Shown one piece after another: positions 1 to 64,000 of a stretch of 64,000 nt of DNA. Source of the DNA: Bizionia paragorgiae (GTDB lineage: Bacteria; Bacteroidota; Bacteroidia; Flavobacteriales; Flavobacteriaceae); the NCBI RefSeq assembly GCF_900107625.1, contig NZ_FNQK01000001.1, positions 1 through 64,000 on the forward strand, in the 5' to 3' direction. Position numbers and translations under genes: made by a program. Below the pieces are notes generated by a model that was given only the letters and a program-made list of their open reading frames with translations, did no database searches and was not told the DNA's origin. The stretch's first letter is position 1. Each line of letters begins with the position of its first letter.

Positions 1-57
1 TCCACGGCTATTTTTTTTTACAAAAATCGTAATCTTATTTCAATTCACACACAACTT

Positions 58-588
58 TTGAGATTGATCCCTTTTATTACTGCGGCTACTAAAAAGAAAT
101 CTCAACCTATTCCAAACCTTCTTGAACATTACAAACTACAAGTCACTAAACTCAAGGAGAGAGATCTACAAATTAAAGACGAGGAGAACCAGAACCTTAT
201 GGCTTCTAAAAAACACTCTAAAGTCATTAAAGAGGCCTTTATAAAAGCATGCTTGCAGTTGGACGCCTCTATTTTTGAACCTCTTATTAAGGAAGATCAA
301 TACTTCCAAGATTTGGACAAATATAGATTCTTACAATCGCTAAAGGATGAATTTGACACTTGGAAAATACAAGGTTTCACCAAAACAACACTAATAAACG
401 GACACTGTCAAGGTTGTCATTGCGGAGACCTAGTTTATCAGTTTTATACTAACTCTCTAACACCTGCGTTTGCATATAGAATACACGAAAATAACGGGGA
501 AATTAAAGATATCTTTATGTGTAATTTGAGTAGCGGCATGAAAACCATTGAAATGGCCCTGTTAATGAAATATGATTTTTGGAGGTAA
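58..588 (+). CDS. Unrecognised Cys/His-rich hypothetical protein (start uncertain)
   Basis: I do not recognise this family. The frame is open back to the window edge, so the first 47 residues are uncertain: TTG at 58 is the earliest start in reach, ATG at 199 (residue 48) gives a 129-residue protein, and a start outside the window is possible. Residues 20-47 are charged and helix-like. The conspicuous feature is a cluster HCQGCHCG near residues 117-124 with three Cys and two His, plus a further Cys near residue 156, which could bind a metal. There is no signal peptide or membrane segment. It stands alone upstream of tRNA-Lys with no informative partner. Function unknown. Confidence 0.5.
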   Translation: MRLIPFITAATKKKSQPIPNLLEHYKLQVTKLKERDLQIKDEENQNLMASKKHSKVIKEAFIKACLQLDASIFEPLIKEDQYFQDLDKYRFLQSLKDEFDTWKIQGFTKTTLINGHCQGCHCGDLVYQFYTNSLTPAFAYRIHENNGEIKDIFMCNLSSGMKTIEMALLMKYDFWR

Positions 589-947
589 AAACACTTAGTT
601 TTTAATACATAGGGGGTTTTTAATTCCTTTTCGGCACTGCTAAGGAATAGTTTATAGGTTTTTTGCTCTTATAATTAATAAATAAACCCAAAACCCTTCT
701 ATTAAAGCTAGATTTGGTTAACCACTTTACGGTTAATCGGGCTCCCCCCCCCTATTTATAACCTCATAGTAGCAATAAAACACATTGACCACATCAAACC
801 TTAAGTTTTTTATAATCGTAAAACATTGTTTTTAGGGAAGTTATATTTTTTTTCAATATTTATATTATTTTAGTCTTTTTTTATTGAGAAAAGGTGTTAT
901 ATTTGCACCCTCAATAGCGCAAGTTATTGTAAGTATTAAAAAATAAT
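589..947. other. Intergenic gap with poly-C run
   Basis: No gene is visible in this 359-base gap. It contains a run of nine C residues at about 744-752 in otherwise AT-rich DNA. A TATATTTG sequence at 898-905 matches the Bacteroidota -7 consensus TAnnTTTG and could drive the tRNA gene, but I found no TTG at the expected -33 distance. Confidence 0.4.
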
Positions 948-1020
948 GACCTGGTAGCTCAGTTGGTAGAGCATCTCCCTTTTAAGGAGAGGGTCCTGGG
1001 TTCGAGCCCCAGCCCGGTCA
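948..1020 (+). tRNA. tRNA-Lys (anticodon TTT)
   Basis: This 73-base gene folds as a cloverleaf. The D arm is GCTC/GAGC (957-960 and 969-972). The anticodon stem TCTCC/GGAGA encloses the seven-base loop CTTTTAA, giving anticodon TTT. The T arm is CTGGG-TTCGAGC-CCCAG (996-1012). The acceptor strands GACCTGG and CCCGGTC pair except for a T952/C1015 mismatch at the fifth position; A1020 is the discriminator. CCA is not encoded. A terminator follows directly, so it is probably a single-gene transcript. Confidence 0.95.
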
Positions 1021-1022
1021 CT

Positions 1023-1054
1023 AAAAAAGTTAAGCATCGCTTAACTTTTTTTTT
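1023..1054 (+). terminator. Rho-independent terminator after tRNA-Lys
   Basis: The stem AGTTAAGC/GCTTAACT with a short ATC loop is followed by a run of nine T residues three bases past the tRNA end. Confidence 0.85.
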
Positions 1055-1130
1055 GCTCTAAACTGAACTGCTCCACTTTTCAATTTTTCACAGGTTATTT
1101 CAAATTATAAAATAATTAGAAATAATAGTG

Positions 1131-1166
1131 TTGAATTAATTTTGTTTAACTATTTTAGCTAAACAA
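1131..1166 (+). promoter_or_regulatory. Putative promoter and operator of the carotenoid operon
   Basis: TTG at 1131-1133 lies 17 bases before TATTTTAG at 1151-1158, which matches TAnnTTTG at all but one fixed position. An inverted repeat TTGTTTA (1142-1148) and TAAACAA (1160-1166), with 11 bases between, straddles the -7 element and reaches the ATG. This is the layout expected of a MerR-family operator and suggests repression by the adjacent regulator. A start site here would leave almost no 5' leader. The elements are seen; their function is inferred. Confidence 0.5.
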
Positions 1167-2101
1167 TGAACAATATAAAAACTCAGTTTAGTATTAAAGA
1201 TTTAGAAAATCTGTCGGGTATTAAAGCGCATACCATAAGAATTTGGGAAAAGCGCTACAATTTATTTGAGCCCAAACGAACGGACACTAATATTAGGTAC
1301 TACGATTTAAAAAATCTTCAAAAAGTACTTAACATATCCTATTTAAATAGAAATGGGTTAAAAGTCTCTAAAATCGCAGATTTAAACTCCACTGAAATAT
1401 CACATTTAGTTAAAGAGTTTGCTTTAAACAAAGATAACAACAGTTACTGTATCGATCAATTTAAACTAGCCATGCTAAATTTTGATCAGCAGTTATTTAA
1501 CGCCGTCTATTCGGAGTTAACTAAAGAACACGATTTTGATTTCATTTTTTTAGAAGTCTTTTTCCCTTTGCTTAATGATATTGGATTTTTATGGCAAACC
1601 GATTCTATAACTCCAGCACACGAACATTTTGTAGTAGAACTTATCAAACAAAAACTACTACTAAGTACATCTGAGCAATCTCAATCAACTGTTAGTGATA
1701 ACTATAAAACAACCTACGTTTTATTTTTACCTGAAAACGAAATTCACGAACTGGGTTTACTATATATCAATTATAAATTAGCCGAAAAAGGGTGTCATCA
1801 TATCTATTTAGGACAAAGCGTACCTCTTCAAAGTTTAGAACACCTCTTAACGCATTTTAATAAAATCACTTTTATAACCTCTTTAACCGTGATGCCAGAA
1901 AAACCACAAATTGAAGCGTATTTAAAAACCTTTAATGACACCTTATTACACGGTAAAAACAACAATCTCATAGCATTTGGTTATTTAACCCAATCTATTG
2001 AAAGCAGTAACTTAGCTAAAAACATCACTTTATATGATTCTACCAAAGACGCTGTTAACTCTTTAATTCCACTCTTGGAAACCGCTACTACTCATGACTA
2101 A
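1166..2101 (+). CDS. MerR-family regulator with CarH-like cobalamin-binding domain
   Basis: Residues 8-75 form a MerR-type winged helix-turn-helix; residues 95-310 form the helical-bundle plus Rossmann B12-binding module of CarH/LitR light-dependent repressors. The family signatures are visible: W143-x9-E153-H154 in the helical cap, then E192-x-H194-x2-G197-x41-S239, where H194 would be the lower axial cobalt ligand. The usual SxL is SLT here and the final GG is FG (271-272). Family knowledge: adenosylcobalamin-bound CarH represses carotenoid genes in the dark and light breaks the tetramer. It is the first gene of the crt operon and overlaps crtI by 8 bases, so it is probably autoregulated. 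Light sensing is inferred, not shown. Confidence 0.85.
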   Translation: MNNIKTQFSIKDLENLSGIKAHTIRIWEKRYNLFEPKRTDTNIRYYDLKNLQKVLNISYLNRNGLKVSKIADLNSTEISHLVKEFALNKDNNSYCIDQFKLAMLNFDQQLFNAVYSELTKEHDFDFIFLEVFFPLLNDIGFLWQTDSITPAHEHFVVELIKQKLLLSTSEQSQSTVSDNYKTTYVLFLPENEIHELGLLYINYKLAEKGCHHIYLGQSVPLQSLEHLLTHFNKITFITSLTVMPEKPQIEAYLKTFNDTLLHGKNNNLIAFGYLTQSIESSNLAKNITLYDSTKDAVNSLIPLLETATTHD

Positions 2102-3560
2102 AAATATATCAATAATAGGTTCTGGATTTGCTGCATTATCTGCCGCTTGCTATTTGGCAAAAAGCGGACATCAGGTTAATATTTTCGAAAAAAACAAAAC
2201 GATTGGTGGTCGCGCTAGACAACTAAAAAAAGAAGGGTTTACTTTCGATATTGGTCCGACATGGTATTGGATGCCTGACGTATTTGAGCGTTTTTTTGCT
2301 GATTTTGATACCACACCAGGGGCTTTTTATACTTTAGATAAACTCAACCCCGCTTATAGTGTCTATTTTGGTAAGGACGATTTTATTACCATAGAAGACA
2401 CCTTAGAAAAGATTTATAAAGCTTTTGAGACTGAAGAACCTGGTAGCTCTATTAAACTACAGGAGTTTATAGCTAATGCTCAAGATAATTATAATGTTGC
2501 TATAAAAGACCTCGTTTATAGACCTGGAGTTTCACCTTTAGAATTAGTTACGCCAGTTACTATAAAAAAGATCAATCAGTTTTTTAGCACGATAAAAAAA
2601 GACGTTAGAAAAGAATTTAAAAACAATCGATTAGCGATGATTTTAGAGTTTCCTGTTTTATTTCTTGGTGCTAAACCTAGTAACACCCCATCCTTTTATA
2701 GTTTTATGAATTATGCTGATTTTGGGATTGGCACCTTTCATCCTAAAAAAGGAATGTATCAAGTTATATTAGCCTTAGAAACCTTAGCAAAATCTCTAGG
2801 GGTTACCATTGAAACCGAAAAAGCCATAGAAAAGATTGTTATAAACAAGGGTAAAGCAGAAGCTATTATTGCCAACGGAATCACTTACCCCTCCGATATT
2901 GTTTTAAGTGGTGCCGATTACCATCACACAGAAACCTTATTAGACGAAAAACACCGTCAATATTCAGAATCGTATTGGGAGAGTAAAACTTTTGCGCCCT
3001 CATCACTACTCTTTTATATCGGGTTTGATAAAAAAATAAAAAATGTAAATCATCATACTCTATTTTTTGATGTGGATTTTGAAGTTCATGCTAAAGACAT
3101 ATACGACGAACCAAAATGGCCAGAAAACCCCTTATTTTATGCCAGTTTCCCTAGTATAACCGATGAGAGTGCAGCCCCTTCAGGGAAAGAAGCTGGAATA
3201 TTTTTAATCCCAATAGCTCCTGGATTGGAAGACAATGATGACTTAAGAGCAGCTTATTTTGATAAAATTATAACGAGATTCGAGAAATTAACTTCACAAA
3301 ATATCCGAGAATCCATTATCTTTAAAGAGTCCTTTTGTGTAAAAGACTTTATAAGCGATTATAATTCTTATAAAGGAAACGCTTATGGAATGGCGAATAC
3401 CTTATTACAAACTGCTTTTTTAAGACCTAATTTAAAAAGTAAAAAAATAAGCAATCTCTATTTCACAGGACAGCTAACCGTACCAGGACCAGGCGTACCA
3501 CCAGCCTTAATATCCGGAAAGTTAGTTGCTGATTTAATTAACAAACACCATAAAAATTAA
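2094..3560 (+). CDS. crtI: Phytoene desaturase CrtI
   Basis: This FAD enzyme introduces four double bonds into phytoene to give lycopene. The N-terminus carries the dinucleotide-binding loop GSGFAA (residues 9-14), an acidic residue ending beta-2 in IFEKN, and IGGRAR (37-42). Near the C-terminus is the carotene-desaturase signature with PGPGVPPALISGKL (about 464-477). Its length of 488 residues is normal for bacterial CrtI. The ATG overlaps the end of the regulator gene, and its stop shares one base with the crtB ATG, so translational coupling within the operon is likely. Confidence 0.96.
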   Translation: MTKNISIIGSGFAALSAACYLAKSGHQVNIFEKNKTIGGRARQLKKEGFTFDIGPTWYWMPDVFERFFADFDTTPGAFYTLDKLNPAYSVYFGKDDFITIEDTLEKIYKAFETEEPGSSIKLQEFIANAQDNYNVAIKDLVYRPGVSPLELVTPVTIKKINQFFSTIKKDVRKEFKNNRLAMILEFPVLFLGAKPSNTPSFYSFMNYADFGIGTFHPKKGMYQVILALETLAKSLGVTIETEKAIEKIVINKGKAEAIIANGITYPSDIVLSGADYHHTETLLDEKHRQYSESYWESKTFAPSSLLFYIGFDKKIKNVNHHTLFFDVDFEVHAKDIYDEPKWPENPLFYASFPSITDESAAPSGKEAGIFLIPIAPGLEDNDDLRAAYFDKIITRFEKLTSQNIRESIIFKESFCVKDFISDYNSYKGNAYGMANTLLQTAFLRPNLKSKKISNLYFTGQLTVPGPGVPPALISGKLVADLINKHHKN

Positions 3561-4399
3561 TGAAAGCTTTATTCGATTCGGTTTCATACAGTTGTAGCAA
3601 GCTCGTTACACAATCTTATAGCACATCATTTTCTATGGCTACCAAAATGCTATCTCACACGATACGACAAGATATTTATAATATTTATGGTTTTGTACGC
3701 TTTGCAGATGAGATAGTCGATTCCTTTTACGATTACAATAAAAAAGAATTGTTTTCAAATTTCGAAAAGGAGTTAGAGTATGCATTACATCATAAAATAA
3801 GTTTAAATCCCATACTCAATGCGTTTCAGCACACCTATCACAAGTATCAAATAGAGAAACATATGGTAGACTCCTTTATGGAAAGCATGAGATTGGACCT
3901 ACATAAGTCTAAATACCTAACCGAAAGTGAATTTAAAAACTATATTTACGGTTCGGCAGATGTTGTTGGCCTTATGTGTTTAAAGGTTTTTGTTAAAGGA
4001 GATAATGAGAAGTACGACAACTTAAAAAGTGGCGCCATGTCTTTAGGCTCTGCCTTTCAAAAAGTTAATTTTTTAAGGGATTTAAAAGCTGATTTTCATG
4101 ATTTAGAACGGTCTTATTTTCCAAATACGGATTTAAACAATTTAGACGAAAGGGCAAAGAAACTCATTATTCAAGATATAGAACACGATTTTAAATTGGG
4201 ACTAGAGGGTATTAAACAGCTACCAATAGAAGCTAAGTTTGGTGTTTTTATGGCTTATAGATATTACAATCAGTTGCTAAAAAAATTAAAGAAAACGCCA
4301 GCTTTAGAGATTAAAAACACCCGTATTCGCGTACCGAATTATAAAAAAATTGAGCTTCTCACAAGAAGCTACGTAAAATATCAACTTAAACTATTATAA
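3560..4399 (+). CDS. crtB: Phytoene synthase CrtB
   Basis: It condenses two geranylgeranyl diphosphates into phytoene, the first committed step of C40 carotenoids. It is a squalene/phytoene synthase-type all-helical protein with both Asp-rich Mg-diphosphate motifs: D50-E-I-V-D54 and D174-L-K-A-D178 within NFLRDLKADFHD. At 279 residues it is normal for the short Flavobacteriaceae form. It overlaps its neighbours by one base at each end (TAATG arrangement). Confidence 0.96.
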   Translation: MKALFDSVSYSCSKLVTQSYSTSFSMATKMLSHTIRQDIYNIYGFVRFADEIVDSFYDYNKKELFSNFEKELEYALHHKISLNPILNAFQHTYHKYQIEKHMVDSFMESMRLDLHKSKYLTESEFKNYIYGSADVVGLMCLKVFVKGDNEKYDNLKSGAMSLGSAFQKVNFLRDLKADFHDLERSYFPNTDLNNLDERAKKLIIQDIEHDFKLGLEGIKQLPIEAKFGVFMAYRYYNQLLKKLKKTPALEIKNTRIRVPNYKKIELLTRSYVKYQLKLL

Positions 4400-4848
4400 T
4401 GCAAATACTATATTGGACACTTATTTTTCTAGGCACATTTAGTATCATGGAATTTAATGCTTGGTTTACTCATAAATATATAATGCACGGTTTCCTTTGG
4501 AATTTGCATAAAGACCATCATAAAAAAGACCATAATAGCTGGTTTGAACGTAACGATGCCTTTTTTATTTTTTATGCTGTGATTAGCATGACTTGTTTCT
4601 ATTTATGGAGTTATGAAGGCCTGTGGTATTGTCTTCCGATAGGATTGGGTATTATGGCCTACGGCGCGGCCTATTTTTTAGTACACGACATTTTTATTCA
4701 CCAACGCTTTAAAATTTTTAGAAACGCAAACAATTGGTACGCAAAGGGTGTTAGACGTGCACATAAAATGCATCATAAACACTTAGGAAAGGAAGATGGC
4801 GAATGCTTTGGAATGCTTGTCGTTCCATTCAAGTATTTTAAACGCTAA
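4399..4848 (+). CDS. crtZ: Beta-carotene 3-hydroxylase CrtZ
   Basis: This is a di-iron membrane hydroxylase of the fatty-acid hydroxylase superfamily that converts beta-carotene through cryptoxanthin to zeaxanthin. All histidine boxes are present: H25-x4-H30, H37-x2-HH (40-41), H96-x4-H101 and H122-x2-HH (125-126). Hydrophobic segments near residues 3-20, 55-72 and 76-97 anchor it in the inner membrane. The length of 149 residues is normal. It sits between crtB (one-base overlap) and crtY (14-base gap). Confidence 0.95.
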   Translation: MQILYWTLIFLGTFSIMEFNAWFTHKYIMHGFLWNLHKDHHKKDHNSWFERNDAFFIFYAVISMTCFYLWSYEGLWYCLPIGLGIMAYGAAYFLVHDIFIHQRFKIFRNANNWYAKGVRRAHKMHHKHLGKEDGECFGMLVVPFKYFKR

Positions 4849-4862
4849 CCTGCATTACAATT

Positions 4863-6005
4863 ATGGTTAATAACCACTTCGATTATATTATTATCGGTAA
4901 TGGTTTGGCCGGTTTTCAACTGGCTATCGCCCTTTCAAAAGATCCTTATTTTAAAAATAAGCACATTGCTTTGATAGATAAAGATCCTAAATTAACAAAC
5001 GATAAAACATGGTGCTACTGGGAAAAAGGTTCTGGGAAGTGGGATCACCTCATTACTCAATCTTGGCAAACCGCGTATTTCTATTCTTCTAAAAAAGCGA
5101 TAAACCTTGACTTAAAACCTTATACCTATAAGATGTTAGAAGCTATTCATTTTTATGATGAAGCTAAACGCATCCTATCAAAAAACAAAAACATTACCTG
5201 TATTGTAGAGGCCGTAATTTCGGTAGAGGCACACACTGAAGTTATAGTCAACACGACAGAAACTACGTATACGGCAACCCATGTGTTTGATAGTAGGATT
5301 ACTCCTGAGTTTAATGACAAGAAGGAGGCATTTATTACTATTGCTCAACATTTTAAAGGTTGGACTATAGAAACAGATACCCCTGTTTTTGATACCAATG
5401 CGTTTACGATGATGGATTATAGGATAACACATAATAATCAAACCACCTTTACTTATGTATTACCTATAACACCAAAAAAAGCACTTATAGAATTCACTTA
5501 TTTTACAAAAGAACTTGTAAAAGACGACGTTTACGATACGTTTCTAAAACGCTATATCTCAGAAATTTTAAAAATTGAGAACTATACAATTACTGGAGTT
5601 GAAAGAGGTGTAATACCAATGACCACCTTTCCTTTTAACTCCTACTCCACTCCAAAAATTACAAAAATTGGTACTGCAGGTGGATGGGTAAAAGGGTCTA
5701 CCGGGTACTCTTTTAAACATACTGAAAAGAAAGTAGAACAGCTTTTGGTAAATTTAAAAGCTAACAAAAGCCCTTCAGTCGGTTTTTTTAAAAAGAAATA
5801 CGGTTTTTACGATAAAGTATTCCTTAAAGTACTTTTAGACCATAACACTATGGGAGAATGGATTTTTGAACAATTTTATACAAAGAACCCTGTACAAACT
5901 ATGTTTAAATTTTTAGATGAAGAATCTAATTTTAAAGACGAGTTTAAGGTGATGAAATCACTGTTTTCACTGGCTTTTATAAAGGCTTTTTTCAAGACCT
6001 TATAA
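4863..6005 (+). CDS. crtY: Lycopene beta-cyclase CrtY
   Basis: It cyclises both ends of lycopene to beta-carotene. The N-terminus has the dinucleotide-binding motif IIIGNGLAG (9-17), followed by the cyclase-type NDKTWCYWEK segment near residue 46. An interior motif GTAGGWVKGSTGYSF (about 271-285) matches the conserved region of CrtY/CrtL enzymes. The 380-residue length fits. It is the last gene of the crt operon and its 3' end overlaps the convergent thioredoxin gene by six bases, with no terminator hairpin between them. Confidence 0.93.
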   Translation: MVNNHFDYIIIGNGLAGFQLAIALSKDPYFKNKHIALIDKDPKLTNDKTWCYWEKGSGKWDHLITQSWQTAYFYSSKKAINLDLKPYTYKMLEAIHFYDEAKRILSKNKNITCIVEAVISVEAHTEVIVNTTETTYTATHVFDSRITPEFNDKKEAFITIAQHFKGWTIETDTPVFDTNAFTMMDYRITHNNQTTFTYVLPITPKKALIEFTYFTKELVKDDVYDTFLKRYISEILKIENYTITGVERGVIPMTTFPFNSYSTPKITKIGTAGGWVKGSTGYSFKHTEKKVEQLLVNLKANKSPSVGFFKKKYGFYDKVFLKVLLDHNTMGEWIFEQFYTKNPVQTMFKFLDEESNFKDEFKVMKSLFSLAFIKAFFKTL

Positions 6006-6563
6006 ACCCAATAACTCATCTATCTTTTCTCGAACTTTAGTACTGTTCCAATTAGCAGCTCCCGATTCATCAATTACAATTTTTCCATGTTTATCGATTA
6101 AATAGGATTGAGGAATACTACGAACATCAAAGCTTTTAGGACTCTTACTTAAAGCTGAGTAAACAGGGAAGCTATACGCCTTGTTTTTTAGAAATTTAGA
6201 AATGACTGCAGGCTCTTCGTTCGAGACCAATACAAATTCTATTTTATCTTTATAATCATCATATAGTGCTTGAATTGAAGGCATTTCAGCAATGCACGGC
6301 GGACACCAGGTGGCCCATAAATTAACAAAAACAACTTTATTTTTGGTCGTCTTAAAATCGAAAGCTTCTCCATCCAATCCCTGTAAACTCCAATTATAAC
6401 TACTTAAAGGCTCTGAATTGTTAGCAGATTTAATACTAGGTCCGATTAAAGCGATACCTTTATTTAATACGAGTTGTATTTGTTTTCGTGATTGCGGAAC
6501 AATTAGCGCAATAATAATCACTAGGTATACTATATTTTTAATAGAGAATAATTCTTTTTTCAT
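6000..6563 (-). CDS. TlpA-like membrane-anchored thioredoxin
   Basis: A probable periplasmic thiol-disulfide reductant. Residues 10-24 form a single N-terminal membrane anchor, and a thioredoxin fold occupies about 55-187. The active site is WCPPC with C87 and C90, and a cis-proline segment SIPQSYLID lies near residue 150. This is the TlpA/ResA/DsbE layout; such proteins reduce apocytochrome c or other envelope cysteines. No cytochrome maturation gene is nearby, so the target is unknown. It stands alone, convergent with crtY. Confidence 0.88.
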   Translation of the reverse strand: MKKELFSIKNIVYLVIIIALIVPQSRKQIQLVLNKGIALIGPSIKSANNSEPLSSYNWSLQGLDGEAFDFKTTKNKVVFVNLWATWCPPCIAEMPSIQALYDDYKDKIEFVLVSNEEPAVISKFLKNKAYSFPVYSALSKSPKSFDVRSIPQSYLIDKHGKIVIDESGAANWNSTKVREKIDELLGL

Positions 6564-6633
6564 GATGTTTATTAATTACGATTGAAAAGTACGTGTCTTA
6601 AACAGATAATATTATCCCATTAAAAACCATTAC

Positions 6634-6669
6634 ATATAAAAAAACTCCTGAAAATGATTCAGGAGTTTT
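6634..6669 (-). terminator. Terminator downstream of aconitase
   Basis: A perfect 12-base-pair stem (AAAACTCCTGAA at 6641-6652 with TTCAGGAGTTTT at 6658-6669) around a five-base loop is followed, on the minus strand, by a T tract. It lies 24 bases beyond the aconitase stop. Confidence 0.9.
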
Positions 6670-6692
6670 AAAATTATAAAGATCTTAATACA

Positions 6693-8957
6693 TTAAGATG
6701 CATTTTCCTTTTTTATTAAGTTTAAAGCAGAACCTTCATTATACCAGTCAATTTGTGCTTGGTTATAAGTATGATTCACTTTAATGGTGTCTTTACTTCC
6801 ATCGGCGTGAACAAGCTCGATAGTTAATTGCTTGTCTGGAGCAAATTCATTTAAATCTAAGAAGTTAATTGTATCGTCTTCTTGGATTAAATCGTAATCA
6901 GCTTCATTGGCAAAAGTTAAACCTAACATCCCTTGTTTCTTAAGGTTTGTTTCGTGGATTCTAGCAAAAGACTTAACAATTACAGCAGCAACACCTAAGT
7001 GTCTTGGCTCCATTGCAGCGTGCTCTCTAGAAGATCCCTCACCGTAGTTATGATCTCCAACCACTATCGTTTTAATACCTGCTGCTTTATATTCTCTAGC
7101 TACATCTGGAACTCCAGCATACTCACCAGTTAATTGATTTTTAACAAAGTTTGTTTTCTTACCAAACGCATTAACAGCACCAATTAACATATTGTTAGAG
7201 ATATTATCTAAATGCCCTCTGTAACGTAACCACGGTCCAGCCATAGAAATATGGTCGGTAGTACATTTTCCGAAAGCTTTGATTAATAGTTTAGCTCCTT
7301 TGATTTCGTTTCCGATTGGCTCAAATGGAGTTAATAATTGTAAACGCTCTGATGTCGGACTTACAACGATTTCAACTTTACTACCATCTTTAACAGGCTC
7401 TACATATCCATTTTCTTTAACATCAAATCCTAATGGCGGTAACTCTAAACCTTTTGGTTCATCTAATTTTACTTCTTCACCATTTTCGTTAAGCAACGTA
7501 TCATTCATTGGATCGAAATCTAAACGCCCTGAAATTGCAATAGCAGCAACCATTTCTGGTGATCCTACGAAAGCATGTGTATTAGGGTTTCCATCGGCAC
7601 GTTTAGAGAAGTTTCTATTAAACGAGTGAACGATTGTGTTTTTTTCATCTCCTTTTCTATCACTTCTCTCCCATTGTCCAATACAAGGTCCGCAAGCGTT
7701 TGTAAATATTGTAGCATCTAAATCTTCAAATACTTTTAAGATACCATCTCTTTCAGCAGTAAATCGGATTTGCTCTGATCCTGGGTTAATTCCGAAATCT
7801 GATTTTGACTTAATATTTTTATCTACGGCTTGTTTAGCAATAGAGGCAGCACGTGTTAAATCTTCGTAAGAAGAGTTTGTACATGAACCGATTAATCCCC
7901 AATCCACTTTTAATGGCCATCCATTTTCTTTAGCTTTAGCACCTAATTCTCCAACTGGAGTTGCTAAATCTGGAGTAAATGGTCCGTTTAAATGCGGACG
8001 TAAAGTATCTAAATCGATTTCGATAACCTGATCGAAATATTTTTCTGGGTTTTCGTATACTTCAGCATCACCTGTTAAGTATTCTCTTACTTTATTAGCT
8101 TCGTCTGCAACATCATTTCTATCTGTAGCACGTAGGTAACGCTCCATAGAATCATCATAACCAAAAGTTGAAGTTGTTGCTCCAATTTCAGCTCCCATAT
8201 TACAGATTGTTCCTTTACCTGTACACGATAAGTTTGTAGCACCTTCACCAAAATATTCAACGATTGCACCAGTACCACCTTTTACAGTAAGGATTCCTGC
8301 AACTTTAAGAATAACATCTTTAGCCGATGTCCATCCATTTAATTTTCCTGTTAATTTAACACCAATAAGTTTTGGGAATTTTAACTCCCAAGCCATACCA
8401 GCCATAACATCTACAGCATCTGCTCCACCAACACCAATAGCTACCATTCCTAATCCACCTGCATTTACAGTGTGAGAATCGGTACCAATCATCATACCTC
8501 CTGGGAATGCATAGTTTTCTAATACCACTTGGTGAATGATCCCTGCTCCTGGTTTCCAGAATCCGATACCATATTTATTTGAAACTGATGCTAAGAAATC
8601 AAACACCTCGCTACTCACATCGTTAGCGCGTTTTAAATCTAATTCAGCACCTTGTTTAGCTTGAATTAAGTGATCACAGTGTACAGTTGTTGGAACTGCT
8701 ACTTGTGATTTTCCTGCTTGCATAAATTGCAATAATGCCATTTGTGCAGTTGCATCTTGACATGCAATACGATCCGGAGCAAAATCCACATAATCTTTAC
8801 CTCTAGTAAACGCTTTAGTCGCTTTACCATCCCAAAGGTGATTGTATAAAATTTTCTCAGAAAGTGTTAACGGTTTACCAACAACCTCACGAGCAGTATC
8901 TACGCGCTCAGCCATTTGACTATAAACCTTTTTTATCATATCAATATCGAATGCCAT
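6693..8957 (-). CDS. acn: Aconitate hydratase, mitochondrial type
   Basis: The TCA-cycle enzyme isomerising citrate to isocitrate through cis-aconitate, with a cytoplasmic [4Fe-4S] cluster. The three cluster ligands are visible: C359 in GSCTN and C422/C425 in ACGPC, almost the same numbering as mature mitochondrial aconitase. The C-terminal swivel domain carries [11 protein letters not shown]. At 754 residues it matches the mitochondrial-type family rather than the roughly 900-residue AcnA. The ATG at 8957 fits the family start. It is a single-gene unit with its own terminator and a candidate -7 element 41 bases upstream. Confidence 0.96.
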
Positions 8958-8997
8958 ATAGTATAATTTTAATTATGTTATTTTTGTTTTCGTCTTG

Positions 8998-9005
8998 CAA
9001 ATTTA
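8998..9005 (-). promoter_or_regulatory. Candidate -7 element for aconitase
   Basis: On the minus strand this reads TAAATTTG, a full match to the Bacteroidota TAnnTTTG consensus, 41 bases before the acn ATG. No TTG is seen at the usual upstream distance, so only half of the promoter is supported. Confidence 0.45.
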
Positions 9006-9316
9006 CGAAAATTAAAAGTATTTGGAAAGTATTTAATAAAAAGCAAATAAACTTAAGGATAACTCAACTTTTATAAGGTTTTAGTGACTAAATATAACGA
9101 AAAACTAGAATTACGTTTAAAACAATTATAATTTAACAATTTAAGTGCGCTTTTAAGCCCTATTATTTATAAAGAATCATTTTAAACTAGAAGCTATTTT
9201 TCAGGTTATTAGGCTTTCGTAACGCATTGCCAACACGCCTAAACCAAATAAAACCAAAATATAATATATAGTATTTCTACTACATGTATTTGCATTAAGA
9301 CAGTGAAGTAAAACAA
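9006..9316. other. Gap between sanA and aconitase promoter
   Basis: AT-rich sequence with no ORF, hairpin terminator or repeat that I can support. A short open frame entering from 8864 has no family features. Confidence 0.4.
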
Positions 9317-9952
9317 CTATTTTATCACTATTGGAGGCCCCATAAATTTTGGTTTCACAGCAAAAACCACATCAATTAAGGCTTTAGTTCTCGCAAAATA
9401 CTCGCGTATTTGAGTTTTTACCCCTCCTTTTATGGAGACGTCTTTAGCATTATAACCAATAGCATCTATACCCTGTCTTTGCGCTATAAAAATAGCCCTC
9501 TCGTTATGAAATTTTTGAGATATAATAGTGATTCGATCCTGACCAAAAATGTGTTTCGCCCGAACTACAGAATCTAAGGTTCTAAAACCCGCAAAGTCCA
9601 AGAAAATCTTATGCTCGGGAATTCCGTTTTTAATAAGTTCATTTTTAAAGTCTGTTGGCTCGTCGTAAAACGCATTACTATTGTCTCCGCTTACCAAAAT
9701 AAAATCTATTTTCCCAGCATTATACAAGTCAACCGTAGCCTTTATGCGGTATTTAAAATACCTATTAATTTGACCGTTAGCCCTTCTTTTTGACGTTCCA
9801 AGAACCAAGCCTACACGATTTTTATCAATTTTTGAAACTTCAGTAAAGGTTTTGTTTTTAGCAGAATACTCTATAACTGTATTACCAAGAAGCAATAAGA
9901 AAACCGCTAGTAAAACCAGGAAAACAACGCTAAAATTAATTTTTCTTTTCAT
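9317..9952 (-). CDS. SanA/YdcF-family (DUF218) envelope protein
   Basis: An N-terminal membrane segment (about residues 8-25) is followed by a DUF218 domain. The family pattern is present: VGLVLGTSKR near residues 48-57, the DLYNAG...FILVSGDN block, then TLDSVVRAKHIFG and SQKFHNERA with a conserved His. Escherichia coli SanA affects envelope permeability and vancomycin resistance at high temperature; the biochemical activity of the family is not established. It is monocistronic as far as can be seen, with 143 bases to moxR upstream. Confidence 0.85.
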   Translation of the reverse strand: MKRKINFSVVFLVLLAVFLLLLGNTVIEYSAKNKTFTEVSKIDKNRVGLVLGTSKRRANGQINRYFKYRIKATVDLYNAGKIDFILVSGDNSNAFYDEPTDFKNELIKNGIPEHKIFLDFAGFRTLDSVVRAKHIFGQDRITIISQKFHNERAIFIAQRQGIDAIGYNAKDVSIKGGVKTQIREYFARTKALIDVVFAVKPKFMGPPIVIK

Positions 9953-10095
9953 GGTATTCTTAGGACAACAATAGAATTATAACTTTTGTATTAAAGTCAT
10001 AAAAACTGTTATTAATACATCCCGAGCTTAAAATCGTATTAAATGCAGATACGCCTTCTTAGGCCTAACGACATAAAAGCAAAATCATTAGAGCT

Positions 10096-11049
10096 TTAAA
10101 ACAGACTTTTAATAATCTGTTCTTCGGTTACACCTTCGGCTTCGGCTTTGTAGTTTTTAATAATACGGTGTCTAAGAATACTAAAAGCTACCGCTTGAAC
10201 ATTCTCGATATCTGGAGAAAACTTCCCTTGAACCGCGGCATGTGTTTTCGCTGCTAGGATAAGGTTTTGTGAAGCTCTTGGCCCTGCACCCCAATCGATA
10301 TATTTTTTCACTAAATCACTAGCAGTATCTTTATTTGGTCGTGTTTTAGCCACCATAGAAACCGCATATTCAATAACATTATCAGCTACAGGAATTCGTC
10401 TAATAAGATCTTGAAAGTCTATAATTTCTTGTGCAGTAAATAAGGCATTAACCTCAGATTTCACATTAGAAGTCGTTGCTTTTACAACATCTACTTCTTC
10501 CTGAAAGGAAGGGTAATCCAGATGTATAGCAAACATAAAACGATCTAATTGCGCTTCTGGTAAGGGATAAGTCCCCTCTTGCTCAATAGGGTTTTGTGTT
10601 GCTAGTACAAAATAAGGCAAGTCTAATTTATAGTGATGTCCAGCAACAGTTACCGAACGTTCTTGCATAGCCTCTAATAAAGCAGCTTGTGTTTTTGGAG
10701 GCGTACGATTAATTTCATCGGCAAGTATAATATTCGAAAAAATTGGTCCTTTTAAGAATTTAAAATTTCTATTTTCATCTAGAATTTCACTCCCTAAAAT
10801 ATCACTAGGCATTAAATCCGGGGTGAACTGAATACGTTTAAAATCTAATCCTAATGATTTAGCAATGGTATTTACCATTAAAGTTTTTGCGAGACCTGGC
10901 ACTCCAATTAACAACGCGTGACCTCCAGAAAAAATGGAGATTAAAATTTGATCGACTACGGCATCTTGGCCAACAATAACTTTGGCTATTTCCTGCTTTA
11001 AATCGGTGTATTTTTGTACTAATTGTTTAATTGCTGCTACGTCTGACAT
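10096..11049 (-). CDS. MoxR-family AAA+ ATPase
   Basis: A chaperone-like ATPase of the MoxR group. Walker A is GVPGLAKT (49-56), Walker B is ILADEINR with D111-E112, followed by the sensor ATQNPIEQEGTYPLPEAQLDRF region and a C-terminal helical lid. MoxR proteins usually act with a von Willebrand factor A protein (often DUF58) encoded next door; none is present downstream here. Instead it is the last gene of an envelope-folding operon, 10 bases after a parvulin gene. Confidence 0.92.
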   Translation of the reverse strand: MSDVAAIKQLVQKYTDLKQEIAKVIVGQDAVVDQILISIFSGGHALLIGVPGLAKTLMVNTIAKSLGLDFKRIQFTPDLMPSDILGSEILDENRNFKFLKGPIFSNIILADEINRTPPKTQAALLEAMQERSVTVAGHHYKLDLPYFVLATQNPIEQEGTYPLPEAQLDRFMFAIHLDYPSFQEEVDVVKATTSNVKSEVNALFTAQEIIDFQDLIRRIPVADNVIEYAVSMVAKTRPNKDTASDLVKKYIDWGAGPRASQNLILAAKTHAAVQGKFSPDIENVQAVAFSILRHRIIKNYKAEAEGVTEEQIIKSLF

Positions 11050-11059
11050 ACTTAAAACT

Positions 11060-12508
11060 CTATTTTTTTAACCAGTTACTATTAAATTGGCAATCTTTAT
11101 AGCTATCACTAATTTTAATGTACGTATCCATTATTTTTTCTTCCTGCCATTTACCAATAATGTTCAAACGTTTTTCATTTAAAGCTAATTCTTTTATTTT
11201 TAAATAATCACGAGAATAATTAGCTTCATGCTCATCAATTCTATCTGTAACCGTAACAATTTTAAACTTTATATCACCTGTTCTATCTTGATCAGTAATC
11301 ACTTCAGAAACCTCGTTATTTTCCAGACCTTGCAGTTGACCATATAATTCAGGATCCATTTTTGTTAATTCGAAATTATAATCTTGAGTTTGAGGATTTA
11401 TTAATTGTCCACCTTGAAACTTAGTTTTCACTTCATCACTAGACTCTTTAGCTGCATCAGCGAAGGTTATATTACCATCAATAATATTTTGACGGATATT
11501 TTCTAGTTTGGCTTTAGCCTCTTGAACAGCTTCATTAGTTACCTCGGGAATTAATAAAATATGACGGACGTCGTACTCTTGTCCTCTAATTTTCTCTAAT
11601 AAAACAATATGATATCCAAATTCTGTTTTAAAGGGTTCTGATATTTGTCCTTCTTGTAACGAAAAAGCCACTTCCCTAAACTCTTTAACCATTTGTGGTT
11701 TACTACGATTTAAAGTATATAACCCCCCTTTAGACTTTGAAGCTAAATCATCTGTATATAAAACCACTTTAGATCTGAAGTTGGCACCGTTTTCTTCTAC
11801 ATCTTTTTTGAATTCATTTAAACGATCGATTGCACGCTGAACACTTTCAGGCTCCACAACAGGTTTAACAACAATTTCAGCTACTTTTAATTCTGTACCA
11901 AAAATTGGACGCTCATCGGCAGGAATATTATTAAAAAAAACACGCACCTCTTCTGGAGTTATTTCAACACCATCAATAATTTTCCTCTGCATTTCTGAGG
12001 CTAATTTGTTTCCTTTATTCAATTCAAACATTTCATCTTTTAAAGTTTTTTCCGTATCCTTTTTATAAAACTCTAAAACCTCTGAAAGATCACCTTTAAA
12101 TTGAATTTTAAATTGTTCGACTTGTTGGTTAACATACGATCTGATTTCAGCATCACTTACAACAATACTATCTTGGATCGCATGGTGTGCATATAGTTTA
12201 TCTTCTAAAAGTTTGCCAAACAGCTCACACCTAGAAAAATTTGCAGGATCACCACCTTGAGCTTTAATTTGTAATTCGGTTTTATCAATATCCGAATCTA
12301 AAATAATAAAATCACCTACAACAGCGGCAACACCATCGATTTTTGATTCAACAAATGGCTGAATAGTGTCAGTTATTACTTTTTCTTGAGGTTTATCCTC
12401 TATAATTTCTTGAGCAAAAAGCCCCGTTGCGGCAAAAATAGATATGCTTAACGCTAAAATATTTTTCAAGTTACTTGTAGATTTCAAATTGTTTATTTTT
12501 AATAGCAT
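11060..12508 (-). CDS. SurA-like periplasmic peptidylprolyl isomerase
   Basis: A two-domain parvulin-type chaperone for outer-membrane protein folding. A signal sequence ends at about residue 32 (GLFAQ), followed by a SurA-like N-terminal helical region and two parvulin repeats: about 200-310 (ending EPFKTEFGYHIVLLEK) and about 314-425 starting DVRHILLIPE. The ATG at 12508 overlaps the upstream gene by 38 bases; a TTG 15 codons in would shorten the leader while keeping the signal peptide. It lies between a lipoprotein gene and moxR in a four-gene operon. Confidence 0.9.
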   Translation of the reverse strand: MLLKINNLKSTSNLKNILALSISIFAATGLFAQEIIEDKPQEKVITDTIQPFVESKIDGVAAVVGDFIILDSDIDKTELQIKAQGGDPANFSRCELFGKLLEDKLYAHHAIQDSIVVSDAEIRSYVNQQVEQFKIQFKGDLSEVLEFYKKDTEKTLKDEMFELNKGNKLASEMQRKIIDGVEITPEEVRVFFNNIPADERPIFGTELKVAEIVVKPVVEPESVQRAIDRLNEFKKDVEENGANFRSKVVLYTDDLASKSKGGLYTLNRSKPQMVKEFREVAFSLQEGQISEPFKTEFGYHIVLLEKIRGQEYDVRHILLIPEVTNEAVQEAKAKLENIRQNIIDGNITFADAAKESSDEVKTKFQGGQLINPQTQDYNFELTKMDPELYGQLQGLENNEVSEVITDQDRTGDIKFKIVTVTDRIDEHEANYSRDYLKIKELALNEKRLNIIGKWQEEKIMDTYIKISDSYKDCQFNSNWLKK

Positions 12509-13319
12509 CTTTTGTGATGTCTTTTTCTAATTGATTAATTAATTCTAATTTCCTTCTATTCACAACTATTTGGCGTATTGTAGGTCTTACATATTCCAAC
12601 GGCGCCGTGTCGTTTCTTAAAAGTACATCGTTAATTTGCATCAAATATAATCCTAATGAGTCGTTGAGTCGTATAAAATTAGTTTTTTTTAACAAAATGT
12701 CTTTGTTCTCGACATTTACCACAGGGATTTTATTCAACACTTGACTTACGCGAATCCAAACCGAATCGTTTAATGAAAAAGATCTAAAATGAATTGAAAT
12801 AGAATCTAATTCCCGTTGATCCTTTTTATTAAAGCGTTTAAACTTAGTTTCAATAGCATTTACATCTTGTCGATTAGGATCTAATTTTATGTATCGAAAT
12901 TTTATAAGTTCTTCATTTAATTTAAAGGCCGTTTTATTTTCTTCATAATAAGCAGCAGCTTCACTTTTGCTTACCGCTGTATCTAAACTCTTATAAACTA
13001 AAGCTTCTAAATACGCTTTACTATAGAGATCCGTTTTATATTGCTCTACTAATTCATTAAACTCCTGTTGCTTCTCCTCTTTTAAATTGAGTTCTGCTCC
13101 GCCTACCAAAAGCCTACGAGTTGCCCAGCGGTTAATGTAATTATTGACTAATATTATACTATCTTCTTTGGTATAATTTTCGGGCAAAATATCTTTTAAA
13201 TCGCTTTTATACAAATAGGAATCGATCGCTCTTGCCACAACATCTTCCTCTTGTTTAGGCTGAAAATACTCACAAGAAAAAAAGATAGTGAGTAGCAGAA
13301 TGTAGATTATATTTTTAAT
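12471..13319 (-). CDS. SurA/parvulin-operon lipoprotein with non-standard start
   Basis: The frame encodes a clear lipoprotein signal (LLLTIFFSC with a lipobox Cys) about 15 codons into the frame, then about 265 periplasmic residues that are mostly helical and resemble the chaperone part of SurA-like isomerases without a recognisable parvulin domain. No ATG, GTG or TTG exists upstream of the signal before an in-frame stop. The best starts are ATT at 13319, which overlaps the upstream stop as ATTAA, or CTG at 13328. A GTG at 13238 would delete the whole lipoprotein signal. It sits between two parvulin genes, so it probably works with them. The start is inferred. Confidence 0.72.
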   Translation of the reverse strand: MKNIIYILLLTIFFSCEYFQPKQEEDVVARAIDSYLYKSDLKDILPENYTKEDSIILVNNYINRWATRRLLVGGAELNLKEEKQQEFNELVEQYKTDLYSKAYLEALVYKSLDTAVSKSEAAAYYEENKTAFKLNEELIKFRYIKLDPNRQDVNAIETKFKRFNKKDQRELDSISIHFRSFSLNDSVWIRVSQVLNKIPVVNVENKDILLKKTNFIRLNDSLGLYLMQINDVLLRNDTAPLEYVRPTIRQIVVNRRKLELINQLEKDITKDAIKNKQFEIYK

Positions 13320-15252
13320 TGTTTTCAGATTTAAGAGTTGTCCTTACTTCTTTTAAAACGTCTTCGTTTACTTTTATAGTATACGTACTAGCTAAGTCTT
13401 TTAGCCATTCCTTTTCTTTTTGTACTTGGAAATCACTAATCACTTGTCCTTTACAATCCTCGAAACTTTTTAGCTTAGACTCTGATGCACTGTTTATTTT
13501 CACCACAACATACGCATCGTTATGTTTATAAACTTTAGAAACACCTACGGCAATCTTTAGTTTCTTAGGAAGTGCTTGATGCTCTATTTCCAAGTCTCCA
13601 GTTGTAAAAGTAACATTAACAGTTTCTTTTGTGTTCAGCTCATTTTTTATTTCCGCTACGCTAAGCTCATCTTTTAAACGTTTCGCAACCGTTTTTATAG
13701 TTCGTTTATTGGCTGAAGAAGCCACTATAGCGTCAATAGTTTCACCTGTTACATATTTAGACTTATGCGTATTGTAATAGGCTTTGAGCCCTAGACTATC
13801 GTTTTTGGCTGCATTCCATATTTCGGTTTCCATTAAATTGAATAACAAAATACCATCTCTATATTCCTCGATAATATTAGCGTATTCTTTATTTTCATTT
13901 ATTAAATTATCTTCTTGATAAGAAAATAATGCCTTTTCCAAAAAGGAGTTATACGCCTGTTCTACTATACTGCTCAGTTTTTTTTCGGTTTGGTTTAGGT
14001 ACTGATGTTTTAGTAGGTAATCACTAAAATCACCGGTATTAAACGCTCTGTTTTCAATTTTTAAAAATGGAGTATCGGCTTTAAAATCTGATGGAAGCTC
14101 CCATTTTTTATTCAAAAAATCATTGGTAAGGATCGACTCAAAATAAGATAAATCTACATTATCTTCATTAATGGTATATCGCGATTTTAAACTCTCTAAA
14201 CGCGAAGTGTTTATAAGTTGAGAGCGGGAGTCGCGTTTAATTCTACTAATCAATTCATTCCTTAAATCTTTTAATGGTGGTGTTCCACTCTTGTCGTACA
14301 ATTTAATAATATGCCAGCCGTACTCACTTCTTATCGGCTCACTTATATCCCCCTTTGATTTTAAATTAAACGCCACATCTTCAAAGCGTGTAGAACTTAA
14401 ATCGCCACTTGAAAATGGCTTTAGTCGCCCACCACTGACTGATGAACTAGGGTCTTCTGAATATTGTTTCGCTAAGGACTCGAACTCCTCCCCTTGCTGA
14501 ATTCTTTTATAAATCTCATTTACTTTAGTCTCATCATTTTTAATCATAATGTGCCCTACAGTAACCTCGCCTCTTGCTTTTCTTTTATCTAAAACCTGTA
14601 CAATATGGTAACCAAATCGTGTTGTAAAAGGTTTAGACACCTCACCCTCCGGCGTGTTATACGCTACATTCTCGAATTCATAAACCATTTTTAGCGCGCT
14701 AAAATAGCCTAAGTTTTCTGCGAAAACAGATGTTCCATTATGCACCGCTTTTTTAACAGCATCAAAACCATCGCTTTTAATATCATCACGTAGTTTCAAT
14801 AAGGTGTTGTAAGCCGCTAACGAGTCTTTAGATGTTGCATTCTTATTAAGTCTAATCAATACATGATTAGCATTAACTTCATTATTTAATCGGTAATAGG
14901 CCTCATTTACTAATTCTTCGGTAACCTCTGTATCTAAAATAAAGTTTTTAGCTAATTGTTTTTTATACCCTTCGAGTTCTTTTTTATAATCGGCATCTTC
15001 ATTGTATTTTAATCTCTTAGCTTCAGCTAATTTTAATTTATATTGAATAAAGAGCTTAAGGTATTCCTCGACATTCTTTTGAGATTCATCTTGAACTAAA
15101 TCTAAATTTTTATTGAAAACCCTTACAAATTCCGAAGCATAGGTTGGCGTTCCATTTACGGTAAATAATATTTTTTCACTGTCTTGAGAAAAGCCGGTAA
15201 AGACAATTCCTAAACACAAATAAATAAAGCAAAGGACATTTTTTAATCTCAT
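13315..15252 (-). CDS. Large periplasmic parvulin-type peptidylprolyl isomerase
   Basis: The signal peptide begins at ATG 15252 (MRLKNVLCF...) and ends near FTGFSQ; the TTG extension to 15318 would place 22 residues ahead of it and overlap the promoter, so I reject it. Two parvulin domains follow an N-terminal helical region: about residues 125-225 and about 230-330 (the second starting EVTVGHIMIKND and ending SEYGWHIIKLYDK). A long C-terminal half of about 300 residues resembles a second chaperone arm. It is the first gene of the operon leading to moxR and probably folds outer-membrane proteins. Confidence 0.9.
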   Translation of the reverse strand: MRLKNVLCFIYLCLGIVFTGFSQDSEKILFTVNGTPTYASEFVRVFNKNLDLVQDESQKNVEEYLKLFIQYKLKLAEAKRLKYNEDADYKKELEGYKKQLAKNFILDTEVTEELVNEAYYRLNNEVNANHVLIRLNKNATSKDSLAAYNTLLKLRDDIKSDGFDAVKKAVHNGTSVFAENLGYFSALKMVYEFENVAYNTPEGEVSKPFTTRFGYHIVQVLDKRKARGEVTVGHIMIKNDETKVNEIYKRIQQGEEFESLAKQYSEDPSSSVSGGRLKPFSSGDLSSTRFEDVAFNLKSKGDISEPIRSEYGWHIIKLYDKSGTPPLKDLRNELISRIKRDSRSQLINTSRLESLKSRYTINEDNVDLSYFESILTNDFLNKKWELPSDFKADTPFLKIENRAFNTGDFSDYLLKHQYLNQTEKKLSSIVEQAYNSFLEKALFSYQEDNLINENKEYANIIEEYRDGILLFNLMETEIWNAAKNDSLGLKAYYNTHKSKYVTGETIDAIVASSANKRTIKTVAKRLKDELSVAEIKNELNTKETVNVTFTTGDLEIEHQALPKKLKIAVGVSKVYKHNDAYVVVKINSASESKLKSFEDCKGQVISDFQVQKEKEWLKDLASTYTIKVNEDVLKEVRTTLKSENN

Positions 15253-15276
15253 TATATCTATCGTTTTTAATAATTG

Positions 15277-15306
15277 CAAAAATAAGAATATTGGATTACT
15301 AATCAA
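15277..15306 (-). promoter_or_regulatory. Promoter of the parvulin-moxR operon
   Basis: On the minus strand TTG (15304-15306) is followed after 19 bases by TATTTTTG (15277-15284), a full match to the Bacteroidota promoter form, 24 bases upstream of the chosen ATG. Confidence 0.75.
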
Positions 15307-15474
15307 GCAAAACGGCAACGGACTCCAATCTTTAATTCTTATTATTTAAAGGCATACAAGATAGGAACTAATTTAAAATTTAAAGTATTTTTACCGAATA
15401 AAAGTAACCTTAATCGAGTGTTTGTCTCTACTAGTAAAAAAACACATATCTTAGCTTTTACATTTACTATTTTT

Positions 15475-15936
15475 ATGAAGTATACCACAACGGTAATAAT
15501 TGATATTTCACTTTCAGAATTCGTAAAAATCTTAACAGATTACAATGCTATTAAATATTGGCAGCGTGGATTTATTAGTTTTGAACATATCTCGGGTAAT
15601 TTTAGTCAGGTAGGCGCTACTATAAAACAGAATTATGATTTTGGTAAAGGATTGATTTCAGTCACGCAAACCATTAAGCACAGTAATTTACCTCACGAAA
15701 TTTTTCTAAATTACGATTCTAAGGGTATATGTACTTATCAAAAGAATTATTTTACCGAGCTATCCGAAAATAAAATCCAGTGGGTTTGTGAAACGCGCTG
15801 TTTCGCGACTAATTTTAAAACTAGGATGCTGACTTTGTTTATGCCTGGCGTATTTAAAAAACAAACGTCTATATACCTTAACGACTTTAAAAACTATGCC
15901 GAAACAGGCAAAATTGTAAATCATGCGAAAACTTAA
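15475..15936 (+). CDS. SRPBCC-fold (START/polyketide-cyclase-like) protein
   Basis: A 153-residue cytoplasmic protein with the pattern of the SRPBCC lipid/ligand-binding fold: an N-terminal strand (KYTTTVIIDI), a helix with LSEFVKILTDYNAIKYW, alternating strands, and a long C-terminal helix from GVFKKQTSIYLNDF. The ATG at 15475 is preferred over GTG 15418, which adds 19 unstructured residues. It overlaps the next small gene by 14 bases. The ligand is unknown. Confidence 0.75.
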   Translation: MKYTTTVIIDISLSEFVKILTDYNAIKYWQRGFISFEHISGNFSQVGATIKQNYDFGKGLISVTQTIKHSNLPHEIFLNYDSKGICTYQKNYFTELSENKIQWVCETRCFATNFKTRMLTLFMPGVFKKQTSIYLNDFKNYAETGKIVNHAKT

Positions 15937-16165
15937 ATTAATATGGGATTTTCGAGGTCCTGATAGTTTAAAAACTGCCCAACATCACGAGATTCACCTT
16001 AAAGAGTATATAGCGATAGAAAAACTGAGCTTAAATATCACAGGTTTTGAAGTGATTAGTGACAACCACACTATAGCTTTTATGGTTGTCAATGACGACG
16101 AGATGCGCCCTGTGCGTGATGCTTTAAAGCCACATCGCGGTCAATTATATACTGAGCAACCCTAA
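15923..16165 (+). CDS. Small conserved-looking hypothetical protein (80 aa)
   Basis: I do not recognise a named family. It is cytoplasmic and compact, with the features WDFRGPDS near the start, HHEIHLKEY at about 21-29, and an acidic NDDEMRPVRDALKPHRGQ tail. It overlaps the SRPBCC gene by 14 bases, so the two are probably co-translated and may act together. The pair is preceded by the divergent parvulin promoter region. Confidence 0.65.
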   Translation: MRKLKLIWDFRGPDSLKTAQHHEIHLKEYIAIEKLSLNITGFEVISDNHTIAFMVVNDDEMRPVRDALKPHRGQLYTEQP

Positions 16166-16282
16166 TTGGTGTTTTCAAGGCGTCTTTTCAATTAACGTAG
16201 CGCTTATTACGTTAAAATAGTTCTGTTTTTACGTTAAAAATTTTCTATTTTTAGGAGTAACGGTTATCTTATGGTGTATACA

Positions 16283-16909
16283 ATGAAACATCTCTTTATT
16301 TCCATATTAACCCTAATATATATGCCTATACAAGCGCAACATCAAATTCCTGAAGTTATAGCCCAGGAAGTTTCTACTGCCCTAACTTATTTTCCACAGT
16401 TAAAAAACACACCCATAGAATTTAAGTTTAAGAAAAACATTAAAAAATCCACTATGCAGGCTCAGCCTACTTTTGGCAGCCTCCTAAAATCAAAGAAAAA
16501 TCGCAGTTATGTTATTCTAATAAGTGAAACGGTTAAAATATCGGACACCACCTTTTTAACTAAAGATATACCGAGTCCTGTTTTAACTGGCTGGATAGGT
16601 CACGAATTGGGACATATAATGGATTACCGGTCGCGAAGCAATTTAAACCTTATTTGGTTTGGCTTTAAATATCTATTCTTCGACACCCATATTATTGATG
16701 CAGAACGCGCTGCTGACACCTTTGCTGTACAAGCGGGTATGTCCGATTACATTTTAAAAACGAAGGACTTTATTTTAAACCATTCTGATATCGATGCCGA
16801 TTATAAAAAGCGAATTGTTAAGTATTATTTATCACCGGAAGAGATTATGCATCTCCTAGAAAAAAAGTCTAAAAACGATAAAGATGGTATTATAAAAGTG
16901 ACGCTCTAA
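16283..16909 (+). CDS. Secreted zinc metallopeptidase-like protein (HELGH)
   Basis: A signal peptide starts at ATG 16283 (MKHLFISILTL, cleavage near IQAQ). The mature part carries the zinc-protease motif GHELGHIMDY (HExxH) and, about 30 residues later, DAERAAD with a candidate third-ligand Glu. This matches the M48-like or minigluzincin layout without membrane segments. The substrate is unknown. The first four residues from the upstream ATG at 16271 are probably not translated. Its 3' end overlaps the convergent GH3 gene by four bases. Confidence 0.75.
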   Translation: MKHLFISILTLIYMPIQAQHQIPEVIAQEVSTALTYFPQLKNTPIEFKFKKNIKKSTMQAQPTFGSLLKSKKNRSYVILISETVKISDTTFLTKDIPSPVLTGWIGHELGHIMDYRSRSNLNLIWFGFKYLFFDTHIIDAERAADTFAVQAGMSDYILKTKDFILNHSDIDADYKKRIVKYYLSPEEIMHLLEKKSKNDKDGIIKVTL

Positions 16910-18426
16910 GCACTCACAAAAGCCTCCCACTCTTTAAACTTATCCTCCCCCATAACGCGTTCCATTTTAACCTGACCGCCTTTCTTTTTATTGGCGCCAT
17001 TCCAATCGTGAAATACATCGGGACGCACTACATGCACTTTAACGCCTTCCAAGGCTTTACCTCTTGCCACCTTATAGTTTTTATTTGCCGATTTCAGGTA
17101 TTTATCTAAAGCTTCAGCAATAGTTTCTCCATCAGCTTGCAGAGTATCTGACCCCAAATACCACGAGTGATAAAAGCCATCATCGAATCGTTTTGCACAT
17201 AGGGTATATTCCGGAATGGTCGTTGAAAATTCCTCCTCTAAAAACCGAATGGCATCGTCTAATTTGTTTACCGATAATTGGGAACCTACCGTATTTAAAA
17301 AGAACTTTGTGCGGCCTGTAATTTTAATTTCGGCACGCTCTACATTAGTAAACGCAATCGTATCCCCTATAAGATAACGCCACGCGCCACTCACCGTACT
17401 CATTATTAAAACATAGTCTTGATCCAATGCCACATCTTTTAATGTGATACTAGGTGCATGATCTACAAGAGACCCGTCGGGTTTAATATAATCAGGATGA
17501 AATGGAACGAACTCAAAATAGATTCCGTTATTCGTCACTAATTGCATGGCATCTGTTTCTGGTCGGCTTTGAAAAGCAATAAAACCTTCCGATGCCAAAT
17601 AAGTATCGATAACTGTAATTGGGTGACCTAGCAAGGCATTAAAACTCTTTTCATAGGGTCCGAAAGCTACCCCACCCGAGGTATAAACTTGTAAATTCGG
17701 CCAGATTTCATGAATATGATTGGCATTATGATAATCAATAACAGCCTTCATCATAAGCTCCATCCATGATGGAATACCACTTAAAGCTCCAATATCCCAT
17801 TCTTTAGCGCGCTTAGCTATAGTAGCAACCCGCGTATCCCAATCGTCAATTTTAGCAATATCTTCACCGGGCTTATAATAGCCCTTAAACCAAAAAGGAA
17901 TATTACTGGCACTAATACCGCTGATTTCTCCTTCTAAATGATTCTCTTTTTCTGTCAAGTTTGTTGAACTCCCCAACATCATTACCTCCTTACTAAAAAA
18001 ATCGGCAGGCAAATCAAAACTACTTAAAGCTGTAACTTGCTGTATTCCGGCTTCGCGAATAGCAGCTATCATCGCATCGGTAACAGGGATACGCTTACTA
18101 GTCTTACCTGTAGTCCCTGAGCTTAAAGCATAATACGATGGTGCACCTGGCCAAGTAACATCCTGCTCACCCTGGTGAAGTTTATTCCACCACTGCTCAG
18201 AAATGGTATTATAATCGAAATAAGGAATAGTAGATGCAAAATCTTTAGCGATAGTCTTACTCTCTAATAGCCTTTCAAACTGATAAGCTTTACCAAACTG
18301 CGTTGCTTTGGCAGTTTCCAACAGGTGTATTAATACCCGCTCTTGTGCTTCAATAGGATTGACTTCTGGGGTTAATGAATCTTTTAAATGGATCGCTCCT
18401 TTAATTATATTTCCTAGAATCTCCAT
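16906..18426 (-). CDS. GH3-family acyl-adenylating enzyme
   Basis: A homologue of plant GH3 auxin-responsive acyl-acid amido synthetases, members of the adenylate-forming (ANL) superfamily. The phosphate-binding loop SSGTTGKTSKRIP (about residues 104-116), the YLASEGF motif for nucleotide binding and GDTIAFT with the following KITGRTKFFLN hinge region are visible. Plant enzymes conjugate amino acids to acids such as indole acetate; bacterial substrates are generally not known. The 506-residue length fits. It is a single gene with no metabolic neighbours. Confidence 0.9.
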   Translation of the reverse strand: MEILGNIIKGAIHLKDSLTPEVNPIEAQERVLIHLLETAKATQFGKAYQFERLLESKTIAKDFASTIPYFDYNTISEQWWNKLHQGEQDVTWPGAPSYYALSSGTTGKTSKRIPVTDAMIAAIREAGIQQVTALSSFDLPADFFSKEVMMLGSSTNLTEKENHLEGEISGISASNIPFWFKGYYKPGEDIAKIDDWDTRVATIAKRAKEWDIGALSGIPSWMELMMKAVIDYHNANHIHEIWPNLQVYTSGGVAFGPYEKSFNALLGHPITVIDTYLASEGFIAFQSRPETDAMQLVTNNGIYFEFVPFHPDYIKPDGSLVDHAPSITLKDVALDQDYVLIMSTVSGAWRYLIGDTIAFTNVERAEIKITGRTKFFLNTVGSQLSVNKLDDAIRFLEEEFSTTIPEYTLCAKRFDDGFYHSWYLGSDTLQADGETIAEALDKYLKSANKNYKVARGKALEGVKVHVVRPDVFHDWNGANKKKGGQVKMERVMGEDKFKEWEAFVSA

Positions 18427-18560
18427 TACTGATGTATTTTTCGGTTGGTTTCATTAAATATAGAAATAACACTTCACTTTTCAACTTTATTTAAAATAAG
18501 CTTAACAGAAGTAATAAAATAACATGCTCATCTTATAGCATTCCCTCTACAGTTTAGAGC

Positions 18561-18592
18561 AAAAAAAAGCCCCAACTAAGCGTTGGAGCTTT
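18561..18592 (-). terminator. Terminator downstream of guaB
   Basis: On the minus strand AAAGCTCCAAC and GTTGGGGCTTT pair (one G-T) around GCTTA, followed by eight T residues, 22 bases beyond the guaB stop. Confidence 0.9.
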
Positions 18593-18614
18593 ATACTATA
18601 TTATGAGTCTCAAA

Positions 18615-20114
<1,500 letters not shown>

Positions 20115-20168
20115 TTAAGGTATTTATTTTATTCTATCTCTATTTAATTTACTTATATAGTAATACGC

Positions 20169-22595
20169 TTAAAATTTAACTTGCAACGTGGCATAATAAT
20201 TTCTAGGTGAAGACGGAATTATTCCAGGCCCAGGGTAGCCTGTAGCTCGTCTTGTAAAGTAGGCATTATCTAATACATTATTGATTCCTGTTTCTAATTT
20301 AAAACGCTTATAACTGTAAGATAATGACAAGTCTAGAATATCATAACTCGGAATTTCTCCAACAATACCGCTGATTCCTGAGGAAACTGAATTCGAAGCA
20401 TCTGTAAATTGTTCTGACAAATAGGAATACTGAACGTTAGCTAAAAGATTTTTATAACCGAACTTCACTCCGGTTTTAATATTCACCTCAGGAACAAACT
20501 CCACCTTATTTCCTTTAATACCTACTTCTTCTGAAGCGGTATATTCTGAATTCACAAATGATGAGTTTATAAAGTAATTAAATTTAAAATCATTTGTTAA
20601 TCCGACAATTTTCTTCAAATTAAAGTCAAATAAAGACTCTATTCCATACATTCTAGCATCTCCAATATTCCCTCTTTCGTTTATGGTTCTATTAGTCGAT
20701 TCCTTTTTGGTAAGTACACCGATTCTTCCGTTATAAAACAATCCGAAAACACCAACATCATAAGATACCATGCTATTTATAGCGCCACGAACTCCAACAT
20801 CGGCAGTATATCCTTCTTCGTCTGTAATGTTTTCATTAATTCTAAAAGTAGGGTTCACAATATTAATATCTGAAAAGGTTACCGATCTGTAGTTCTGAGA
20901 GAGATTTCCATACACTTCTAGTGCTGAATTTGGTTTATAACTCCCCCCAATACCAAATAGCACAAAGGAGCGCTCAAAGTCTTGATTATCGCTAAGAGTT
21001 TCTTCAAAAATAACATTCCCAGCACCATCAAAATTTATGTTTTTATAAAAGCCATCACTTTGTGTTCTAATATACTCGAAACGAAAACCAGGTGTTATAG
21101 ACAGCTTATCGTTTATATACACTATGTTTTCACCGAAAACGGACATATTAAAATTTGGTAACTCAAATTGCGATTGGTTATTATAACCAGAAAATTGATC
21201 GTTATAAAAATTAAAATCTGCTCCATAACCATCACTACCAGCTCCCTGTTGTTGTGCGTTATCGGCCTTATACAATTTAGCACCTATTAAAAAAGTAGCG
21301 TCTTTATCTAGCAGATGATATTTACTTAGCAAACGCGTTTCGAATCCGTAATTTTTAAAATCTCCTTTTATCAAATCGCGTTCTTTTAACGGATCGGCTT
21401 GATCCACACGGTTACTTCTATAACCCAATGCATCTCTAGAAGCGTTCAATCCGAAAAAATTAAAAGTAAAATTGGTTTGATCAGAAAATTTATGTGCAAA
21501 CTTTAGATTGTATAGTAACCAATCGACCTGAAACCAGTTACGTTCTCTATTGCTTTGATACGGATCGTTATAAAACATATTGTCCGACAAGCCTCCACCT
21601 TGCTGGGCTAAGTATCTCATATAAGTTAGCTCGCCGGTTAAGGATGTATTATCATTAAATTGATATCCTACATGGGCAAAAACATTTTTAGATTCAAATT
21701 CAGAATTCGCTCTAAATCCGTCGCCTTTTTTATAATTAAAGTAACTGTAATAGCTCAGTTTATTTTTGGTACCACTTACGCTCGTAAAGTTGGTGTATAA
21801 ACCGTAACTCCCCACCGTATTTCTTGTAATAAGTTCGAAGGGTTTGTTAGGGTTTGGCGCTTTCATTTTAAAGTTAATTAATCCTCCAAATTGGGTTCCG
21901 TACTGCAAGGAAGCTGCACCACGAATCACTTGAATCTCTTTAATGCCTTCACTTGCCGGTGTGTAATAGCTTTCTGGATAGCCTAAAACATCGGCACTAA
22001 TATCATACCCGCTTTGTCGTGTATTAAAATTGGCAGTACGATTAGGATCTAATCCGCGACCTCCAATATTTAATTGCAATCCCGCATCGTCATTCTGATA
22101 AATATTTAAGCCCACCACCTGACTGTAAATCTGTCTTGCGTTGTTACTTGCCAAATTGGCCATGGACTGCTCGACCAAAATCACTTCTGTTTTTTTACCG
22201 GCATAGATTGCTGTTTCTTCGATGTCTTTTAACCGACTTATTTCAAAAACCTTTTCTTTTCTAGAAGCAATTTGAACTTCAGAAAGAGTGACCCCCAAAG
22301 GTTTTAATCGCACATTTACTTGCTCATCTTTCTGTATAAAAAGCAAGTGTTCTACAACTTCAAACTCATAAGAAAAGAAGACAAGTTGCAGCTCTTTTTT
22401 ATCCGTTTGAAACTCGTAAAAACCAGAAGCATCACTTTCTGCCAGCAAGCCTGTGGTTTTATTATAGATCTGCACATCGGCAATCCCCTCTCCGGTATCG
22501 GCATGGCTTATCACTCCTGAAATAGTCTGTTGTGCTAAGGCATAACTACTAATTAATGCAACTACAATTACTAATTTAAAGTCCTTTAATCTCAT
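20169..22595 (-). CDS. TonB-dependent outer-membrane receptor
   Basis: A signal peptide (to about residue 22, ALAQ) is followed by a carboxypeptidase-D-regulatory-like domain (about 23-105, starting TISGVISHADTGEGI), a plug domain (about 130-250, with IQVIRGAASLQYGTQFGGLINF), and a 22-strand barrel ending with the Phe-type C-terminus (LQVKF). It resembles siderophore or ferric-citrate receptors of the FecA type. It overlaps the upstream HTTM gene by 20 bases and is the last gene of a locus with an imelysin-like lipoprotein, which suggests iron or iron-chelate uptake. The ligand is inferred. Confidence 0.9.
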   Translation of the reverse strand: MRLKDFKLVIVVALISSYALAQQTISGVISHADTGEGIADVQIYNKTTGLLAESDASGFYEFQTDKKELQLVFFSYEFEVVEHLLFIQKDEQVNVRLKPLGVTLSEVQIASRKEKVFEISRLKDIEETAIYAGKKTEVILVEQSMANLASNNARQIYSQVVGLNIYQNDDAGLQLNIGGRGLDPNRTANFNTRQSGYDISADVLGYPESYYTPASEGIKEIQVIRGAASLQYGTQFGGLINFKMKAPNPNKPFELITRNTVGSYGLYTNFTSVSGTKNKLSYYSYFNYKKGDGFRANSEFESKNVFAHVGYQFNDNTSLTGELTYMRYLAQQGGGLSDNMFYNDPYQSNRERNWFQVDWLLYNLKFAHKFSDQTNFTFNFFGLNASRDALGYRSNRVDQADPLKERDLIKGDFKNYGFETRLLSKYHLLDKDATFLIGAKLYKADNAQQQGAGSDGYGADFNFYNDQFSGYNNQSQFELPNFNMSVFGENIVYINDKLSITPGFRFEYIRTQSDGFYKNINFDGAGNVIFEETLSDNQDFERSFVLFGIGGSYKPNSALEVYGNLSQNYRSVTFSDINIVNPTFRINENITDEEGYTADVGVRGAINSMVSYDVGVFGLFYNGRIGVLTKKESTNRTINERGNIGDARMYGIESLFDFNLKKIVGLTNDFKFNYFINSSFVNSEYTASEEVGIKGNKVEFVPEVNIKTGVKFGYKNLLANVQYSYLSEQFTDASNSVSSGISGIVGEIPSYDILDLSLSYSYKRFKLETGINNVLDNAYFTRRATGYPGPGIIPSSPRNYYATLQVKF

Positions 22596-23943
22596 CGTTA
22601 AATGGTAAAATCCACGTTTTAGGTTTAAATGATTCTTGTTCTTGATATAAATCGACAGTTTTATCTATAAACGGCTGACTTCGTCTACCGTTTAGGGCTA
22701 CATAACTCTCTGCGAATACCTGTATATTCTTATGGCCTTGAGCCGCAAAATGATCGCCTAAGAAGTGTGCATACTCCAGAATAAAATCGGGTTGCGTACT
22801 CATTTCTTTCTCTTGAAAAACGGTCAGGAAATCTGAATTATTAACTATAAATGCCTCTCCACTCACCTTATCGACAATCTTGAATGTGGTATAACCCATT
22901 TTTTCCATTAGCATTACGCGCCACGAAAACCGATACCCTTCTTCTGTCCAAAATAACTCGCCTGGATACACAACATATCGAAAGGGCAAAAGTAATTGAA
23001 AAGCAAAAAATAAAGTCAATATTGCGGCACTAAAACGTTGAAATTTTGGAATCATAGGATGTGAAGTCACTTCTATGGGTTTAAAAACCCCCATAGCCTT
23101 TAAAAGTCGTTTTAGAATCGCGATAATTTTAAGGTGAAGCCCTGCATCGAAAAATATAAGCGTTGAGACTATCATAATAAAAGGAAACATTCCGATAGGA
23201 AATAAAACCCGAGTAAACACATGAAAAACCACCACTAAAAGAAAAGCGAAACCACGTGTTTTTCTGTAAAGTAGCAAAAAGGGAATACACAAATCGTATA
23301 ACATACCACTCCAGCTCATTGCAAAATGAAACCACTCTTCTTGCATAATATGTGTTCCTAAAATTGGCATATCGTATTTTGAAGGCAGCCATATTTTTAA
23401 CGGCATGGCTTTAAACAACCAATCGGAATTTATTTTAGCCAAACCCGCATAGAAATAAACCATGGCTAATAATAGTTTCACACTATCGATTGTCCATTTT
23501 GGAACCGATTGAAATGCTATTTTCCTCGTATATGCATCTACCGAGAAAAAGGCATTAGCTGGTAGAAAAATCATTACAAAGCTTAATACACTAATAAAGT
23601 AGTAATGGTTTAAATACGTGGTTTTATCCATTAACTCGATATAGGTAAAACTTAAAAAGAAAACAACAATTGCGAATCTGTATTTATAGCCTATAGCTAC
23701 AAACAGTGCAGATAGTCCAGCGACACTAAAAAGAAGATTTGTGTAAATACCTAGGGGTTGAATCCACTCGAATCCATAATAAGAGAAGTGAAATTTAGGC
23801 TCAATGTACAGCGTGTTTATCCACCCATGATACCAAAATCGTACAATGCTATACAACATCATTATACCAAATAGCATTCTAAATACAGCCAAAGGAGCTG
23901 CGTTAGTTTGGGATTTAAAGTATGTTTTTAATTTTGCTGTCAT
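22576..23943 (-). CDS. HTTM-domain membrane protein (vitamin K carboxylase-like)
   Basis: A 455-residue polytopic protein of the HTTM family, which shares its membrane domain with vitamin K-dependent gamma-carboxylase. Several hydrophobic helices are present between residues 15 and 320, starting with AVFRMLFGIMMLYSIVRFW. The family block FWTEEGYRFSWRVMLMEK lies near residues 325-342, followed by a soluble C-terminal domain. ATG 23943 is chosen; the upstream ATG at 23982 runs into the terminator hairpin. Bacterial HTTM activity is largely unknown. Its place between an imelysin-like protein and a TonB receptor suggests a role in iron handling. Confidence 0.82.
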   Translation of the reverse strand: MTAKLKTYFKSQTNAAPLAVFRMLFGIMMLYSIVRFWYHGWINTLYIEPKFHFSYYGFEWIQPLGIYTNLLFSVAGLSALFVAIGYKYRFAIVVFFLSFTYIELMDKTTYLNHYYFISVLSFVMIFLPANAFFSVDAYTRKIAFQSVPKWTIDSVKLLLAMVYFYAGLAKINSDWLFKAMPLKIWLPSKYDMPILGTHIMQEEWFHFAMSWSGMLYDLCIPFLLLYRKTRGFAFLLVVVFHVFTRVLFPIGMFPFIMIVSTLIFFDAGLHLKIIAILKRLLKAMGVFKPIEVTSHPMIPKFQRFSAAILTLFFAFQLLLPFRYVVYPGELFWTEEGYRFSWRVMLMEKMGYTTFKIVDKVSGEAFIVNNSDFLTVFQEKEMSTQPDFILEYAHFLGDHFAAQGHKNIQVFAESYVALNGRRSQPFIDKTVDLYQEQESFKPKTWILPFNDEIKGL

Positions 23944-23957
23944 CAGAAAAAATTTGC

Positions 23958-23995
23958 ATAAAAAAAGATTCTCCAAAACCAATTAGAGAATCTTT
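23958..23995 (-). terminator. Hairpin terminator or attenuator between imelysin and HTTM genes
   Basis: AAAGATTCTC (23964-23973) pairs with GAGAATCTTT (23986-23995); on the minus strand a seven-T run follows. It lies after the imelysin-like stop and ends about 15 bases before the HTTM ATG, so it may set a lower level of HTTM and receptor transcription. Confidence 0.75.
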
Positions 23996-24017
23996 ATGTA
24001 TTTTATTTTAAATGCTA

Positions 24018-25139
24018 TTAATCGCCATCATTATCAACATAACCTTGGTCCAATTGAATCTGAAATGCTTGAAGCATATCTACTTTTAATAAAACCACAC
24101 CTATTTGCAGGGCATCGTAAACAAGTGTCATTTTACTATTATCATTTTGTATTTGCTGATTAAAATTAGGATTAAGCACTTGAATACCATTTTGAGCTTG
24201 ACCAAATTGGGTTAATACAGATGATGAGATATCCGATTTATTTAAATATTCTAAATAGGCCTTTAAACTCGGTCCGGTAGTCGTCGAATTATAAGCATTC
24301 CCAATAAAAAAGGCTTCAACGGCAGCCAGGGCCTCGGTAGCCAATTCTTTAGAATACACTTTAGAGTAGTAACCTTCTACCTTTTCTGGAAGTGGGTTAT
24401 TAGAAAACACACCTGCAGGGATTCCGAATTTTGCCGATCGCAAACCACGTTCGTAATAGTTTACAAAATCATTAACCGTTTCGTTTACCGCACTTGTTTG
24501 TGAGTTTCCTGAACGATTTACATAATCTGCACGGTAGCCAGAATTCCAACTTGCTACCACTGTTTCGGTTAACATTTTCATTTTATTAACCACATCAGAT
24601 AAGTATGTCGTATAATTACTTGCATTTACACTCGTCGAATATATAGCAACAATATCAGCATCTGTAGTCGCTACTCCAAATAATAAATAATCTAAAGCAG
24701 GGAATCCTACCGCTGCATTATTACCACTATTACCTAAATCGTAAGATCCATTTGAAATATTACTTTCGATTAAGATTATATTTGTAGGATAGATATTCAT
24801 TTGTTTGTAATACCCTATTTCATCGGCTTTACCAACATTAAACATTTCCGCATACTGCCAAACTTTATAAGCTGATAACCAAGCTGTTCTAAGCCCTTCT
24901 AAATTAGCTTGATTTGGTGTGCTTACAAAAGCATCTTTTGCTTGCACCAAGGCTTCTAATTCTGAATTAACATCATCTAATACAGGCATGATAATAGCAT
25001 CCGCCCAATACACCAACATGGCCTGTCTATCAAAATTATCTGAAGTACCACTAGGAGCATCTGGAGAATCACTATCTGAAGAACTACACGACACTATGAT
25101 TAATGCTAACACTACAATTGAAATAACTTTTTTAATCAT
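24018..25139 (-). CDS. Imelysin-like (peptidase M75 family) lipoprotein
   Basis: The lipoprotein signal ends at IIVSC (Cys 18), followed by a helical imelysin domain. Imelysins and EfeO-like proteins are iron-linked, with a conserved GxHxxE motif ahead of a LLFG/LLWG segment. Here the equivalent is GFPALDYLLFG (about residues 144-154), so both His and Glu are missing. The second half has the usual helix with VNDFVNYYERGLRSAKFGIP and GPSLKAYLEYL. It is probably an iron-uptake accessory on the periplasmic side of a membrane. Its own -7-like TATCTTTG on the minus strand is at 25169-25176. Confidence 0.88.
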   Translation of the reverse strand: MIKKVISIVVLALIIVSCSSSDSDSPDAPSGTSDNFDRQAMLVYWADAIIMPVLDDVNSELEALVQAKDAFVSTPNQANLEGLRTAWLSAYKVWQYAEMFNVGKADEIGYYKQMNIYPTNIILIESNISNGSYDLGNSGNNAAVGFPALDYLLFGVATTDADIVAIYSTSVNASNYTTYLSDVVNKMKMLTETVVASWNSGYRADYVNRSGNSQTSAVNETVNDFVNYYERGLRSAKFGIPAGVFSNNPLPEKVEGYYSKVYSKELATEALAAVEAFFIGNAYNSTTTGPSLKAYLEYLNKSDISSSVLTQFGQAQNGIQVLNPNFNQQIQNDNSKMTLVYDALQIGVVLLKVDMLQAFQIQLDQGYVDNDGD

Positions 25140-25238
25140 CCTTTTATATTTATTTTTAAAAAGTTTTGCAAAGATACTAAAACCCTAAGTATCTCATTTA
25201 TTAAACCTTAATAAGCGTATTGTTTTTAATTGAAAACA

Positions 25239-25271
25239 GAAAAAGCAGATCGTTTAAATAAACCATCTGCT
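25239..25271 (-). terminator. Terminator downstream of the DUF4856 gene
   Basis: A 13-base arm AGCAGATNGTTTA at 25244-25256 pairs with 25259-25271 with one mismatch and a two-base loop; on the minus strand a T tract follows. The DUF4856 stop is 15 bases before it. Read-through or a separate promoter must serve the imelysin gene. Confidence 0.8.
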
Positions 25272-25285
25272 AGATTACTGTTTTA

Positions 25286-26497
25286 TTATAATGCTTGTTG
25301 TACAGAGAAGCCAAAACGTGTTGCAATAGATTCTGACATTGTATTTAAGGTTTCAGGAGTGACGTCCCAAAAACCGTTACCATTTAATAACTGGTTACTA
25401 AAATCTTCCACTTCACTATCTAATACATAAGGAGCATCGGTATTTGGCTCTCTTGTAAATTGTAAACTATACATAAATCCAAACCCTTCAGATAATTGGT
25501 GGAAAGTTTTTGCCATATCTCCTGCTGCTAATGCATTTTTACCACCTTGTAAATAATGTACTGCGCGAACTGCAATCACTTTAGAGATATTTGCTCTTAA
25601 AATGGCAACTTGCTCATCTCTTAAGTCATAATCGTTAGCAATAATAGCGGCACGACCTAAAGTAAAGGCGTTAAAAACAGTAGTTGCAATTCCGGCGAAA
25701 TCACCATCCTCATCTACTTTCCCTAAGTAATTGTTTAAGAACGCATCTCCTGATAAGGTTGGAAATGCAGGGTTTGCTTCGGCACCATAAAGATATCCAA
25801 AAGCCTCATCCCATTTGTGCTCCATAGTGGTATATGATTTTCCATCTTCTAAAACTTTATTGGTATTATTAGTTCTATTATCACCTGCATCTAAAACCGC
25901 AATACTTAAATAGTTATTTAAAATTTGATCGGCCATTAAACCACCAATCAATCCTTTGGCTACGGCTTGATTTAGTTCTAATCCTTTAGCATTTACATAA
26001 CGGATTGCTCCGCCGCCAGCTTCTTGCTTAAAACCTGCTGTTCCTGCAGTCGCTTCTACACTCCAATTAGGGAATACTGTAGTTGCCTGTTCAGAAATCC
26101 AAGAATCAAAATCTGCTTTTATCGCATTAGAACCTGTTGTATTTGCTGCAAAAAAATCGTTAGAAGCAGCCACTTTACTACGTATATTTTTTCCTGAAGC
26201 ATTTAATTCGGCATCCGAAAAATCTGCTTCACCTTCCACATGCGCAAACATATTGTTTAATTCTGTTTCGGTAGTAGTGTTTATTTTTAAGGCAGTAACT
26301 AACTCGGTAGCCATAGCTATACGCGTTGTTTGTCCGCCAAAGCTCACCGTAGATTCTCCATCACGTGTAAACTCGTAAGAGGTTGGTTGTTCTATACCAG
26401 GCTCTTGTGGTATTGATAATGCAACATCATTATCACTACTACAAGCGTTAAATGCCATTGCTGTTACTACTGTTAATCCTAAAACTACTCGTTTCAT
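25286..26497 (-). CDS. DUF4856 lipoprotein
   Basis: The lipoprotein signal ends at MAFNACSSDN (Cys 19). The remaining roughly 380 residues match the DUF4856 pattern that is common in Bacteroidota beside imelysins: an early YEFTRDGESTVSFGGQTTRIAM block, KWDEAFGYLYG near residue 230 and a C-terminal LSEGFGFMYSLQF segment. The domain is helical and imelysin-like in spacing. It is the first gene of the locus, behind a strong promoter with two flanking palindromic boxes. A role in iron uptake is inferred from neighbours; the biochemical role is unknown. Confidence 0.88.
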   Translation of the reverse strand: MKRVVLGLTVVTAMAFNACSSDNDVALSIPQEPGIEQPTSYEFTRDGESTVSFGGQTTRIAMATELVTALKINTTTETELNNMFAHVEGEADFSDAELNASGKNIRSKVAASNDFFAANTTGSNAIKADFDSWISEQATTVFPNWSVEATAGTAGFKQEAGGGAIRYVNAKGLELNQAVAKGLIGGLMADQILNNYLSIAVLDAGDNRTNNTNKVLEDGKSYTTMEHKWDEAFGYLYGAEANPAFPTLSGDAFLNNYLGKVDEDGDFAGIATTVFNAFTLGRAAIIANDYDLRDEQVAILRANISKVIAVRAVHYLQGGKNALAAGDMAKTFHQLSEGFGFMYSLQFTREPNTDAPYVLDSEVEDFSNQLLNGNGFWDVTPETLNTMSESIATRFGFSVQQAL

Positions 26498-26507
26498 TTT
26501 TACTCTT

Positions 26508-26530
26508 TTTATTTAGACTTATTATAAATA
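26508..26530. promoter_or_regulatory. Palindromic box 1 (candidate iron-responsive operator)
   Basis: TTTATTTAGACTTATTATAAATA, shown here as positions 26508-26530, contains a 19-bp imperfect dyad (ATTTAGA...TATAAAT, seven of nine pairs). It lies in the leader between the -7 element and the DUF4856 ATG. It matches box 2 at 22 of 23 positions. The dyad length is like DtxR/Fur-type operators; the regulator is not in this window. Confidence 0.6.
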
Positions 26531-26547
26531 ATATTGTTTTGAGTCCA

Positions 26548-26578
26548 CAAAAGTAAAATGCATACACGTACTACGCAA
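26548..26578 (-). promoter_or_regulatory. Promoter of the DUF4856-imelysin locus
   Basis: On the minus strand TTG (26576-26578) and TACTTTTG (26548-26555) are 20 bases apart, a full match to the Bacteroidota consensus, 50 bases upstream of the ATG and flanked by the two 23-bp boxes. Confidence 0.8.
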
Positions 26579-26579
26579 G

Positions 26580-26602
26580 TTTATTTAGACTTATTTTAAA
26601 TA
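26580..26602. promoter_or_regulatory. Palindromic box 2 (candidate iron-responsive operator)
   Basis: This is a second copy of the 23-bp box, differing from box 1 by one base (T for A at the fifteenth position after the TT). It abuts the upstream side of the -33 TTG. Binding at both copies would occlude or loop the promoter. Confidence 0.6.
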
Positions 26603-26653
26603 GATTATTAAAAAAAATAAAGGATAGCTCCTCTTATACTAATTTACAGTGAC

Positions 26654-27517
26654 TTAATGGTACCGGCTAAAAACTTTAGTGGCTTCGTTATAGGCACTTT
26701 CAAAACTCAAAGCGTTTAACTGTGAGTCGTTTTTAGTGGTTAAGTAGGACAATAATTTTTCAGTTGGCATATTACCGGTAAGATCATCTTTTGCCATTGG
26801 GCAACCTCCAAACCCCTGAATCGCTCCATCAAACCTACGGCATCCCGATTTATAAGCGGCATCGATTTTCTCAAACCATGTATTAGGAGTAGTATGCAAG
26901 TGTGCACCAAATTCTATATTGGAATACTCCGGAATTAAGTGAGAAAATAAATAATTAATATTTTCAGGATTAGACGTCCCCACGGTATCACTTAATGATA
27001 GTATTTTAACGCCCATTTTAGCCAATCTTTCGGTCCACTCCCCTACAATATCAACATTCCATGGATCGCCGTAAGGGTTACCAAATCCCATAGAAATGTA
27101 CACCACCACTTCTTTATTGTGTTTATTGGCAATATTAAGAATCTCTTGAAGTGCCACTACCGATTGAGCAATGGTTTTATGTGTGTTACGCATTTGGAAG
27201 TTCTCAGAAATAGAAAATGGATAGCCCAAGTAATCAATTTCTGGGTGCTTACACGCATCTTCAGCACCACGCACATTAGCTATAATAGCTAATAGTTTGC
27301 TTGTTGTTTTGCTCAAATCCAATTGGGCCAATACCTCGCGAGTATCAACCATTTGCGGAATTGCTTTTGGAGAAACAAAACTACCAAAATCAATGGTATC
27401 AAACCCCACTCGTAATAACGACTGTATGTATTGTACTTTTTGTTCCGTAGGTATAAAACCCTTGATACCTTGCATAGCATCACGAGGACATTCGATAACT
27501 TTTACTGGTGTTTTCAT
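26654..27517 (-). CDS. Hydroxymethylglutaryl-CoA lyase
   Basis: It cleaves HMG-CoA to acetyl-CoA and acetoacetate in leucine degradation. It is an HMGL/DRE-TIM barrel of 287 residues: the N-terminal IECPRDAMQG supplies the substrate and metal-binding Arg-Asp, the barrel has GAHLHTTP with metal-binding His residues, and the C-terminal loop IQGFGGCPMAKD holds the catalytic Cys. A leucine-type dehydrogenase gene lies 6 kb away, compatible with branched-chain amino-acid breakdown. TATCTTTG on the minus strand sits only eight bases before the ATG, so the leader may be very short. Confidence 0.92.
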   Translation of the reverse strand: MKTPVKVIECPRDAMQGIKGFIPTEQKVQYIQSLLRVGFDTIDFGSFVSPKAIPQMVDTREVLAQLDLSKTTSKLLAIIANVRGAEDACKHPEIDYLGYPFSISENFQMRNTHKTIAQSVVALQEILNIANKHNKEVVVYISMGFGNPYGDPWNVDIVGEWTERLAKMGVKILSLSDTVGTSNPENINYLFSHLIPEYSNIEFGAHLHTTPNTWFEKIDAAYKSGCRRFDGAIQGFGGCPMAKDDLTGNMPTEKLLSYLTTKNDSQLNALSFESAYNEATKVFSRYH

Positions 27518-27627
27518 AGGAGTTCAAAGATAAAAAAGAATAGTAGTAAGTAAAATGTTTCTCTGTGTATTTTTTAGCAGACCTTATACATGTATTAGCA
27601 CTAGGACCTATTATTCTAGCACACCAC

Positions 27628-28245
27628 TTATATCAAAATCAAAATAGCAATAGCAATAAACACCACAATTTGCAGCCATTTTAAGACGACTCCAATATGT
27701 TTACGTTTTTTTATAGCTGTAGAAATCAGTCCAGCCAAAATCGCTATTAGGGTAAAGATAATGAATGATGTTATCATAAATAACAAGCCTAAAACATAAA
27801 ATTGGGTCACGGTACTCAGGCTATCATCAAAAAGAAACCCAGGAAAAAAAGCTAAAAAGAAAATGGACACTTTCGGATTTAGCACGTTCATAATCACCCC
27901 TTGCTTAAAGAGTTCGCCGTAGGTTTTTTTGGGGACAGGACTATCTGACAAGGTTATTTTATCGGATGCTGAATAGACTTTATAAGCTAAAAACAACAAA
28001 TAAGCAGCGCCAAACAATTTAATTATGAAAAACAGGCTTTCATTTGCTTTTAAAACTGCCGAAACTCCGAAAGCCACCAACGTGGTATGCAACAAACATC
28101 CAGAAATTAATCCGCACACCGTAGCGATTCCGTATTTAGTACCGTGAGCAATACTCTGCAATAGCACATAAATATTATCCGGACCAGGCGATAATGCCAA
28201 TGCCGAAGTCGCAAGTATAAAGGCTAAAAGAATATCGTAGTGCAC
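27628..28245 (-). CDS. LysE/RhtB-family amino-acid exporter
   Basis: A 205-residue inner-membrane protein with about six helices. The family N-terminal motif ALSPGPDNIYVL (residues 17-28) and the NPKVSIFFLAFFPGF segment (about 123-137) are clear. Members export amino acids such as lysine, threonine or homoserine; the substrate here cannot be told. It is a single gene, 39 bases from the pyrD stop, on the same strand. Confidence 0.9.
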   Translation of the reverse strand: MHYDILLAFILATSALALSPGPDNIYVLLQSIAHGTKYGIATVCGLISGCLLHTTLVAFGVSAVLKANESLFFIIKLFGAAYLLFLAYKVYSASDKITLSDSPVPKKTYGELFKQGVIMNVLNPKVSIFFLAFFPGFLFDDSLSTVTQFYVLGLLFMITSFIIFTLIAILAGLISTAIKKRKHIGVVLKWLQIVVFIAIAILILI

Positions 28246-28284
28246 GTGTCTATATTATGTGGAAATCATTTTAGGAATTAGAAA

Positions 28285-29322
28285 CTAACGTTCTGATTCT
28301 AAAATCGCTTTATTAATCTTTTTAATCAGGCTTGGACCTTCATAAATAAACCCTGTATAGATTTGAATAAGATCGGCACCAGCATCAATTTTATCTAATG
28401 CATCTTTAGCAGAATGCACACCTCCTACTCCTATAATAGGAAAGGCCTTATTACTTTTATCGGCAAGGTATTTAATCACTTGCGTCGATTTCTCTTTTAT
28501 CGGCTGTCCGCTTACCCCACCATTTCCAATCGCTTCTAACTTTTCCACAGGTGTTTTTAGACCCGAGCGATCTACCGAGGTATTACTCGCAATAACACCA
28601 TCTAGTTTTGTGGTCAGTACCAATTCGATAATTTCATCTAACTGCACTGTATTTAAATCTGGTGCTATTTTAAGCACTATAGGTTTCTGGGTAGGAAAAC
28701 TCTTATTAATTTGTTGTACCGCTCCTATTAACTCCTCCAAATAATCACGATCGTTAAGTTTAGCATGGCTGCCAACGTTAGGACAACTCACATTTAATAC
28801 AAAGTAATCTACATAGGGGTGCAAGGCCTTAAAACAATCTACATAATCTTGGGTATAGTTTTCTGGCAATGTGGCTGTGTTTTTTCCAATATTACCACCA
28901 ATAACCAATTTTCCTTTATTTTTCTTTAATTGAGAAATGGCTGATTCTAATCCTTCATTATTAAAACCCATTCGGTTTATTATTCCTTTATCAGACTGCA
29001 GTCTAAACAATCTTTTTTTAGGGTTACCGACTTGGCCTTTAGGCGTTACTGTTCCGATTTCGATAAAACCAAAACCAAAATTAGCGAGCTCATTAAAAAG
29101 TACTGCATTTTTATCAAATCCTGCCGCTAATCCCACAGGATTTTTAAAAGTTAATCCGAAGACTTCACGTTCTAATTTTTTATCTTCAATACAATACAAA
29201 CTTCTAAACAATGCTGGAACTCCAGGGATTTTAGAGCTTGATTTTATTAAAGAAAACGTAAAATGATGAATTTTTTCTGGATCGAAAAGAAAAAATAAAG
29301 GACGCAGTAATACTTTATACAT
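28285..29322 (-). CDS. pyrD: Dihydroorotate dehydrogenase (quinone)
   Basis: A class 2, membrane-associated enzyme oxidising dihydroorotate to orotate with quinone. The N-terminal amphipathic helix segment ([21 protein letters not shown]) anchors it, then the FMN barrel follows: [34 protein letters not shown] (catalytic Ser in the loop) and the C-terminal [25 protein letters not shown] chose ATG 29322; the track start at 29373 would add 17 residues and overlap the divergent pepT frame. Length 345 fits the class. Confidence 0.95.
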
Positions 29323-29450
29323 AGGTGTAGATTTGGGCAAAAATAAGCCTAAAAAAAAAGATGAACAATTCAAAAGTCAAAAAAATTAATAATCGTACTT
29401 TAGCGCATCATATTAAGCAAGAATTAAACACCTTAAAAATGTCATTAAAA

Positions 29451-30689
29451 ATGATTTCTAAAGAAGATATTATTAAGCGCTTTGTAAGTTACGTCACTGT
29501 AGATACAGAGTCTGATCCAGAAAGTAAAACGACACCGAGTACTGAAAAGCAATGGGATTTAGCGAATGCTTTAGTCGGTGAGTTAAAAGCTATAGGCATG
29601 CAAGATGTAAGCATAGACGAAAACGCTTATATTATGGCTACTTTACCGAGTAATGTGGACCATGACGTGCCTACTATTGGTTTTGTATCACATTTCGATA
29701 CGTCTCCAGATTTTACTGGTGCTAATGTAAAGCCTCAAATAATTGATAAATACGATGGAAAAGACATTGTATTAAACGCCGCTGAAAACATTGTATTATC
29801 TCCGGACTATTTTGAGGATTTATTATTATATAAAGGACAAACTTTAATTACAACCGATGGTACTACTTTACTAGGTGCCGATGATAAAGCTGGAATTACA
29901 GAAATTGTTTCAGCTATGGAGTATTTAATTCAGAATCCACAAATAAAGCACGGTCCAATTCGAGTTGGTTTTACACCAGATGAAGAAATTGGTCGTGGAG
30001 CTCATAAATTTGATGTTGAAAAATTTGGTGCCGACTGGGCTTATACTATGGATGGTAGCCAAATTGGAGAGTTAGAATACGAAAACTTCAACGCTGCAGG
30101 TGCTAAAGTGCGTATAAAAGGAAAGATCGTACACCCAGGGTATGCTAAAGGAAAATTAGTAAACTCGATGTATATCGCGACAGAATTCATTAACTCATTA
30201 CCGCGTTTAGAGACTCCTGAACATACTGAAGGTTACGAGGGATTCTTCCATTTATACTCTATGCATGGTGAGGTTGAAGACACCGTTTTACAATACATTA
30301 TCCGTGATCACGACAGAGAGCATTTTGAAGCTAGAAAGGAAGTGATGCTCAAGTTAACAGAAGAAATTAACTCTCAATATGGGCGTGAAGTAGTAACGAT
30401 TGAAATAGAAGATCAGTATTACAATATGAAGGAAAAAGTAGAGCCTGTAATGCACATTGTTGATATTGCTGAAGAAGCAATGAAACAATTGGGAATTAAA
30501 CCACTTATTAAAGCTATCCGTGGGGGTACCGATGGTTCTCAATTAAGCTACATGGGATTACCTTGTCCGAATATTTTTGCTGGAGGTCACAATTTCCACG
30601 GACGTTACGAATATGTCCCTGTTGAAAGCATGATTAGAGCAACAGAAGTTATCTGCAAAATTGCTGAACTTACTGCACAGAAAAAATAG
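29451..30689 (+). CDS. pepT: Peptidase T (tripeptide aminopeptidase)
   Basis: A cytoplasmic M20-family dizinc aminopeptidase that removes the N-terminal residue of tripeptides. The motifs are [11 protein letters not shown] (first metal His/Asp), LLGADDKAG (bridging Asp), [11 protein letters not shown] (catalytic Glu pair), and GGTDGSQLS and [10 protein letters not shown] near the C-terminus. ATG 29451 gives 412 residues and aligns with known PepT starts; ATG 29361 adds 30 basic residues and would overlap the divergent pyrD leader. Confidence 0.95.
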
Positions 30690-30724
30690 GCAAAAGTACA
30701 GCTGTTTAAAATAGCAAATCATAA

Positions 30725-30760
30725 AAAAGTCACTCTTTAGTTTTAGAGTGGCTTTTACTT
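30725..30760 (+). terminator. Terminator after pepT
   Basis: AAAAGTCACTCT and AGAGTGGCTTTT pair (one G-T) around an eight-base loop, followed by a T-rich stretch, 36 bases past the stop. Confidence 0.8.
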
Positions 30761-30963
30761 TTTATAGGAGGCAAAAAGTCCTCTTAAAACGATAATGCCG
30801 ACCTTATTTTCGTTGAAATTTAGACCTTAAACTTCCATTAAAACAGCATAAAAGCATAGGTATTAGAAACTATATCACAGCTTTTTTATTTAATTTAGAC
30901 CTTTTAAAAATCTGCTCCTCACCTAATAACACGAGTTAGAAGTATAACTTAAAGTACAACACC

Positions 30964-31560
30964 ATGAAAAAAGCAACAACTGTTGATGATTATATTGAAC
31001 TCCATCCTAAATTTGGCAATAAACTGGAGGAATTGAGAGCCCTACTTCTAAGCACAGGCTTAAAGGAAACCCTTAAATGGAATGCTCCTGTATACACTTT
31101 AGACTCTAAAAACATCGTCGGTATTGGTGCTTTTAAAAACCATTATGGTCTTTGGTTTTTTAACGGCGTCTTTTTAAAAGACAAACACAAGCTTTTAGTC
31201 AATGCTCAAGAAAGCACTAAAGCCTTACGCCAAATGCGATTTGACGAGGACACCATTATAAATAAAGAGCAAGTATTATCGTATATAGAAGAAGCTATAC
31301 AAAACCATAAATCTGGGAAAGAATTAAAGCCCGAACGTTGCAAACAACCTGTTGTCATTCCAGAAGAACTACAAGTCGCTTTACAAGAAGATCCTTCATT
31401 AGACCATGCTTTCACTACCTTATCTCATGCTAAGCAGCGTGAGTATTGTGAGCACATTGCATCTGCAAAGCGAGAGACTACAAAGACAACCCGTTTAGAA
31501 AAGATAAAACCTTTAATCCGTAAGGGAGTTGGATTACATGACAAATATAAAAATTGCTAA
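30964..31560 (+). CDS. YdeI/OmpD-associated family (DUF1801 plus OmdA) protein
   Basis: Residues about 5-110 form a DUF1801 domain (ETLKWNAPVYTLD and LWFFNGVFLKD are typical), and residues about 130-195 form the OmdA-type domain starting PEELQVALQEDPSLDHAFTTL and ending with a basic KPLIRKGVGLHDKYK. The molecular role of the family is not established. It is a single gene with a shared bidirectional terminator downstream. Confidence 0.85.
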   Translation: MKKATTVDDYIELHPKFGNKLEELRALLLSTGLKETLKWNAPVYTLDSKNIVGIGAFKNHYGLWFFNGVFLKDKHKLLVNAQESTKALRQMRFDEDTIINKEQVLSYIEEAIQNHKSGKELKPERCKQPVVIPEELQVALQEDPSLDHAFTTLSHAKQREYCEHIASAKRETTKTTRLEKIKPLIRKGVGLHDKYKNC

Positions 31561-31578
31561 AAAGATAAGTTAAAAGAA

Positions 31579-31618
31579 CAAAAAAAAGCTTCAAGAATAA
31601 ACTTGAAGCTTTTTTTTG
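31579..31618. terminator. Bidirectional terminator between YdeI-like gene and yajC
   Basis: AGCTTCAAG and CTTGAAGCT pair around AATAAA, with an A run before and a T run after, so it can end transcription from both sides; the convergent genes stop at 31560 and 31633. Confidence 0.9.
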
Positions 31619-31632
31619 GTGAGCGTAAGGCT

Positions 31633-31920
31633 CTATGATTTTTCAGGTGTATTTACGATTTTACTCAATTCCATAGAAATTGATGAACGATCGAATTTTA
31701 ATTTCCCTGACATCGTTTCAATTATACAGCTACGATCTTTATCGTTAAGCTCTAAAATTTTTCCGTGTAGTCCGCTTTTAGTGACAATTTTATCACCTTT
31801 TTTTAATTCTGAGGCGAACTTTTTTTCTTGTTTAGAACGTTTCATCTGTGGTGCAATCATAAAGAAATACACAACAGCAAACATTGCTAAAATAGGTAAA
31901 AAACTAGAAAGACTTTCCAT
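31633..31920 (-). CDS. yajC: Preprotein translocase subunit YajC
   Basis: A 95-residue SecDF-associated subunit. It has one N-terminal membrane helix (about 5-22, FLPILAMFAVVYFFMIAPQ), then the basic MKRSKQEKKF segment and a small cytoplasmic beta domain (GDKIVTKSGLHGKI). It overlaps the upstream DUF1573 gene by one base, in a nusB-DUF1573-yajC order. Confidence 0.94.
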   Translation of the reverse strand: MESLSSFLPILAMFAVVYFFMIAPQMKRSKQEKKFASELKKGDKIVTKSGLHGKILELNDKDRSCIIETMSGKLKFDRSSISMELSKIVNTPEKS

Positions 31921-32417
31921 TACTTAGCTACTGGCGTAATTGCTGCTGAACCTGCTTTTGTAGGTGCATTAGGGTCTGGTTTAACAAATGCAGAAATTTT
32001 AACAACTTCTCTACCTTTTTCTGTGTTAGCAGTTACTGTTACAGCTTTAGAAACTTTATTTGTTCCTTTTCCGTTAAATTTAACTGTAAAACTTCCTGAC
32101 TCACCTGGAGCTAATGGCTCTTTACTCCAATCTCTTGGTACAGTACATCCACAAGTACTTTTAATATCTGTAATTACTAAAGGAGCATCACCAGTATTTG
32201 TGTAGTTAAACACTGTTTCTACATTAGTTCCTGAAATAAGCTCACCGAAATCATGCTCGCTTTTATCAAACGTAAGCACTGGGTACTTAGAAGATTGTGC
32301 ATCTCTCTCTGCAGCTGCAGTTACGTTATTTTCATCAATCTTTTTCGTTGCATCTTCTTTACAAGATGTAAATGCTATTAAGCACATTGCACTTAATGCT
32401 AATACTACTTTTTTCAT
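31920..32417 (-). CDS. DUF1573 lipoprotein
   Basis: The lipoprotein signal MKKVVLALSAMCLIAFTSC ends at Cys 19. Residues about 45-150 form a DUF1573 immunoglobulin-like (ASH/HYDIN-related) domain, with HDFGEL, FNYTNTGDAPLVI, STCGCTVP and PGESGSFTVKFN. Such proteins are exposed in the periplasm or at the surface of Bacteroidota; the role is unknown. It lies between nusB and yajC. Confidence 0.9.
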   Translation of the reverse strand: MKKVVLALSAMCLIAFTSCKEDATKKIDENNVTAAAERDAQSSKYPVLTFDKSEHDFGELISGTNVETVFNYTNTGDAPLVITDIKSTCGCTVPRDWSKEPLAPGESGSFTVKFNGKGTNKVSKAVTVTANTEKGREVVKISAFVKPDPNAPTKAGSAAITPVAK

Positions 32418-32481
32418 AATTAATTTTATTAATTTTATTAATTTTTAATTTAGGATGTGTAAAAGTAACAATAATTTTAGA

Positions 32482-33426
32482 CTACATCAACCCTCTACCT
32501 ATTTTATTTAGTTTTCCCTCACTTTCGTATTCTTTAACCAATTTGTCTAAAATACCGTTAATAAATATTCTACTTTTTGGCGTAGAATACTCCTTAGATA
32601 TTTCGAGGTATTCGTTAATAGTTACTTTTGTTGGAATGGATGGGAAGTTTTGAATTTCACAAACCCCCATTTTTAATAATAGCATATCTATTTGCGCAAT
32701 ACGTTCAGAATCCCAATTGGTCGTTTTCTTAGTTATTTCTGCTAACAGTGCGTTTTGATTTAAAAGGGTCTTGGTAAATAAATTTACAGCGAAATCTTTA
32801 TCTTCTAAGTCCTTATAAAGTTTTGGTATAAAGTGAAACGGACTAGAATCGGATTTTACTTTGCGCAATAGTTTTAATACGGTCGTATTTACTGTCGGCA
32901 AATCGTCTAACCACGTTAGTTTTTTGTCTTCTAAATAATCGTAAAGTTTCTCGTTTGGAGCGATTATCTCTTTAAAAATATCTTCTACGAAGGCTTTATC
33001 TTCTTTAAACGAAGACGTTCGTGTTTCTGTATACTCTTTGTATAGGTCGCTTTTTAAAATCGCTTTAAAAATTAAATCGACATATTCCCCATCAAGTTCC
33101 CAGTTAGAAATATTATACTCCTCAAATTTAGCTTGCAATTGCTCGTTTTCGGCAAGCATTTTAAGCACTTCATTATTGACAAATTTTCTATTGGGATTTT
33201 TCTCTTCTTGAGTCGCTAAGTGTTTATTTTGAGATTTTGTAATATAATCTTCGGCTCTTTTTTGAACCTCTATTAGTAAAGAGATGTTTAATAAATACAA
33301 ATTATACATATTATCGATACTGGACAATAAAAACCTTTTGTCTTTACCAAAATCGTCACTTTCTGTACCATTAAATGCATATAAAACCTGCATTACTTTT
33401 ACTCTTATGTGTCTTCTACTTAGCAT
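32482..33426 (-). CDS. nusB: Transcription antitermination protein NusB (long form)
   Basis: A part of the rRNA antitermination complex that binds boxA RNA with NusE. The start MLSRRHIRVKVMQVLYAF is the typical NusB RNA-binding helix, and the last 120 residues carry the core fold, with IDMLLLKMGVCEI and PTKVTINEYLEISKEYSTPKS. At 314 residues it is about twice the E. coli length because of a large middle insertion, as is normal in Bacteroidota. It is followed by DUF1573 and yajC. Confidence 0.92.
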   Translation of the reverse strand: MLSRRHIRVKVMQVLYAFNGTESDDFGKDKRFLLSSIDNMYNLYLLNISLLIEVQKRAEDYITKSQNKHLATQEEKNPNRKFVNNEVLKMLAENEQLQAKFEEYNISNWELDGEYVDLIFKAILKSDLYKEYTETRTSSFKEDKAFVEDIFKEIIAPNEKLYDYLEDKKLTWLDDLPTVNTTVLKLLRKVKSDSSPFHFIPKLYKDLEDKDFAVNLFTKTLLNQNALLAEITKKTTNWDSERIAQIDMLLLKMGVCEIQNFPSIPTKVTINEYLEISKEYSTPKSRIFINGILDKLVKEYESEGKLNKIGRGLM

Positions 33427-33463
33427 AATTACAAAGAACTTTTTCTTATTATTTTAAAGGGAT

Positions 33464-33500
33464 TAAAAAAAGGCGAAAAGTTATAAATAACTTTCGCCTT
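33464..33500 (-). terminator. Terminator downstream of the leucine-type dehydrogenase gene
   Basis: On the minus strand AAGGCGAAAGTTAT pairs with ATAACTTTTCGCCTT (one bulged base), followed by seven T residues, 26 bases past the stop. Confidence 0.85.
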
Positions 33501-33525
33501 GCAAAAATAGTGTTTTTTATGAATA

Positions 33526-34632
33526 TTACTTATTCATATTTTCTTTTTTTCTTGTATCAATTCTACCTTGAGCAATATTAAGTGCTGCTTGATAGGTTGT
33601 AATTTCGTTAGTATCTGCGTTTGCTAAAATCTCTAACGTCGTGTTATAGATATTTTCTGTTTTACGCATAATTTCGGCTTTACCGTAATTTTCTAATTCA
33701 GCATAAACATTAATAATCCCACCGGCATTAATTAAAAAGTCAGGAGCGTAAACGATACCTCTTTCTTTTAAAGCTTGTCCGTGAATCACTTCGTTTGCCA
33801 ATTGGTTATTTGCAGCTCCTGCAATAACTTTAGCTTTTATTTTATTTACAGTATCATCGTTTAGTGTTGCTCCTAAAGCACATGGTGCATAGATATCTAC
33901 ATCTTCGCTATATAAATCTGATCCTCTATAAATAGTAGCACCGTATTTTTTACTAACCTCTTCTAAACGTGCTTCATTAATATCAGAAATAATAACCTTA
34001 GCGCCTTCATTAGATAAATATTCTACTAACGTTTCACCAACGTGCCCAATTCCTTGAACGATTACTTTTTTGTCTTCTAATACGTCAGATCCGAATTTAT
34101 ATTTCGCTGCTGCTTTCATTCCCATAAACACTCCGTAAGCGGTGATTGGAGATGGGTTTCCAGAACCTCCTCTTTCTTCAGAGATACCTGTAACATAAGG
34201 TGTAACATCGCGAACGATATCCATATCTGCAGTTTCCATTCCTACATCTTCGGCAGTAATATACTTTCCACTTAATGAGTGTACAAACTCACCAAAGCTT
34301 CTCATTAATTCTGGTGTTTTTTGTGTTTTAGAATCACCAATAATTACAGCTTTACCTCCTCCAAGGTTTAGTCCTGTAATAGCCGATTTAAAACTCATAC
34401 CACGAGAGAGACGCAAAACATCGTTTAATGCTTCCCATTCGTTAGCGTAATTCCACATTCTTGTCCCTCCTAAAGCAGGACCTAATACTGTATTATGAAT
34501 ACCTATTATTGCTTTTAAACCTGTATCTTTGTCGTTGCAAAAAACAATTTGCTCGTGATTATCGAATGATAATTGACCAAAAACTGGGTCTAATTTGTGT
34601 AGTTCGTTTGTGTTTACAACTTCAGCTGTCAT
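33526..34632 (-). CDS. Leucine/branched-chain-type amino-acid dehydrogenase
   Basis: A Glu/Leu/Phe/Val dehydrogenase-family enzyme, NAD-dependent oxidative deamination. The N-terminal catalytic domain has LGGTRMWNY and the Lys-bearing ITGLNLGGGKAVI; the Rossmann domain begins VIVQGIGHVGETLVEYL; APCALGATLND and AGAANNQLAN follow. The 368-residue length and the GGTRMW block fit leucine dehydrogenases better than glutamate dehydrogenases, but the exact substrate is not certain. It is a single-gene unit with its own promoter and terminator. Confidence 0.88.
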   Translation of the reverse strand: MTAEVVNTNELHKLDPVFGQLSFDNHEQIVFCNDKDTGLKAIIGIHNTVLGPALGGTRMWNYANEWEALNDVLRLSRGMSFKSAITGLNLGGGKAVIIGDSKTQKTPELMRSFGEFVHSLSGKYITAEDVGMETADMDIVRDVTPYVTGISEERGGSGNPSPITAYGVFMGMKAAAKYKFGSDVLEDKKVIVQGIGHVGETLVEYLSNEGAKVIISDINEARLEEVSKKYGATIYRGSDLYSEDVDIYAPCALGATLNDDTVNKIKAKVIAGAANNQLANEVIHGQALKERGIVYAPDFLINAGGIINVYAELENYGKAEIMRKTENIYNTTLEILANADTNEITTYQAALNIAQGRIDTRKKENMNK

Positions 34633-34688
34633 TATAATTATAAATTAAGTTAATAAGGTGCTTTTGTTATTTATGCAAAATAAAGCCA

Positions 34689-34719
34689 CAAAAATAGGCT
34701 AATATTAAGAGTATAGCAA
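34689..34719 (-). promoter_or_regulatory. Promoter of the leucine-type dehydrogenase gene
   Basis: On the minus strand TTG (34717-34719) and TATTTTTG (34689-34696) are 20 bases apart, matching the Bacteroidota consensus, 56 bases before the ATG. Confidence 0.75.
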
Positions 34720-34776
34720 AATTAAGACTCAAATAAAAGAAATATTTAATAGCGAATTAAAACATTGGTTTTTCGA

Positions 34777-36531
34777 ATGAAAGAATTACAACACTTAAAT
34801 AAATACTTTTTAAAATATAAATACCAACTTGTTATAGGTGTTATTATTACTGTTGTCTCCAAGTTATTTATTGTTTTTGTACCACAACTAATTGGATCAA
34901 CAATAGATATTGTTAACCAACAAACGCAAAACCCACAAGCCGATATCGCCGTCTTTAAAAAAGACTTGCTTACCAATATTCTGTTAATAGTCGGCACGGC
35001 GGTTATCGCTGGAATATTAACCTTCTTAATGCGTCAAACCATTATAAATGTATCGCGATACATTGAATACGACTTGAAAAATGAAGTCTACCAACAATAC
35101 CAAAAACTATCTCTTAACTTTTATAAAAAAAATAAGACAGGGGACTTAATGAACCGTATTAGTGAGGATGTTGGACGGGTTCGTATGTATGCGGGTCCTG
35201 CTATTATGTACAGCATTAATACCATTACCCTATTCTTTGTCGCTATCTTTTTTATGTATAAGCAAGCGCCGTCATTGACCTTTTACACCATTATCCCCTT
35301 ACCTATTTTATCTGTGTTAATTTATCTTATTAGCAAGGAAATTAATAAGCGCAGTACAATCGTTCAACAGTATCTATCTAAATTATCGGCATTCACTCAA
35401 GAGTCTTTTAGTGGGATAGCGGTTATAAAAGCCTACGGATTAGAGTCGGAAACCTTTAAAAATTTCGATGAACTCTCACAGGCAAGCAAGGAAAAACAAT
35501 TGCATTTAGTGCGTATTCAAGCCTTTTTCTTCCCTATGATGGTACTGCTTATCGGTATTAGCAACCTGATTGTTATTTATATAGGAGGAAAACAATATAT
35601 CGATGGCATTATTAGCTTAGGAACAGTATCTGAATTTATTATATATGTCAATATGCTAACCTGGCCGGTGGCGACAATTGGTTGGGTGACTTCAATTGTT
35701 CAAGAAGCTGAAGCCTCTCAGAAACGTATTAATGAGTTCTTAAAGATCGAGCCTGAGATTAGGAATACGAACACTACGCCTTCCGATATTAAGGGCGCTA
35801 TAGAGTTTAAGGACGTCCATTTTACATACGACGACACCAACATTAAAGCCTTGCAAGGACTAAGTTTTAAAGTCGGTAGCGGAGAAACCCTGGCTATTAT
35901 TGGTAAAACAGGCTCGGGGAAATCGACTATTTTAGATTTGATAAGCCGTTTGTATGACGTAGATTCTGGAGATATTTTAATTGATGCTAAAGAAGTATCA
36001 ACACTAAACTTAAATAGCTTAAGAAACGCTATTGGTTACGTTCCTCAAGAAGCCTTTTTATTTAGCGATACCATAAAAAACAATATCAAATTTGGTAAGG
36101 AAGATGCCACCGATGAGGAAGTGATTTCAGCTGCAAAAAATGCTCAGGTTCATAAAAACATTAGCCAATTTACTCACGGATATGACACGGTATTAGGTGA
36201 GCGTGGTGTTACTTTATCTGGAGGTCAAAAGCAAAGAGTATCTATTGCTAGGGCTATTATAAAAGACCCTAAAATATTGTTATTTGACGATTGCTTGTCG
36301 GCAGTCGATACCGAGACCGAAGAAAAAATATTAAATAACCTGAATAAGGTCTCCCACGGAAAAACCACTATTATAGTGAGTCACCGAATATCTTCAGCTA
36401 AAAATGCCGATCATATTATTGTTCTAGAAGATGGTAAAGTAGCTCAAAAAGGCACCCACAATGAGCTTATAGCAATTGATGGTTACTACAAATCGTTATA
36501 CCTAAAACAACTTAACCAAAAAGAAATGTAG
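34777..36531 (+). CDS. ABC exporter, fused membrane and ATPase domains
   Basis: A type-IV ABC half-transporter of 584 residues from ATG 34777 (a TTG 12 bases earlier is less likely). Six membrane helices occupy about residues 15-300; the ATPase domain has Walker A GKTGSGKST, Q-loop VPQEAFLF, signature LSGGQKQR and Walker B ILLFDDCLSAVD (an Asp follows, the usual catalytic Glu position being Asp-Cys), with a final switch His in VSHR. It resembles MsbA/MdlB-like multidrug or lipid exporters; the substrate is unknown. It is a single gene that starts after the divergent dehydrogenase. Confidence 0.92.
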   Translation: MKELQHLNKYFLKYKYQLVIGVIITVVSKLFIVFVPQLIGSTIDIVNQQTQNPQADIAVFKKDLLTNILLIVGTAVIAGILTFLMRQTIINVSRYIEYDLKNEVYQQYQKLSLNFYKKNKTGDLMNRISEDVGRVRMYAGPAIMYSINTITLFFVAIFFMYKQAPSLTFYTIIPLPILSVLIYLISKEINKRSTIVQQYLSKLSAFTQESFSGIAVIKAYGLESETFKNFDELSQASKEKQLHLVRIQAFFFPMMVLLIGISNLIVIYIGGKQYIDGIISLGTVSEFIIYVNMLTWPVATIGWVTSIVQEAEASQKRINEFLKIEPEIRNTNTTPSDIKGAIEFKDVHFTYDDTNIKALQGLSFKVGSGETLAIIGKTGSGKSTILDLISRLYDVDSGDILIDAKEVSTLNLNSLRNAIGYVPQEAFLFSDTIKNNIKFGKEDATDEEVISAAKNAQVHKNISQFTHGYDTVLGERGVTLSGGQKQRVSIARAIIKDPKILLFDDCLSAVDTETEEKILNNLNKVSHGKTTIIVSHRISSAKNADHIIVLEDGKVAQKGTHNELIAIDGYYKSLYLKQLNQKEM

Positions 36532-36612
36532 TAATAAGTTGTGTGATTTCATTTTTTTTTAGATTTTTGAATGATAGTAACGTAAACAAATAAATTAAAT
36601 AATATATAAAGG

Positions 36613-37020
36613 ATGCACAATAACGACATGATGGAGAAGGAAGAGATTTATTCCAAAGTATTAAGAGCAGGTAGGAGAACGTATTTCTTTGATGTAAGAT
36701 CTACTAAAGCTGGAGATTATTATTTAACGATTACTGAGAGTAAAAAATTTACTAACGACGACGGGTCGTTTCACTACAAAAAACACAAAATCTATTTATA
36801 CAAAGAGGATTTCACAGAGTTTAATTCTATTTTAAAAGAGATGACTGATTATGTTATTTCTGAAAAAGGAGATGAAGTGATTAGCGAGCGTCATCAAAAA
36901 GATTTTAAGAAAGAATACGACATCCCTAAAGGTGAAGAAAATACGACTACCGATACAGAAAACGAACCTACAACAACTGTTGAAAGTCGTTTTACAGATA
37001 TCGACTTCGACGATATATAA
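36613..37020 (+). CDS. DUF3276 PUR-alpha-like nucleic-acid-binding protein
   Basis: A 135-residue protein with one PUR repeat at about residues 8-90: KVLRAGRRTYFFDVRSTKAG, DYYLTITESKK, HKIYLYKEDF and a helix FNSILKEMTDYV. The C-terminal 40 residues are acidic and Thr-rich, probably disordered. Bacterial PUR proteins bind single-stranded DNA or RNA; the cellular target here is unknown. A strong terminator follows. Confidence 0.92.
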   Translation: MHNNDMMEKEEIYSKVLRAGRRTYFFDVRSTKAGDYYLTITESKKFTNDDGSFHYKKHKIYLYKEDFTEFNSILKEMTDYVISEKGDEVISERHQKDFKKEYDIPKGEENTTTDTENEPTTTVESRFTDIDFDDI

Positions 37021-37040
37021 TTGCGTATATATGTTACAAC

Positions 37041-37081
37041 AAAAAAACCGTTACTCTTTTTAAGACTAACGGTTTTTTTTT
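37041..37081 (+). terminator. Terminator after the DUF3276 gene
   Basis: AAAACCGTTA and TAACGGTTTT pair, with A and T runs on either side; it can also serve the convergent csaA gene. Confidence 0.85.
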
Positions 37082-37100
37082 ATAGGCTATTTTAATAGGT

Positions 37101-37436
37101 CTAACTCACTATGCTACCATTGGGAACCTTGTTTTCAGGATGTAGCAAAATTACCTCTTTGGCATTAACTGCTCCAATAACAAGACATTCACTCATAAAC
37201 TTCCCTATTTGCTTACGTTCAAAATTTACTACGGCAACAATTTGTCGTTGCATTAAATCCTCTTTAGTATACAATTCTGTAATTTGTGCTGATGATTTTT
37301 TAATCCCTAAATCTCCAAAATCTATAGTTAATTTATAAGCGGGACGTCGTGCCTCCGGGAAGTCCGCCACAGCAATAATAGTCCCTACTCGTAAATCTAT
37401 TTTGGTAAAATCGTCGAATGTAATTCTTGTACTCAT
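37101..37436 (-). CDS. csaA: CsaA-like tRNA-binding-domain protein
   Basis: A 111-residue stand-alone EMAP/tRNA-binding (OB-fold) protein. It has the family block FTKIDLRVGTIIAVADFPEA at the start, RPAYKLTIDFG, SAQITELY and VNFERKQIGKFMSECLVIGA. CsaA is described as a chaperone with export-linked and tRNA-binding properties. It is a single gene. Confidence 0.92.
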   Translation of the reverse strand: MSTRITFDDFTKIDLRVGTIIAVADFPEARRPAYKLTIDFGDLGIKKSSAQITELYTKEDLMQRQIVAVVNFERKQIGKFMSECLVIGAVNAKEVILLHPENKVPNGSIVS

Positions 37437-37509
37437 ACTGTAAATATATTATTATTTTTAAAATAAAATGTATCTTAGAAATCGAATTTACCTCTTAAAA
37501 CACTAGTCT

Positions 37510-37833
37510 ATGTATCAAGAACGATTAAAGCTATACGATAATATCGTTTCAAAATGTGAGCGTTTTACAAGAAAAGGTAAAACCATGCCACACACTGCGG
37601 CCAACGGCTATATGTTTTCATTACTTAATAAAGCAGGGGAAATCGGATTTCGTTTTGACAAAGCCACACAAGAAAAATACATAAAACAGTTTAGTAGCAC
37701 ACACTACACCTCGTACAATGCTATAATGAAAGGTTATGTTTTAATTCCAGAAACGATGCATTCGGATGTCGATCTCCTAGTTGATTATTTAAACGAAAGC
37801 TATGATTATGTAATGCGCTTACCTAGTAAATGA
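37510..37833 (+). CDS. TfoX N-terminal-domain-like protein
   Basis: A 107-residue protein resembling the TfoX/Sxy N-terminal fold (KTMPHTAANGYMFSLLNKAGEIGFRF, then MKGYVLIPETM and a terminal helix LLVDYLNESYDYVMRL). In gamma-proteobacteria the domain regulates competence; in Bacteroidota its role is unknown. The similarity is modest, so the assignment is tentative. It is monocistronic. Confidence 0.6.
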   Translation: MYQERLKLYDNIVSKCERFTRKGKTMPHTAANGYMFSLLNKAGEIGFRFDKATQEKYIKQFSSTHYTSYNAIMKGYVLIPETMHSDVDLLVDYLNESYDYVMRLPSK

Positions 37834-37987
37834 TTAATGTATTACCCCTGTTTAAACCCCATTAATTCCAGAGCTAAACGTAGTAAATCTTGATATAATA
37901 TAAGCGTCTTAGTTATGATGTAATTATCCCATAAAACAATTAATTTTACCAACTACTAACTAACAGTTTTTACTGATATACTAGCTT

Positions 37988-38314
37988 ATGAATTGGATAC
38001 TACTTATTATCGCTGGCTTATTCGAAGTGGCTTTTGCTACCTGCTTAGGCAAAGCAAAAACAGCAACAGGAAACGCTGCCTTATTTTGGTACACTGCCTT
38101 TTTAGTATGTTTAATTATTAGCATGTCGCTATTAGTAAAAGTGACTCGAGAGCTCCCTATTGGAACGGCTTATGCGGTTTGGACAGGTATTGGCGCCGTG
38201 GGCACTGTACTTATTGGCATATTTGTTTTTAATGAGCCGGCTCACTTTTGGCGCTTACTGTTTTTAACAACACTTATAATATCGTTGGTGGGATTAAAAT
38301 TTGTTTCGCAGTAA
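37988..38314 (+). CDS. SMR-family exporter (SugE/Gdx-like)
   Basis: A 108-residue protein with four membrane helices. The essential membrane Glu is E13 in AGLFEVAFA, followed by a Trp- and Gly-rich pattern (LPIGTAYAVWTGIGAVGTVLIGIFVFNEP). The CLGKAK stretch after helix 1 and the short N-terminus fit the SugE/Gdx group, whose characterised members export guanidinium, rather than EmrE. I see no guanidine riboswitch ahead of it, so the substrate is uncertain. Confidence 0.85.
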   Translation: MNWILLIIAGLFEVAFATCLGKAKTATGNAALFWYTAFLVCLIISMSLLVKVTRELPIGTAYAVWTGIGAVGTVLIGIFVFNEPAHFWRLLFLTTLIISLVGLKFVSQ

Positions 38315-38438
38315 AACAGTGAACTCTTTATGCAATATGGTAAATTGCTATGATTTTGAATGTAAGAAACTAAAAACCCGCATTATATAATGCTAATATG
38401 TTTATTAATTATCTTATTTTAATCTTTTCTAAACAGCT

Positions 38439-39554
38439 ATGAGCAACATGATAGATACTATTAGAAACAATAAATTAAGCCGGTTTATTTCTAAACATCA
38501 AAAGTACCTACTTGTTTTATTTTTTATTGGTGGTTTTATTTTTGATACTATAACACTTGGTCGCATCGATCGCACCTACGATTTAGTCGTGCTGTGTTTA
38601 CACATGACATTTTTATCGTTAACACTGTATCTATATAACTTGACGGATGATGGCAAATGGAACAACACCTTTTTAGAGCGTTATCAACGCTTTTTCCCGT
38701 TAGCGATCCAGTTTTTCTTTGGTGGTTTATCGAGTGCTTACGTTATCTATTTTTCAAGAAGTGTTTCCTTATCTAAAACAATCACATTTTTTGTCATTCT
38801 TATTGCCTTACTCATGGCGAATGAACTCTTAAAAAAACGGATTTCAAATAAGTACTTGCAATTTAGCATCTATTTCTTTCTCAGTTTCACCTTTTTCACC
38901 TTTATGGTACCCGTTTTCATTAAAAAAATGAGTACACCGGTGTTTATATTTTCGGGGCTTTTAAGTTTAGTCATCACCCTTACCCTAATAACCTTTATCC
39001 ATAAACAAAGTCCCAGTACACGCTCAGAAGTTCGACTAGGAAAACTATATGGTATTATTTTAGCAATTTACGGAACCATTAATTTGTTCTATTTCTCCAA
39101 CCTTATTCCTCCAGTACCCTTGGCCTTAGATTCAGGATTGGTTGCTCATAAAGTAAAAAAAGTGAACAACAGCTATTTAGTGACCTACGAACGCGACGAT
39201 TGGTATGTGTTTTGGAGAGATCATCGCATAGAGTTTATTCATAGCCCAGGTGAAAACGTTTATATTTTCACGTCTATTTTTGCACCTACCGAAATCGAGA
39301 AATCTATTTTTCACCGTTGGAAATGGTACAATACAACGCTTGATACGTGGGAGGTTCTCGATACGATAAGTTATGATATTACGGGCGGACGAGATGATGG
39401 ATTTCGGGGCTATACATTTAAAAACAATGTCATGCCTGGCTTATGGCGTGTTGATGTCACCACCAAGGAAGGCCTCATCCTCGGAGTTATTGATTTCGAA
39501 ATTATTTCGGACCCCAACTTACAACCGAAACGCATGAAAGAAAGGCAATTTTAA
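38439..39554 (+). CDS. DUF2914 membrane protein
   Basis: A 371-residue protein with an N-terminal block of about seven or eight hydrophobic helices (about residues 20-220), then a DUF2914 domain of about 65 residues at the C-terminus (HRWKWYNTTLDTWEVLDTI, TGGRDDGFRGYTFK, MPGLWRVDVTT, LILGVIDFE). DUF2914 is a beta-rich domain of unknown role often fused to envelope proteins. No neighbour gives a function. Confidence 0.85.
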   Translation: MSNMIDTIRNNKLSRFISKHQKYLLVLFFIGGFIFDTITLGRIDRTYDLVVLCLHMTFLSLTLYLYNLTDDGKWNNTFLERYQRFFPLAIQFFFGGLSSAYVIYFSRSVSLSKTITFFVILIALLMANELLKKRISNKYLQFSIYFFLSFTFFTFMVPVFIKKMSTPVFIFSGLLSLVITLTLITFIHKQSPSTRSEVRLGKLYGIILAIYGTINLFYFSNLIPPVPLALDSGLVAHKVKKVNNSYLVTYERDDWYVFWRDHRIEFIHSPGENVYIFTSIFAPTEIEKSIFHRWKWYNTTLDTWEVLDTISYDITGGRDDGFRGYTFKNNVMPGLWRVDVTTKEGLILGVIDFEIISDPNLQPKRMKERQF

Positions 39555-39742
39555 TTAAGGGAGCCTAACACTACTTTTCCGAGATAGACTGTGACTACAG
39601 ACTAAAAAGCATCCCTATGCAATGGTTTTAGTCCTATTTTAATTAAATTTACAACTTTAAAAGGGCGCTAAGATCGTATTTGAATGGAATCGACAATAAA
39701 TCTTAGCACATCCCTCCTTTTTACACCTATTAAAATATCACT

Positions 39743-40840
39743 ATGCGACACCAAATATCAAAATTTATATGTGCCATTTTTATACTGTTAAGCAGCACAC
39801 TTATACTGCGTGCACAAACCAAAACAGAAGGCGTAATAACTGATACACTTCGCATAGGCGTTTCTGGAAATGAACCTTTTGTTTATGAAGGCAACGCGCA
39901 AGGAATCGCCCTTGAGATATGGGACCGAATTGCAGAAAAAAAAGGGTGGCATTGCCAATACACGTCCTATGACACGGTTGATAAAGCTCTAATTGCTTTA
40001 GACGAAAAAGAGGTTGATCTCCTTGTTGGTCCTATCAGTATCACCTCCGAACGTGTCGAAAATTTTAAATTCTCACAGCCTTTTTACAATTCAAGCATAT
40101 CGATTATTTCACGAATTGGAAATCAAAGTATATGGCAAAAAGTGAAACCTTTATTTAGTATAAAATTACTGATGGCCGTTGGAATCTTTCTTATTATTCT
40201 AGCAGGTGTAGGCACGTTATTATGGTTAGCAGAACGCAAAGCGTCACCAGAACAATTTTCTCACGATCCTATAAAGGGAATTGGTACCGGAATGTGGTTA
40301 GCTATTGTTACCATGAGCACCACTGGTTACGGGGATAAAGCAGCCGTAACTTTAACAGGGCGAATAATTTCTGGAGCGTGGATGATTATTTCTATTATTT
40401 TCGCCACCTCAATGGTCGCTGGAATTGCTAGTACCCTAACTATTAACTCCATTGGAGCGACCACCATAACAAGTTTAGAACAGCTATCAGGACATAAAGC
40501 AGCGACTATTTCTGGTTCATCGTCAGCTCAATTTTTAACGAAATCCAATATAAAAACTATAGGAGCTAATAGCTTAGAGGATGCCATGTTAAAACTTCAG
40601 AATAAGGAAGTCGACGCTGTCGTGTACGACCGTCCGCAATTACTATACTACCTAAAAAATAATAAAAGCGTTAACGAACACTTATATATTAGCAAGGCTG
40701 AATACTATAAGCAAGGTTACGGGTTTGCCTTTCCTTTTGATTCTGAGTTAGTATACAGTGTAAATAGAACACTTTTAGCCCTCGCTGAAAATCAAGAAAT
40801 AGAAAATATTGTTCATTTGTATATTCAAAAAGACGAATAA
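39743..40840 (+). CDS. GluR0-like ligand-gated potassium channel subunit
   Basis: The order is signal peptide (1-25), substrate-binding lobe 1 (about 36-140), membrane helix (about 140-163), pore helix and selectivity filter TTGYGD (about 192-198), second membrane helix (about 206-231), then binding lobe 2 to the C-terminus. This is the split-ligand-domain plan of prokaryotic glutamate receptors such as Synechocystis GluR0. TxGYGD is the K+ filter. The binding lobes resemble amino-acid solute-binding proteins (GPISITSERVENFKFSQPF, EVDAVVYDRPQLLYY). The ligand is not predictable; no ABC partner is near. It is a single gene. Confidence 0.88.
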   Translation: MRHQISKFICAIFILLSSTLILRAQTKTEGVITDTLRIGVSGNEPFVYEGNAQGIALEIWDRIAEKKGWHCQYTSYDTVDKALIALDEKEVDLLVGPISITSERVENFKFSQPFYNSSISIISRIGNQSIWQKVKPLFSIKLLMAVGIFLIILAGVGTLLWLAERKASPEQFSHDPIKGIGTGMWLAIVTMSTTGYGDKAAVTLTGRIISGAWMIISIIFATSMVAGIASTLTINSIGATTITSLEQLSGHKAATISGSSSAQFLTKSNIKTIGANSLEDAMLKLQNKEVDAVVYDRPQLLYYLKNNKSVNEHLYISKAEYYKQGYGFAFPFDSELVYSVNRTLLALAENQEIENIVHLYIQKDE

Positions 40841-41013
40841 ACACCATCTCCTTTTTTAATAAAAGAATCCCTAATACGACCTTATATGAGTCAAATTTCA
40901 TCAGTAAGACCGAACAGATTCACACCATAAAAATCCACTCCACCATAAATTTTTCTAAATAAATCTCTATTTTTAATTCTATTAATCGTAATATTGCAAT
41001 AAACAAATCAACT

Positions 41014-41346
41014 ATGGGTATTACTAAGTCGGAAATATTTACATCTGATCAAAACGAAATCGCAACCTTTGCCAAAGTATTTGGTCACCCTGCTCGTGTT
41101 GCAATTTTACAACATCTCTTTAAAATCAACGCTTGTGTATGTGGTGATTTAGTTAGTGTTATCGGTTTAGCCCAACCCACCATTTCTCAGCATTTAAAAG
41201 AATTAAAAAATTTAGAATTAATTAAAGGCACGATTGAAGGCACTAGCGTTTGTTATTGCATTGATAAAGACAACTGGTTAAAAATGAAAAGCATTATGCA
41301 GACCTTTTTAGATCAAGATTATGCAGAATCTACAACCTGTTGTTAA
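41014..41346 (+). CDS. arsR: ArsR-family arsenic-responsive repressor
   Basis: A 110-residue winged-helix regulator, first gene of the arsenic operon. The As(III)/Sb(III) site is the CVC motif (C41, C43) in the third helix (NACVCGDLV), and the recognition helix is GLAQPTISQHLKEL. Two more Cys at the C-terminus (109-110) may complete a three-coordinate site. It should repress itself and the downstream arsenic genes until arsenite binds. Confidence 0.93.
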   Translation: MGITKSEIFTSDQNEIATFAKVFGHPARVAILQHLFKINACVCGDLVSVIGLAQPTISQHLKELKNLELIKGTIEGTSVCYCIDKDNWLKMKSIMQTFLDQDYAESTTCC

Positions 41347-41390
41347 ACAAAGAAAACACACAACATATAACTATTTAATACGATTGACAT

Positions 41391-41858
41391 ATGACATTAT
41401 CAGAAATTAAAGCCGTTTTAAAAGCGGTTAAAAGCATCACTTTTCAACTACCTAATGGTACTTTAGTACCGCCTCACTTTCATGTAACAGAAGTGGGTAA
41501 AATCACAAAAGATTTTATCGATTGCGGAGGAACCGTAAGACATGAGGAGGTAATTAACTTTCAGTTATGGAATGCCGATGATTACGATCACCGTTTACAC
41601 CCAGAAAAATTAGTGAATATCATAGAATTATCTGAAAAGACCTTAAACCTAAAAGACCTTCCTATTGAGGTAGAATACCAAGGGCAAACGATAGAAAAAT
41701 TTGGCTTAGAATTCAATGGCACTCAGTTTATTTTAACCTCTACAGCTACCGATTGTTTAGCAAAAGACAACTGTGGTATTCCAGAGCCTAAACAGAAATT
41801 AAATTTCGCCGACCTACAAACGGGGAATTCATGTGAGCCTGGATCAGGTTGTTGTTAA
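41391..41858 (+). CDS. DUF6428 protein with Cys-rich tail
   Basis: A 155-residue protein with the DUF6428 features LPNGTLVPPHFHVTEVG, FIDCGGTVRHEEVINFQLWN, DYDHRLHPEKL and DCLAKDNCG. Family members sit in arsenic operons of Bacteroidota and Proteobacteria; the function is unknown. The sequence adds a C-terminal NSCEPGSGCC tail, so three further Cys could bind arsenite. It lies between arsR (44-base gap) and arsC (13-base gap). Confidence 0.85.
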   Translation: MTLSEIKAVLKAVKSITFQLPNGTLVPPHFHVTEVGKITKDFIDCGGTVRHEEVINFQLWNADDYDHRLHPEKLVNIIELSEKTLNLKDLPIEVEYQGQTIEKFGLEFNGTQFILTSTATDCLAKDNCGIPEPKQKLNFADLQTGNSCEPGSGCC

Positions 41859-41871
41859 TCCCTTTAAGCGT

Positions 41872-42492
41872 ATGAAATCACTTTTTCCCGAGTTAGACAA
41901 ACACATCATAGATTTTGATGACACTACTATTACGGACGACCGTAAAAAATTATTAAACCCTATAATTCAAGATCTTCAGCAAAAACTAACGCAGAAGGAA
42001 GCAATTAGGCTTAATTTTATTTGCACGCACAACTCGCGTCGTAGTCATTTTGCACAAATCTGGGGACAGACCTTAGCGTATTATTTTGGTATTCCTAATG
42101 TGAGTTGTTATTCTGCCGGCACAGAGGCCACCGCTCTATTTCCTTCGGTACTCAAAACCCTAGAAGACAAAGGCTTTCAAATCACAACGCTCTCCGATGG
42201 CAAAAACCCTATTTACAGCATAAAATACGGCAGTAATACACCACCAATCATTGGTTTTTCTAAAACCATTGATCACTCTTTTAATCCGAAAACAGATTTT
42301 ATTGCTATTATGACCTGCTCACATGCCGATGAAGGCTGCCCGTTTATAGCTGGTGCCGAGCGTCGTTTTGCTTTTACATTCGACGATCCTAAGGCCTTCG
42401 ACAATACCTCAAAAGCACAAGAAGCTTATCAGAATACCAGTTTACAAATAGCAAACCAATTACATTATATCTTTTCAAAGCTTAAGCCTTAA
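41872..42492 (+). CDS. arsC: Arsenate reductase, LMW-phosphatase type
   Basis: A thiol-dependent reductase turning arsenate into arsenite. It has the phosphate loop CTHNSRRS (CX5R) after NFI, then YSAGTEA, and ends with FAFTFDDPKAFDN. ATG 41872 gives 206 residues; the GTG at 41833 overlaps the preceding gene by 26 bases and is unlikely. It is larger than the 130-residue Gram-positive type, with an N-terminal helical addition typical of Bacteroidota. The product feeds the Acr3 pump next door (three-base gap). Confidence 0.9.
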   Translation: MKSLFPELDKHIIDFDDTTITDDRKKLLNPIIQDLQQKLTQKEAIRLNFICTHNSRRSHFAQIWGQTLAYYFGIPNVSCYSAGTEATALFPSVLKTLEDKGFQITTLSDGKNPIYSIKYGSNTPPIIGFSKTIDHSFNPKTDFIAIMTCSHADEGCPFIAGAERRFAFTFDDPKAFDNTSKAQEAYQNTSLQIANQLHYIFSKLKP

Positions 42493-42495
42493 ACG

Positions 42496-43545
42496 ATGAG
42501 CACACCAAAAAAATTAAATCTTTTAGATCGCAACCTCACGGTATGGATCCTTATTGCTATGGGACTAGGCGTAGCTTTAGGTTATTTTTTTCCTAAATTT
42601 CCTGTGTTTGTAAATGGTTTAAGTAGTGGGTCGACAAATATTCCTATTGCCATTGGATTGATCTTAATGATGTATCCGCCACTAGCAAAAGTAAATTATG
42701 CTTTATTACCTAAAGTCTTTAAAAACACAAAAATACTATCCATTTCCCTAGTTTTAAATTGGGTGATTGGCCCTATACTTATGTTTATTCTAGCATTAGT
42801 ATTTCTTCAAGACCACCCTGGTTATCTGGTTGGTTTGATTCTTATTGGCTTGGCACGCTGTATTGCCATGGTATTGGTTTGGAATGATCTCGCTGAAGGA
42901 AGCAGTGAATACGGAGCTGGTTTAGTCGCATTAAACAGTATTTTTCAAGTCTTTGCCTATAGTTTTTATGCCTGGTTATTTATTACCGTGCTACCGCCTT
43001 ACTTTGGTTTTGAAGGGGCTATTGTAGATATTTCAATTGCTACTATTGCCGAAAGTGTGGCTATTTATCTAGGCTTACCCTTTTTATTAGGAATTGTGAG
43101 TCGCTATGTATTGGTAAAACAAAAAGGGGTAGAATGGTATAATACGGTCTTTATACCCAAAATATCTCCCTTAACCTTAGTGGCCTTACTTTTTACTATT
43201 GTGATTATGTTCTCGTTAAAAGGAGAGCTCATTGTGGAGATTCCGTTTGATGTGGTTATCATCGCTATTCCATTAATGCTTTACTTTACCATCATGTTTG
43301 CTATCGGTTTTTTTATGACTAAAGATAGTGGTGCGGACTACGATAAAACAACTGCTGTAGCATTTACGGCTGCTGGTAATAATTTTGAACTGGCTATTGC
43401 TGTTGCTATTGCCGTTTTCGGACTCCAATCGGATCAAGCCTTTGCGGGTGTTATCGGACCACTAATTGAAGTTCCCGCCCTCATTCTCCTAGTGCGCGTG
43501 TCTTTCTGGTTGCGTAAAAAATACTTTGTAAACATTACAAACTAA
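42496..43545 (+). CDS. acr3: Acr3-type arsenite efflux permease
   Basis: A ten-helix BASS-superfamily membrane protein of 349 residues. The conserved Cys lies in [14 protein letters not shown] (fourth helix), followed by the Acr3 features [15 protein letters not shown] and [19 protein letters not shown] with the conserved Glu. It exports arsenite from the cytoplasm and ends the arsR-DUF6428-arsC-acr3 operon. Confidence 0.95.
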
Positions 43546-43584
43546 TACAAATACTCAAACCCACATGTTTAATGAAAAGGCTTA

Positions 43585-44268
43585 TTACTCGTTGTTATAA
43601 GCTTTTATATACCGTTGAGCACGTGGGTTTGCACTTTCTAAAGCTAGGGATTTGGAGTAGTTATTATAGGCTTGCAAACTATCACCACTTCGCAAATAAG
43701 CATCAGCTAAACTATCATACACATTAGCGCTTTTAGGATACAAAGCCACATTAATTTTAAAAATAGCTATAGCCTCTTCATAGGCTTTGCTACTCAACTT
43801 ATTATATCCAAACCTGTTAAACTTTACTTCTTCAATAAGAGCTAAAGACGAATCTTTACTTTGCAGCTCTAGATACCCTTTTAATGCCTTGTCATACGCT
43901 TTCCTATGCAAATAATAACTCGGCACGCGTATAGAATCCGGTTGCTTTCTATAATCGTAAGTCACGGACTCATCACCCATTACCTCCGACAAGTAGTATA
44001 GACCGTCTGAAGGGTTTTGAACAAATCGCATTTTTTTATTCATTTCCTTTATGTAAAAGGTCTCGTTATCTAAAAGTAAGGGCTCTATATCTTTCACACC
44101 TACCCAATCTATTAAGAGTTTATTGTTATCATAATGCACATCGATTTCGGCATCGGGATGAAATAAATAATGCCCTGTAGTTTGCTGCTGAAAGGTTTCA
44201 GAAAAAACAGGTTTATCAGAACAACTACATACGATGACGGTAAATAAAAGAAAATACAAATATTTCAT
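43585..44268 (-). CDS. TPR lipoprotein
   Basis: A short lipoprotein signal ends at VIVCSC, with the lipobox Cys near residue 16. Residues 25-115 form a beta domain without a recognised family. Residues about 118-227 hold tetratricopeptide repeats (YDKALKGYLELQ, YEEAIAIFKINVALYP, NVYDSLADAYLRSGD). The second half resembles TPR ends of Bacteroidota serine hydrolases, so it may be a stand-alone relic or a partner protein. No genetic partner. Confidence 0.8.
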   Translation of the reverse strand: MKYLYFLLFTVIVCSCSDKPVFSETFQQQTTGHYLFHPDAEIDVHYDNNKLLIDWVGVKDIEPLLLDNETFYIKEMNKKMRFVQNPSDGLYYLSEVMGDESVTYDYRKQPDSIRVPSYYLHRKAYDKALKGYLELQSKDSSLALIEEVKFNRFGYNKLSSKAYEEAIAIFKINVALYPKSANVYDSLADAYLRSGDSLQAYNNYSKSLALESANPRAQRYIKAYNNE

Positions 44269-44306
44269 CTGAAACAGGGATTTAATAGTATGTAAAATAA
44301 GGGTAT

Positions 44307-44336
44307 AAAAAAACGCCTCATAGCTATGAGACGTTT
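44307..44336 (-). terminator. Terminator downstream of the cyclophilin-FKBP gene
   Basis: On the minus strand AAACGTCTCATAG and CTATGAGGCGTTT pair (one mismatch) and seven T residues follow, 26 bases past the stop. Confidence 0.8.
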
Positions 44337-44361
44337 AAATTGTATTTTTGTTACGTATGGA

Positions 44362-45294
44362 TTATTTAACAGCCATAAGTTCTACATCGAAAATTAAAGT
44401 AGCATCTGGTGGAATAACTCCCCCTGCACCACGAGCACCATATCCTAAATCACTAGGAATAACGAAACGCGCTTTATCTCCAACATTTAAAAGGCTTACA
44501 CCTTCATCCCATCCTGCGATAACTTGTCCCATACCTAAAGCGAAATCTATAGGAGAATTACGTTTGTAAGACGAATCGAAAACGGTCCCATCAGTTAAAG
44601 TCCCCTTATAGTGAACAGATACTGTTTTTCCTTTTTCTGCTTTTGCTCCGTTTCCTTTTTGAATGATTTGGTAACGCAATCCACTTTCAGTAGTTTCAAA
44701 ACCTTTAGCATACTTCTCTAATTCTGCTGCTTTTGCTGCACGCTCTTCAGCGATACGCGCCTCACGAGCCCCTTCGAAAGTTCTAAACGCTTCAATAGCA
44801 TTAAAATTTTCGGCAGCCTCACCCACTCTAACTATTTCTAAGGTTTCAATGCTATCACCTTGAGCAATGGCATCAACAATATCTTGTCCTTCAATAACTT
44901 TTCCAAATACAGTATGATTACCATCTAACCAATCGGTAGCAACATGTGTAATAAAAAACTGACTACCATTTGTTCCTGGTCCTGCATTAGCCATAGATAA
45001 AACTCCTGGTCCGTCGTGTTTTAATTCTGGATGAAACTCATCGTCAAATTTATACCCTGGGTTTCCAGTTCCTGTTCCTTGAGGACATCCCCCTTGAATC
45101 ATAAAATCAGGAATTACTCTGTGGAATTTTAATCCGTCGTAATAAGGAGTACCCTGTGGTTTTGCAGTGTTTTCCATATTACCCTCTGCTAAAGCAACAA
45201 AGTTACCTACTGTTCCTGGTGTTTTTTCAAATTCTAAATTCACTAAAATAACACCTTTGTTCGTGTTAAATTTTGCGTATAAACCGTCTTGCAT
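44362..45294 (-). CDS. Fused cyclophilin-FKBP peptidylprolyl isomerase
   Basis: Two unrelated prolyl isomerase domains in one chain of 310 residues. Residues about 1-160 are cyclophilin ([46 protein letters not shown]). A charged helical linker of about 40 residues follows, then an FKBP domain at about 205-310 ([57 protein letters not shown]). No signal peptide, so it is cytoplasmic. This is a dual immunophilin of the cyclophilin-first type, known from other flavobacteria. Single gene. Confidence 0.95.
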
Positions 45295-45384
45295 TGTCTT
45301 ATTTTTTTATGAGTGGCAAAGATACTAAGGTTTTACGAATTACGTTTTATCATTTCACATCTTTTTAAAATGGGCTTAAATAAA

Positions 45385-45418
45385 AATCAGCCTAAAAAAA
45401 GATTATTTTAGGCTGATT
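45385..45418 (-). terminator. Terminator downstream of recQ
   Basis: A perfect 13-bp stem AATCAGCCTAAAA/TTTTAGGCTGATT around eight bases, with a short T run on the minus strand, five bases past the stop. Confidence 0.85.
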
Positions 45419-45423
45419 GTGTT

Positions 45424-47616
45424 TTAGTTAGCGACTTCACTCATAAATTTGATACGATAAAGCCGAAGCTCTTCGTCATCGTATTCACCATCGAACTCAT
45501 CGATAGCGACATCTATTTTATCAGTTTCCGACTCCATAAAATAATCATGAAGCTCTTCCTGTTGGTCTTCATCTAAAATATCGTCTATCCAGTAATCAAT
45601 ATTCAGTTTTGTACCTGAGAATACAATCGCTTCCATTTCTTTAATAAAAGCTGGCATCTCCATACCTTTTGCCGAAGAGATATCGGTAAGAGGTAGTTTT
45701 CGGTCCACATTCTGAATAATATATAATTTAAGCCCTGAATTTGTTCCCGTAGATTTCACTACCAGATCATCAGGTCTTACAACATCATTATCTTCTACAT
45801 AACGCGCTATAAGGGCAACAAAATCCTTACCATATTTCTTGGCTTTCCCTTCACCTACACCGTGAACATTACTAAGTTCTGCTGTCGTAATAGGGTATTT
45901 CAAAGCCATATCTTCTAGGGACGGATCTTGAAAAATCACAAATGGCGGTACGCCTAATTTTTTCGCATTTGTTTTACGAAGGCTTTTTAACATCGCCATT
46001 AACTCCTTATCTACAACAGCTCCACTACCTTTTGAAGCGGCAACAATACTATCGTCGTGCGTTTCATTAAAAGAGTGATCCTCAGTCATCATAAATGACG
46101 TAGGATTTTTAATAAAATCTAAGCCTGATTTTGTAATCTTAATCACACCATACGTTTCGATATCTTTTTTAAGATATCCTGATACTAATACCTGACGTAT
46201 TAATGCCATCCAATAGGTGTTTTCCTTATGTTTACCGGTACCAAAAAAGGGTTTTGTTTCGGTTTTATGAGATTTTATTAAGGCATTTTCCTTACCGATA
46301 ATAACGTTTACCAAGTCTTTAGACTTGTACTTCTCCATTGTTTTTTTAACAATCTCCAATAGCAACTTCACATTATCCTGCGCTTCATGTTGCTTTTTAG
46401 GGTAACGCATATTATCGTCTAAGTCTCCACCCTCTCCGGTTTCATTATCGAATTCTTCACCAAAATAGTGTAAAATAAATTTACGCCTAGATATTGAAGT
46501 CTCAGCAAAAGCTACTACTTCCTGAAGCAGTGCCTGACCAATTTCTTGTTCAGCAACGGGTTTCCCAGACATGAATTTCTCTAACTTCTCGATGTCTTTA
46601 TAACTATAGAAAGCTAAGCAATGCCCTTCTCCACCATCGCGACCTGCACGACCGGTTTCTTGGTAATAGCTTTCAATACTTTTTGGAATATCATGATGGA
46701 TTACAAAGCGCACATCGGGTTTATCGATTCCCATTCCAAATGCAATGGTAGCAACAACCACATCAATATCCTCCATTAAGAACATATCTTGATGTTTTAC
46801 ACGGGTTTTAGCATCTAACCCCGCATGATAGGGTAAAGCTTTTACTCCGTTAACCTGTAACACTTGGGCTAGTTCCTCTACACGTTTACGACTTAAACAG
46901 TAAATAATACCTGTCTTACCTTCATTTTGCTTAACAAATCGGATAATATCGGCATCGACATTTTTAGTTTTTGGGCGTATTTCGTAGTATAGATTCGGGC
47001 GGTTAAAAGATGCTTTAAAGGTACGCGCATTAGACATCCCTAAGTTTTTCAAGATGTCCTCTTGAACTTTTGGAGTTGCCGTAGCCGTTAATCCTATAAT
47101 AGGGATATTGTCGCCAATACGTTCTATAATCTGTTTTAAATTTCTATATTCTGGTCTAAAATCATGTCCCCACTCACTGATACAATGGGCTTCGTCTACA
47201 GCCATAAAAGAAATTTTTACACTGCGCAAAAATTCTACATTCTCTTCTTTGGTAAGGGACTCCGGGGCAACATATAAAAGCTTCGTTATACCATTGGTAA
47301 TATCTTGCTTTACTTGTTTAACTTCAGTTTTATTTAATGAGGAATTTAATACGTGTGCAACACCATGTTCATCAGAAACACCACGAATGGCATCCACCTG
47401 ATTTTTCATTAGTGCGATTAAAGGCGAGACAACAATTGCCGTTCCCTCTTGCATTAATGCTGGTAGTTGATAACATAAGGACTTACCGCCACCCGTAGGC
47501 ATAATAACAAAGGTGCTTTCCTTTGCTAAAATACTTTTGATAACAGCTTCTTGTAATCCTTTAAATTCACTGAAGCCAAAATATGTTTTTAGTGCTGAAT
47601 GCAATTCACTTTTCAC
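45424..47616 (-). CDS. recQ: ATP-dependent DNA helicase RecQ
   Basis: A 730-residue 3'-5' superfamily-2 helicase. Walker A is GGGKSLCYQ (about 43-51), the DEAH box is AVDEAHCISEWGHDF, and motif VI is QETGRAGRDGG. The RQC winged-helix region follows the zinc-binding area, in which the usual four-Cys pattern is not clear, and an HRDC domain lies at about 545-615 (DPSLEDMALKYPITTAELSNV). About 100 extra acidic residues at the C-terminus are unassigned. Single gene, divergent from kdsD. Confidence 0.95.
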   Translation of the reverse strand: MKSELHSALKTYFGFSEFKGLQEAVIKSILAKESTFVIMPTGGGKSLCYQLPALMQEGTAIVVSPLIALMKNQVDAIRGVSDEHGVAHVLNSSLNKTEVKQVKQDITNGITKLLYVAPESLTKEENVEFLRSVKISFMAVDEAHCISEWGHDFRPEYRNLKQIIERIGDNIPIIGLTATATPKVQEDILKNLGMSNARTFKASFNRPNLYYEIRPKTKNVDADIIRFVKQNEGKTGIIYCLSRKRVEELAQVLQVNGVKALPYHAGLDAKTRVKHQDMFLMEDIDVVVATIAFGMGIDKPDVRFVIHHDIPKSIESYYQETGRAGRDGGEGHCLAFYSYKDIEKLEKFMSGKPVAEQEIGQALLQEVVAFAETSISRRKFILHYFGEEFDNETGEGGDLDDNMRYPKKQHEAQDNVKLLLEIVKKTMEKYKSKDLVNVIIGKENALIKSHKTETKPFFGTGKHKENTYWMALIRQVLVSGYLKKDIETYGVIKITKSGLDFIKNPTSFMMTEDHSFNETHDDSIVAASKGSGAVVDKELMAMLKSLRKTNAKKLGVPPFVIFQDPSLEDMALKYPITTAELSNVHGVGEGKAKKYGKDFVALIARYVEDNDVVRPDDLVVKSTGTNSGLKLYIIQNVDRKLPLTDISSAKGMEMPAFIKEMEAIVFSGTKLNIDYWIDDILDEDQQEELHDYFMESETDKIDVAIDEFDGEYDDEELRLYRIKFMSEVAN

Positions 47617-47730
47617 TAGTAACTTAATTGGTTTTAATTATTATTTACACTTTTTAAACTATACAATTTTCAAAAAAATAATCACTAATATTTAACGCTC
47701 TTTAATAATCTTTCCTTTTTATTTTTTCGC

Positions 47731-47738
47731 TAAATTTG
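47731..47738 (+). promoter_or_regulatory. Candidate -7 element for the kdsD operon
   Basis: TAAATTTG matches the TAnnTTTG consensus about 85 bases before the kdsD start; no TTG is seen at the proper distance upstream. Confidence 0.4.
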
Positions 47739-47823
47739 CTGCGAATAAGAGATATTACAAATTATTCATATTGCATAATATTTTAAAGATAACAAAATCT
47801 TTTAAAAGCATCATCTATAAAAT

Positions 47824-48798
47824 TTGATTATTTTGAATACTAAAGACAACATTATAAAATTAGCAAAAGAAACGATCGCAATAGAAAGCAAATCTATTGA
47901 AAACTTAGCACATTTAATCGATTCTGATTTTGCTGATGCTGTTGAATTAATATACAACTCCAAAGGTAGGGTAATTATTACAGGAATTGGTAAAAGTGCT
48001 ATAATTGCCACAAAAATTGTAGCGACTTTAAATTCTACAGGTACACCTGCAGTTTTTATGCATGCCGCCGATGCCATTCATGGAGACTTGGGTTTAATCC
48101 TAAAAGACGATGTGGTTATTTGTATTTCTAAAAGTGGAAACACTCCAGAAATCAAGGTTTTAGTTCCCTTAATAAAAAATGCAAACAATAAGATGATTGC
48201 TATAACGGGAAATAAAGATTCTTTTTTAGGCAAGCAAGCAGATTACATTTTAAACGCCTTTGTAGAAAAGGAAGCGTGTCCTAATAACCTAGCACCAACA
48301 ACTAGCACTACTGCTCAATTGGTAATGGGTGACGCTCTAGCAGTCTGTTTGTTGGAACTTCGCGGTTTTTCAAGCAAAGATTTTGCAAAGTACCACCCTG
48401 GAGGCGCTTTGGGTAAAAAACTATATTTAAGAGTACACGATTTATCGTCGGCCAACCAAAAACCGAAAGTCAACTTAGACACTAACGTTAAACAAGTAAT
48501 TATTGAGATTTCTGAAAAAATGTTAGGGGTTACTGCGGTTGTAGACCAAGACAAGATTGTTGGAATTATTACCGATGGTGATTTAAGACGTATGCTTACC
48601 AAAGTGGATGACTTTACGAAGTTAACCGCAAAAGATATTATGAGCGCCAATCCGAAATGCATCGCCGAAGAAGCAATGGCTGTCGACGCAATGGACCTTA
48701 TGGAAACCTATGGTATTTCTCAGTTATTAGTAGAACATAATGGTGTCTATGCTGGTGTTGTTCATTTACATGATTTAATTAAAGAAGGTATAATATAA
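47824..48798 (+). CDS. kdsD: KpsF/GutQ-type arabinose-5-phosphate isomerase
   Basis: It converts ribulose-5-phosphate to arabinose-5-phosphate for KDO, the core sugar of lipopolysaccharide. An SIS domain (about 30-175, with GRVIITGIGKSAIIA and CISKSGNTPEI) precedes a CBS pair (about 205-324, ITDGDLRRML). No ATG is available near the start, so a TTG is used: 47824 or 47833. The stop shares one base with the tatC ATG. It leads the operon kdsD-tatC-CMD and sits upstream of lptB, another LPS gene. Confidence 0.93.
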   Translation: MIILNTKDNIIKLAKETIAIESKSIENLAHLIDSDFADAVELIYNSKGRVIITGIGKSAIIATKIVATLNSTGTPAVFMHAADAIHGDLGLILKDDVVICISKSGNTPEIKVLVPLIKNANNKMIAITGNKDSFLGKQADYILNAFVEKEACPNNLAPTTSTTAQLVMGDALAVCLLELRGFSSKDFAKYHPGGALGKKLYLRVHDLSSANQKPKVNLDTNVKQVIIEISEKMLGVTAVVDQDKIVGIITDGDLRRMLTKVDDFTKLTAKDIMSANPKCIAEEAMAVDAMDLMETYGISQLLVEHNGVYAGVVHLHDLIKEGII

Positions 48799-49634
48799 TG
48801 GCAAAAAGAGATGTAAACAGTATGTCATTTTTAGATCATTTAGAGGATCTAAGATGGCATTTAATTCGAATCTGTGTCGCTATTATCATTTGCGGGGCGG
48901 TAGCCTTTGTTTTTAAATCCTTCATTTTTAATGTGGTTATTTTTGGCCCAAGTAAAATGTCATTCCCCACTTACGAATGGTTATGTAGTATGGCAAATTT
49001 TGTCGGTATTGAGGAGTCCACCTTTTGTGGAGAAGAACTACCATTTATTATTCAAAGTAGAACGATGGCTGGGCAATTCTCTGCACATATATGGACCTCT
49101 ATCTATGCTGGTTTTATTGTAGCCTTTCCTTACGTTATTTATCAATTATGGCTTTTTATAAGCCCAGGAATGAAATCTGGAGAACGTAAACACTCACGTG
49201 GTTTTATCATCGTATCCTCATTTTTATTCTTTTTAGGTGTTCTTTTTGGGTACTATATTATAACTCCACTATCAATAAACTTTTTAGGAACCTATCAGGT
49301 GAGTGCGCAGGTGGAAAACAATTTTGATATTAGTAGCTATATTGGCTTATTGCGAGCGTCGGTTATAGCCTCTGGATTAATTTTTGAGCTTCCCATCATT
49401 ATTTATTTCTTAACTAAGGTAGGCTTAGTAACTCCAGAATTCCTAAGAAAATACAGAAAGTATGCTTTAGTAATTGTCCTTATTTTGTCTGCAGTAATCA
49501 CACCTCCAGACGTCGCTAGTCAGATTATTGTAGCTATTCCTATTCTTATCTTATATGAGATAAGTATTTATATTTCAAAATTTGTGTTGCGCAAAGAAGA
49601 ACGTAAAATCAAGAAAGATGTCAGACCTAGTTAG
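48798..49634 (+). CDS. tatC: Twin-arginine translocase subunit TatC
   Basis: A six-helix membrane receptor for folded proteins with a twin-arginine signal. The N-terminal MSFLDHLEDLRWHL carries the conserved Glu and Arg of the signal-binding region, followed by IVAFPYVIYQLWLFISPGM and the C-terminal RKYRKYALVIVLILSAVITPPD. The 278-residue length is normal. It is coupled to kdsD by a one-base overlap and to the next gene by 17 bases. No tatA lies in the window. Confidence 0.95.
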   Translation: MAKRDVNSMSFLDHLEDLRWHLIRICVAIIICGAVAFVFKSFIFNVVIFGPSKMSFPTYEWLCSMANFVGIEESTFCGEELPFIIQSRTMAGQFSAHIWTSIYAGFIVAFPYVIYQLWLFISPGMKSGERKHSRGFIIVSSFLFFLGVLFGYYIITPLSINFLGTYQVSAQVENNFDISSYIGLLRASVIASGLIFELPIIIYFLTKVGLVTPEFLRKYRKYALVIVLILSAVITPPDVASQIIVAIPILILYEISIYISKFVLRKEERKIKKDVRPS

Positions 49635-49965
49635 TGAATTCAATGACTACCGTTCTAAAATGAACGATAAGATTCTAGCCGATAACAACAAAGTTATCAA
49701 ACGTATTTTTAATTTAGATACTAACGCGTTTTCTGAAGGGGCCTTAGATGTGCAAACCAAAGAATTATTAGGCTTGGTAGCCTCTACAGTATTGCGTTGT
49801 GACGATTGCATAAAGTACCACTTAGAAGCGTGTTACAAAGCCGGTTTATCTAAGGAAAAGGTTGTAGAAACCTTAAGTATTGCTACTTTAGTAGGTGGAA
49901 CTATCGTTATTCCTCATTTACGCCGTGCTTACGAATTTTGGGATGCCTTAGAAGCACAGCGTTAA
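49618..49965 (+). CDS. Carboxymuconolactone decarboxylase-family protein (AhpD-like)
   Basis: A 115-residue protein from ATG 49618 (the upstream ATG at 49582 adds a Cys/Lys-rich 12 residues inside tatC). It carries the AhpD-type CDDCIKYHLEAC redox motif with CxxC and a nearby His, then VVETLSIATLVGGTIV. Such proteins are alkylhydroperoxidase-like disulfide reductases or decarboxylases; the substrate is unknown. It overlaps tatC by 17 bases. Confidence 0.88.
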   Translation: MSDLVSEFNDYRSKMNDKILADNNKVIKRIFNLDTNAFSEGALDVQTKELLGLVASTVLRCDDCIKYHLEACYKAGLSKEKVVETLSIATLVGGTIVIPHLRRAYEFWDALEAQR

Positions 49966-49993
49966 ACTTTGCATAATTAGTCACTAGTGATTC

Positions 49994-50021
49994 TTGTTTT
50001 ATTTTGAATTTACTATTTTTA
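49994..50021 (+). promoter_or_regulatory. Possible lptB promoter
   Basis: TTG at 49994-49996 and TATTTTTA at 50014-50021 are 17 bases apart; the last G of TAnnTTTG is A, and the lptB ATG follows 19 bases later. Confidence 0.4.
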
Positions 50022-50040
50022 GCACTTATACTCAAACCTT

Positions 50041-50781
50041 ATGAAGCTTAAAGCCGAAAATTTAATGAAGTCCTACAACGGACGAAAAGTTGTAAAAGAC
50101 GTATCTCTAGAAGTGAATACTGGAGAGATTGTTGGTTTACTAGGACCTAATGGTGCTGGAAAAACAACCTCGTTTTATATGATTGTCGGCTTAATAAAAC
50201 CGAATGGAGGAAGTATCCATTTGGAAGGTACAAATATCACCAATTACCCGATGTACAAACGTGCACAACACGGTATTGGATACTTAGCTCAAGAAGCTTC
50301 TGTTTTTAGAAAGCTTAGTATTGAGGATAATATTTTGAGTGTGCTTCAAATGACTAAGCTGAGTAAAAAAGAGCAACTACATAAAATGGAGTCGCTTATT
50401 GAAGAGTTCAGTTTAGGTCATATTCGTAAAAATAGAGGAGACTTATTATCGGGAGGGGAACGCCGAAGAACGGAGATCGCCAGAGCACTTGCTACCGATC
50501 CTAATTTTATATTACTCGATGAGCCTTTTGCAGGGGTTGACCCTGTTGCAGTTGAAGATATCCAGCGTATTATTGCACAGCTTACAAAGAAAAACATTGG
50601 TATATTAATTACCGATCACAACGTGCAAGAAACTTTAGCGATTACCGATCGCACCTATTTAATGTTTGAAGGAAGCATCTTAAAAGCTGGAGAGCCTGAA
50701 GAATTAGCTAATGATGAAATGGTTCGTAAAGTGTACTTAGGACAGAATTTCGAACTCCGTAAAAAGAAAATTCGCGACTAA
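50041..50781 (+). CDS. lptB: LPS export ABC transporter ATPase LptB
   Basis: The cytoplasmic ATPase of the LptBFG complex, which extracts lipopolysaccharide from the inner membrane. Walker A is GPNGAGKTT (35-43), Q-loop [13 protein letters not shown], signature LLSGGERRR and Walker [14 protein letters not shown], with the switch His in ITDHN. The 246-residue length is right. It lies 75 bases after the CMD gene, probably within or beside the kdsD operon. Confidence 0.95.
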
Positions 50782-50872
50782 TAGACTTCTATAAATTAGT
50801 AGTACGCAGTTTTAGTTCTGAGTGAAGCCGTACACTTAACATTCAACCTGCTACACGTTAGCAATCTTGTAA

Positions 50873-51328
50873 ATGGAACAACGCAAAACCATTTCATCAA
50901 ACATTGCCTTTAGAAAATACTTCCTATCATGGATGCTACTACTTATAGTATACATAATTACCTAATATTTTAATTTAAGCCGCTTTTGGGATTATGGGGT
51001 TTGGACAATCGCTTTACTTACTTTTGTTTTATTCATTTCCTTGAAAAAGGTAGAGTTCACAAAAAATGCGGTCTATTTTGATAATAAAAAAACCGAGTAT
51101 GAATCTATTACAGGTTTAAAAGTATTTGAAATCCAACAAAGACCTTTTTATCTTTTTAAAACGAATTCTACACGTATTTTTAAGAGATACCATCTCACTG
51201 AATTGGGTGGCATTGGCTACTTTGCCATACTTAAGATTTTATTTACTAAATCAGCCGACACTGAATTGGTATTAGCTGAATTTTTGAAGCTATTAGATGA
51301 AAAGTCTAATATCCCGAAGACTCATTAA
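50873..51328 (+). pseudogene. Interrupted two-helix membrane protein with PH-like domain
   Basis: The frame from ATG 50873 encodes 30 residues ending LLLIVYIIT, then a TAA at 50963-50965, and continues in the same frame for 120 codons to a stop at 51326-51328. Without the TAA it would be a 151-residue protein: a membrane helix at about 17-30, a loop, a second helix (WTIALLTFVLFISL, about 43-56), then a soluble beta-rich domain of about 90 residues typical of small bacterial PH-domain membrane proteins. The downstream half alone could start at TTG 51041. I read it as one gene broken by a nonsense change; a sequencing error is possible. Confidence 0.7.
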
Positions 51329-51372
51329 GTTCAACAACTGAACATCTATTTAATATCTATAGCAGCTCTTAC

Positions 51373-52251
51373 TTAGGCTTTTTTCACTTTCGAAACAATC
51401 CACTTCACACCTACTACAAGGCCCAATACAAGCGCTCCAAAAGCTAGACCGACGATAAAATCACGAAGCATTCCTGGTATAGTTTCTAAAAAGTGATGTA
51501 GAAACTCTATGTTATGAACAAATATCCCTCCAGCGACTAATAGTAAAGCTATCGTACCAATTACCCCTAAGCTTTTAATCACCCACGGTAAGGCATTTAC
51601 AAAAAAACGTCCAATAGACGCTAAAACCCCTTTACCATCATCACTTAATGCGATTAATTTCAAACCGAAATCATCCATTCTTACAATTAAAGCAACGATA
51701 CCATACACCCCAATGGTCGCTATAATAGCGACTATAGACACTACCAAAACTTGAAACAAAAGATCGCGTCCTACAACGGTTCCTAAAGCAATAATTACGA
51801 TCTCTACCGACAGGATAAAATCGGTTAAAATTGCCGATTTAATTTTACTTTTTTCAGCTTCAAGAACCTCTTCTTCTGTCAGCTCTTCTTTAAGTTGCGC
51901 TGTTTTTTCATGAGCGTGTGGCACGAGGTATTCGTAGATTTTTTCAGCACCTTCATAGGCGAGATAAAACCCTCCTAATACCAAAATAACGGTAACGGCA
52001 ACCGGTAAAAAGGCACTCAATAAAAAGGCGACCGGTAAAATAATCAACTTATTAATAAAGGATCCTTTGGTAATTGCCCATAAAACGGGTAGCTCCCTAG
52101 ACGAAACAAATCCTGAAGCTTTTTCGGCATTTACTGCTAAATCATCACCTAAGATCCCAGCGGTTTTTTTAGTTGTAATTTTACTCATCACCACAACATC
52201 GTCCATTAATGCTGCGATATCGTCTAATAATGCAAAAAATCCTGAAGCCAT
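51373..52251 (-). CDS. DUF808 membrane protein (YedI-like)
   Basis: A 292-residue protein starting with the family block MASGFFALLDDIAALMDDV and a basic SKITTKKTAGILGDDLAVNA, followed by about eight membrane helices. A charged loop HAHEKTAQLKEELTEEE lies in the middle. DUF808 proteins are widespread and uncharacterised; transport has been suggested. Single gene. Confidence 0.92.
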   Translation of the reverse strand: MASGFFALLDDIAALMDDVVVMSKITTKKTAGILGDDLAVNAEKASGFVSSRELPVLWAITKGSFINKLIILPVAFLLSAFLPVAVTVILVLGGFYLAYEGAEKIYEYLVPHAHEKTAQLKEELTEEEVLEAEKSKIKSAILTDFILSVEIVIIALGTVVGRDLLFQVLVVSIVAIIATIGVYGIVALIVRMDDFGLKLIALSDDGKGVLASIGRFFVNALPWVIKSLGVIGTIALLLVAGGIFVHNIEFLHHFLETIPGMLRDFIVGLAFGALVLGLVVGVKWIVSKVKKA

Positions 52252-52310
52252 AAAATTTAAGTCTAGTTTATTGTAATGTTTTGAGGTTTGTTATTGATCT
52301 TTTAAAATCT

Positions 52311-53057
52311 CTATTTGGAAAACAAAGACATTAAAATATATAATAGTATTATTAAAGGGATAGCTGCAAACTGAAGCACTATCAATAACACCACACATAA
52401 TAAAATAAACAGATATCGGATGGCATTGTTTTTAAAACTCCAATCTTTAAATTTTAGGGCGAATAATTTCACCGGTGCATTTAAAATATAACAGCTTGCA
52501 ATAGCTAACGGTATTAAGAACCAAGTATTTAAAATGATACTATTTATAAGATCATTATTTTGAAACTCCATGATTAAAGGCAGCGAAAGAATCAGCAGGG
52601 CATTTGCCGGAGTTGGTAAGCCTTTAAAATAAGACTGTTGCTCTTCATCTACATTAAATTTTGCCAAGCGATAAGCAGAACCCAAAGTCACTAAAAACCC
52701 AATTAGGGCGATAGGAGCAAATTTAAAATCACCTAGGTGTAACATAGAATTCCAATCTGTAGACCCTGTTAGGAATGCCGAATCATCGATACTCAGGCTT
52801 ATCAGTTTAAACATCACAATCCCTGGAACCAATCCGCTAGTTACCATATCGGCTAAGGAATCTAACTGCAAGCCTATTTCACTTTGCACATTGAGTTTCC
52901 GCGCTAATAATCCGTCGAAAAAATCAAAGAAAATTCCCAAAAACACAAATACTGCGGCAGCAACAAATAAATTATTAACCGCGAATAAAACGGCGATACT
53001 TCCGCATAATAAATTAAGAAGAGTCACGAAATTTGGAATAAAAGACTTTATAGCCAT
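52311..53057 (-). CDS. pssA: CDP-diacylglycerol-serine O-phosphatidyltransferase
   Basis: It makes phosphatidylserine, the precursor of phosphatidylethanolamine. The CDP-alcohol transferase signature DG-x2-AR-x8-G-x3-D-x3-D is complete (DGLLARKLN...IGLQLDSLAD, about residues 47-70). It has 248 residues and about seven membrane helices. The ATG at 53057 starts a basic MAIKSFIPNFVTLLNLLCG leader. Single gene. Confidence 0.94.
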   Translation of the reverse strand: MAIKSFIPNFVTLLNLLCGSIAVLFAVNNLFVAAAVFVFLGIFFDFFDGLLARKLNVQSEIGLQLDSLADMVTSGLVPGIVMFKLISLSIDDSAFLTGSTDWNSMLHLGDFKFAPIALIGFLVTLGSAYRLAKFNVDEEQQSYFKGLPTPANALLILSLPLIMEFQNNDLINSIILNTWFLIPLAIASCYILNAPVKLFALKFKDWSFKNNAIRYLFILLCVVLLIVLQFAAIPLIILLYILMSLFSK

Positions 53058-53186
53058 ACAGATGATGTTTATTTTTTTGTAAAAATAATAAAGTAAACGC
53101 GTAAAAAAAGGGTTTATACAATATACTATGCGCTTTCAAGTTTAATATATAGAAAAATTATAGCATCTTTGTAAAAAATTTCGCAA

Positions 53187-54251
53187 TTGAAAGCATTTAT
53201 TACACTTGTTTTTATAACAGTGACCTTGGCAACCTATGCTCAAACCAAATATTCTAATGAATTTATGAATATCGGTGTCGACGCGGCTGCTCTTGGAATG
53301 AGTAATGCTGTTACTGCAAGCACAAAAGATGTTAACGCGGGATATTGGAATCCTGCAGGACTAGTTAACCTAGAAGATAGGCAATTGGCATTAATGCACT
53401 CCAGTTACTTTGCTAATATAGCCAATTACGATTATGCTGCTTTTGCGATGCCTTTAGATGACAGAAGTGCCTTCGGAATCTCATTAATCCGATTTGCTGT
53501 CGATGATATTTTAGATACCACACAACTTATAGACGACCAGGGTAATGTGAATTACGACCGTATCAGTTTATTCTCTACTGCCGATTATGGGTTAACCTTT
53601 TCTTATGCCAGAAAACTACCGGTTCAAGGCTTAAATTATGGAGTAAACGCTAAAGTGATTCGACGTATTATTGGTGACTTCGCCAACTCATGGGGGTTTG
53701 GTTTCGATGCTGCTATTCAGTTTAAAACGGATAACAATTGGGAATTTGGTGTGATGGCAAGAGATATTACAACAACTTTTAATTCGTGGAGTTACGACGA
53801 GGAGGCTTTCGAGCGTGTTCAAAATGCTGTTGAAGGTCAGAACCAAGAGCTACCAGAAACAACAGAGATAACAATTCCGAAATTACAACTTGGCGTTGCT
53901 AAAACTTATACTTTTCATTACGATTATACCTTACGTGCTGAGTTGGATTTAAACATGCGATTCGCACAAAACAATGATATTATCTCCACCTCTTTTGCTA
54001 GTATAAATCCTGCTTTAGGATTTGAATTCGGCTATATCGATATGATATATCTTCGTGGTGGTGTCGGAAATTTTCAAAATGAATTACAAATAGACAATAG
54101 TGAATCGTTAAGCTTTCAACCAAGCTTTGGTTTAGGGTTTAAATACAATGGCATTCATGTCGATTACGCGTTTACTGATATTGGTGACCAGAGTGTCGCC
54201 TTATATTCTAACGTCTTTTCACTTAAATTAGATTTCAGCATTTTTAGATAG
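53187..54251 (+). CDS. PorV/PorQ-family outer-membrane beta-barrel protein
   Basis: A 354-residue protein with a signal peptide (to about residue 19, ATYAQ) and a FadL-like 14-strand barrel, with VDAAALGMSNAVTASTKDVNAGYWNPAGL at the start. This is the UPF0164/PorV-PorQ family, whose PorV is the shuttle protein of the type IX secretion system. No other type IX gene is nearby, so it is a paralogue of unknown role. It starts with TTG at 53187, the only start that keeps the signal peptide intact. It precedes a DUF4105 protein gene by eight bases. Confidence 0.85.
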   Translation: MKAFITLVFITVTLATYAQTKYSNEFMNIGVDAAALGMSNAVTASTKDVNAGYWNPAGLVNLEDRQLALMHSSYFANIANYDYAAFAMPLDDRSAFGISLIRFAVDDILDTTQLIDDQGNVNYDRISLFSTADYGLTFSYARKLPVQGLNYGVNAKVIRRIIGDFANSWGFGFDAAIQFKTDNNWEFGVMARDITTTFNSWSYDEEAFERVQNAVEGQNQELPETTEITIPKLQLGVAKTYTFHYDYTLRAELDLNMRFAQNNDIISTSFASINPALGFEFGYIDMIYLRGGVGNFQNELQIDNSESLSFQPSFGLGFKYNGIHVDYAFTDIGDQSVALYSNVFSLKLDFSIFR

Positions 54252-54268
54252 ATGTTCTTTTGCAACCT

Positions 54269-55438
54269 ATGAAAAAACTACTTCTTATATGCGCACTTTT
54301 TATGAGTGCCGTTACTACCGCTCAAAACTCTCCGATAATAGAAAACGCACAATTTAGCGTGCTAACTATTGGCCCAGGAACATCCTTAAATGATGCTTTT
54401 GGACACAGTGCTTTTCGTATAAAAACATCGTTTTCTGACGAGGTTTATAACTACGGTATGTTTGATTTTGATGCACCAAATTTCTATTTAAATTTTGCTA
54501 AAGGGAAGCTCGATTATTATATGGGTGCGAGTAGTTATAAGCGTTTTAAAGACGTCTATATTTGGCAAAACCGGACGATAAAAGAGCAGATTTTAAATAT
54601 CACACCGGCTCAAAAAATAGAGTTGTATAATTATTTAATTTATAATCTAAAGCCTGAAAACAAGTACTATGCTTACGATTTCTTTTTTGATAATTGCGCC
54701 ACTAGAATTCGCGATGTTTCAGAAAAAGCATGGGATGGTAATTTAAAATACACTACACCAGCATCCTACAAAGGAGAAACCTTCAGAACGTTAATTCAAA
54801 ACAACCTAGAATGGAATTCTTGGGGAAGTTTTGGGATTGATGTTGCCTTAGGCTCGGTAATCGATACCAAGGCCACGCCTAGAGAATATATGTTTTTACC
54901 GGAATACATCTTCGAATTCTTTGAAGAAACCACCTTTAAAACCACCGGAGCCCCTTTAGTTAAGGAATCGCATATCATCTATAAAAAAAGAGACAAGGAC
55001 CACTCTAGCGCTTTTTTAACGCGTCCGTTGTTTGTATTTTCTATACTAAGTCTTCTCATCTTATTTATAACCTACCGTGATTTTAAAACCAATTCCCGAT
55101 CTAAAGTATTAGACCTTATCCTATTTAACATTACTGGGCTTATAGGTGTTTTACTTTGCTTTTTATGGTTTGCTACCGACCACACGGCAACGGCTAATAA
55201 TTACAACCTATTATGGGCCTTTCCATTAAGTTTGTTTTGCACACTACAGCTTTTAAAAAGAATCCCTAAGCAGTGGTTTATTGGTTACCTAAAATTACTG
55301 GTTGTCATGTTGTGTTTATTGACCTTACATTGGAGTATTGGTGTGCAACGATTTGCCCCGGTATTAGTACCGTTATTAATAGCGTTGGTGGTTCGCTACA
55401 TGTACCTCATCCGCTATTACAAAACGATAAAAGAATAA
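54269..55438 (+). CDS. DUF4105/Lnb-type periplasmic and membrane protein
   Basis: A 389-residue protein from ATG 54269 with a signal peptide (to about 19, TTAQN). Residues about 25-220 form the DUF4105 domain, now linked to a lipoprotein N-acyltransferase (Lnb) found in Bacteroides: AFGHSAFRI and DFFFDNCATRIRD carry a His and a Cys that could be catalytic. Four or five membrane helices follow from about residue 245. The activity as the third lipoprotein acylation step is from family knowledge, not shown here. It is probably co-transcribed with the barrel gene. Confidence 0.82.
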   Translation: MKKLLLICALFMSAVTTAQNSPIIENAQFSVLTIGPGTSLNDAFGHSAFRIKTSFSDEVYNYGMFDFDAPNFYLNFAKGKLDYYMGASSYKRFKDVYIWQNRTIKEQILNITPAQKIELYNYLIYNLKPENKYYAYDFFFDNCATRIRDVSEKAWDGNLKYTTPASYKGETFRTLIQNNLEWNSWGSFGIDVALGSVIDTKATPREYMFLPEYIFEFFEETTFKTTGAPLVKESHIIYKKRDKDHSSAFLTRPLFVFSILSLLILFITYRDFKTNSRSKVLDLILFNITGLIGVLLCFLWFATDHTATANNYNLLWAFPLSLFCTLQLLKRIPKQWFIGYLKLLVVMLCLLTLHWSIGVQRFAPVLVPLLIALVVRYMYLIRYYKTIKE

Positions 55439-55565
55439 ATTATTTTCTAATTTGGACAAATTTACAGAAACGGTCATTTCCATAATTATAGGTCTTCAGT
55501 ACGAATAACAAAACTTCTATCGGATTTTTTGGATATTTAGCCGTTATTTGCATAAAAACAATACA

Positions 55566-57434
55566 TTGAATTATTTAACGGTAGAAAATATAGCGAAGTC
55601 TTATGGTGAACTCACCCTTTTTGAAGACCTTTCGTTTAGTGTACATAAAGATCAAAAGATAGCTTTCGTTGCGAAAAACGGAACAGGAAAGACCTCTATT
55701 TTAAATATTTTAGCACAGTTAGACTCCCCCGATGCAGGTCAGGTGATATTTAGAAAAAACATTAAAGTCTCTTTCCTCCCTCAAGAACCCCATTTGGATG
55801 AAAATTTAACCGTGGAGGCTACAATTTTCAATTCTGACAATCCAATATTGGATGTCATTAAAAATTACGAAAAAGCCTTACTAAACCCTGAAGATGAAGA
55901 GCTTTACCAAAGAGCTTTCGAGCAAATGGATATTAATAATGCTTGGGATTTCGAAACGCAATACAAGCAAATTTTATCAAAGCTTAAATTAGATAAATTA
56001 GATCAAAAAGTAAGCGCACTGTCTGGGGGACAAAAAAAGCGTCTATCGCTAGCCAATGCCTTAATTAATAAACCTGATTTATTAATTTTAGATGAGCCTA
56101 CCAACCATTTAGATTTAGAAATGATTGAGTGGTTAGAAGAGTTTTTTGCTAAGGAAAACATCACCTTATTTATGGTGACTCACGATAGGTATTTCCTGGA
56201 GCGTGTGTGTAATGAGATTATAGAATTAGACCACGGAAAACTGTATTCTTACAAAGGAAACTACTCGTATTACCTTGAGAAAAAGGAAGCGCGAATAGAG
56301 CAAGATGAAGTAGAAACTGGCAAAGCCAAACAATTGTATAAAAAAGAATTGGGGTGGATGCGTAAGCAACCGAAAGCCCGAACTACGAAATCAAAATCTA
56401 GAATTGACGATTTCGCCGATATTAAACACCGCGCACAGCAGCGTCGCCAAGACCATGAAGTCCAGTTGGAACTGAATATGGAGCGCTTGGGGAGTAAAAT
56501 CCTTGAGTTTCATAAAGTATCAAAAGCTTTTGATGACAAAGTGATCCTTAATAAATTCAGTTATGTCTTTCAAAAAGGTGAACGCGTTGGGATTATAGGA
56601 AAAAACGGAACCGGGAAATCGACGTTCCTGAATATCTTAACCCAAAGAGAAGAGCCTGATGCGGGAACAATAACCATTGGTGAAACCGTAAAATTTGGTT
56701 ACTACACCCAAAAAGGAATAAAAGTAAAACCAGATCAAAAAGTTATTGATGTGGTTCGTGAGTTTGGTGATTATATCCCATTAAAAAAAGGACGCCAAAT
56801 TAGTGCTCAGCAACTTTTAGAACGCTTTTTATTCGACAGAAAAAAACAATATGATTTTGTCGAAAAACTAAGTGGTGGTGAACGCAAACGTTTATATCTA
56901 TGTACTGTATTAATTCAGAATCCTAACTTTTTGATTTTGGATGAGCCGACTAACGATTTAGATATCGTAACGCTTAATGTTTTAGAACAGTTTTTATTGG
57001 ATTTCCCTGGTTGCTTAATTGTTGTGTCTCACGACCGTTACTTTATGGATAAGATTGTCGATCACCTTTTTGTATTTAGAGGTGAAGGGCTTATCGAAAA
57101 CTTCCCTGGAAACTACACCGACTTTAGAGTTTATGACGACAGTAAGGATGTTGTTGTAGAGGCTGATGAGGACGATAGTAAAAAAGAAAAGAAAAACTGG
57201 AAGAAAGAGTCAACCGTAAAATTGAGTTACAACGAGCAAAAGGAGTACAAAAACCTTGAGAGTAAAATCAGCAGTTTAGAATACGACAAGAAAGAGTTTG
57301 AAAAGAAGTTTTTAAACCCTGACCTCAGCACAGAAGAAATTAACGAACTGTCGTTAAAACTTCAGAAGATTATTGATGCTCTTGAAGAAAAAGAAATGCG
57401 TTGGCTAGAACTCTCCGAAAAACTAGAAGGCTAA
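55566..57434 (+). CDS. ABC-F ATPase (Uup-like)
   Basis: A soluble protein with two ABC domains and no membrane segment. Domain 1 has GKNGTGKTS-type Walker A (AKNGTGKTS), LSGGQKKR and LLILDEPTNHLDL; domain 2 has GKNGTGKST, LSGGERKR and LILDEPTNDLDI. The linker (about 230-320) is basic, and a coiled coil (about 560-622, EKKNWKKES to RWLELSEKL) closes the chain, as in Uup. ABC-F proteins act on ribosomes or branched DNA. Start TTG 55566 (MNYLTVENI) is preferred over TTG 55548. Confidence 0.92.
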   Translation: MNYLTVENIAKSYGELTLFEDLSFSVHKDQKIAFVAKNGTGKTSILNILAQLDSPDAGQVIFRKNIKVSFLPQEPHLDENLTVEATIFNSDNPILDVIKNYEKALLNPEDEELYQRAFEQMDINNAWDFETQYKQILSKLKLDKLDQKVSALSGGQKKRLSLANALINKPDLLILDEPTNHLDLEMIEWLEEFFAKENITLFMVTHDRYFLERVCNEIIELDHGKLYSYKGNYSYYLEKKEARIEQDEVETGKAKQLYKKELGWMRKQPKARTTKSKSRIDDFADIKHRAQQRRQDHEVQLELNMERLGSKILEFHKVSKAFDDKVILNKFSYVFQKGERVGIIGKNGTGKSTFLNILTQREEPDAGTITIGETVKFGYYTQKGIKVKPDQKVIDVVREFGDYIPLKKGRQISAQQLLERFLFDRKKQYDFVEKLSGGERKRLYLCTVLIQNPNFLILDEPTNDLDIVTLNVLEQFLLDFPGCLIVVSHDRYFMDKIVDHLFVFRGEGLIENFPGNYTDFRVYDDSKDVVVEADEDDSKKEKKNWKKESTVKLSYNEQKEYKNLESKISSLEYDKKEFEKKFLNPDLSTEEINELSLKLQKIIDALEEKEMRWLELSEKLEG

Positions 57435-57459
57435 TTTCTTTTATCAATTCGTTATACTA

Positions 57460-58233
57460 ATGTGGTACAGTATTCTAGCCTATTTTAAGTTTTTAACAAA
57501 AGCCTCAAATCAGCACGGCGTACACTCGCCATTTGTCTATAATTTTATCACCAAATGCGTGTACGACAACACGCGTTATAGCGCTTATACCGCTTTAAAA
57601 CACTATCGCAAACAGTTATCGTCTTCCAAAGAGACGTTAGAGGTTAGCGACTTTGGTGCGGGTTCTCGCGTAATGAAAACCAAAACAAGACGTGTTGGTG
57701 CTATGGCTAAAAAAGCGGGCACCCCGTTAAAACGCGCTAAATTAATGTATCGAATGACGCGTTATTTTAACATGGAGGAGCTTTTAGAACTCGGCACCTC
57801 TTTGGGTACAGCGCCCCATGCTATGCATCTAGGAAATCCCAAAGCACAGATTACTACAATTGAAGGCTGCCCGAATACTGCTGAATTTGCAAAACAAAGT
57901 TTAAAACAAAACAATGTAGCTAATACCACAGTTATTACAGGTGATTTCAGATCCGTATTACAAAAACAAAACACAAGGCCTTACGATTTGGTGTTTTTTG
58001 ATGGTCATCATGAAAAAGAAGCGACTATAGCTTATTTTGAAAGCCTTGTTGTTAACACACATAACGATTCGGTTTTTATTTTTGATGATATTTATTGGTC
58101 TCGGGGTATGACAGAGGCCTGGGAATACATTAAACAACATCCTCAAGTAACGGTAACCGTTGACCTCTTCTTTTGGGGTATTGTGTTCTTCCGCAAAGAG
58201 CAAGTCAAAGAACATTTTAAAATCCGATTTTAA
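57460..58233 (+). CDS. Class I SAM-dependent methyltransferase
   Basis: A 257-residue soluble protein. The methyltransferase core begins LLELGTSLGTAPHAMHLG (motif I, about 108-125), TTIEGCPNTAEFAK (motif II acidic residue), and YDLVFFDGHHE (motif IV), ending FFWGIVFFRKE. An N-terminal helical cap starts MWYSILAYFKFLTKASNQHGVHSPF. The layout is that of catechol O-methyltransferase-like class I enzymes; the substrate is unknown. It follows the ABC-F gene by 25 bases. Confidence 0.85.
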   Translation: MWYSILAYFKFLTKASNQHGVHSPFVYNFITKCVYDNTRYSAYTALKHYRKQLSSSKETLEVSDFGAGSRVMKTKTRRVGAMAKKAGTPLKRAKLMYRMTRYFNMEELLELGTSLGTAPHAMHLGNPKAQITTIEGCPNTAEFAKQSLKQNNVANTTVITGDFRSVLQKQNTRPYDLVFFDGHHEKEATIAYFESLVVNTHNDSVFIFDDIYWSRGMTEAWEYIKQHPQVTVTVDLFFWGIVFFRKEQVKEHFKIRF

Positions 58234-58303
58234 GTCTATACTTTTTAAAAGAATGGCGCAACTAAAAGATTTTGAATCGAGAACTTACACAGAGTAAAAT
58301 TGC

Positions 58304-58414
58304 TTCTCGATACAATTCCTCATGCTCCGGAATCACTCGAAGTGACCTCGTTTTCCTCATTGTCAGTTCGAGTGTTTTACGTGCAATGCAATGGAACATA
58401 AAATGTATCGAGAA
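58304..58414. repeat. Inverted repeat pair, GTCAGTTCGAGTG family
   Basis: TTCTCGATACA (58304-58314) with CACTCGAAGTGAC (58334-58346) forms a near-complement of GTCAGTTCGAGTG (58362-58374) with TGTATCGAGAA (58404-58414). The whole could fold into one long hairpin. This is a dispersed flavobacterial-type intergenic repeat, here as a full inverted pair. Confidence 0.75.
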
Positions 58415-58472
58415 CAATTTCAATAATCAAGACTTCAGGTGATTTACATAATCATAGATTAAACGAAATAGA

Positions 58473-58607
58473 TGTCATTCTGAAAGAGGTACGACTAAAG
58501 AATCTTTACAAGAATTGAAGTTATAAGGTCCATTTTGATCGAGGACACATGTAGCGTAAGATTCCTCGCTATGCTCAGAAATCGAAGATTCGACGCAGTC
58601 AATGACA
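58473..58607 (+). repeat. 135-bp dispersed repeat, copy 1
   Basis: It begins TGTCATT and ends AATGACA, giving 7-bp terminal inverted repeats. Internal blocks include AGAATCTTTACAAGAATTG and TCGCTATGCTCAGAAATCGA. The similarity to copies 2 and 3 continues beyond the end into a tail of about 130 bases (ATGGCTCATCGCG and the CTTCCA-rich stretch). Confidence 0.85.
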
Positions 58608-58785
58608 AAGAATGGCTCATCGCGTAACTAAGACTTCCAAATTCTACCCTCTAGCTTCCAGTTTCCAGCTTCCAACCTCTAGCTTCTACCCTCAACCTCT
58701 CAAAGTGACATAGAGGCTCTATGCATCAAGTGACCCGGAATTAAAACCTAATCCCAATTCCCTAATGACTAACCCCTACGAACCC

Positions 58786-58831
58786 TGTCAGTTCGAGTGG
58801 CGCGACATAGGAGCGTTGTATCGAGAACCTT
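58786..58831 (+). repeat. Single copy of the GTCAGTTCGAGTG repeat family
   Basis: TGTCAGTTCGAGTG at the left and TTGTATCGAGAA at the right match the right arm of the 58304-58414 inverted pair, with a different middle. Confidence 0.65.
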
Positions 58832-58853
58832 TTGTACGAAATCACTTCCTTCT

Positions 58854-58988
58854 TGTCATCCTGAAAGAGGTACGACTGAAGAATCTTTACAAGAATTGAA
58901 GTTTTATGCCCGGGTGTGATCGAGGACACATGTAGCTCAAGATTCTTCGCTATGCTCAGAAATCGAAGATTCGACGCAGTCAATGACA
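58854..58988 (+). repeat. 135-bp dispersed repeat, copy 2
   Basis: It has the same TGTCAT...AATGACA ends and the same 135-base length as copy 1, but differs in the middle (TATGCCCGGGTGTG in place of ATAAGGTCCATTTTG). The flanking tail is shared up to about 59110. Confidence 0.85.
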
Positions 58989-59470
58989 AATAATGGCTCA
59001 TCGCGTAACTAAGACTTCCAAATTCTACCCTCCAGCTTCTACCCTCAAGCTTCTTTGGAATCACTCAAAGTGACATGGAGGTTCTATACATCAAGTGAAC
59101 CAAAATTAAACTATTTACTAATTACTGGCTACTAACCGCTTTTTACGCCTGAAGAACCTATACTTAAATTCAATCAAAAAGTTTCTTTTGTTACTTTGTT
59201 CATTTTTTTCATCGCCAAAAAAACGAACCAAAAACATCTAGGCTGACGAAACTATACCTAAATTTTATCATTCGACAGCTAAAACTTAGGAACTCGCTGG
59301 TGGAATCCGCATTCACGTCATGCTTATCACAAGCTCAAACAGCCTAAATTTTTTAACGCTGCCTTCATTTCAAATTTTACGATATATATTCGATAGGCCG
59401 AAGGCTTCCTTTTGGAACTACTAGTTGTGATTAAAACCTATCATTCCATGTTTCTTTAAACCCTAACCTT

Positions 59471-59495
59471 GATTATCATGATAATCATGATAATC
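59471..59495. repeat. Perfect 25-bp palindrome
   Basis: GATTATCATGATAATC overlaps a second copy of ATCATGATAATC, forming a 25-base palindrome symmetrical about a central A. It lies 15 bases before repeat copy 3. It may be a protein-binding or cruciform site; nothing else supports a role. Confidence 0.7.
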
Positions 59496-59510
59496 AAAAA
59501 GATTAATTTT

Positions 59511-59645
59511 TGTCATTCTGAAAGAGGTACGACTGAAGAATCTTTACAAGAATTGAAGTTATAAGGTCCATTTTGATCGAGGACACATGTAGCGTAAGAT
59601 TCTTCGCTATGCTCAGAAATCGAAGATTCGACGCAGTCAATGACA
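59511..59645 (+). repeat. 135-bp dispersed repeat, copy 3
   Basis: It is nearly identical to copy 1 through its full length with the TGTCATT/AATGACA ends, and the shared tail runs to about 59780. Confidence 0.85.
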
Positions 59646-59873
59646 AATAATGGCTCATCGCGTAACTAAGACTTCCAAATTCTACCCTCCAGTTTCCAGT
59701 TTCCAGCTTCCAACCTCAGGCTTCTTTGGAATCACTCAAAGTGACATGGAGGCTCTATGCATGATGTGAACAGAGATTAAACTAATTACTAACTACTATT
59801 CCCCCTAATTTACTCTATAACGATTCTTCCTTACCTGCTTTCAATTTTCACTTTTTTGATATACCTTTAACCT

Positions 59874-60446
59874 ATGAAAATTTACACAAAAACTGGAGAC
59901 AAAGGCACCACTGCATTATTTGGTGGTACCCGAGTACCAAAACATCATATTCGTATTGATAGTTATGGTACTGTAGACGAGTTAAACTCACATATAGGAT
60001 TAATTCGCGATCAAGACATTAAAAAAGAGTACAAAGACATTCTTGTTATTATACAAGACCGCTTATTTACTGTTGGTGCTATTTTAGCTACCGATCCTGA
60101 AAAGGCGACTCTTAAAAATGGAAAAGAACGTTTAAACATTCCGAAAATATCTGAAGAAGACATTGCTCTTTTAGAACGTGAGATGGATGCTATGAACGCC
60201 GACTTACCACAAATGACGCATTTTGTGCTTCCTGGCGGTCACCAAACGGTGTCATTCTGTCACATTGCACGCTGTGTATGCCGTCGCGCAGAACGCTTAG
60301 CATCAGCACTTAACGAAATAGAGCCTTTTTTACCCGAGGCACTAAAGTATTTAAATCGTTTATCTGACTATCTTTTTGTGTTGGCACGAAAATTGTCTTT
60401 TGACCTGCAAGCAGATGAAGTGAAATGGATTCCGGAGAAAAATTAA
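59874..60446 (+). CDS. pduO: Cob(I)alamin adenosyltransferase, PduO type
   Basis: It transfers adenosyl from ATP to cob(I)alamin, making adenosylcobalamin. The start MKIYTKTGDKGTTALFGG carries the ATP-binding loop, and RIDSYGTVDELNSHIG, FVLPGG, CHIARCVCRRAERL and LNRLSDYLFVLAR are the family motifs. The 190-residue length is normal. It is downstream of the repeat island, not linked to other cobalamin genes. Its product would be the ligand of the CarH-like regulator at 1.2 kb, a functional link by inference only. Confidence 0.95.
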   Translation: MKIYTKTGDKGTTALFGGTRVPKHHIRIDSYGTVDELNSHIGLIRDQDIKKEYKDILVIIQDRLFTVGAILATDPEKATLKNGKERLNIPKISEEDIALLEREMDAMNADLPQMTHFVLPGGHQTVSFCHIARCVCRRAERLASALNEIEPFLPEALKYLNRLSDYLFVLARKLSFDLQADEVKWIPEKN

Positions 60447-60591
60447 AACAAATTATATCTTCAATAAGAATACTTAAAAAAACACGCGCTTTTTCTGTAA
60501 TTTAATAACACTGCAAGATATTTACAGTCAAATAGTTTCAGTGCAAAAAAGACGTTCTTTTTTATTATTGATAAAATAATTCACTTTTTTC

Positions 60592-60621
60592 TTGACTATT
60601 ACAACTAAAAAATTATTTTTG
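60592..60621 (+). promoter_or_regulatory. Promoter of the DUF2795 gene
   Basis: TTG (60592-60594) and TATTTTTG (60614-60621) are 19 bases apart, a full consensus match, 23 bases before the ATG. Confidence 0.75.
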
Positions 60622-60644
60622 CAAAAAAATAAACCTAATAAGAA

Positions 60645-60866
60645 ATGTATTGGACTTTAGAATTAGCATCTTATTTAAGTGATGCGCCTTGGCCGGCAAC
60701 AAAAGATGAGCTTATAGATTACGCTATTAGAACAGGAGCTCCTTTAGAAGTTGTTGAAAACTTACAAGCAATTGAAGACGAAGGAGATTCGTACGACTCT
60801 ATAGAAGAAATCTGGCCAGATTATCCAACAGATGAAGACTACCTCTGGAATGAGGATGAGTATTAA
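60645..60866 (+). CDS. DUF2795 small acidic protein
   Basis: A 73-residue protein in the DUF2795 family: MYWTLELASYLSDAPWPATK, then ELIDYAIRTGAPLEVVENLQAI, and a strongly acidic tail (IWPDYPTDEDYLWNEDEY). The compact helical fold and acidic tail suggest a binding partner or regulator; the function is unknown. It has its own promoter and terminator, 166 bases before secA. Confidence 0.85.
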   Translation: MYWTLELASYLSDAPWPATKDELIDYAIRTGAPLEVVENLQAIEDEGDSYDSIEEIWPDYPTDEDYLWNEDEY

Positions 60867-60881
60867 TAAATTAAAATAAAG

Positions 60882-60911
60882 AAAAAAGTCTCATAATGGA
60901 GACTTTTTTTT
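60882..60911 (+). terminator. Terminator after the DUF2795 gene
   Basis: AAAAAGTCTC and GAGACTTTTT pair around ATAATG, followed by a T run, 16 bases past the stop. Confidence 0.9.
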
Positions 60912-61032
60912 GTGCTTATTTTAAAAAAAGCACAGAAACATAACGTATATTTAAGCCCTTTTTACAAGGGGTATTAATATACATATAATAATTACCAGTA
61001 AACTCTGCTGGTGCAACAATAAATAATCTACA

Positions 61033-64000
61033 ATGAGTTTTTTAGATTCAGTATTAAAACTATTTGTTGGCGACAAATCAAAACAGGATGTTAAGTCCAT
61101 AACGCCAATCGTTGAAAAAATTAAAACATACGAAGCTGCCCTAGAAGCACTATCTAACGATGAGCTTAGGGCGAAAACAGCTGAATTTAAAGCCATAATT
61201 GCTAAAACTAGACAACCGTTTAATGACAGAATTGATGCGCTTTTAGAGGAATCTAATGCTTCGGATGATATTGATAGACGTGAGGATATTTATTTAGAAA
61301 TTGATAAAATAAAAGACGAGTCTTACCTTGCTACCGAAGACACGCTTAACACTATTTTACCAGAAGCTTTTGCTGTTGTTAAAGAAACTGCAAAGCGTTT
61401 TACTAACAACACTCAAATTACGGTAACTGCAAATGCTTTCGATAGAGAGATTTCTGGTACTAAAGGCTACGTTACCTTAGAAGACGATAAAGCCATTTGG
61501 GCAAACTCATGGGATGCTGCTGGAAAGCCAATCACATGGGATATGATTCATTACGACGTACAGCTGATTGGTGGTATTGCGATGCACCAAGGTAAAATTG
61601 CAGAGATGCAAACGGGTGAAGGTAAAACATTAGTAGCAACCCTTCCGGTTTACTTAAATGCTTTAGCTGAAAAAGGCGTTCACTTAGTAACAGTAAACGA
61701 CTACTTAGCAAAACGTGATAGCGCGTGGATGGCCCCTCTGTTTGAGTTCCACGGTATGAGTATCGACTGTATCGATTACCACAAACCAAACTCAGACGCT
61801 CGTAAAAAAGCGTATAACGCCGATATTACTTACGGTACAAATAACGAATTTGGATTCGATTATTTACGTGATAATATGGCAAACTCACCTAACGACTTAG
61901 TACAACGTCCGCATCACTACGCAATTGTCGATGAGGTCGATTCTGTATTAGTCGATGATGCGAGAACACCATTAATTATTTCAGGACCTATCCCTCAAGG
62001 TGATCGTCATGAATTCACTGAATTAAAACCTAAAGTTGAAGATATTGTAAACGTACAACGTCGTCACTTAACACAAGTTTTAGCAGAAGCTAAAAAACTC
62101 ATTGCTTCTGGAGACACGAAAGAAGGTGGTTTCCAACTGTTAAGAGTGTATAGAGGTATCCCAAAAAACAAAGCTTTAATCAAGTTCTTATCGGAAGAAG
62201 GGATTAAGCAATTGCTTCAAAAAACAGAAAACCAGTACATGGCAGATAACAATCGTGAGATGCCAAAGGTTGATGAAGAACTGTACTATGTTATTGAAGA
62301 GAAAAATAATCAGATTGAATTAACCGATAAAGGTATCGAATACCTATCAGGAAAAGACAATCCTGATTTCTTCGTTATGCCAGAAATTGGTATTGAGATT
62401 TCTAAAATAGAAGCTCAAAACCTATCTTCTGAAGAAGAAGCGAATTTAAAAGAAGAGTTATTTAGAGAGTTCGGAGTTAAATCGGAACGTATTCATACCC
62501 TTAACCAATTACTAAAAGCTTACGCTTTATTTGAAAAAGACAACCAATATGTTGTTATGGAAAATAAAGTAATGATTGTAGACGAGCAAACCGGTCGTAT
62601 TATGGATGGCCGACGTTATAGTGATGGTTTACACCAAGCGATTGAAGCTAAAGAAAATGTAAAAATTGAAGATGCGACCCAAACTTTTGCAACGGTAACA
62701 CTTCAAAACTACTTTAGAATGTACCGCAAACTGTCTGGTATGACGGGTACAGCGGTTACTGAAGCTGGAGAGTTCTGGGAGATCTACGAACTTGATGTTG
62801 TAGAAATTCCTACCAACAGACCGATAGCACGTGATGATAGAGAGGATTTAGTTTTCAAAACAAAACGTGAAAAATACAATGCTGTTATTGATGAGGTCAC
62901 CAAGCTTTCAAAAGCGGGACGCCCTGTATTAATTGGTACAACAAACGTTGAAATTAGTGAGTTATTAGGTCGTATGTTAGACTTAAGAAAAGTCCCTCAT
63001 AATGTATTAAACGCCAAATTACACAAAAAAGAGGCCGATATTGTTGCTGAAGCTGGACAACCAGGACAAGTAACTATTGCAACCAATATGGCGGGTCGTG
63101 GTACCGACATTAAATTATCGGAGGCTGTAAAAGCAGCTGGTGGTTTAGCTATTATAGGTACCGAGCGTCACGATTCACGTCGTGTAGACCGTCAGTTAAG
63201 AGGTCGTGCTGGTCGTCAGGGAGATCCAGGAAGCTCTCAATTCTACGTATCGTTAGAAGATAACTTAATGCGTTTATTTGGTAGTGAGCGTATCGCTAAA
63301 ATGATGGATAGAATGGGCCTTGAAGAAGGTGAAGTGATTCAGCATTCAATGATATCAAAATCTATAGAACGTGCTCAGAAGAAAGTCGAAGAAAATAACT
63401 TTGGTGTTCGTAAGCGTTTATTAGAATATGATGATGTAATGAACTCTCAACGTGAGGTGGTTTACAAGCGACGTCACCATGCTTTATTTGGAGAGCGTTT
63501 ACGTGTGGATTTAGCAAATATGATTTTCGATATTTCGGAAACGATTACAGACAGTAATAAAACGGCTAACGATTATAAAAATTTCGAATTTGAATTGATT
63601 CGTTATTTCTCTATGAGTTCACCGATTACGGAAGCTGAATTTGCAAAATTATCACCACAAGTGATAGCTCAAAAAGTATACAAAACAGCATTCGACCACT
63701 ATAAATCAAAAATGAGTCGTAATGCAGAAGTTGCTTTCCCTGTTATTAAAGATGTTTTTGAAAACCAAGGGGATAAATACAAGCGTATTGTTGTTCCATT
63801 TACAGACGGTACAAAGACATTAAACGTGGTTACCGACTTAGAAAAAGCTTACGAATCTCAAGGTAAAGAATTGGTTAACGATTTCGAGAAAAATATAGCT
63901 TTAGCAATTATTGACGATTCTTGGAAAACGCATTTACGTAAAATGGATGAGTTAAAACAATCGGTACAGTTAGCGGTTCACGAACAAAAAGACCCTTTAC
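61033..64000 (+). CDS. secA: Preprotein translocase ATPase SecA (3' end outside window)
   Basis: The motor ATPase that drives unfolded proteins through SecYEG. The frame is open from ATG 61033 to the window edge, 989 codons, and homologues in the group are about 1,100 residues, so roughly the last tenth is missing. Walker A is MQTGEGKT (about 192-199), then [11 protein letters not shown], Walker B-type [19 protein letters not shown], and the second motor domain [13 protein letters not shown] and [26 protein letters not shown]. An insertion at about 320-450 is typical of Bacteroidota SecA. No frameshift is seen: the reading frame is consistent at the far end. Confidence 0.96.

Follow-up and report, generated by a model that had tools for sequence, protein, structure and literature searches.

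Predicted Fur-type twin boxes flanking the promoter of a conserved DUF4856-imelysin-HTTM-TonB receptor operon in Bizionia paragorgiae

Introduction

Among the literature found, few experiments underlie our picture of iron control in the Flavobacteriia, and the closest described system is that of Riemerella anatipestifer. In that study, the results section gives the Fur box as ATTTAGAATTATTCTAAAT, the abstract gives a different putative box, GATAATGATAATCATTATC, and binding of Fur is reported by EMSA on four promoters, none of which belongs to the operon considered here (PMC5609570). The abstract version of the box is repeated in another paper (PMC7976709). The 17 Fur-regulated genes of R. anatipestifer include RAYM_09779-09794, which encode a TonB receptor, a vitamin K gamma-carboxylase, an imelysin and a hypothetical protein; they are upregulated without iron and, less strongly, in a fur mutant grown with iron (PMC5609570). 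The iron response of this operon was 2.70-3.07 in the fur mutant compared with 2.11-3.07 in the wild type, and another iron-dependent input must therefore exist. The box table of the study gives no box for this operon (PMC5609570).

A second line of evidence comes from Bizionia argentinensis, where deletion of mliR, encoding a MerR-like iron-linked activator, lowers both the cell iron content and the expression of an imelysin gene, and also that of a siderophore receptor, cytochrome c, mrp and a FeoB-associated protein (PMC9478572). The literature searched, which lacks most subscription papers, contained the motif strings only in PMC5609570, as was also the case for any two of DUF4856, imelysin, gamma-carboxylase and Bacteroidota, and no comparative study was found in it.

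Results and Discussion

Twin boxes and the promoter between them

The window, i.e., the whole stretch of 64,000 nucleotides analysed from B. paragorgiae contig NZ_FNQK01000001.1, contains two predicted boxes and a promoter on its minus strand:

26581..26603, minus strand: upstream Fur-type box (predicted); the coding strand 26603-26581 reads CTATTTAAAATAAGTCTAAATAA; conserved in orthologues
26576..26578, minus strand: -33 element TTG; position conserved in orthologues
26548..26555, minus strand: -7 element TACTTTTG (TAnnTTTG), the flavobacterial sigma-A consensus (PMC9723704)
26543 (about), minus strand: purely inferred transcription start, placed by the rule that TAnnTTTG occupies -12 to -5 (PMC9723704)
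26509..26531, minus strand: downstream Fur-type box (predicted); the coding strand 26531-26509 reads TTATTTATAATAAGTCTAAATAA; conserved in orthologues

The original prediction described the boxes as the 23-mers 26508-26530 and 26580-26602; these coordinates and the identity at 22 of 23 positions were verified, and the register shared by the orthologues lies one base later. It had also placed a consensus promoter between the boxes, one box in the leader and the other next to the -33 TTG. This arrangement was recovered in full: the promoter is of the Bacteroidota type, with 20 bp between TTG and TACTTTTG, and its -7 element agrees with the TAnnTTTG that Flavobacterium psychrophilum promoters carry at -12 to -5 (PMC9723704). 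Relative to the inferred start, the upstream box spans approximately -60 to -38 and leaves a gap of 2 bp to the TTG, and the downstream box spans approximately +13 to +35, within the leader and 11 bp 5' of the ATG.

Across the window, this pair is the sole close repeat with at least 22 of 23 matching positions within 200 bp, and none of 50 first-order Markov randomisations gave such a repeat. Both boxes lie within one mismatch of the 19-bp dyad ATTTAGA-N5-TCTAAAT. The 19-bp dyad originally assigned to each box is present, but it is imperfect, with 14 of 19 positions self-complementary in each. By itself the dyad is unremarkable, since 169 of the 63,982 19-mers of the window score as high, and this frequency is one point in favour of a reading of the boxes as a chance repeat in AT-rich DNA, devoid of function. 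The absence of a comparable pair from the randomised sequences speaks against that reading, and the significance of the boxes lies in the repeat pair and its conservation.

Conservation of the pair upstream of DUF4856 genes

The protein encoded by the DUF4856 gene downstream of the boxes was matched in 30 out of 99 genomes, that of B. paragorgiae included. Within two mismatches of the 19-mer, at least two upstream sites were found at 15 of these 30 loci, one at eight and none at seven; two of the seven (L025 and L041) were read at the wrong place, with contig ends nearby, and several distant matches in this set begin late in the query. A broader set comprised the best 80 of 333 orthologous loci, some of which are probably from the same genomes as the 30 loci; the closest of these 80 belong to Bizionia, with 89% and 83% identity.

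All of the best 80 of 333 loci possess a box in the upstream region, which argues against the chance repeat. At a threshold of at least 16 of 22 informative positions, a box was found in 80/80 regions and at least two in 75/80, with 156 sites in total as against 54 in the reversed sequence and 7.55 in mononucleotide shuffles. At the stricter threshold of at least 18 of 22, the same best 80 of 333 loci retained a box in 80/80 cases and at least two in 41/80, with 121 sites against 4 (reversed) and 0.3 (shuffles). One locus, L038 (genome G003), has three box-like sites before DUF4856, at -190, -97 and -36, instead of two.

The promoter-flanking geometry is conserved as well. A pair of boxes 55-76 bp apart with TAnnTTTG between them occurs at 68 of the best 80 of 333 loci, and at 59 of these 68 paired loci 25 bp separate the end of the upstream box from the -7 element; the position of the downstream box is more variable. 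At the thresholds used, no pair flanking TAnnTTTG was found at the other 12 of the 80 loci, one of which (L140) is cut by a contig end. Of the best 80 of 333 loci, 75 have at least two boxes, and at 35 of these 75 a distance of 72 or 73 bp separates the last two; the spacing falls into clusters of 58-64, 67 and 70-74 bp. Helical phasing across the 68 promoters reached a vector strength of 0.55 at 10.5 bp per turn, a value to be read with the relatedness of the loci and the polymerase site between the boxes in mind.

Gene content of the proposed operon

The boxes precede four genes on the minus strand, which we propose to form an operon:

25286..26497, minus strand: DUF4856 lipoprotein-like gene, first of the proposed operon (PF16148, E 3.7e-145)
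24018..25139, minus strand: imelysin (Peptidase_M75) lipoprotein-like gene (PF09375, E 4.5e-31)
22576..23982, minus strand: gene for an HTTM protein with a vitamin K-dependent gamma-carboxylase lumenal domain (PF05090, PF22777); the start is TTG as listed and the true start is uncertain
20169..22595, minus strand: TonB-dependent receptor gene, last of the proposed operon (PF00593, E 7.7e-27)

At 77 of the best 80 of 333 orthologous loci, DUF4856 is followed downstream by matches to each of imelysin, HTTM and the TonB receptor. The iron link originally proposed for these genes is supported by R. anatipestifer, where an operon of the same order is listed as Fur- and iron-regulated (PMC5609570); its RAYM_09794 would be the DUF4856 orthologue.

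Two features of the encoded proteins may be added. Against the NCBIfam model 'FEA1-related lipoprotein', the DUF4856 protein scores weakly, with 32 bits where the cut-off is 250 (E 4.3e-8); we take the FEA1 family to be iron-assimilation proteins of algae, and the match would be a hint of such a link. The protein combining HTTM with the gamma-carboxylase lumenal domain sits within the iron-linked operon.

Distribution of the motif among and within genomes

With up to one mismatch allowed, the strict palindrome TTATTTANATTNAATNTAAATAA had 94 forward matches in 99 genomes, that of B. paragorgiae included; these fall in 56 of the genomes, and the backwards pattern had 3. The matches often lie near TonB receptors and AraC regulators. 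We read 65 of the 94 places, omitting DUF4856 sites already in the ortholog set and unlisted ones; three DUF4856 sites (L080, L084 and L103) are still among the 65. Pfam analysis of 70 neighbour proteins, given as raw counts without a matched background, yielded 16 TonB receptor plug domains, eight AraC-type helix-turn-helix domains and seven Porin_O_P domains, followed by imelysin (four), DUF4856 (three), FeoB (three) and DUF6686 (three). Several of the 65 places adjoin genes with no clear iron link (for example Tex, IMP dehydrogenase and an oxidoreductase), and at eight (L075, L077, L079, L082, L086, L091, L110 and L114) no gene of at least 60 aa directed away from the site was found within 350 bp.

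The B. paragorgiae genome itself has no match to the strict TTATTTANATTNAATNTAAATAA at up to one mismatch, because its own boxes have other centre letters. Searched with the 23-mer at up to one mismatch, it contains ten places, two of them the boxes of the window. Six adjoin nqrA, a TonB receptor, a multihaem cytochrome c, sdhC, feoB and AraC/hemA, the last with a ferrochelatase-like gene further on; the remaining two lack an iron link, and one of these two lies inside a gene. Another site in this genome precedes mrp. Other iron genes of this genome with the motif are thus feoB, AraC/hemA, sdhC, nqrA, a cytochrome c, mrp and a TonB receptor.

In B. paragorgiae (C36:36547; L055 1501-1523) and in a second genome (G022:C11:56137; L222 1501-1523), nqrA and a T9SS plug-domain gene have a box between them, the plug-domain call being from Pfam for the former and by eye for the neighbour in the latter. 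The retention of this box in two genera suggests iron control of Na+-NQR or of the secretion-linked gene.

Looser patterns gave a different picture. The loose pattern first put forward had no excess in the B. paragorgiae genome at up to three mismatches (65 forward and 91 reverse matches, the reversed control giving 78 and 83), nor did the 19-bp dyad at up to two mismatches genome-wide (89 against 108 in the reversed control), and the 23-mer at up to three mismatches showed a mild excess (358 against 242). Such unenriched or mildly enriched counts are evidence against a large simple regulon. The unenriched counts are also what a chance repeat would produce, but the 94 strict matches against 3 in the control are not, and together with the conserved pair they make a functionless repeat extremely unlikely.

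Fur and DtxR as candidate regulators

Four FUR-family matches and one DtxR-family match were found in the B. paragorgiae genome. The best FUR match (97.6 bits; G000:C29:130079-130438) resembles solved Fur structures and, judged by eye, adjoins a purA-like gene; fur adjoins purA likewise in F. psychrophilum (PMC9331221). Two extra FUR-family genes (L022 and L023, contig C30), about 3 kb apart and by eye near metal-efflux-like genes, are probably regulators for another metal.

Among the 99 genomes, the strict motif occurs in 54 of the 92 that have a FUR match. Of the seven that have none, two carry it, one being a genome of 0.6 Mb and the other 83% complete; for the DtxR family, the corresponding tallies are 51/82 and 5/17. 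Taken alone, the latter comparison would point to DtxR, but co-occurrence cannot itself separate the two families because the motif is commoner with either, and kinship and small genomes confound both. A genome with boxes in which neither Fur nor DtxR was detected (G096) is 83% complete and was set aside for that reason.

More informative is G022, a 99%-complete genome that has a single FUR match and, at E 0.001, lacks any DtxR match. Its DUF4856 gene has a pair of boxes 48 bp apart, and further boxes occur by an nqrA and a feoA-like gene. The looser-pattern search, which covered six of the 17 DtxR-less genomes including G022, found five sites in G022 against none in the control; four of the five were read, the fifth being C28:46253. 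The other five DtxR-less genomes together gave 53 matches against 37 in the control. Since the DtxR-less G022 keeps the boxes, Fur is favoured over DtxR on the strength of this one genome.

A repressor of the DtxR/MntR type acting on the boxes in place of Fur is nevertheless to be weighed. The single DtxR-family gene of B. paragorgiae lies near feoB and is divergent from a TonB receptor gene, with a weak box-like sequence, TTTTAGACTAGTCTAAATAA, between the two; the tally of 51/82 leans the same way, and the iron response retained by the Riemerella fur mutant would be compatible with such a repressor (PMC5609570). Against this, boxes persist at three iron-linked places in G022, the best NCBIfam match of the DtxR-family protein itself is the MntR model (145 bits, cut-off 350) rather than DtxR (79 bits), and the half-site spacing of the boxes is unlike that of the DtxR consensus. 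We consider a DtxR/MntR-type repressor unlikely. The element TTTTAGACTAGTCTAAATAA (L019 1684-1781, contig C33) is a half-matching box with different spacing.

MliR and the promoter spacer

Operators of the MerR family typically occupy the spacer that separates the -33 from the -7 element. MliR, as a member of this family, could read the boxes or work through them, and a 109-aa protein of B. paragorgiae was taken as MliR by its length and family. The genes lowered by mliR deletion in B. argentinensis resemble those that bear boxes here (the imelysin operon, TonB receptors, cytochrome c, mrp and feoB), and, if the imelysin gene is the one described here, that result is the opposite of simple Fur repression. 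The boxes, however, lie outside the -33/-7 spacer, which shows little conservation among 67 aligned promoters (from the best 80 of 333 loci); moreover, the study leaves direct as opposed to indirect action open (PMC9478572). An MliR-like protein was found in 94 of the 99 genomes, which makes its co-occurrence with the motif uninformative. Overall, action of MliR at the boxes appears very unlikely.

Proposed mechanism

We regard it as probable that the two boxes are a Fur operator pair through which metal-loaded Fur would repress the operon promoter, with release on iron shortage. Motif identity, the conservation of the pair and the sites at other iron genes favour, as judged from sequence, the initial proposal that a Fur- or DtxR-sized operator pair precedes an iron-linked operon. 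Counting against the Fur reading are the divergent box GATAATGATAATCATTATC in the abstract of PMC5609570, the iron response kept by the operon in the Riemerella fur mutant and the absence of this operon from the box table of that study. Computed here are the sequence, the promoter position, the conservation, the iron-linked context and the identity with the Fur box proposed for a relative. The naming of Fur as the regulator draws on the literature on that relative and on the one DtxR-less genome.

With sufficient iron, metal-loaded Fur would occupy both boxes. Fur at the upstream box would adjoin the -33 element and Fur at the downstream box would sit on the first transcribed bases, and together they would prevent RNA polymerase from either engaging the promoter or leaving it. 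Iron shortage would release Fur and allow expression of the DUF4856-imelysin-HTTM-TonB receptor operon. Fur action in this organism, repression as its outcome, the exact start and any cooperation between the boxes are what we infer.

An elaboration of this scheme treats the twin boxes as one device, in which Fur dimers would bridge or clamp the polymerase and a second iron-dependent factor would read or assist at the same boxes. Such a second factor would explain the iron response kept in the Riemerella fur mutant; as a whole, we hold this elaboration to be rather improbable.

Under the preferred reading as a Fur operator pair, the locus would be an iron switch of an ordinary, known kind and well conserved. 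What is mildly new is the conserved arrangement of twin boxes flanking the promoter, and the sites at iron-using genes add modestly to it. Its value is one of annotation rather than surprise. It places the Riemerella Fur box within a motif spread over many flavobacterial genomes, it extends the candidate Fur targets beyond uptake genes to iron-using enzymes (nqrA, sdhC, hemA, mrp and cytochrome c), and its arrangement of boxes around the promoter is open to testing with a single reporter.

Comparison with known operators

The operators of DtxR/IdeR and MntR are of similar size, serve metal-dependent repressors and carry TTAG in the half-site, as do the boxes described here, but their consensus and half-site spacing differ from those of the window boxes. 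The 7-1-7 operators of the Fur family (E. coli Fur, B. subtilis PerR and Fur) have the half-sites TGATAAT or TTATAAT. They are likewise AT-rich, odd-centred inverted repeats of about 19 bp that overlap promoters, whereas the half-site of the window boxes is TTTAGATT. The sites of the relatives fit the 23-bp TTATTTANATTNAATNTAAATAA better than ATTTAGAATTATTCTAAAT, and the window boxes differ from TTATTTANATTNAATNTAAATAA at the centre. For R. anatipestifer, the box table lists no box pair flanking the promoter of this operon, yet its Fur box ATTTAGAATTATTCTAAAT contains the same 19-bp dyad as the window boxes and its operon has the same gene order as that of the window (PMC5609570).
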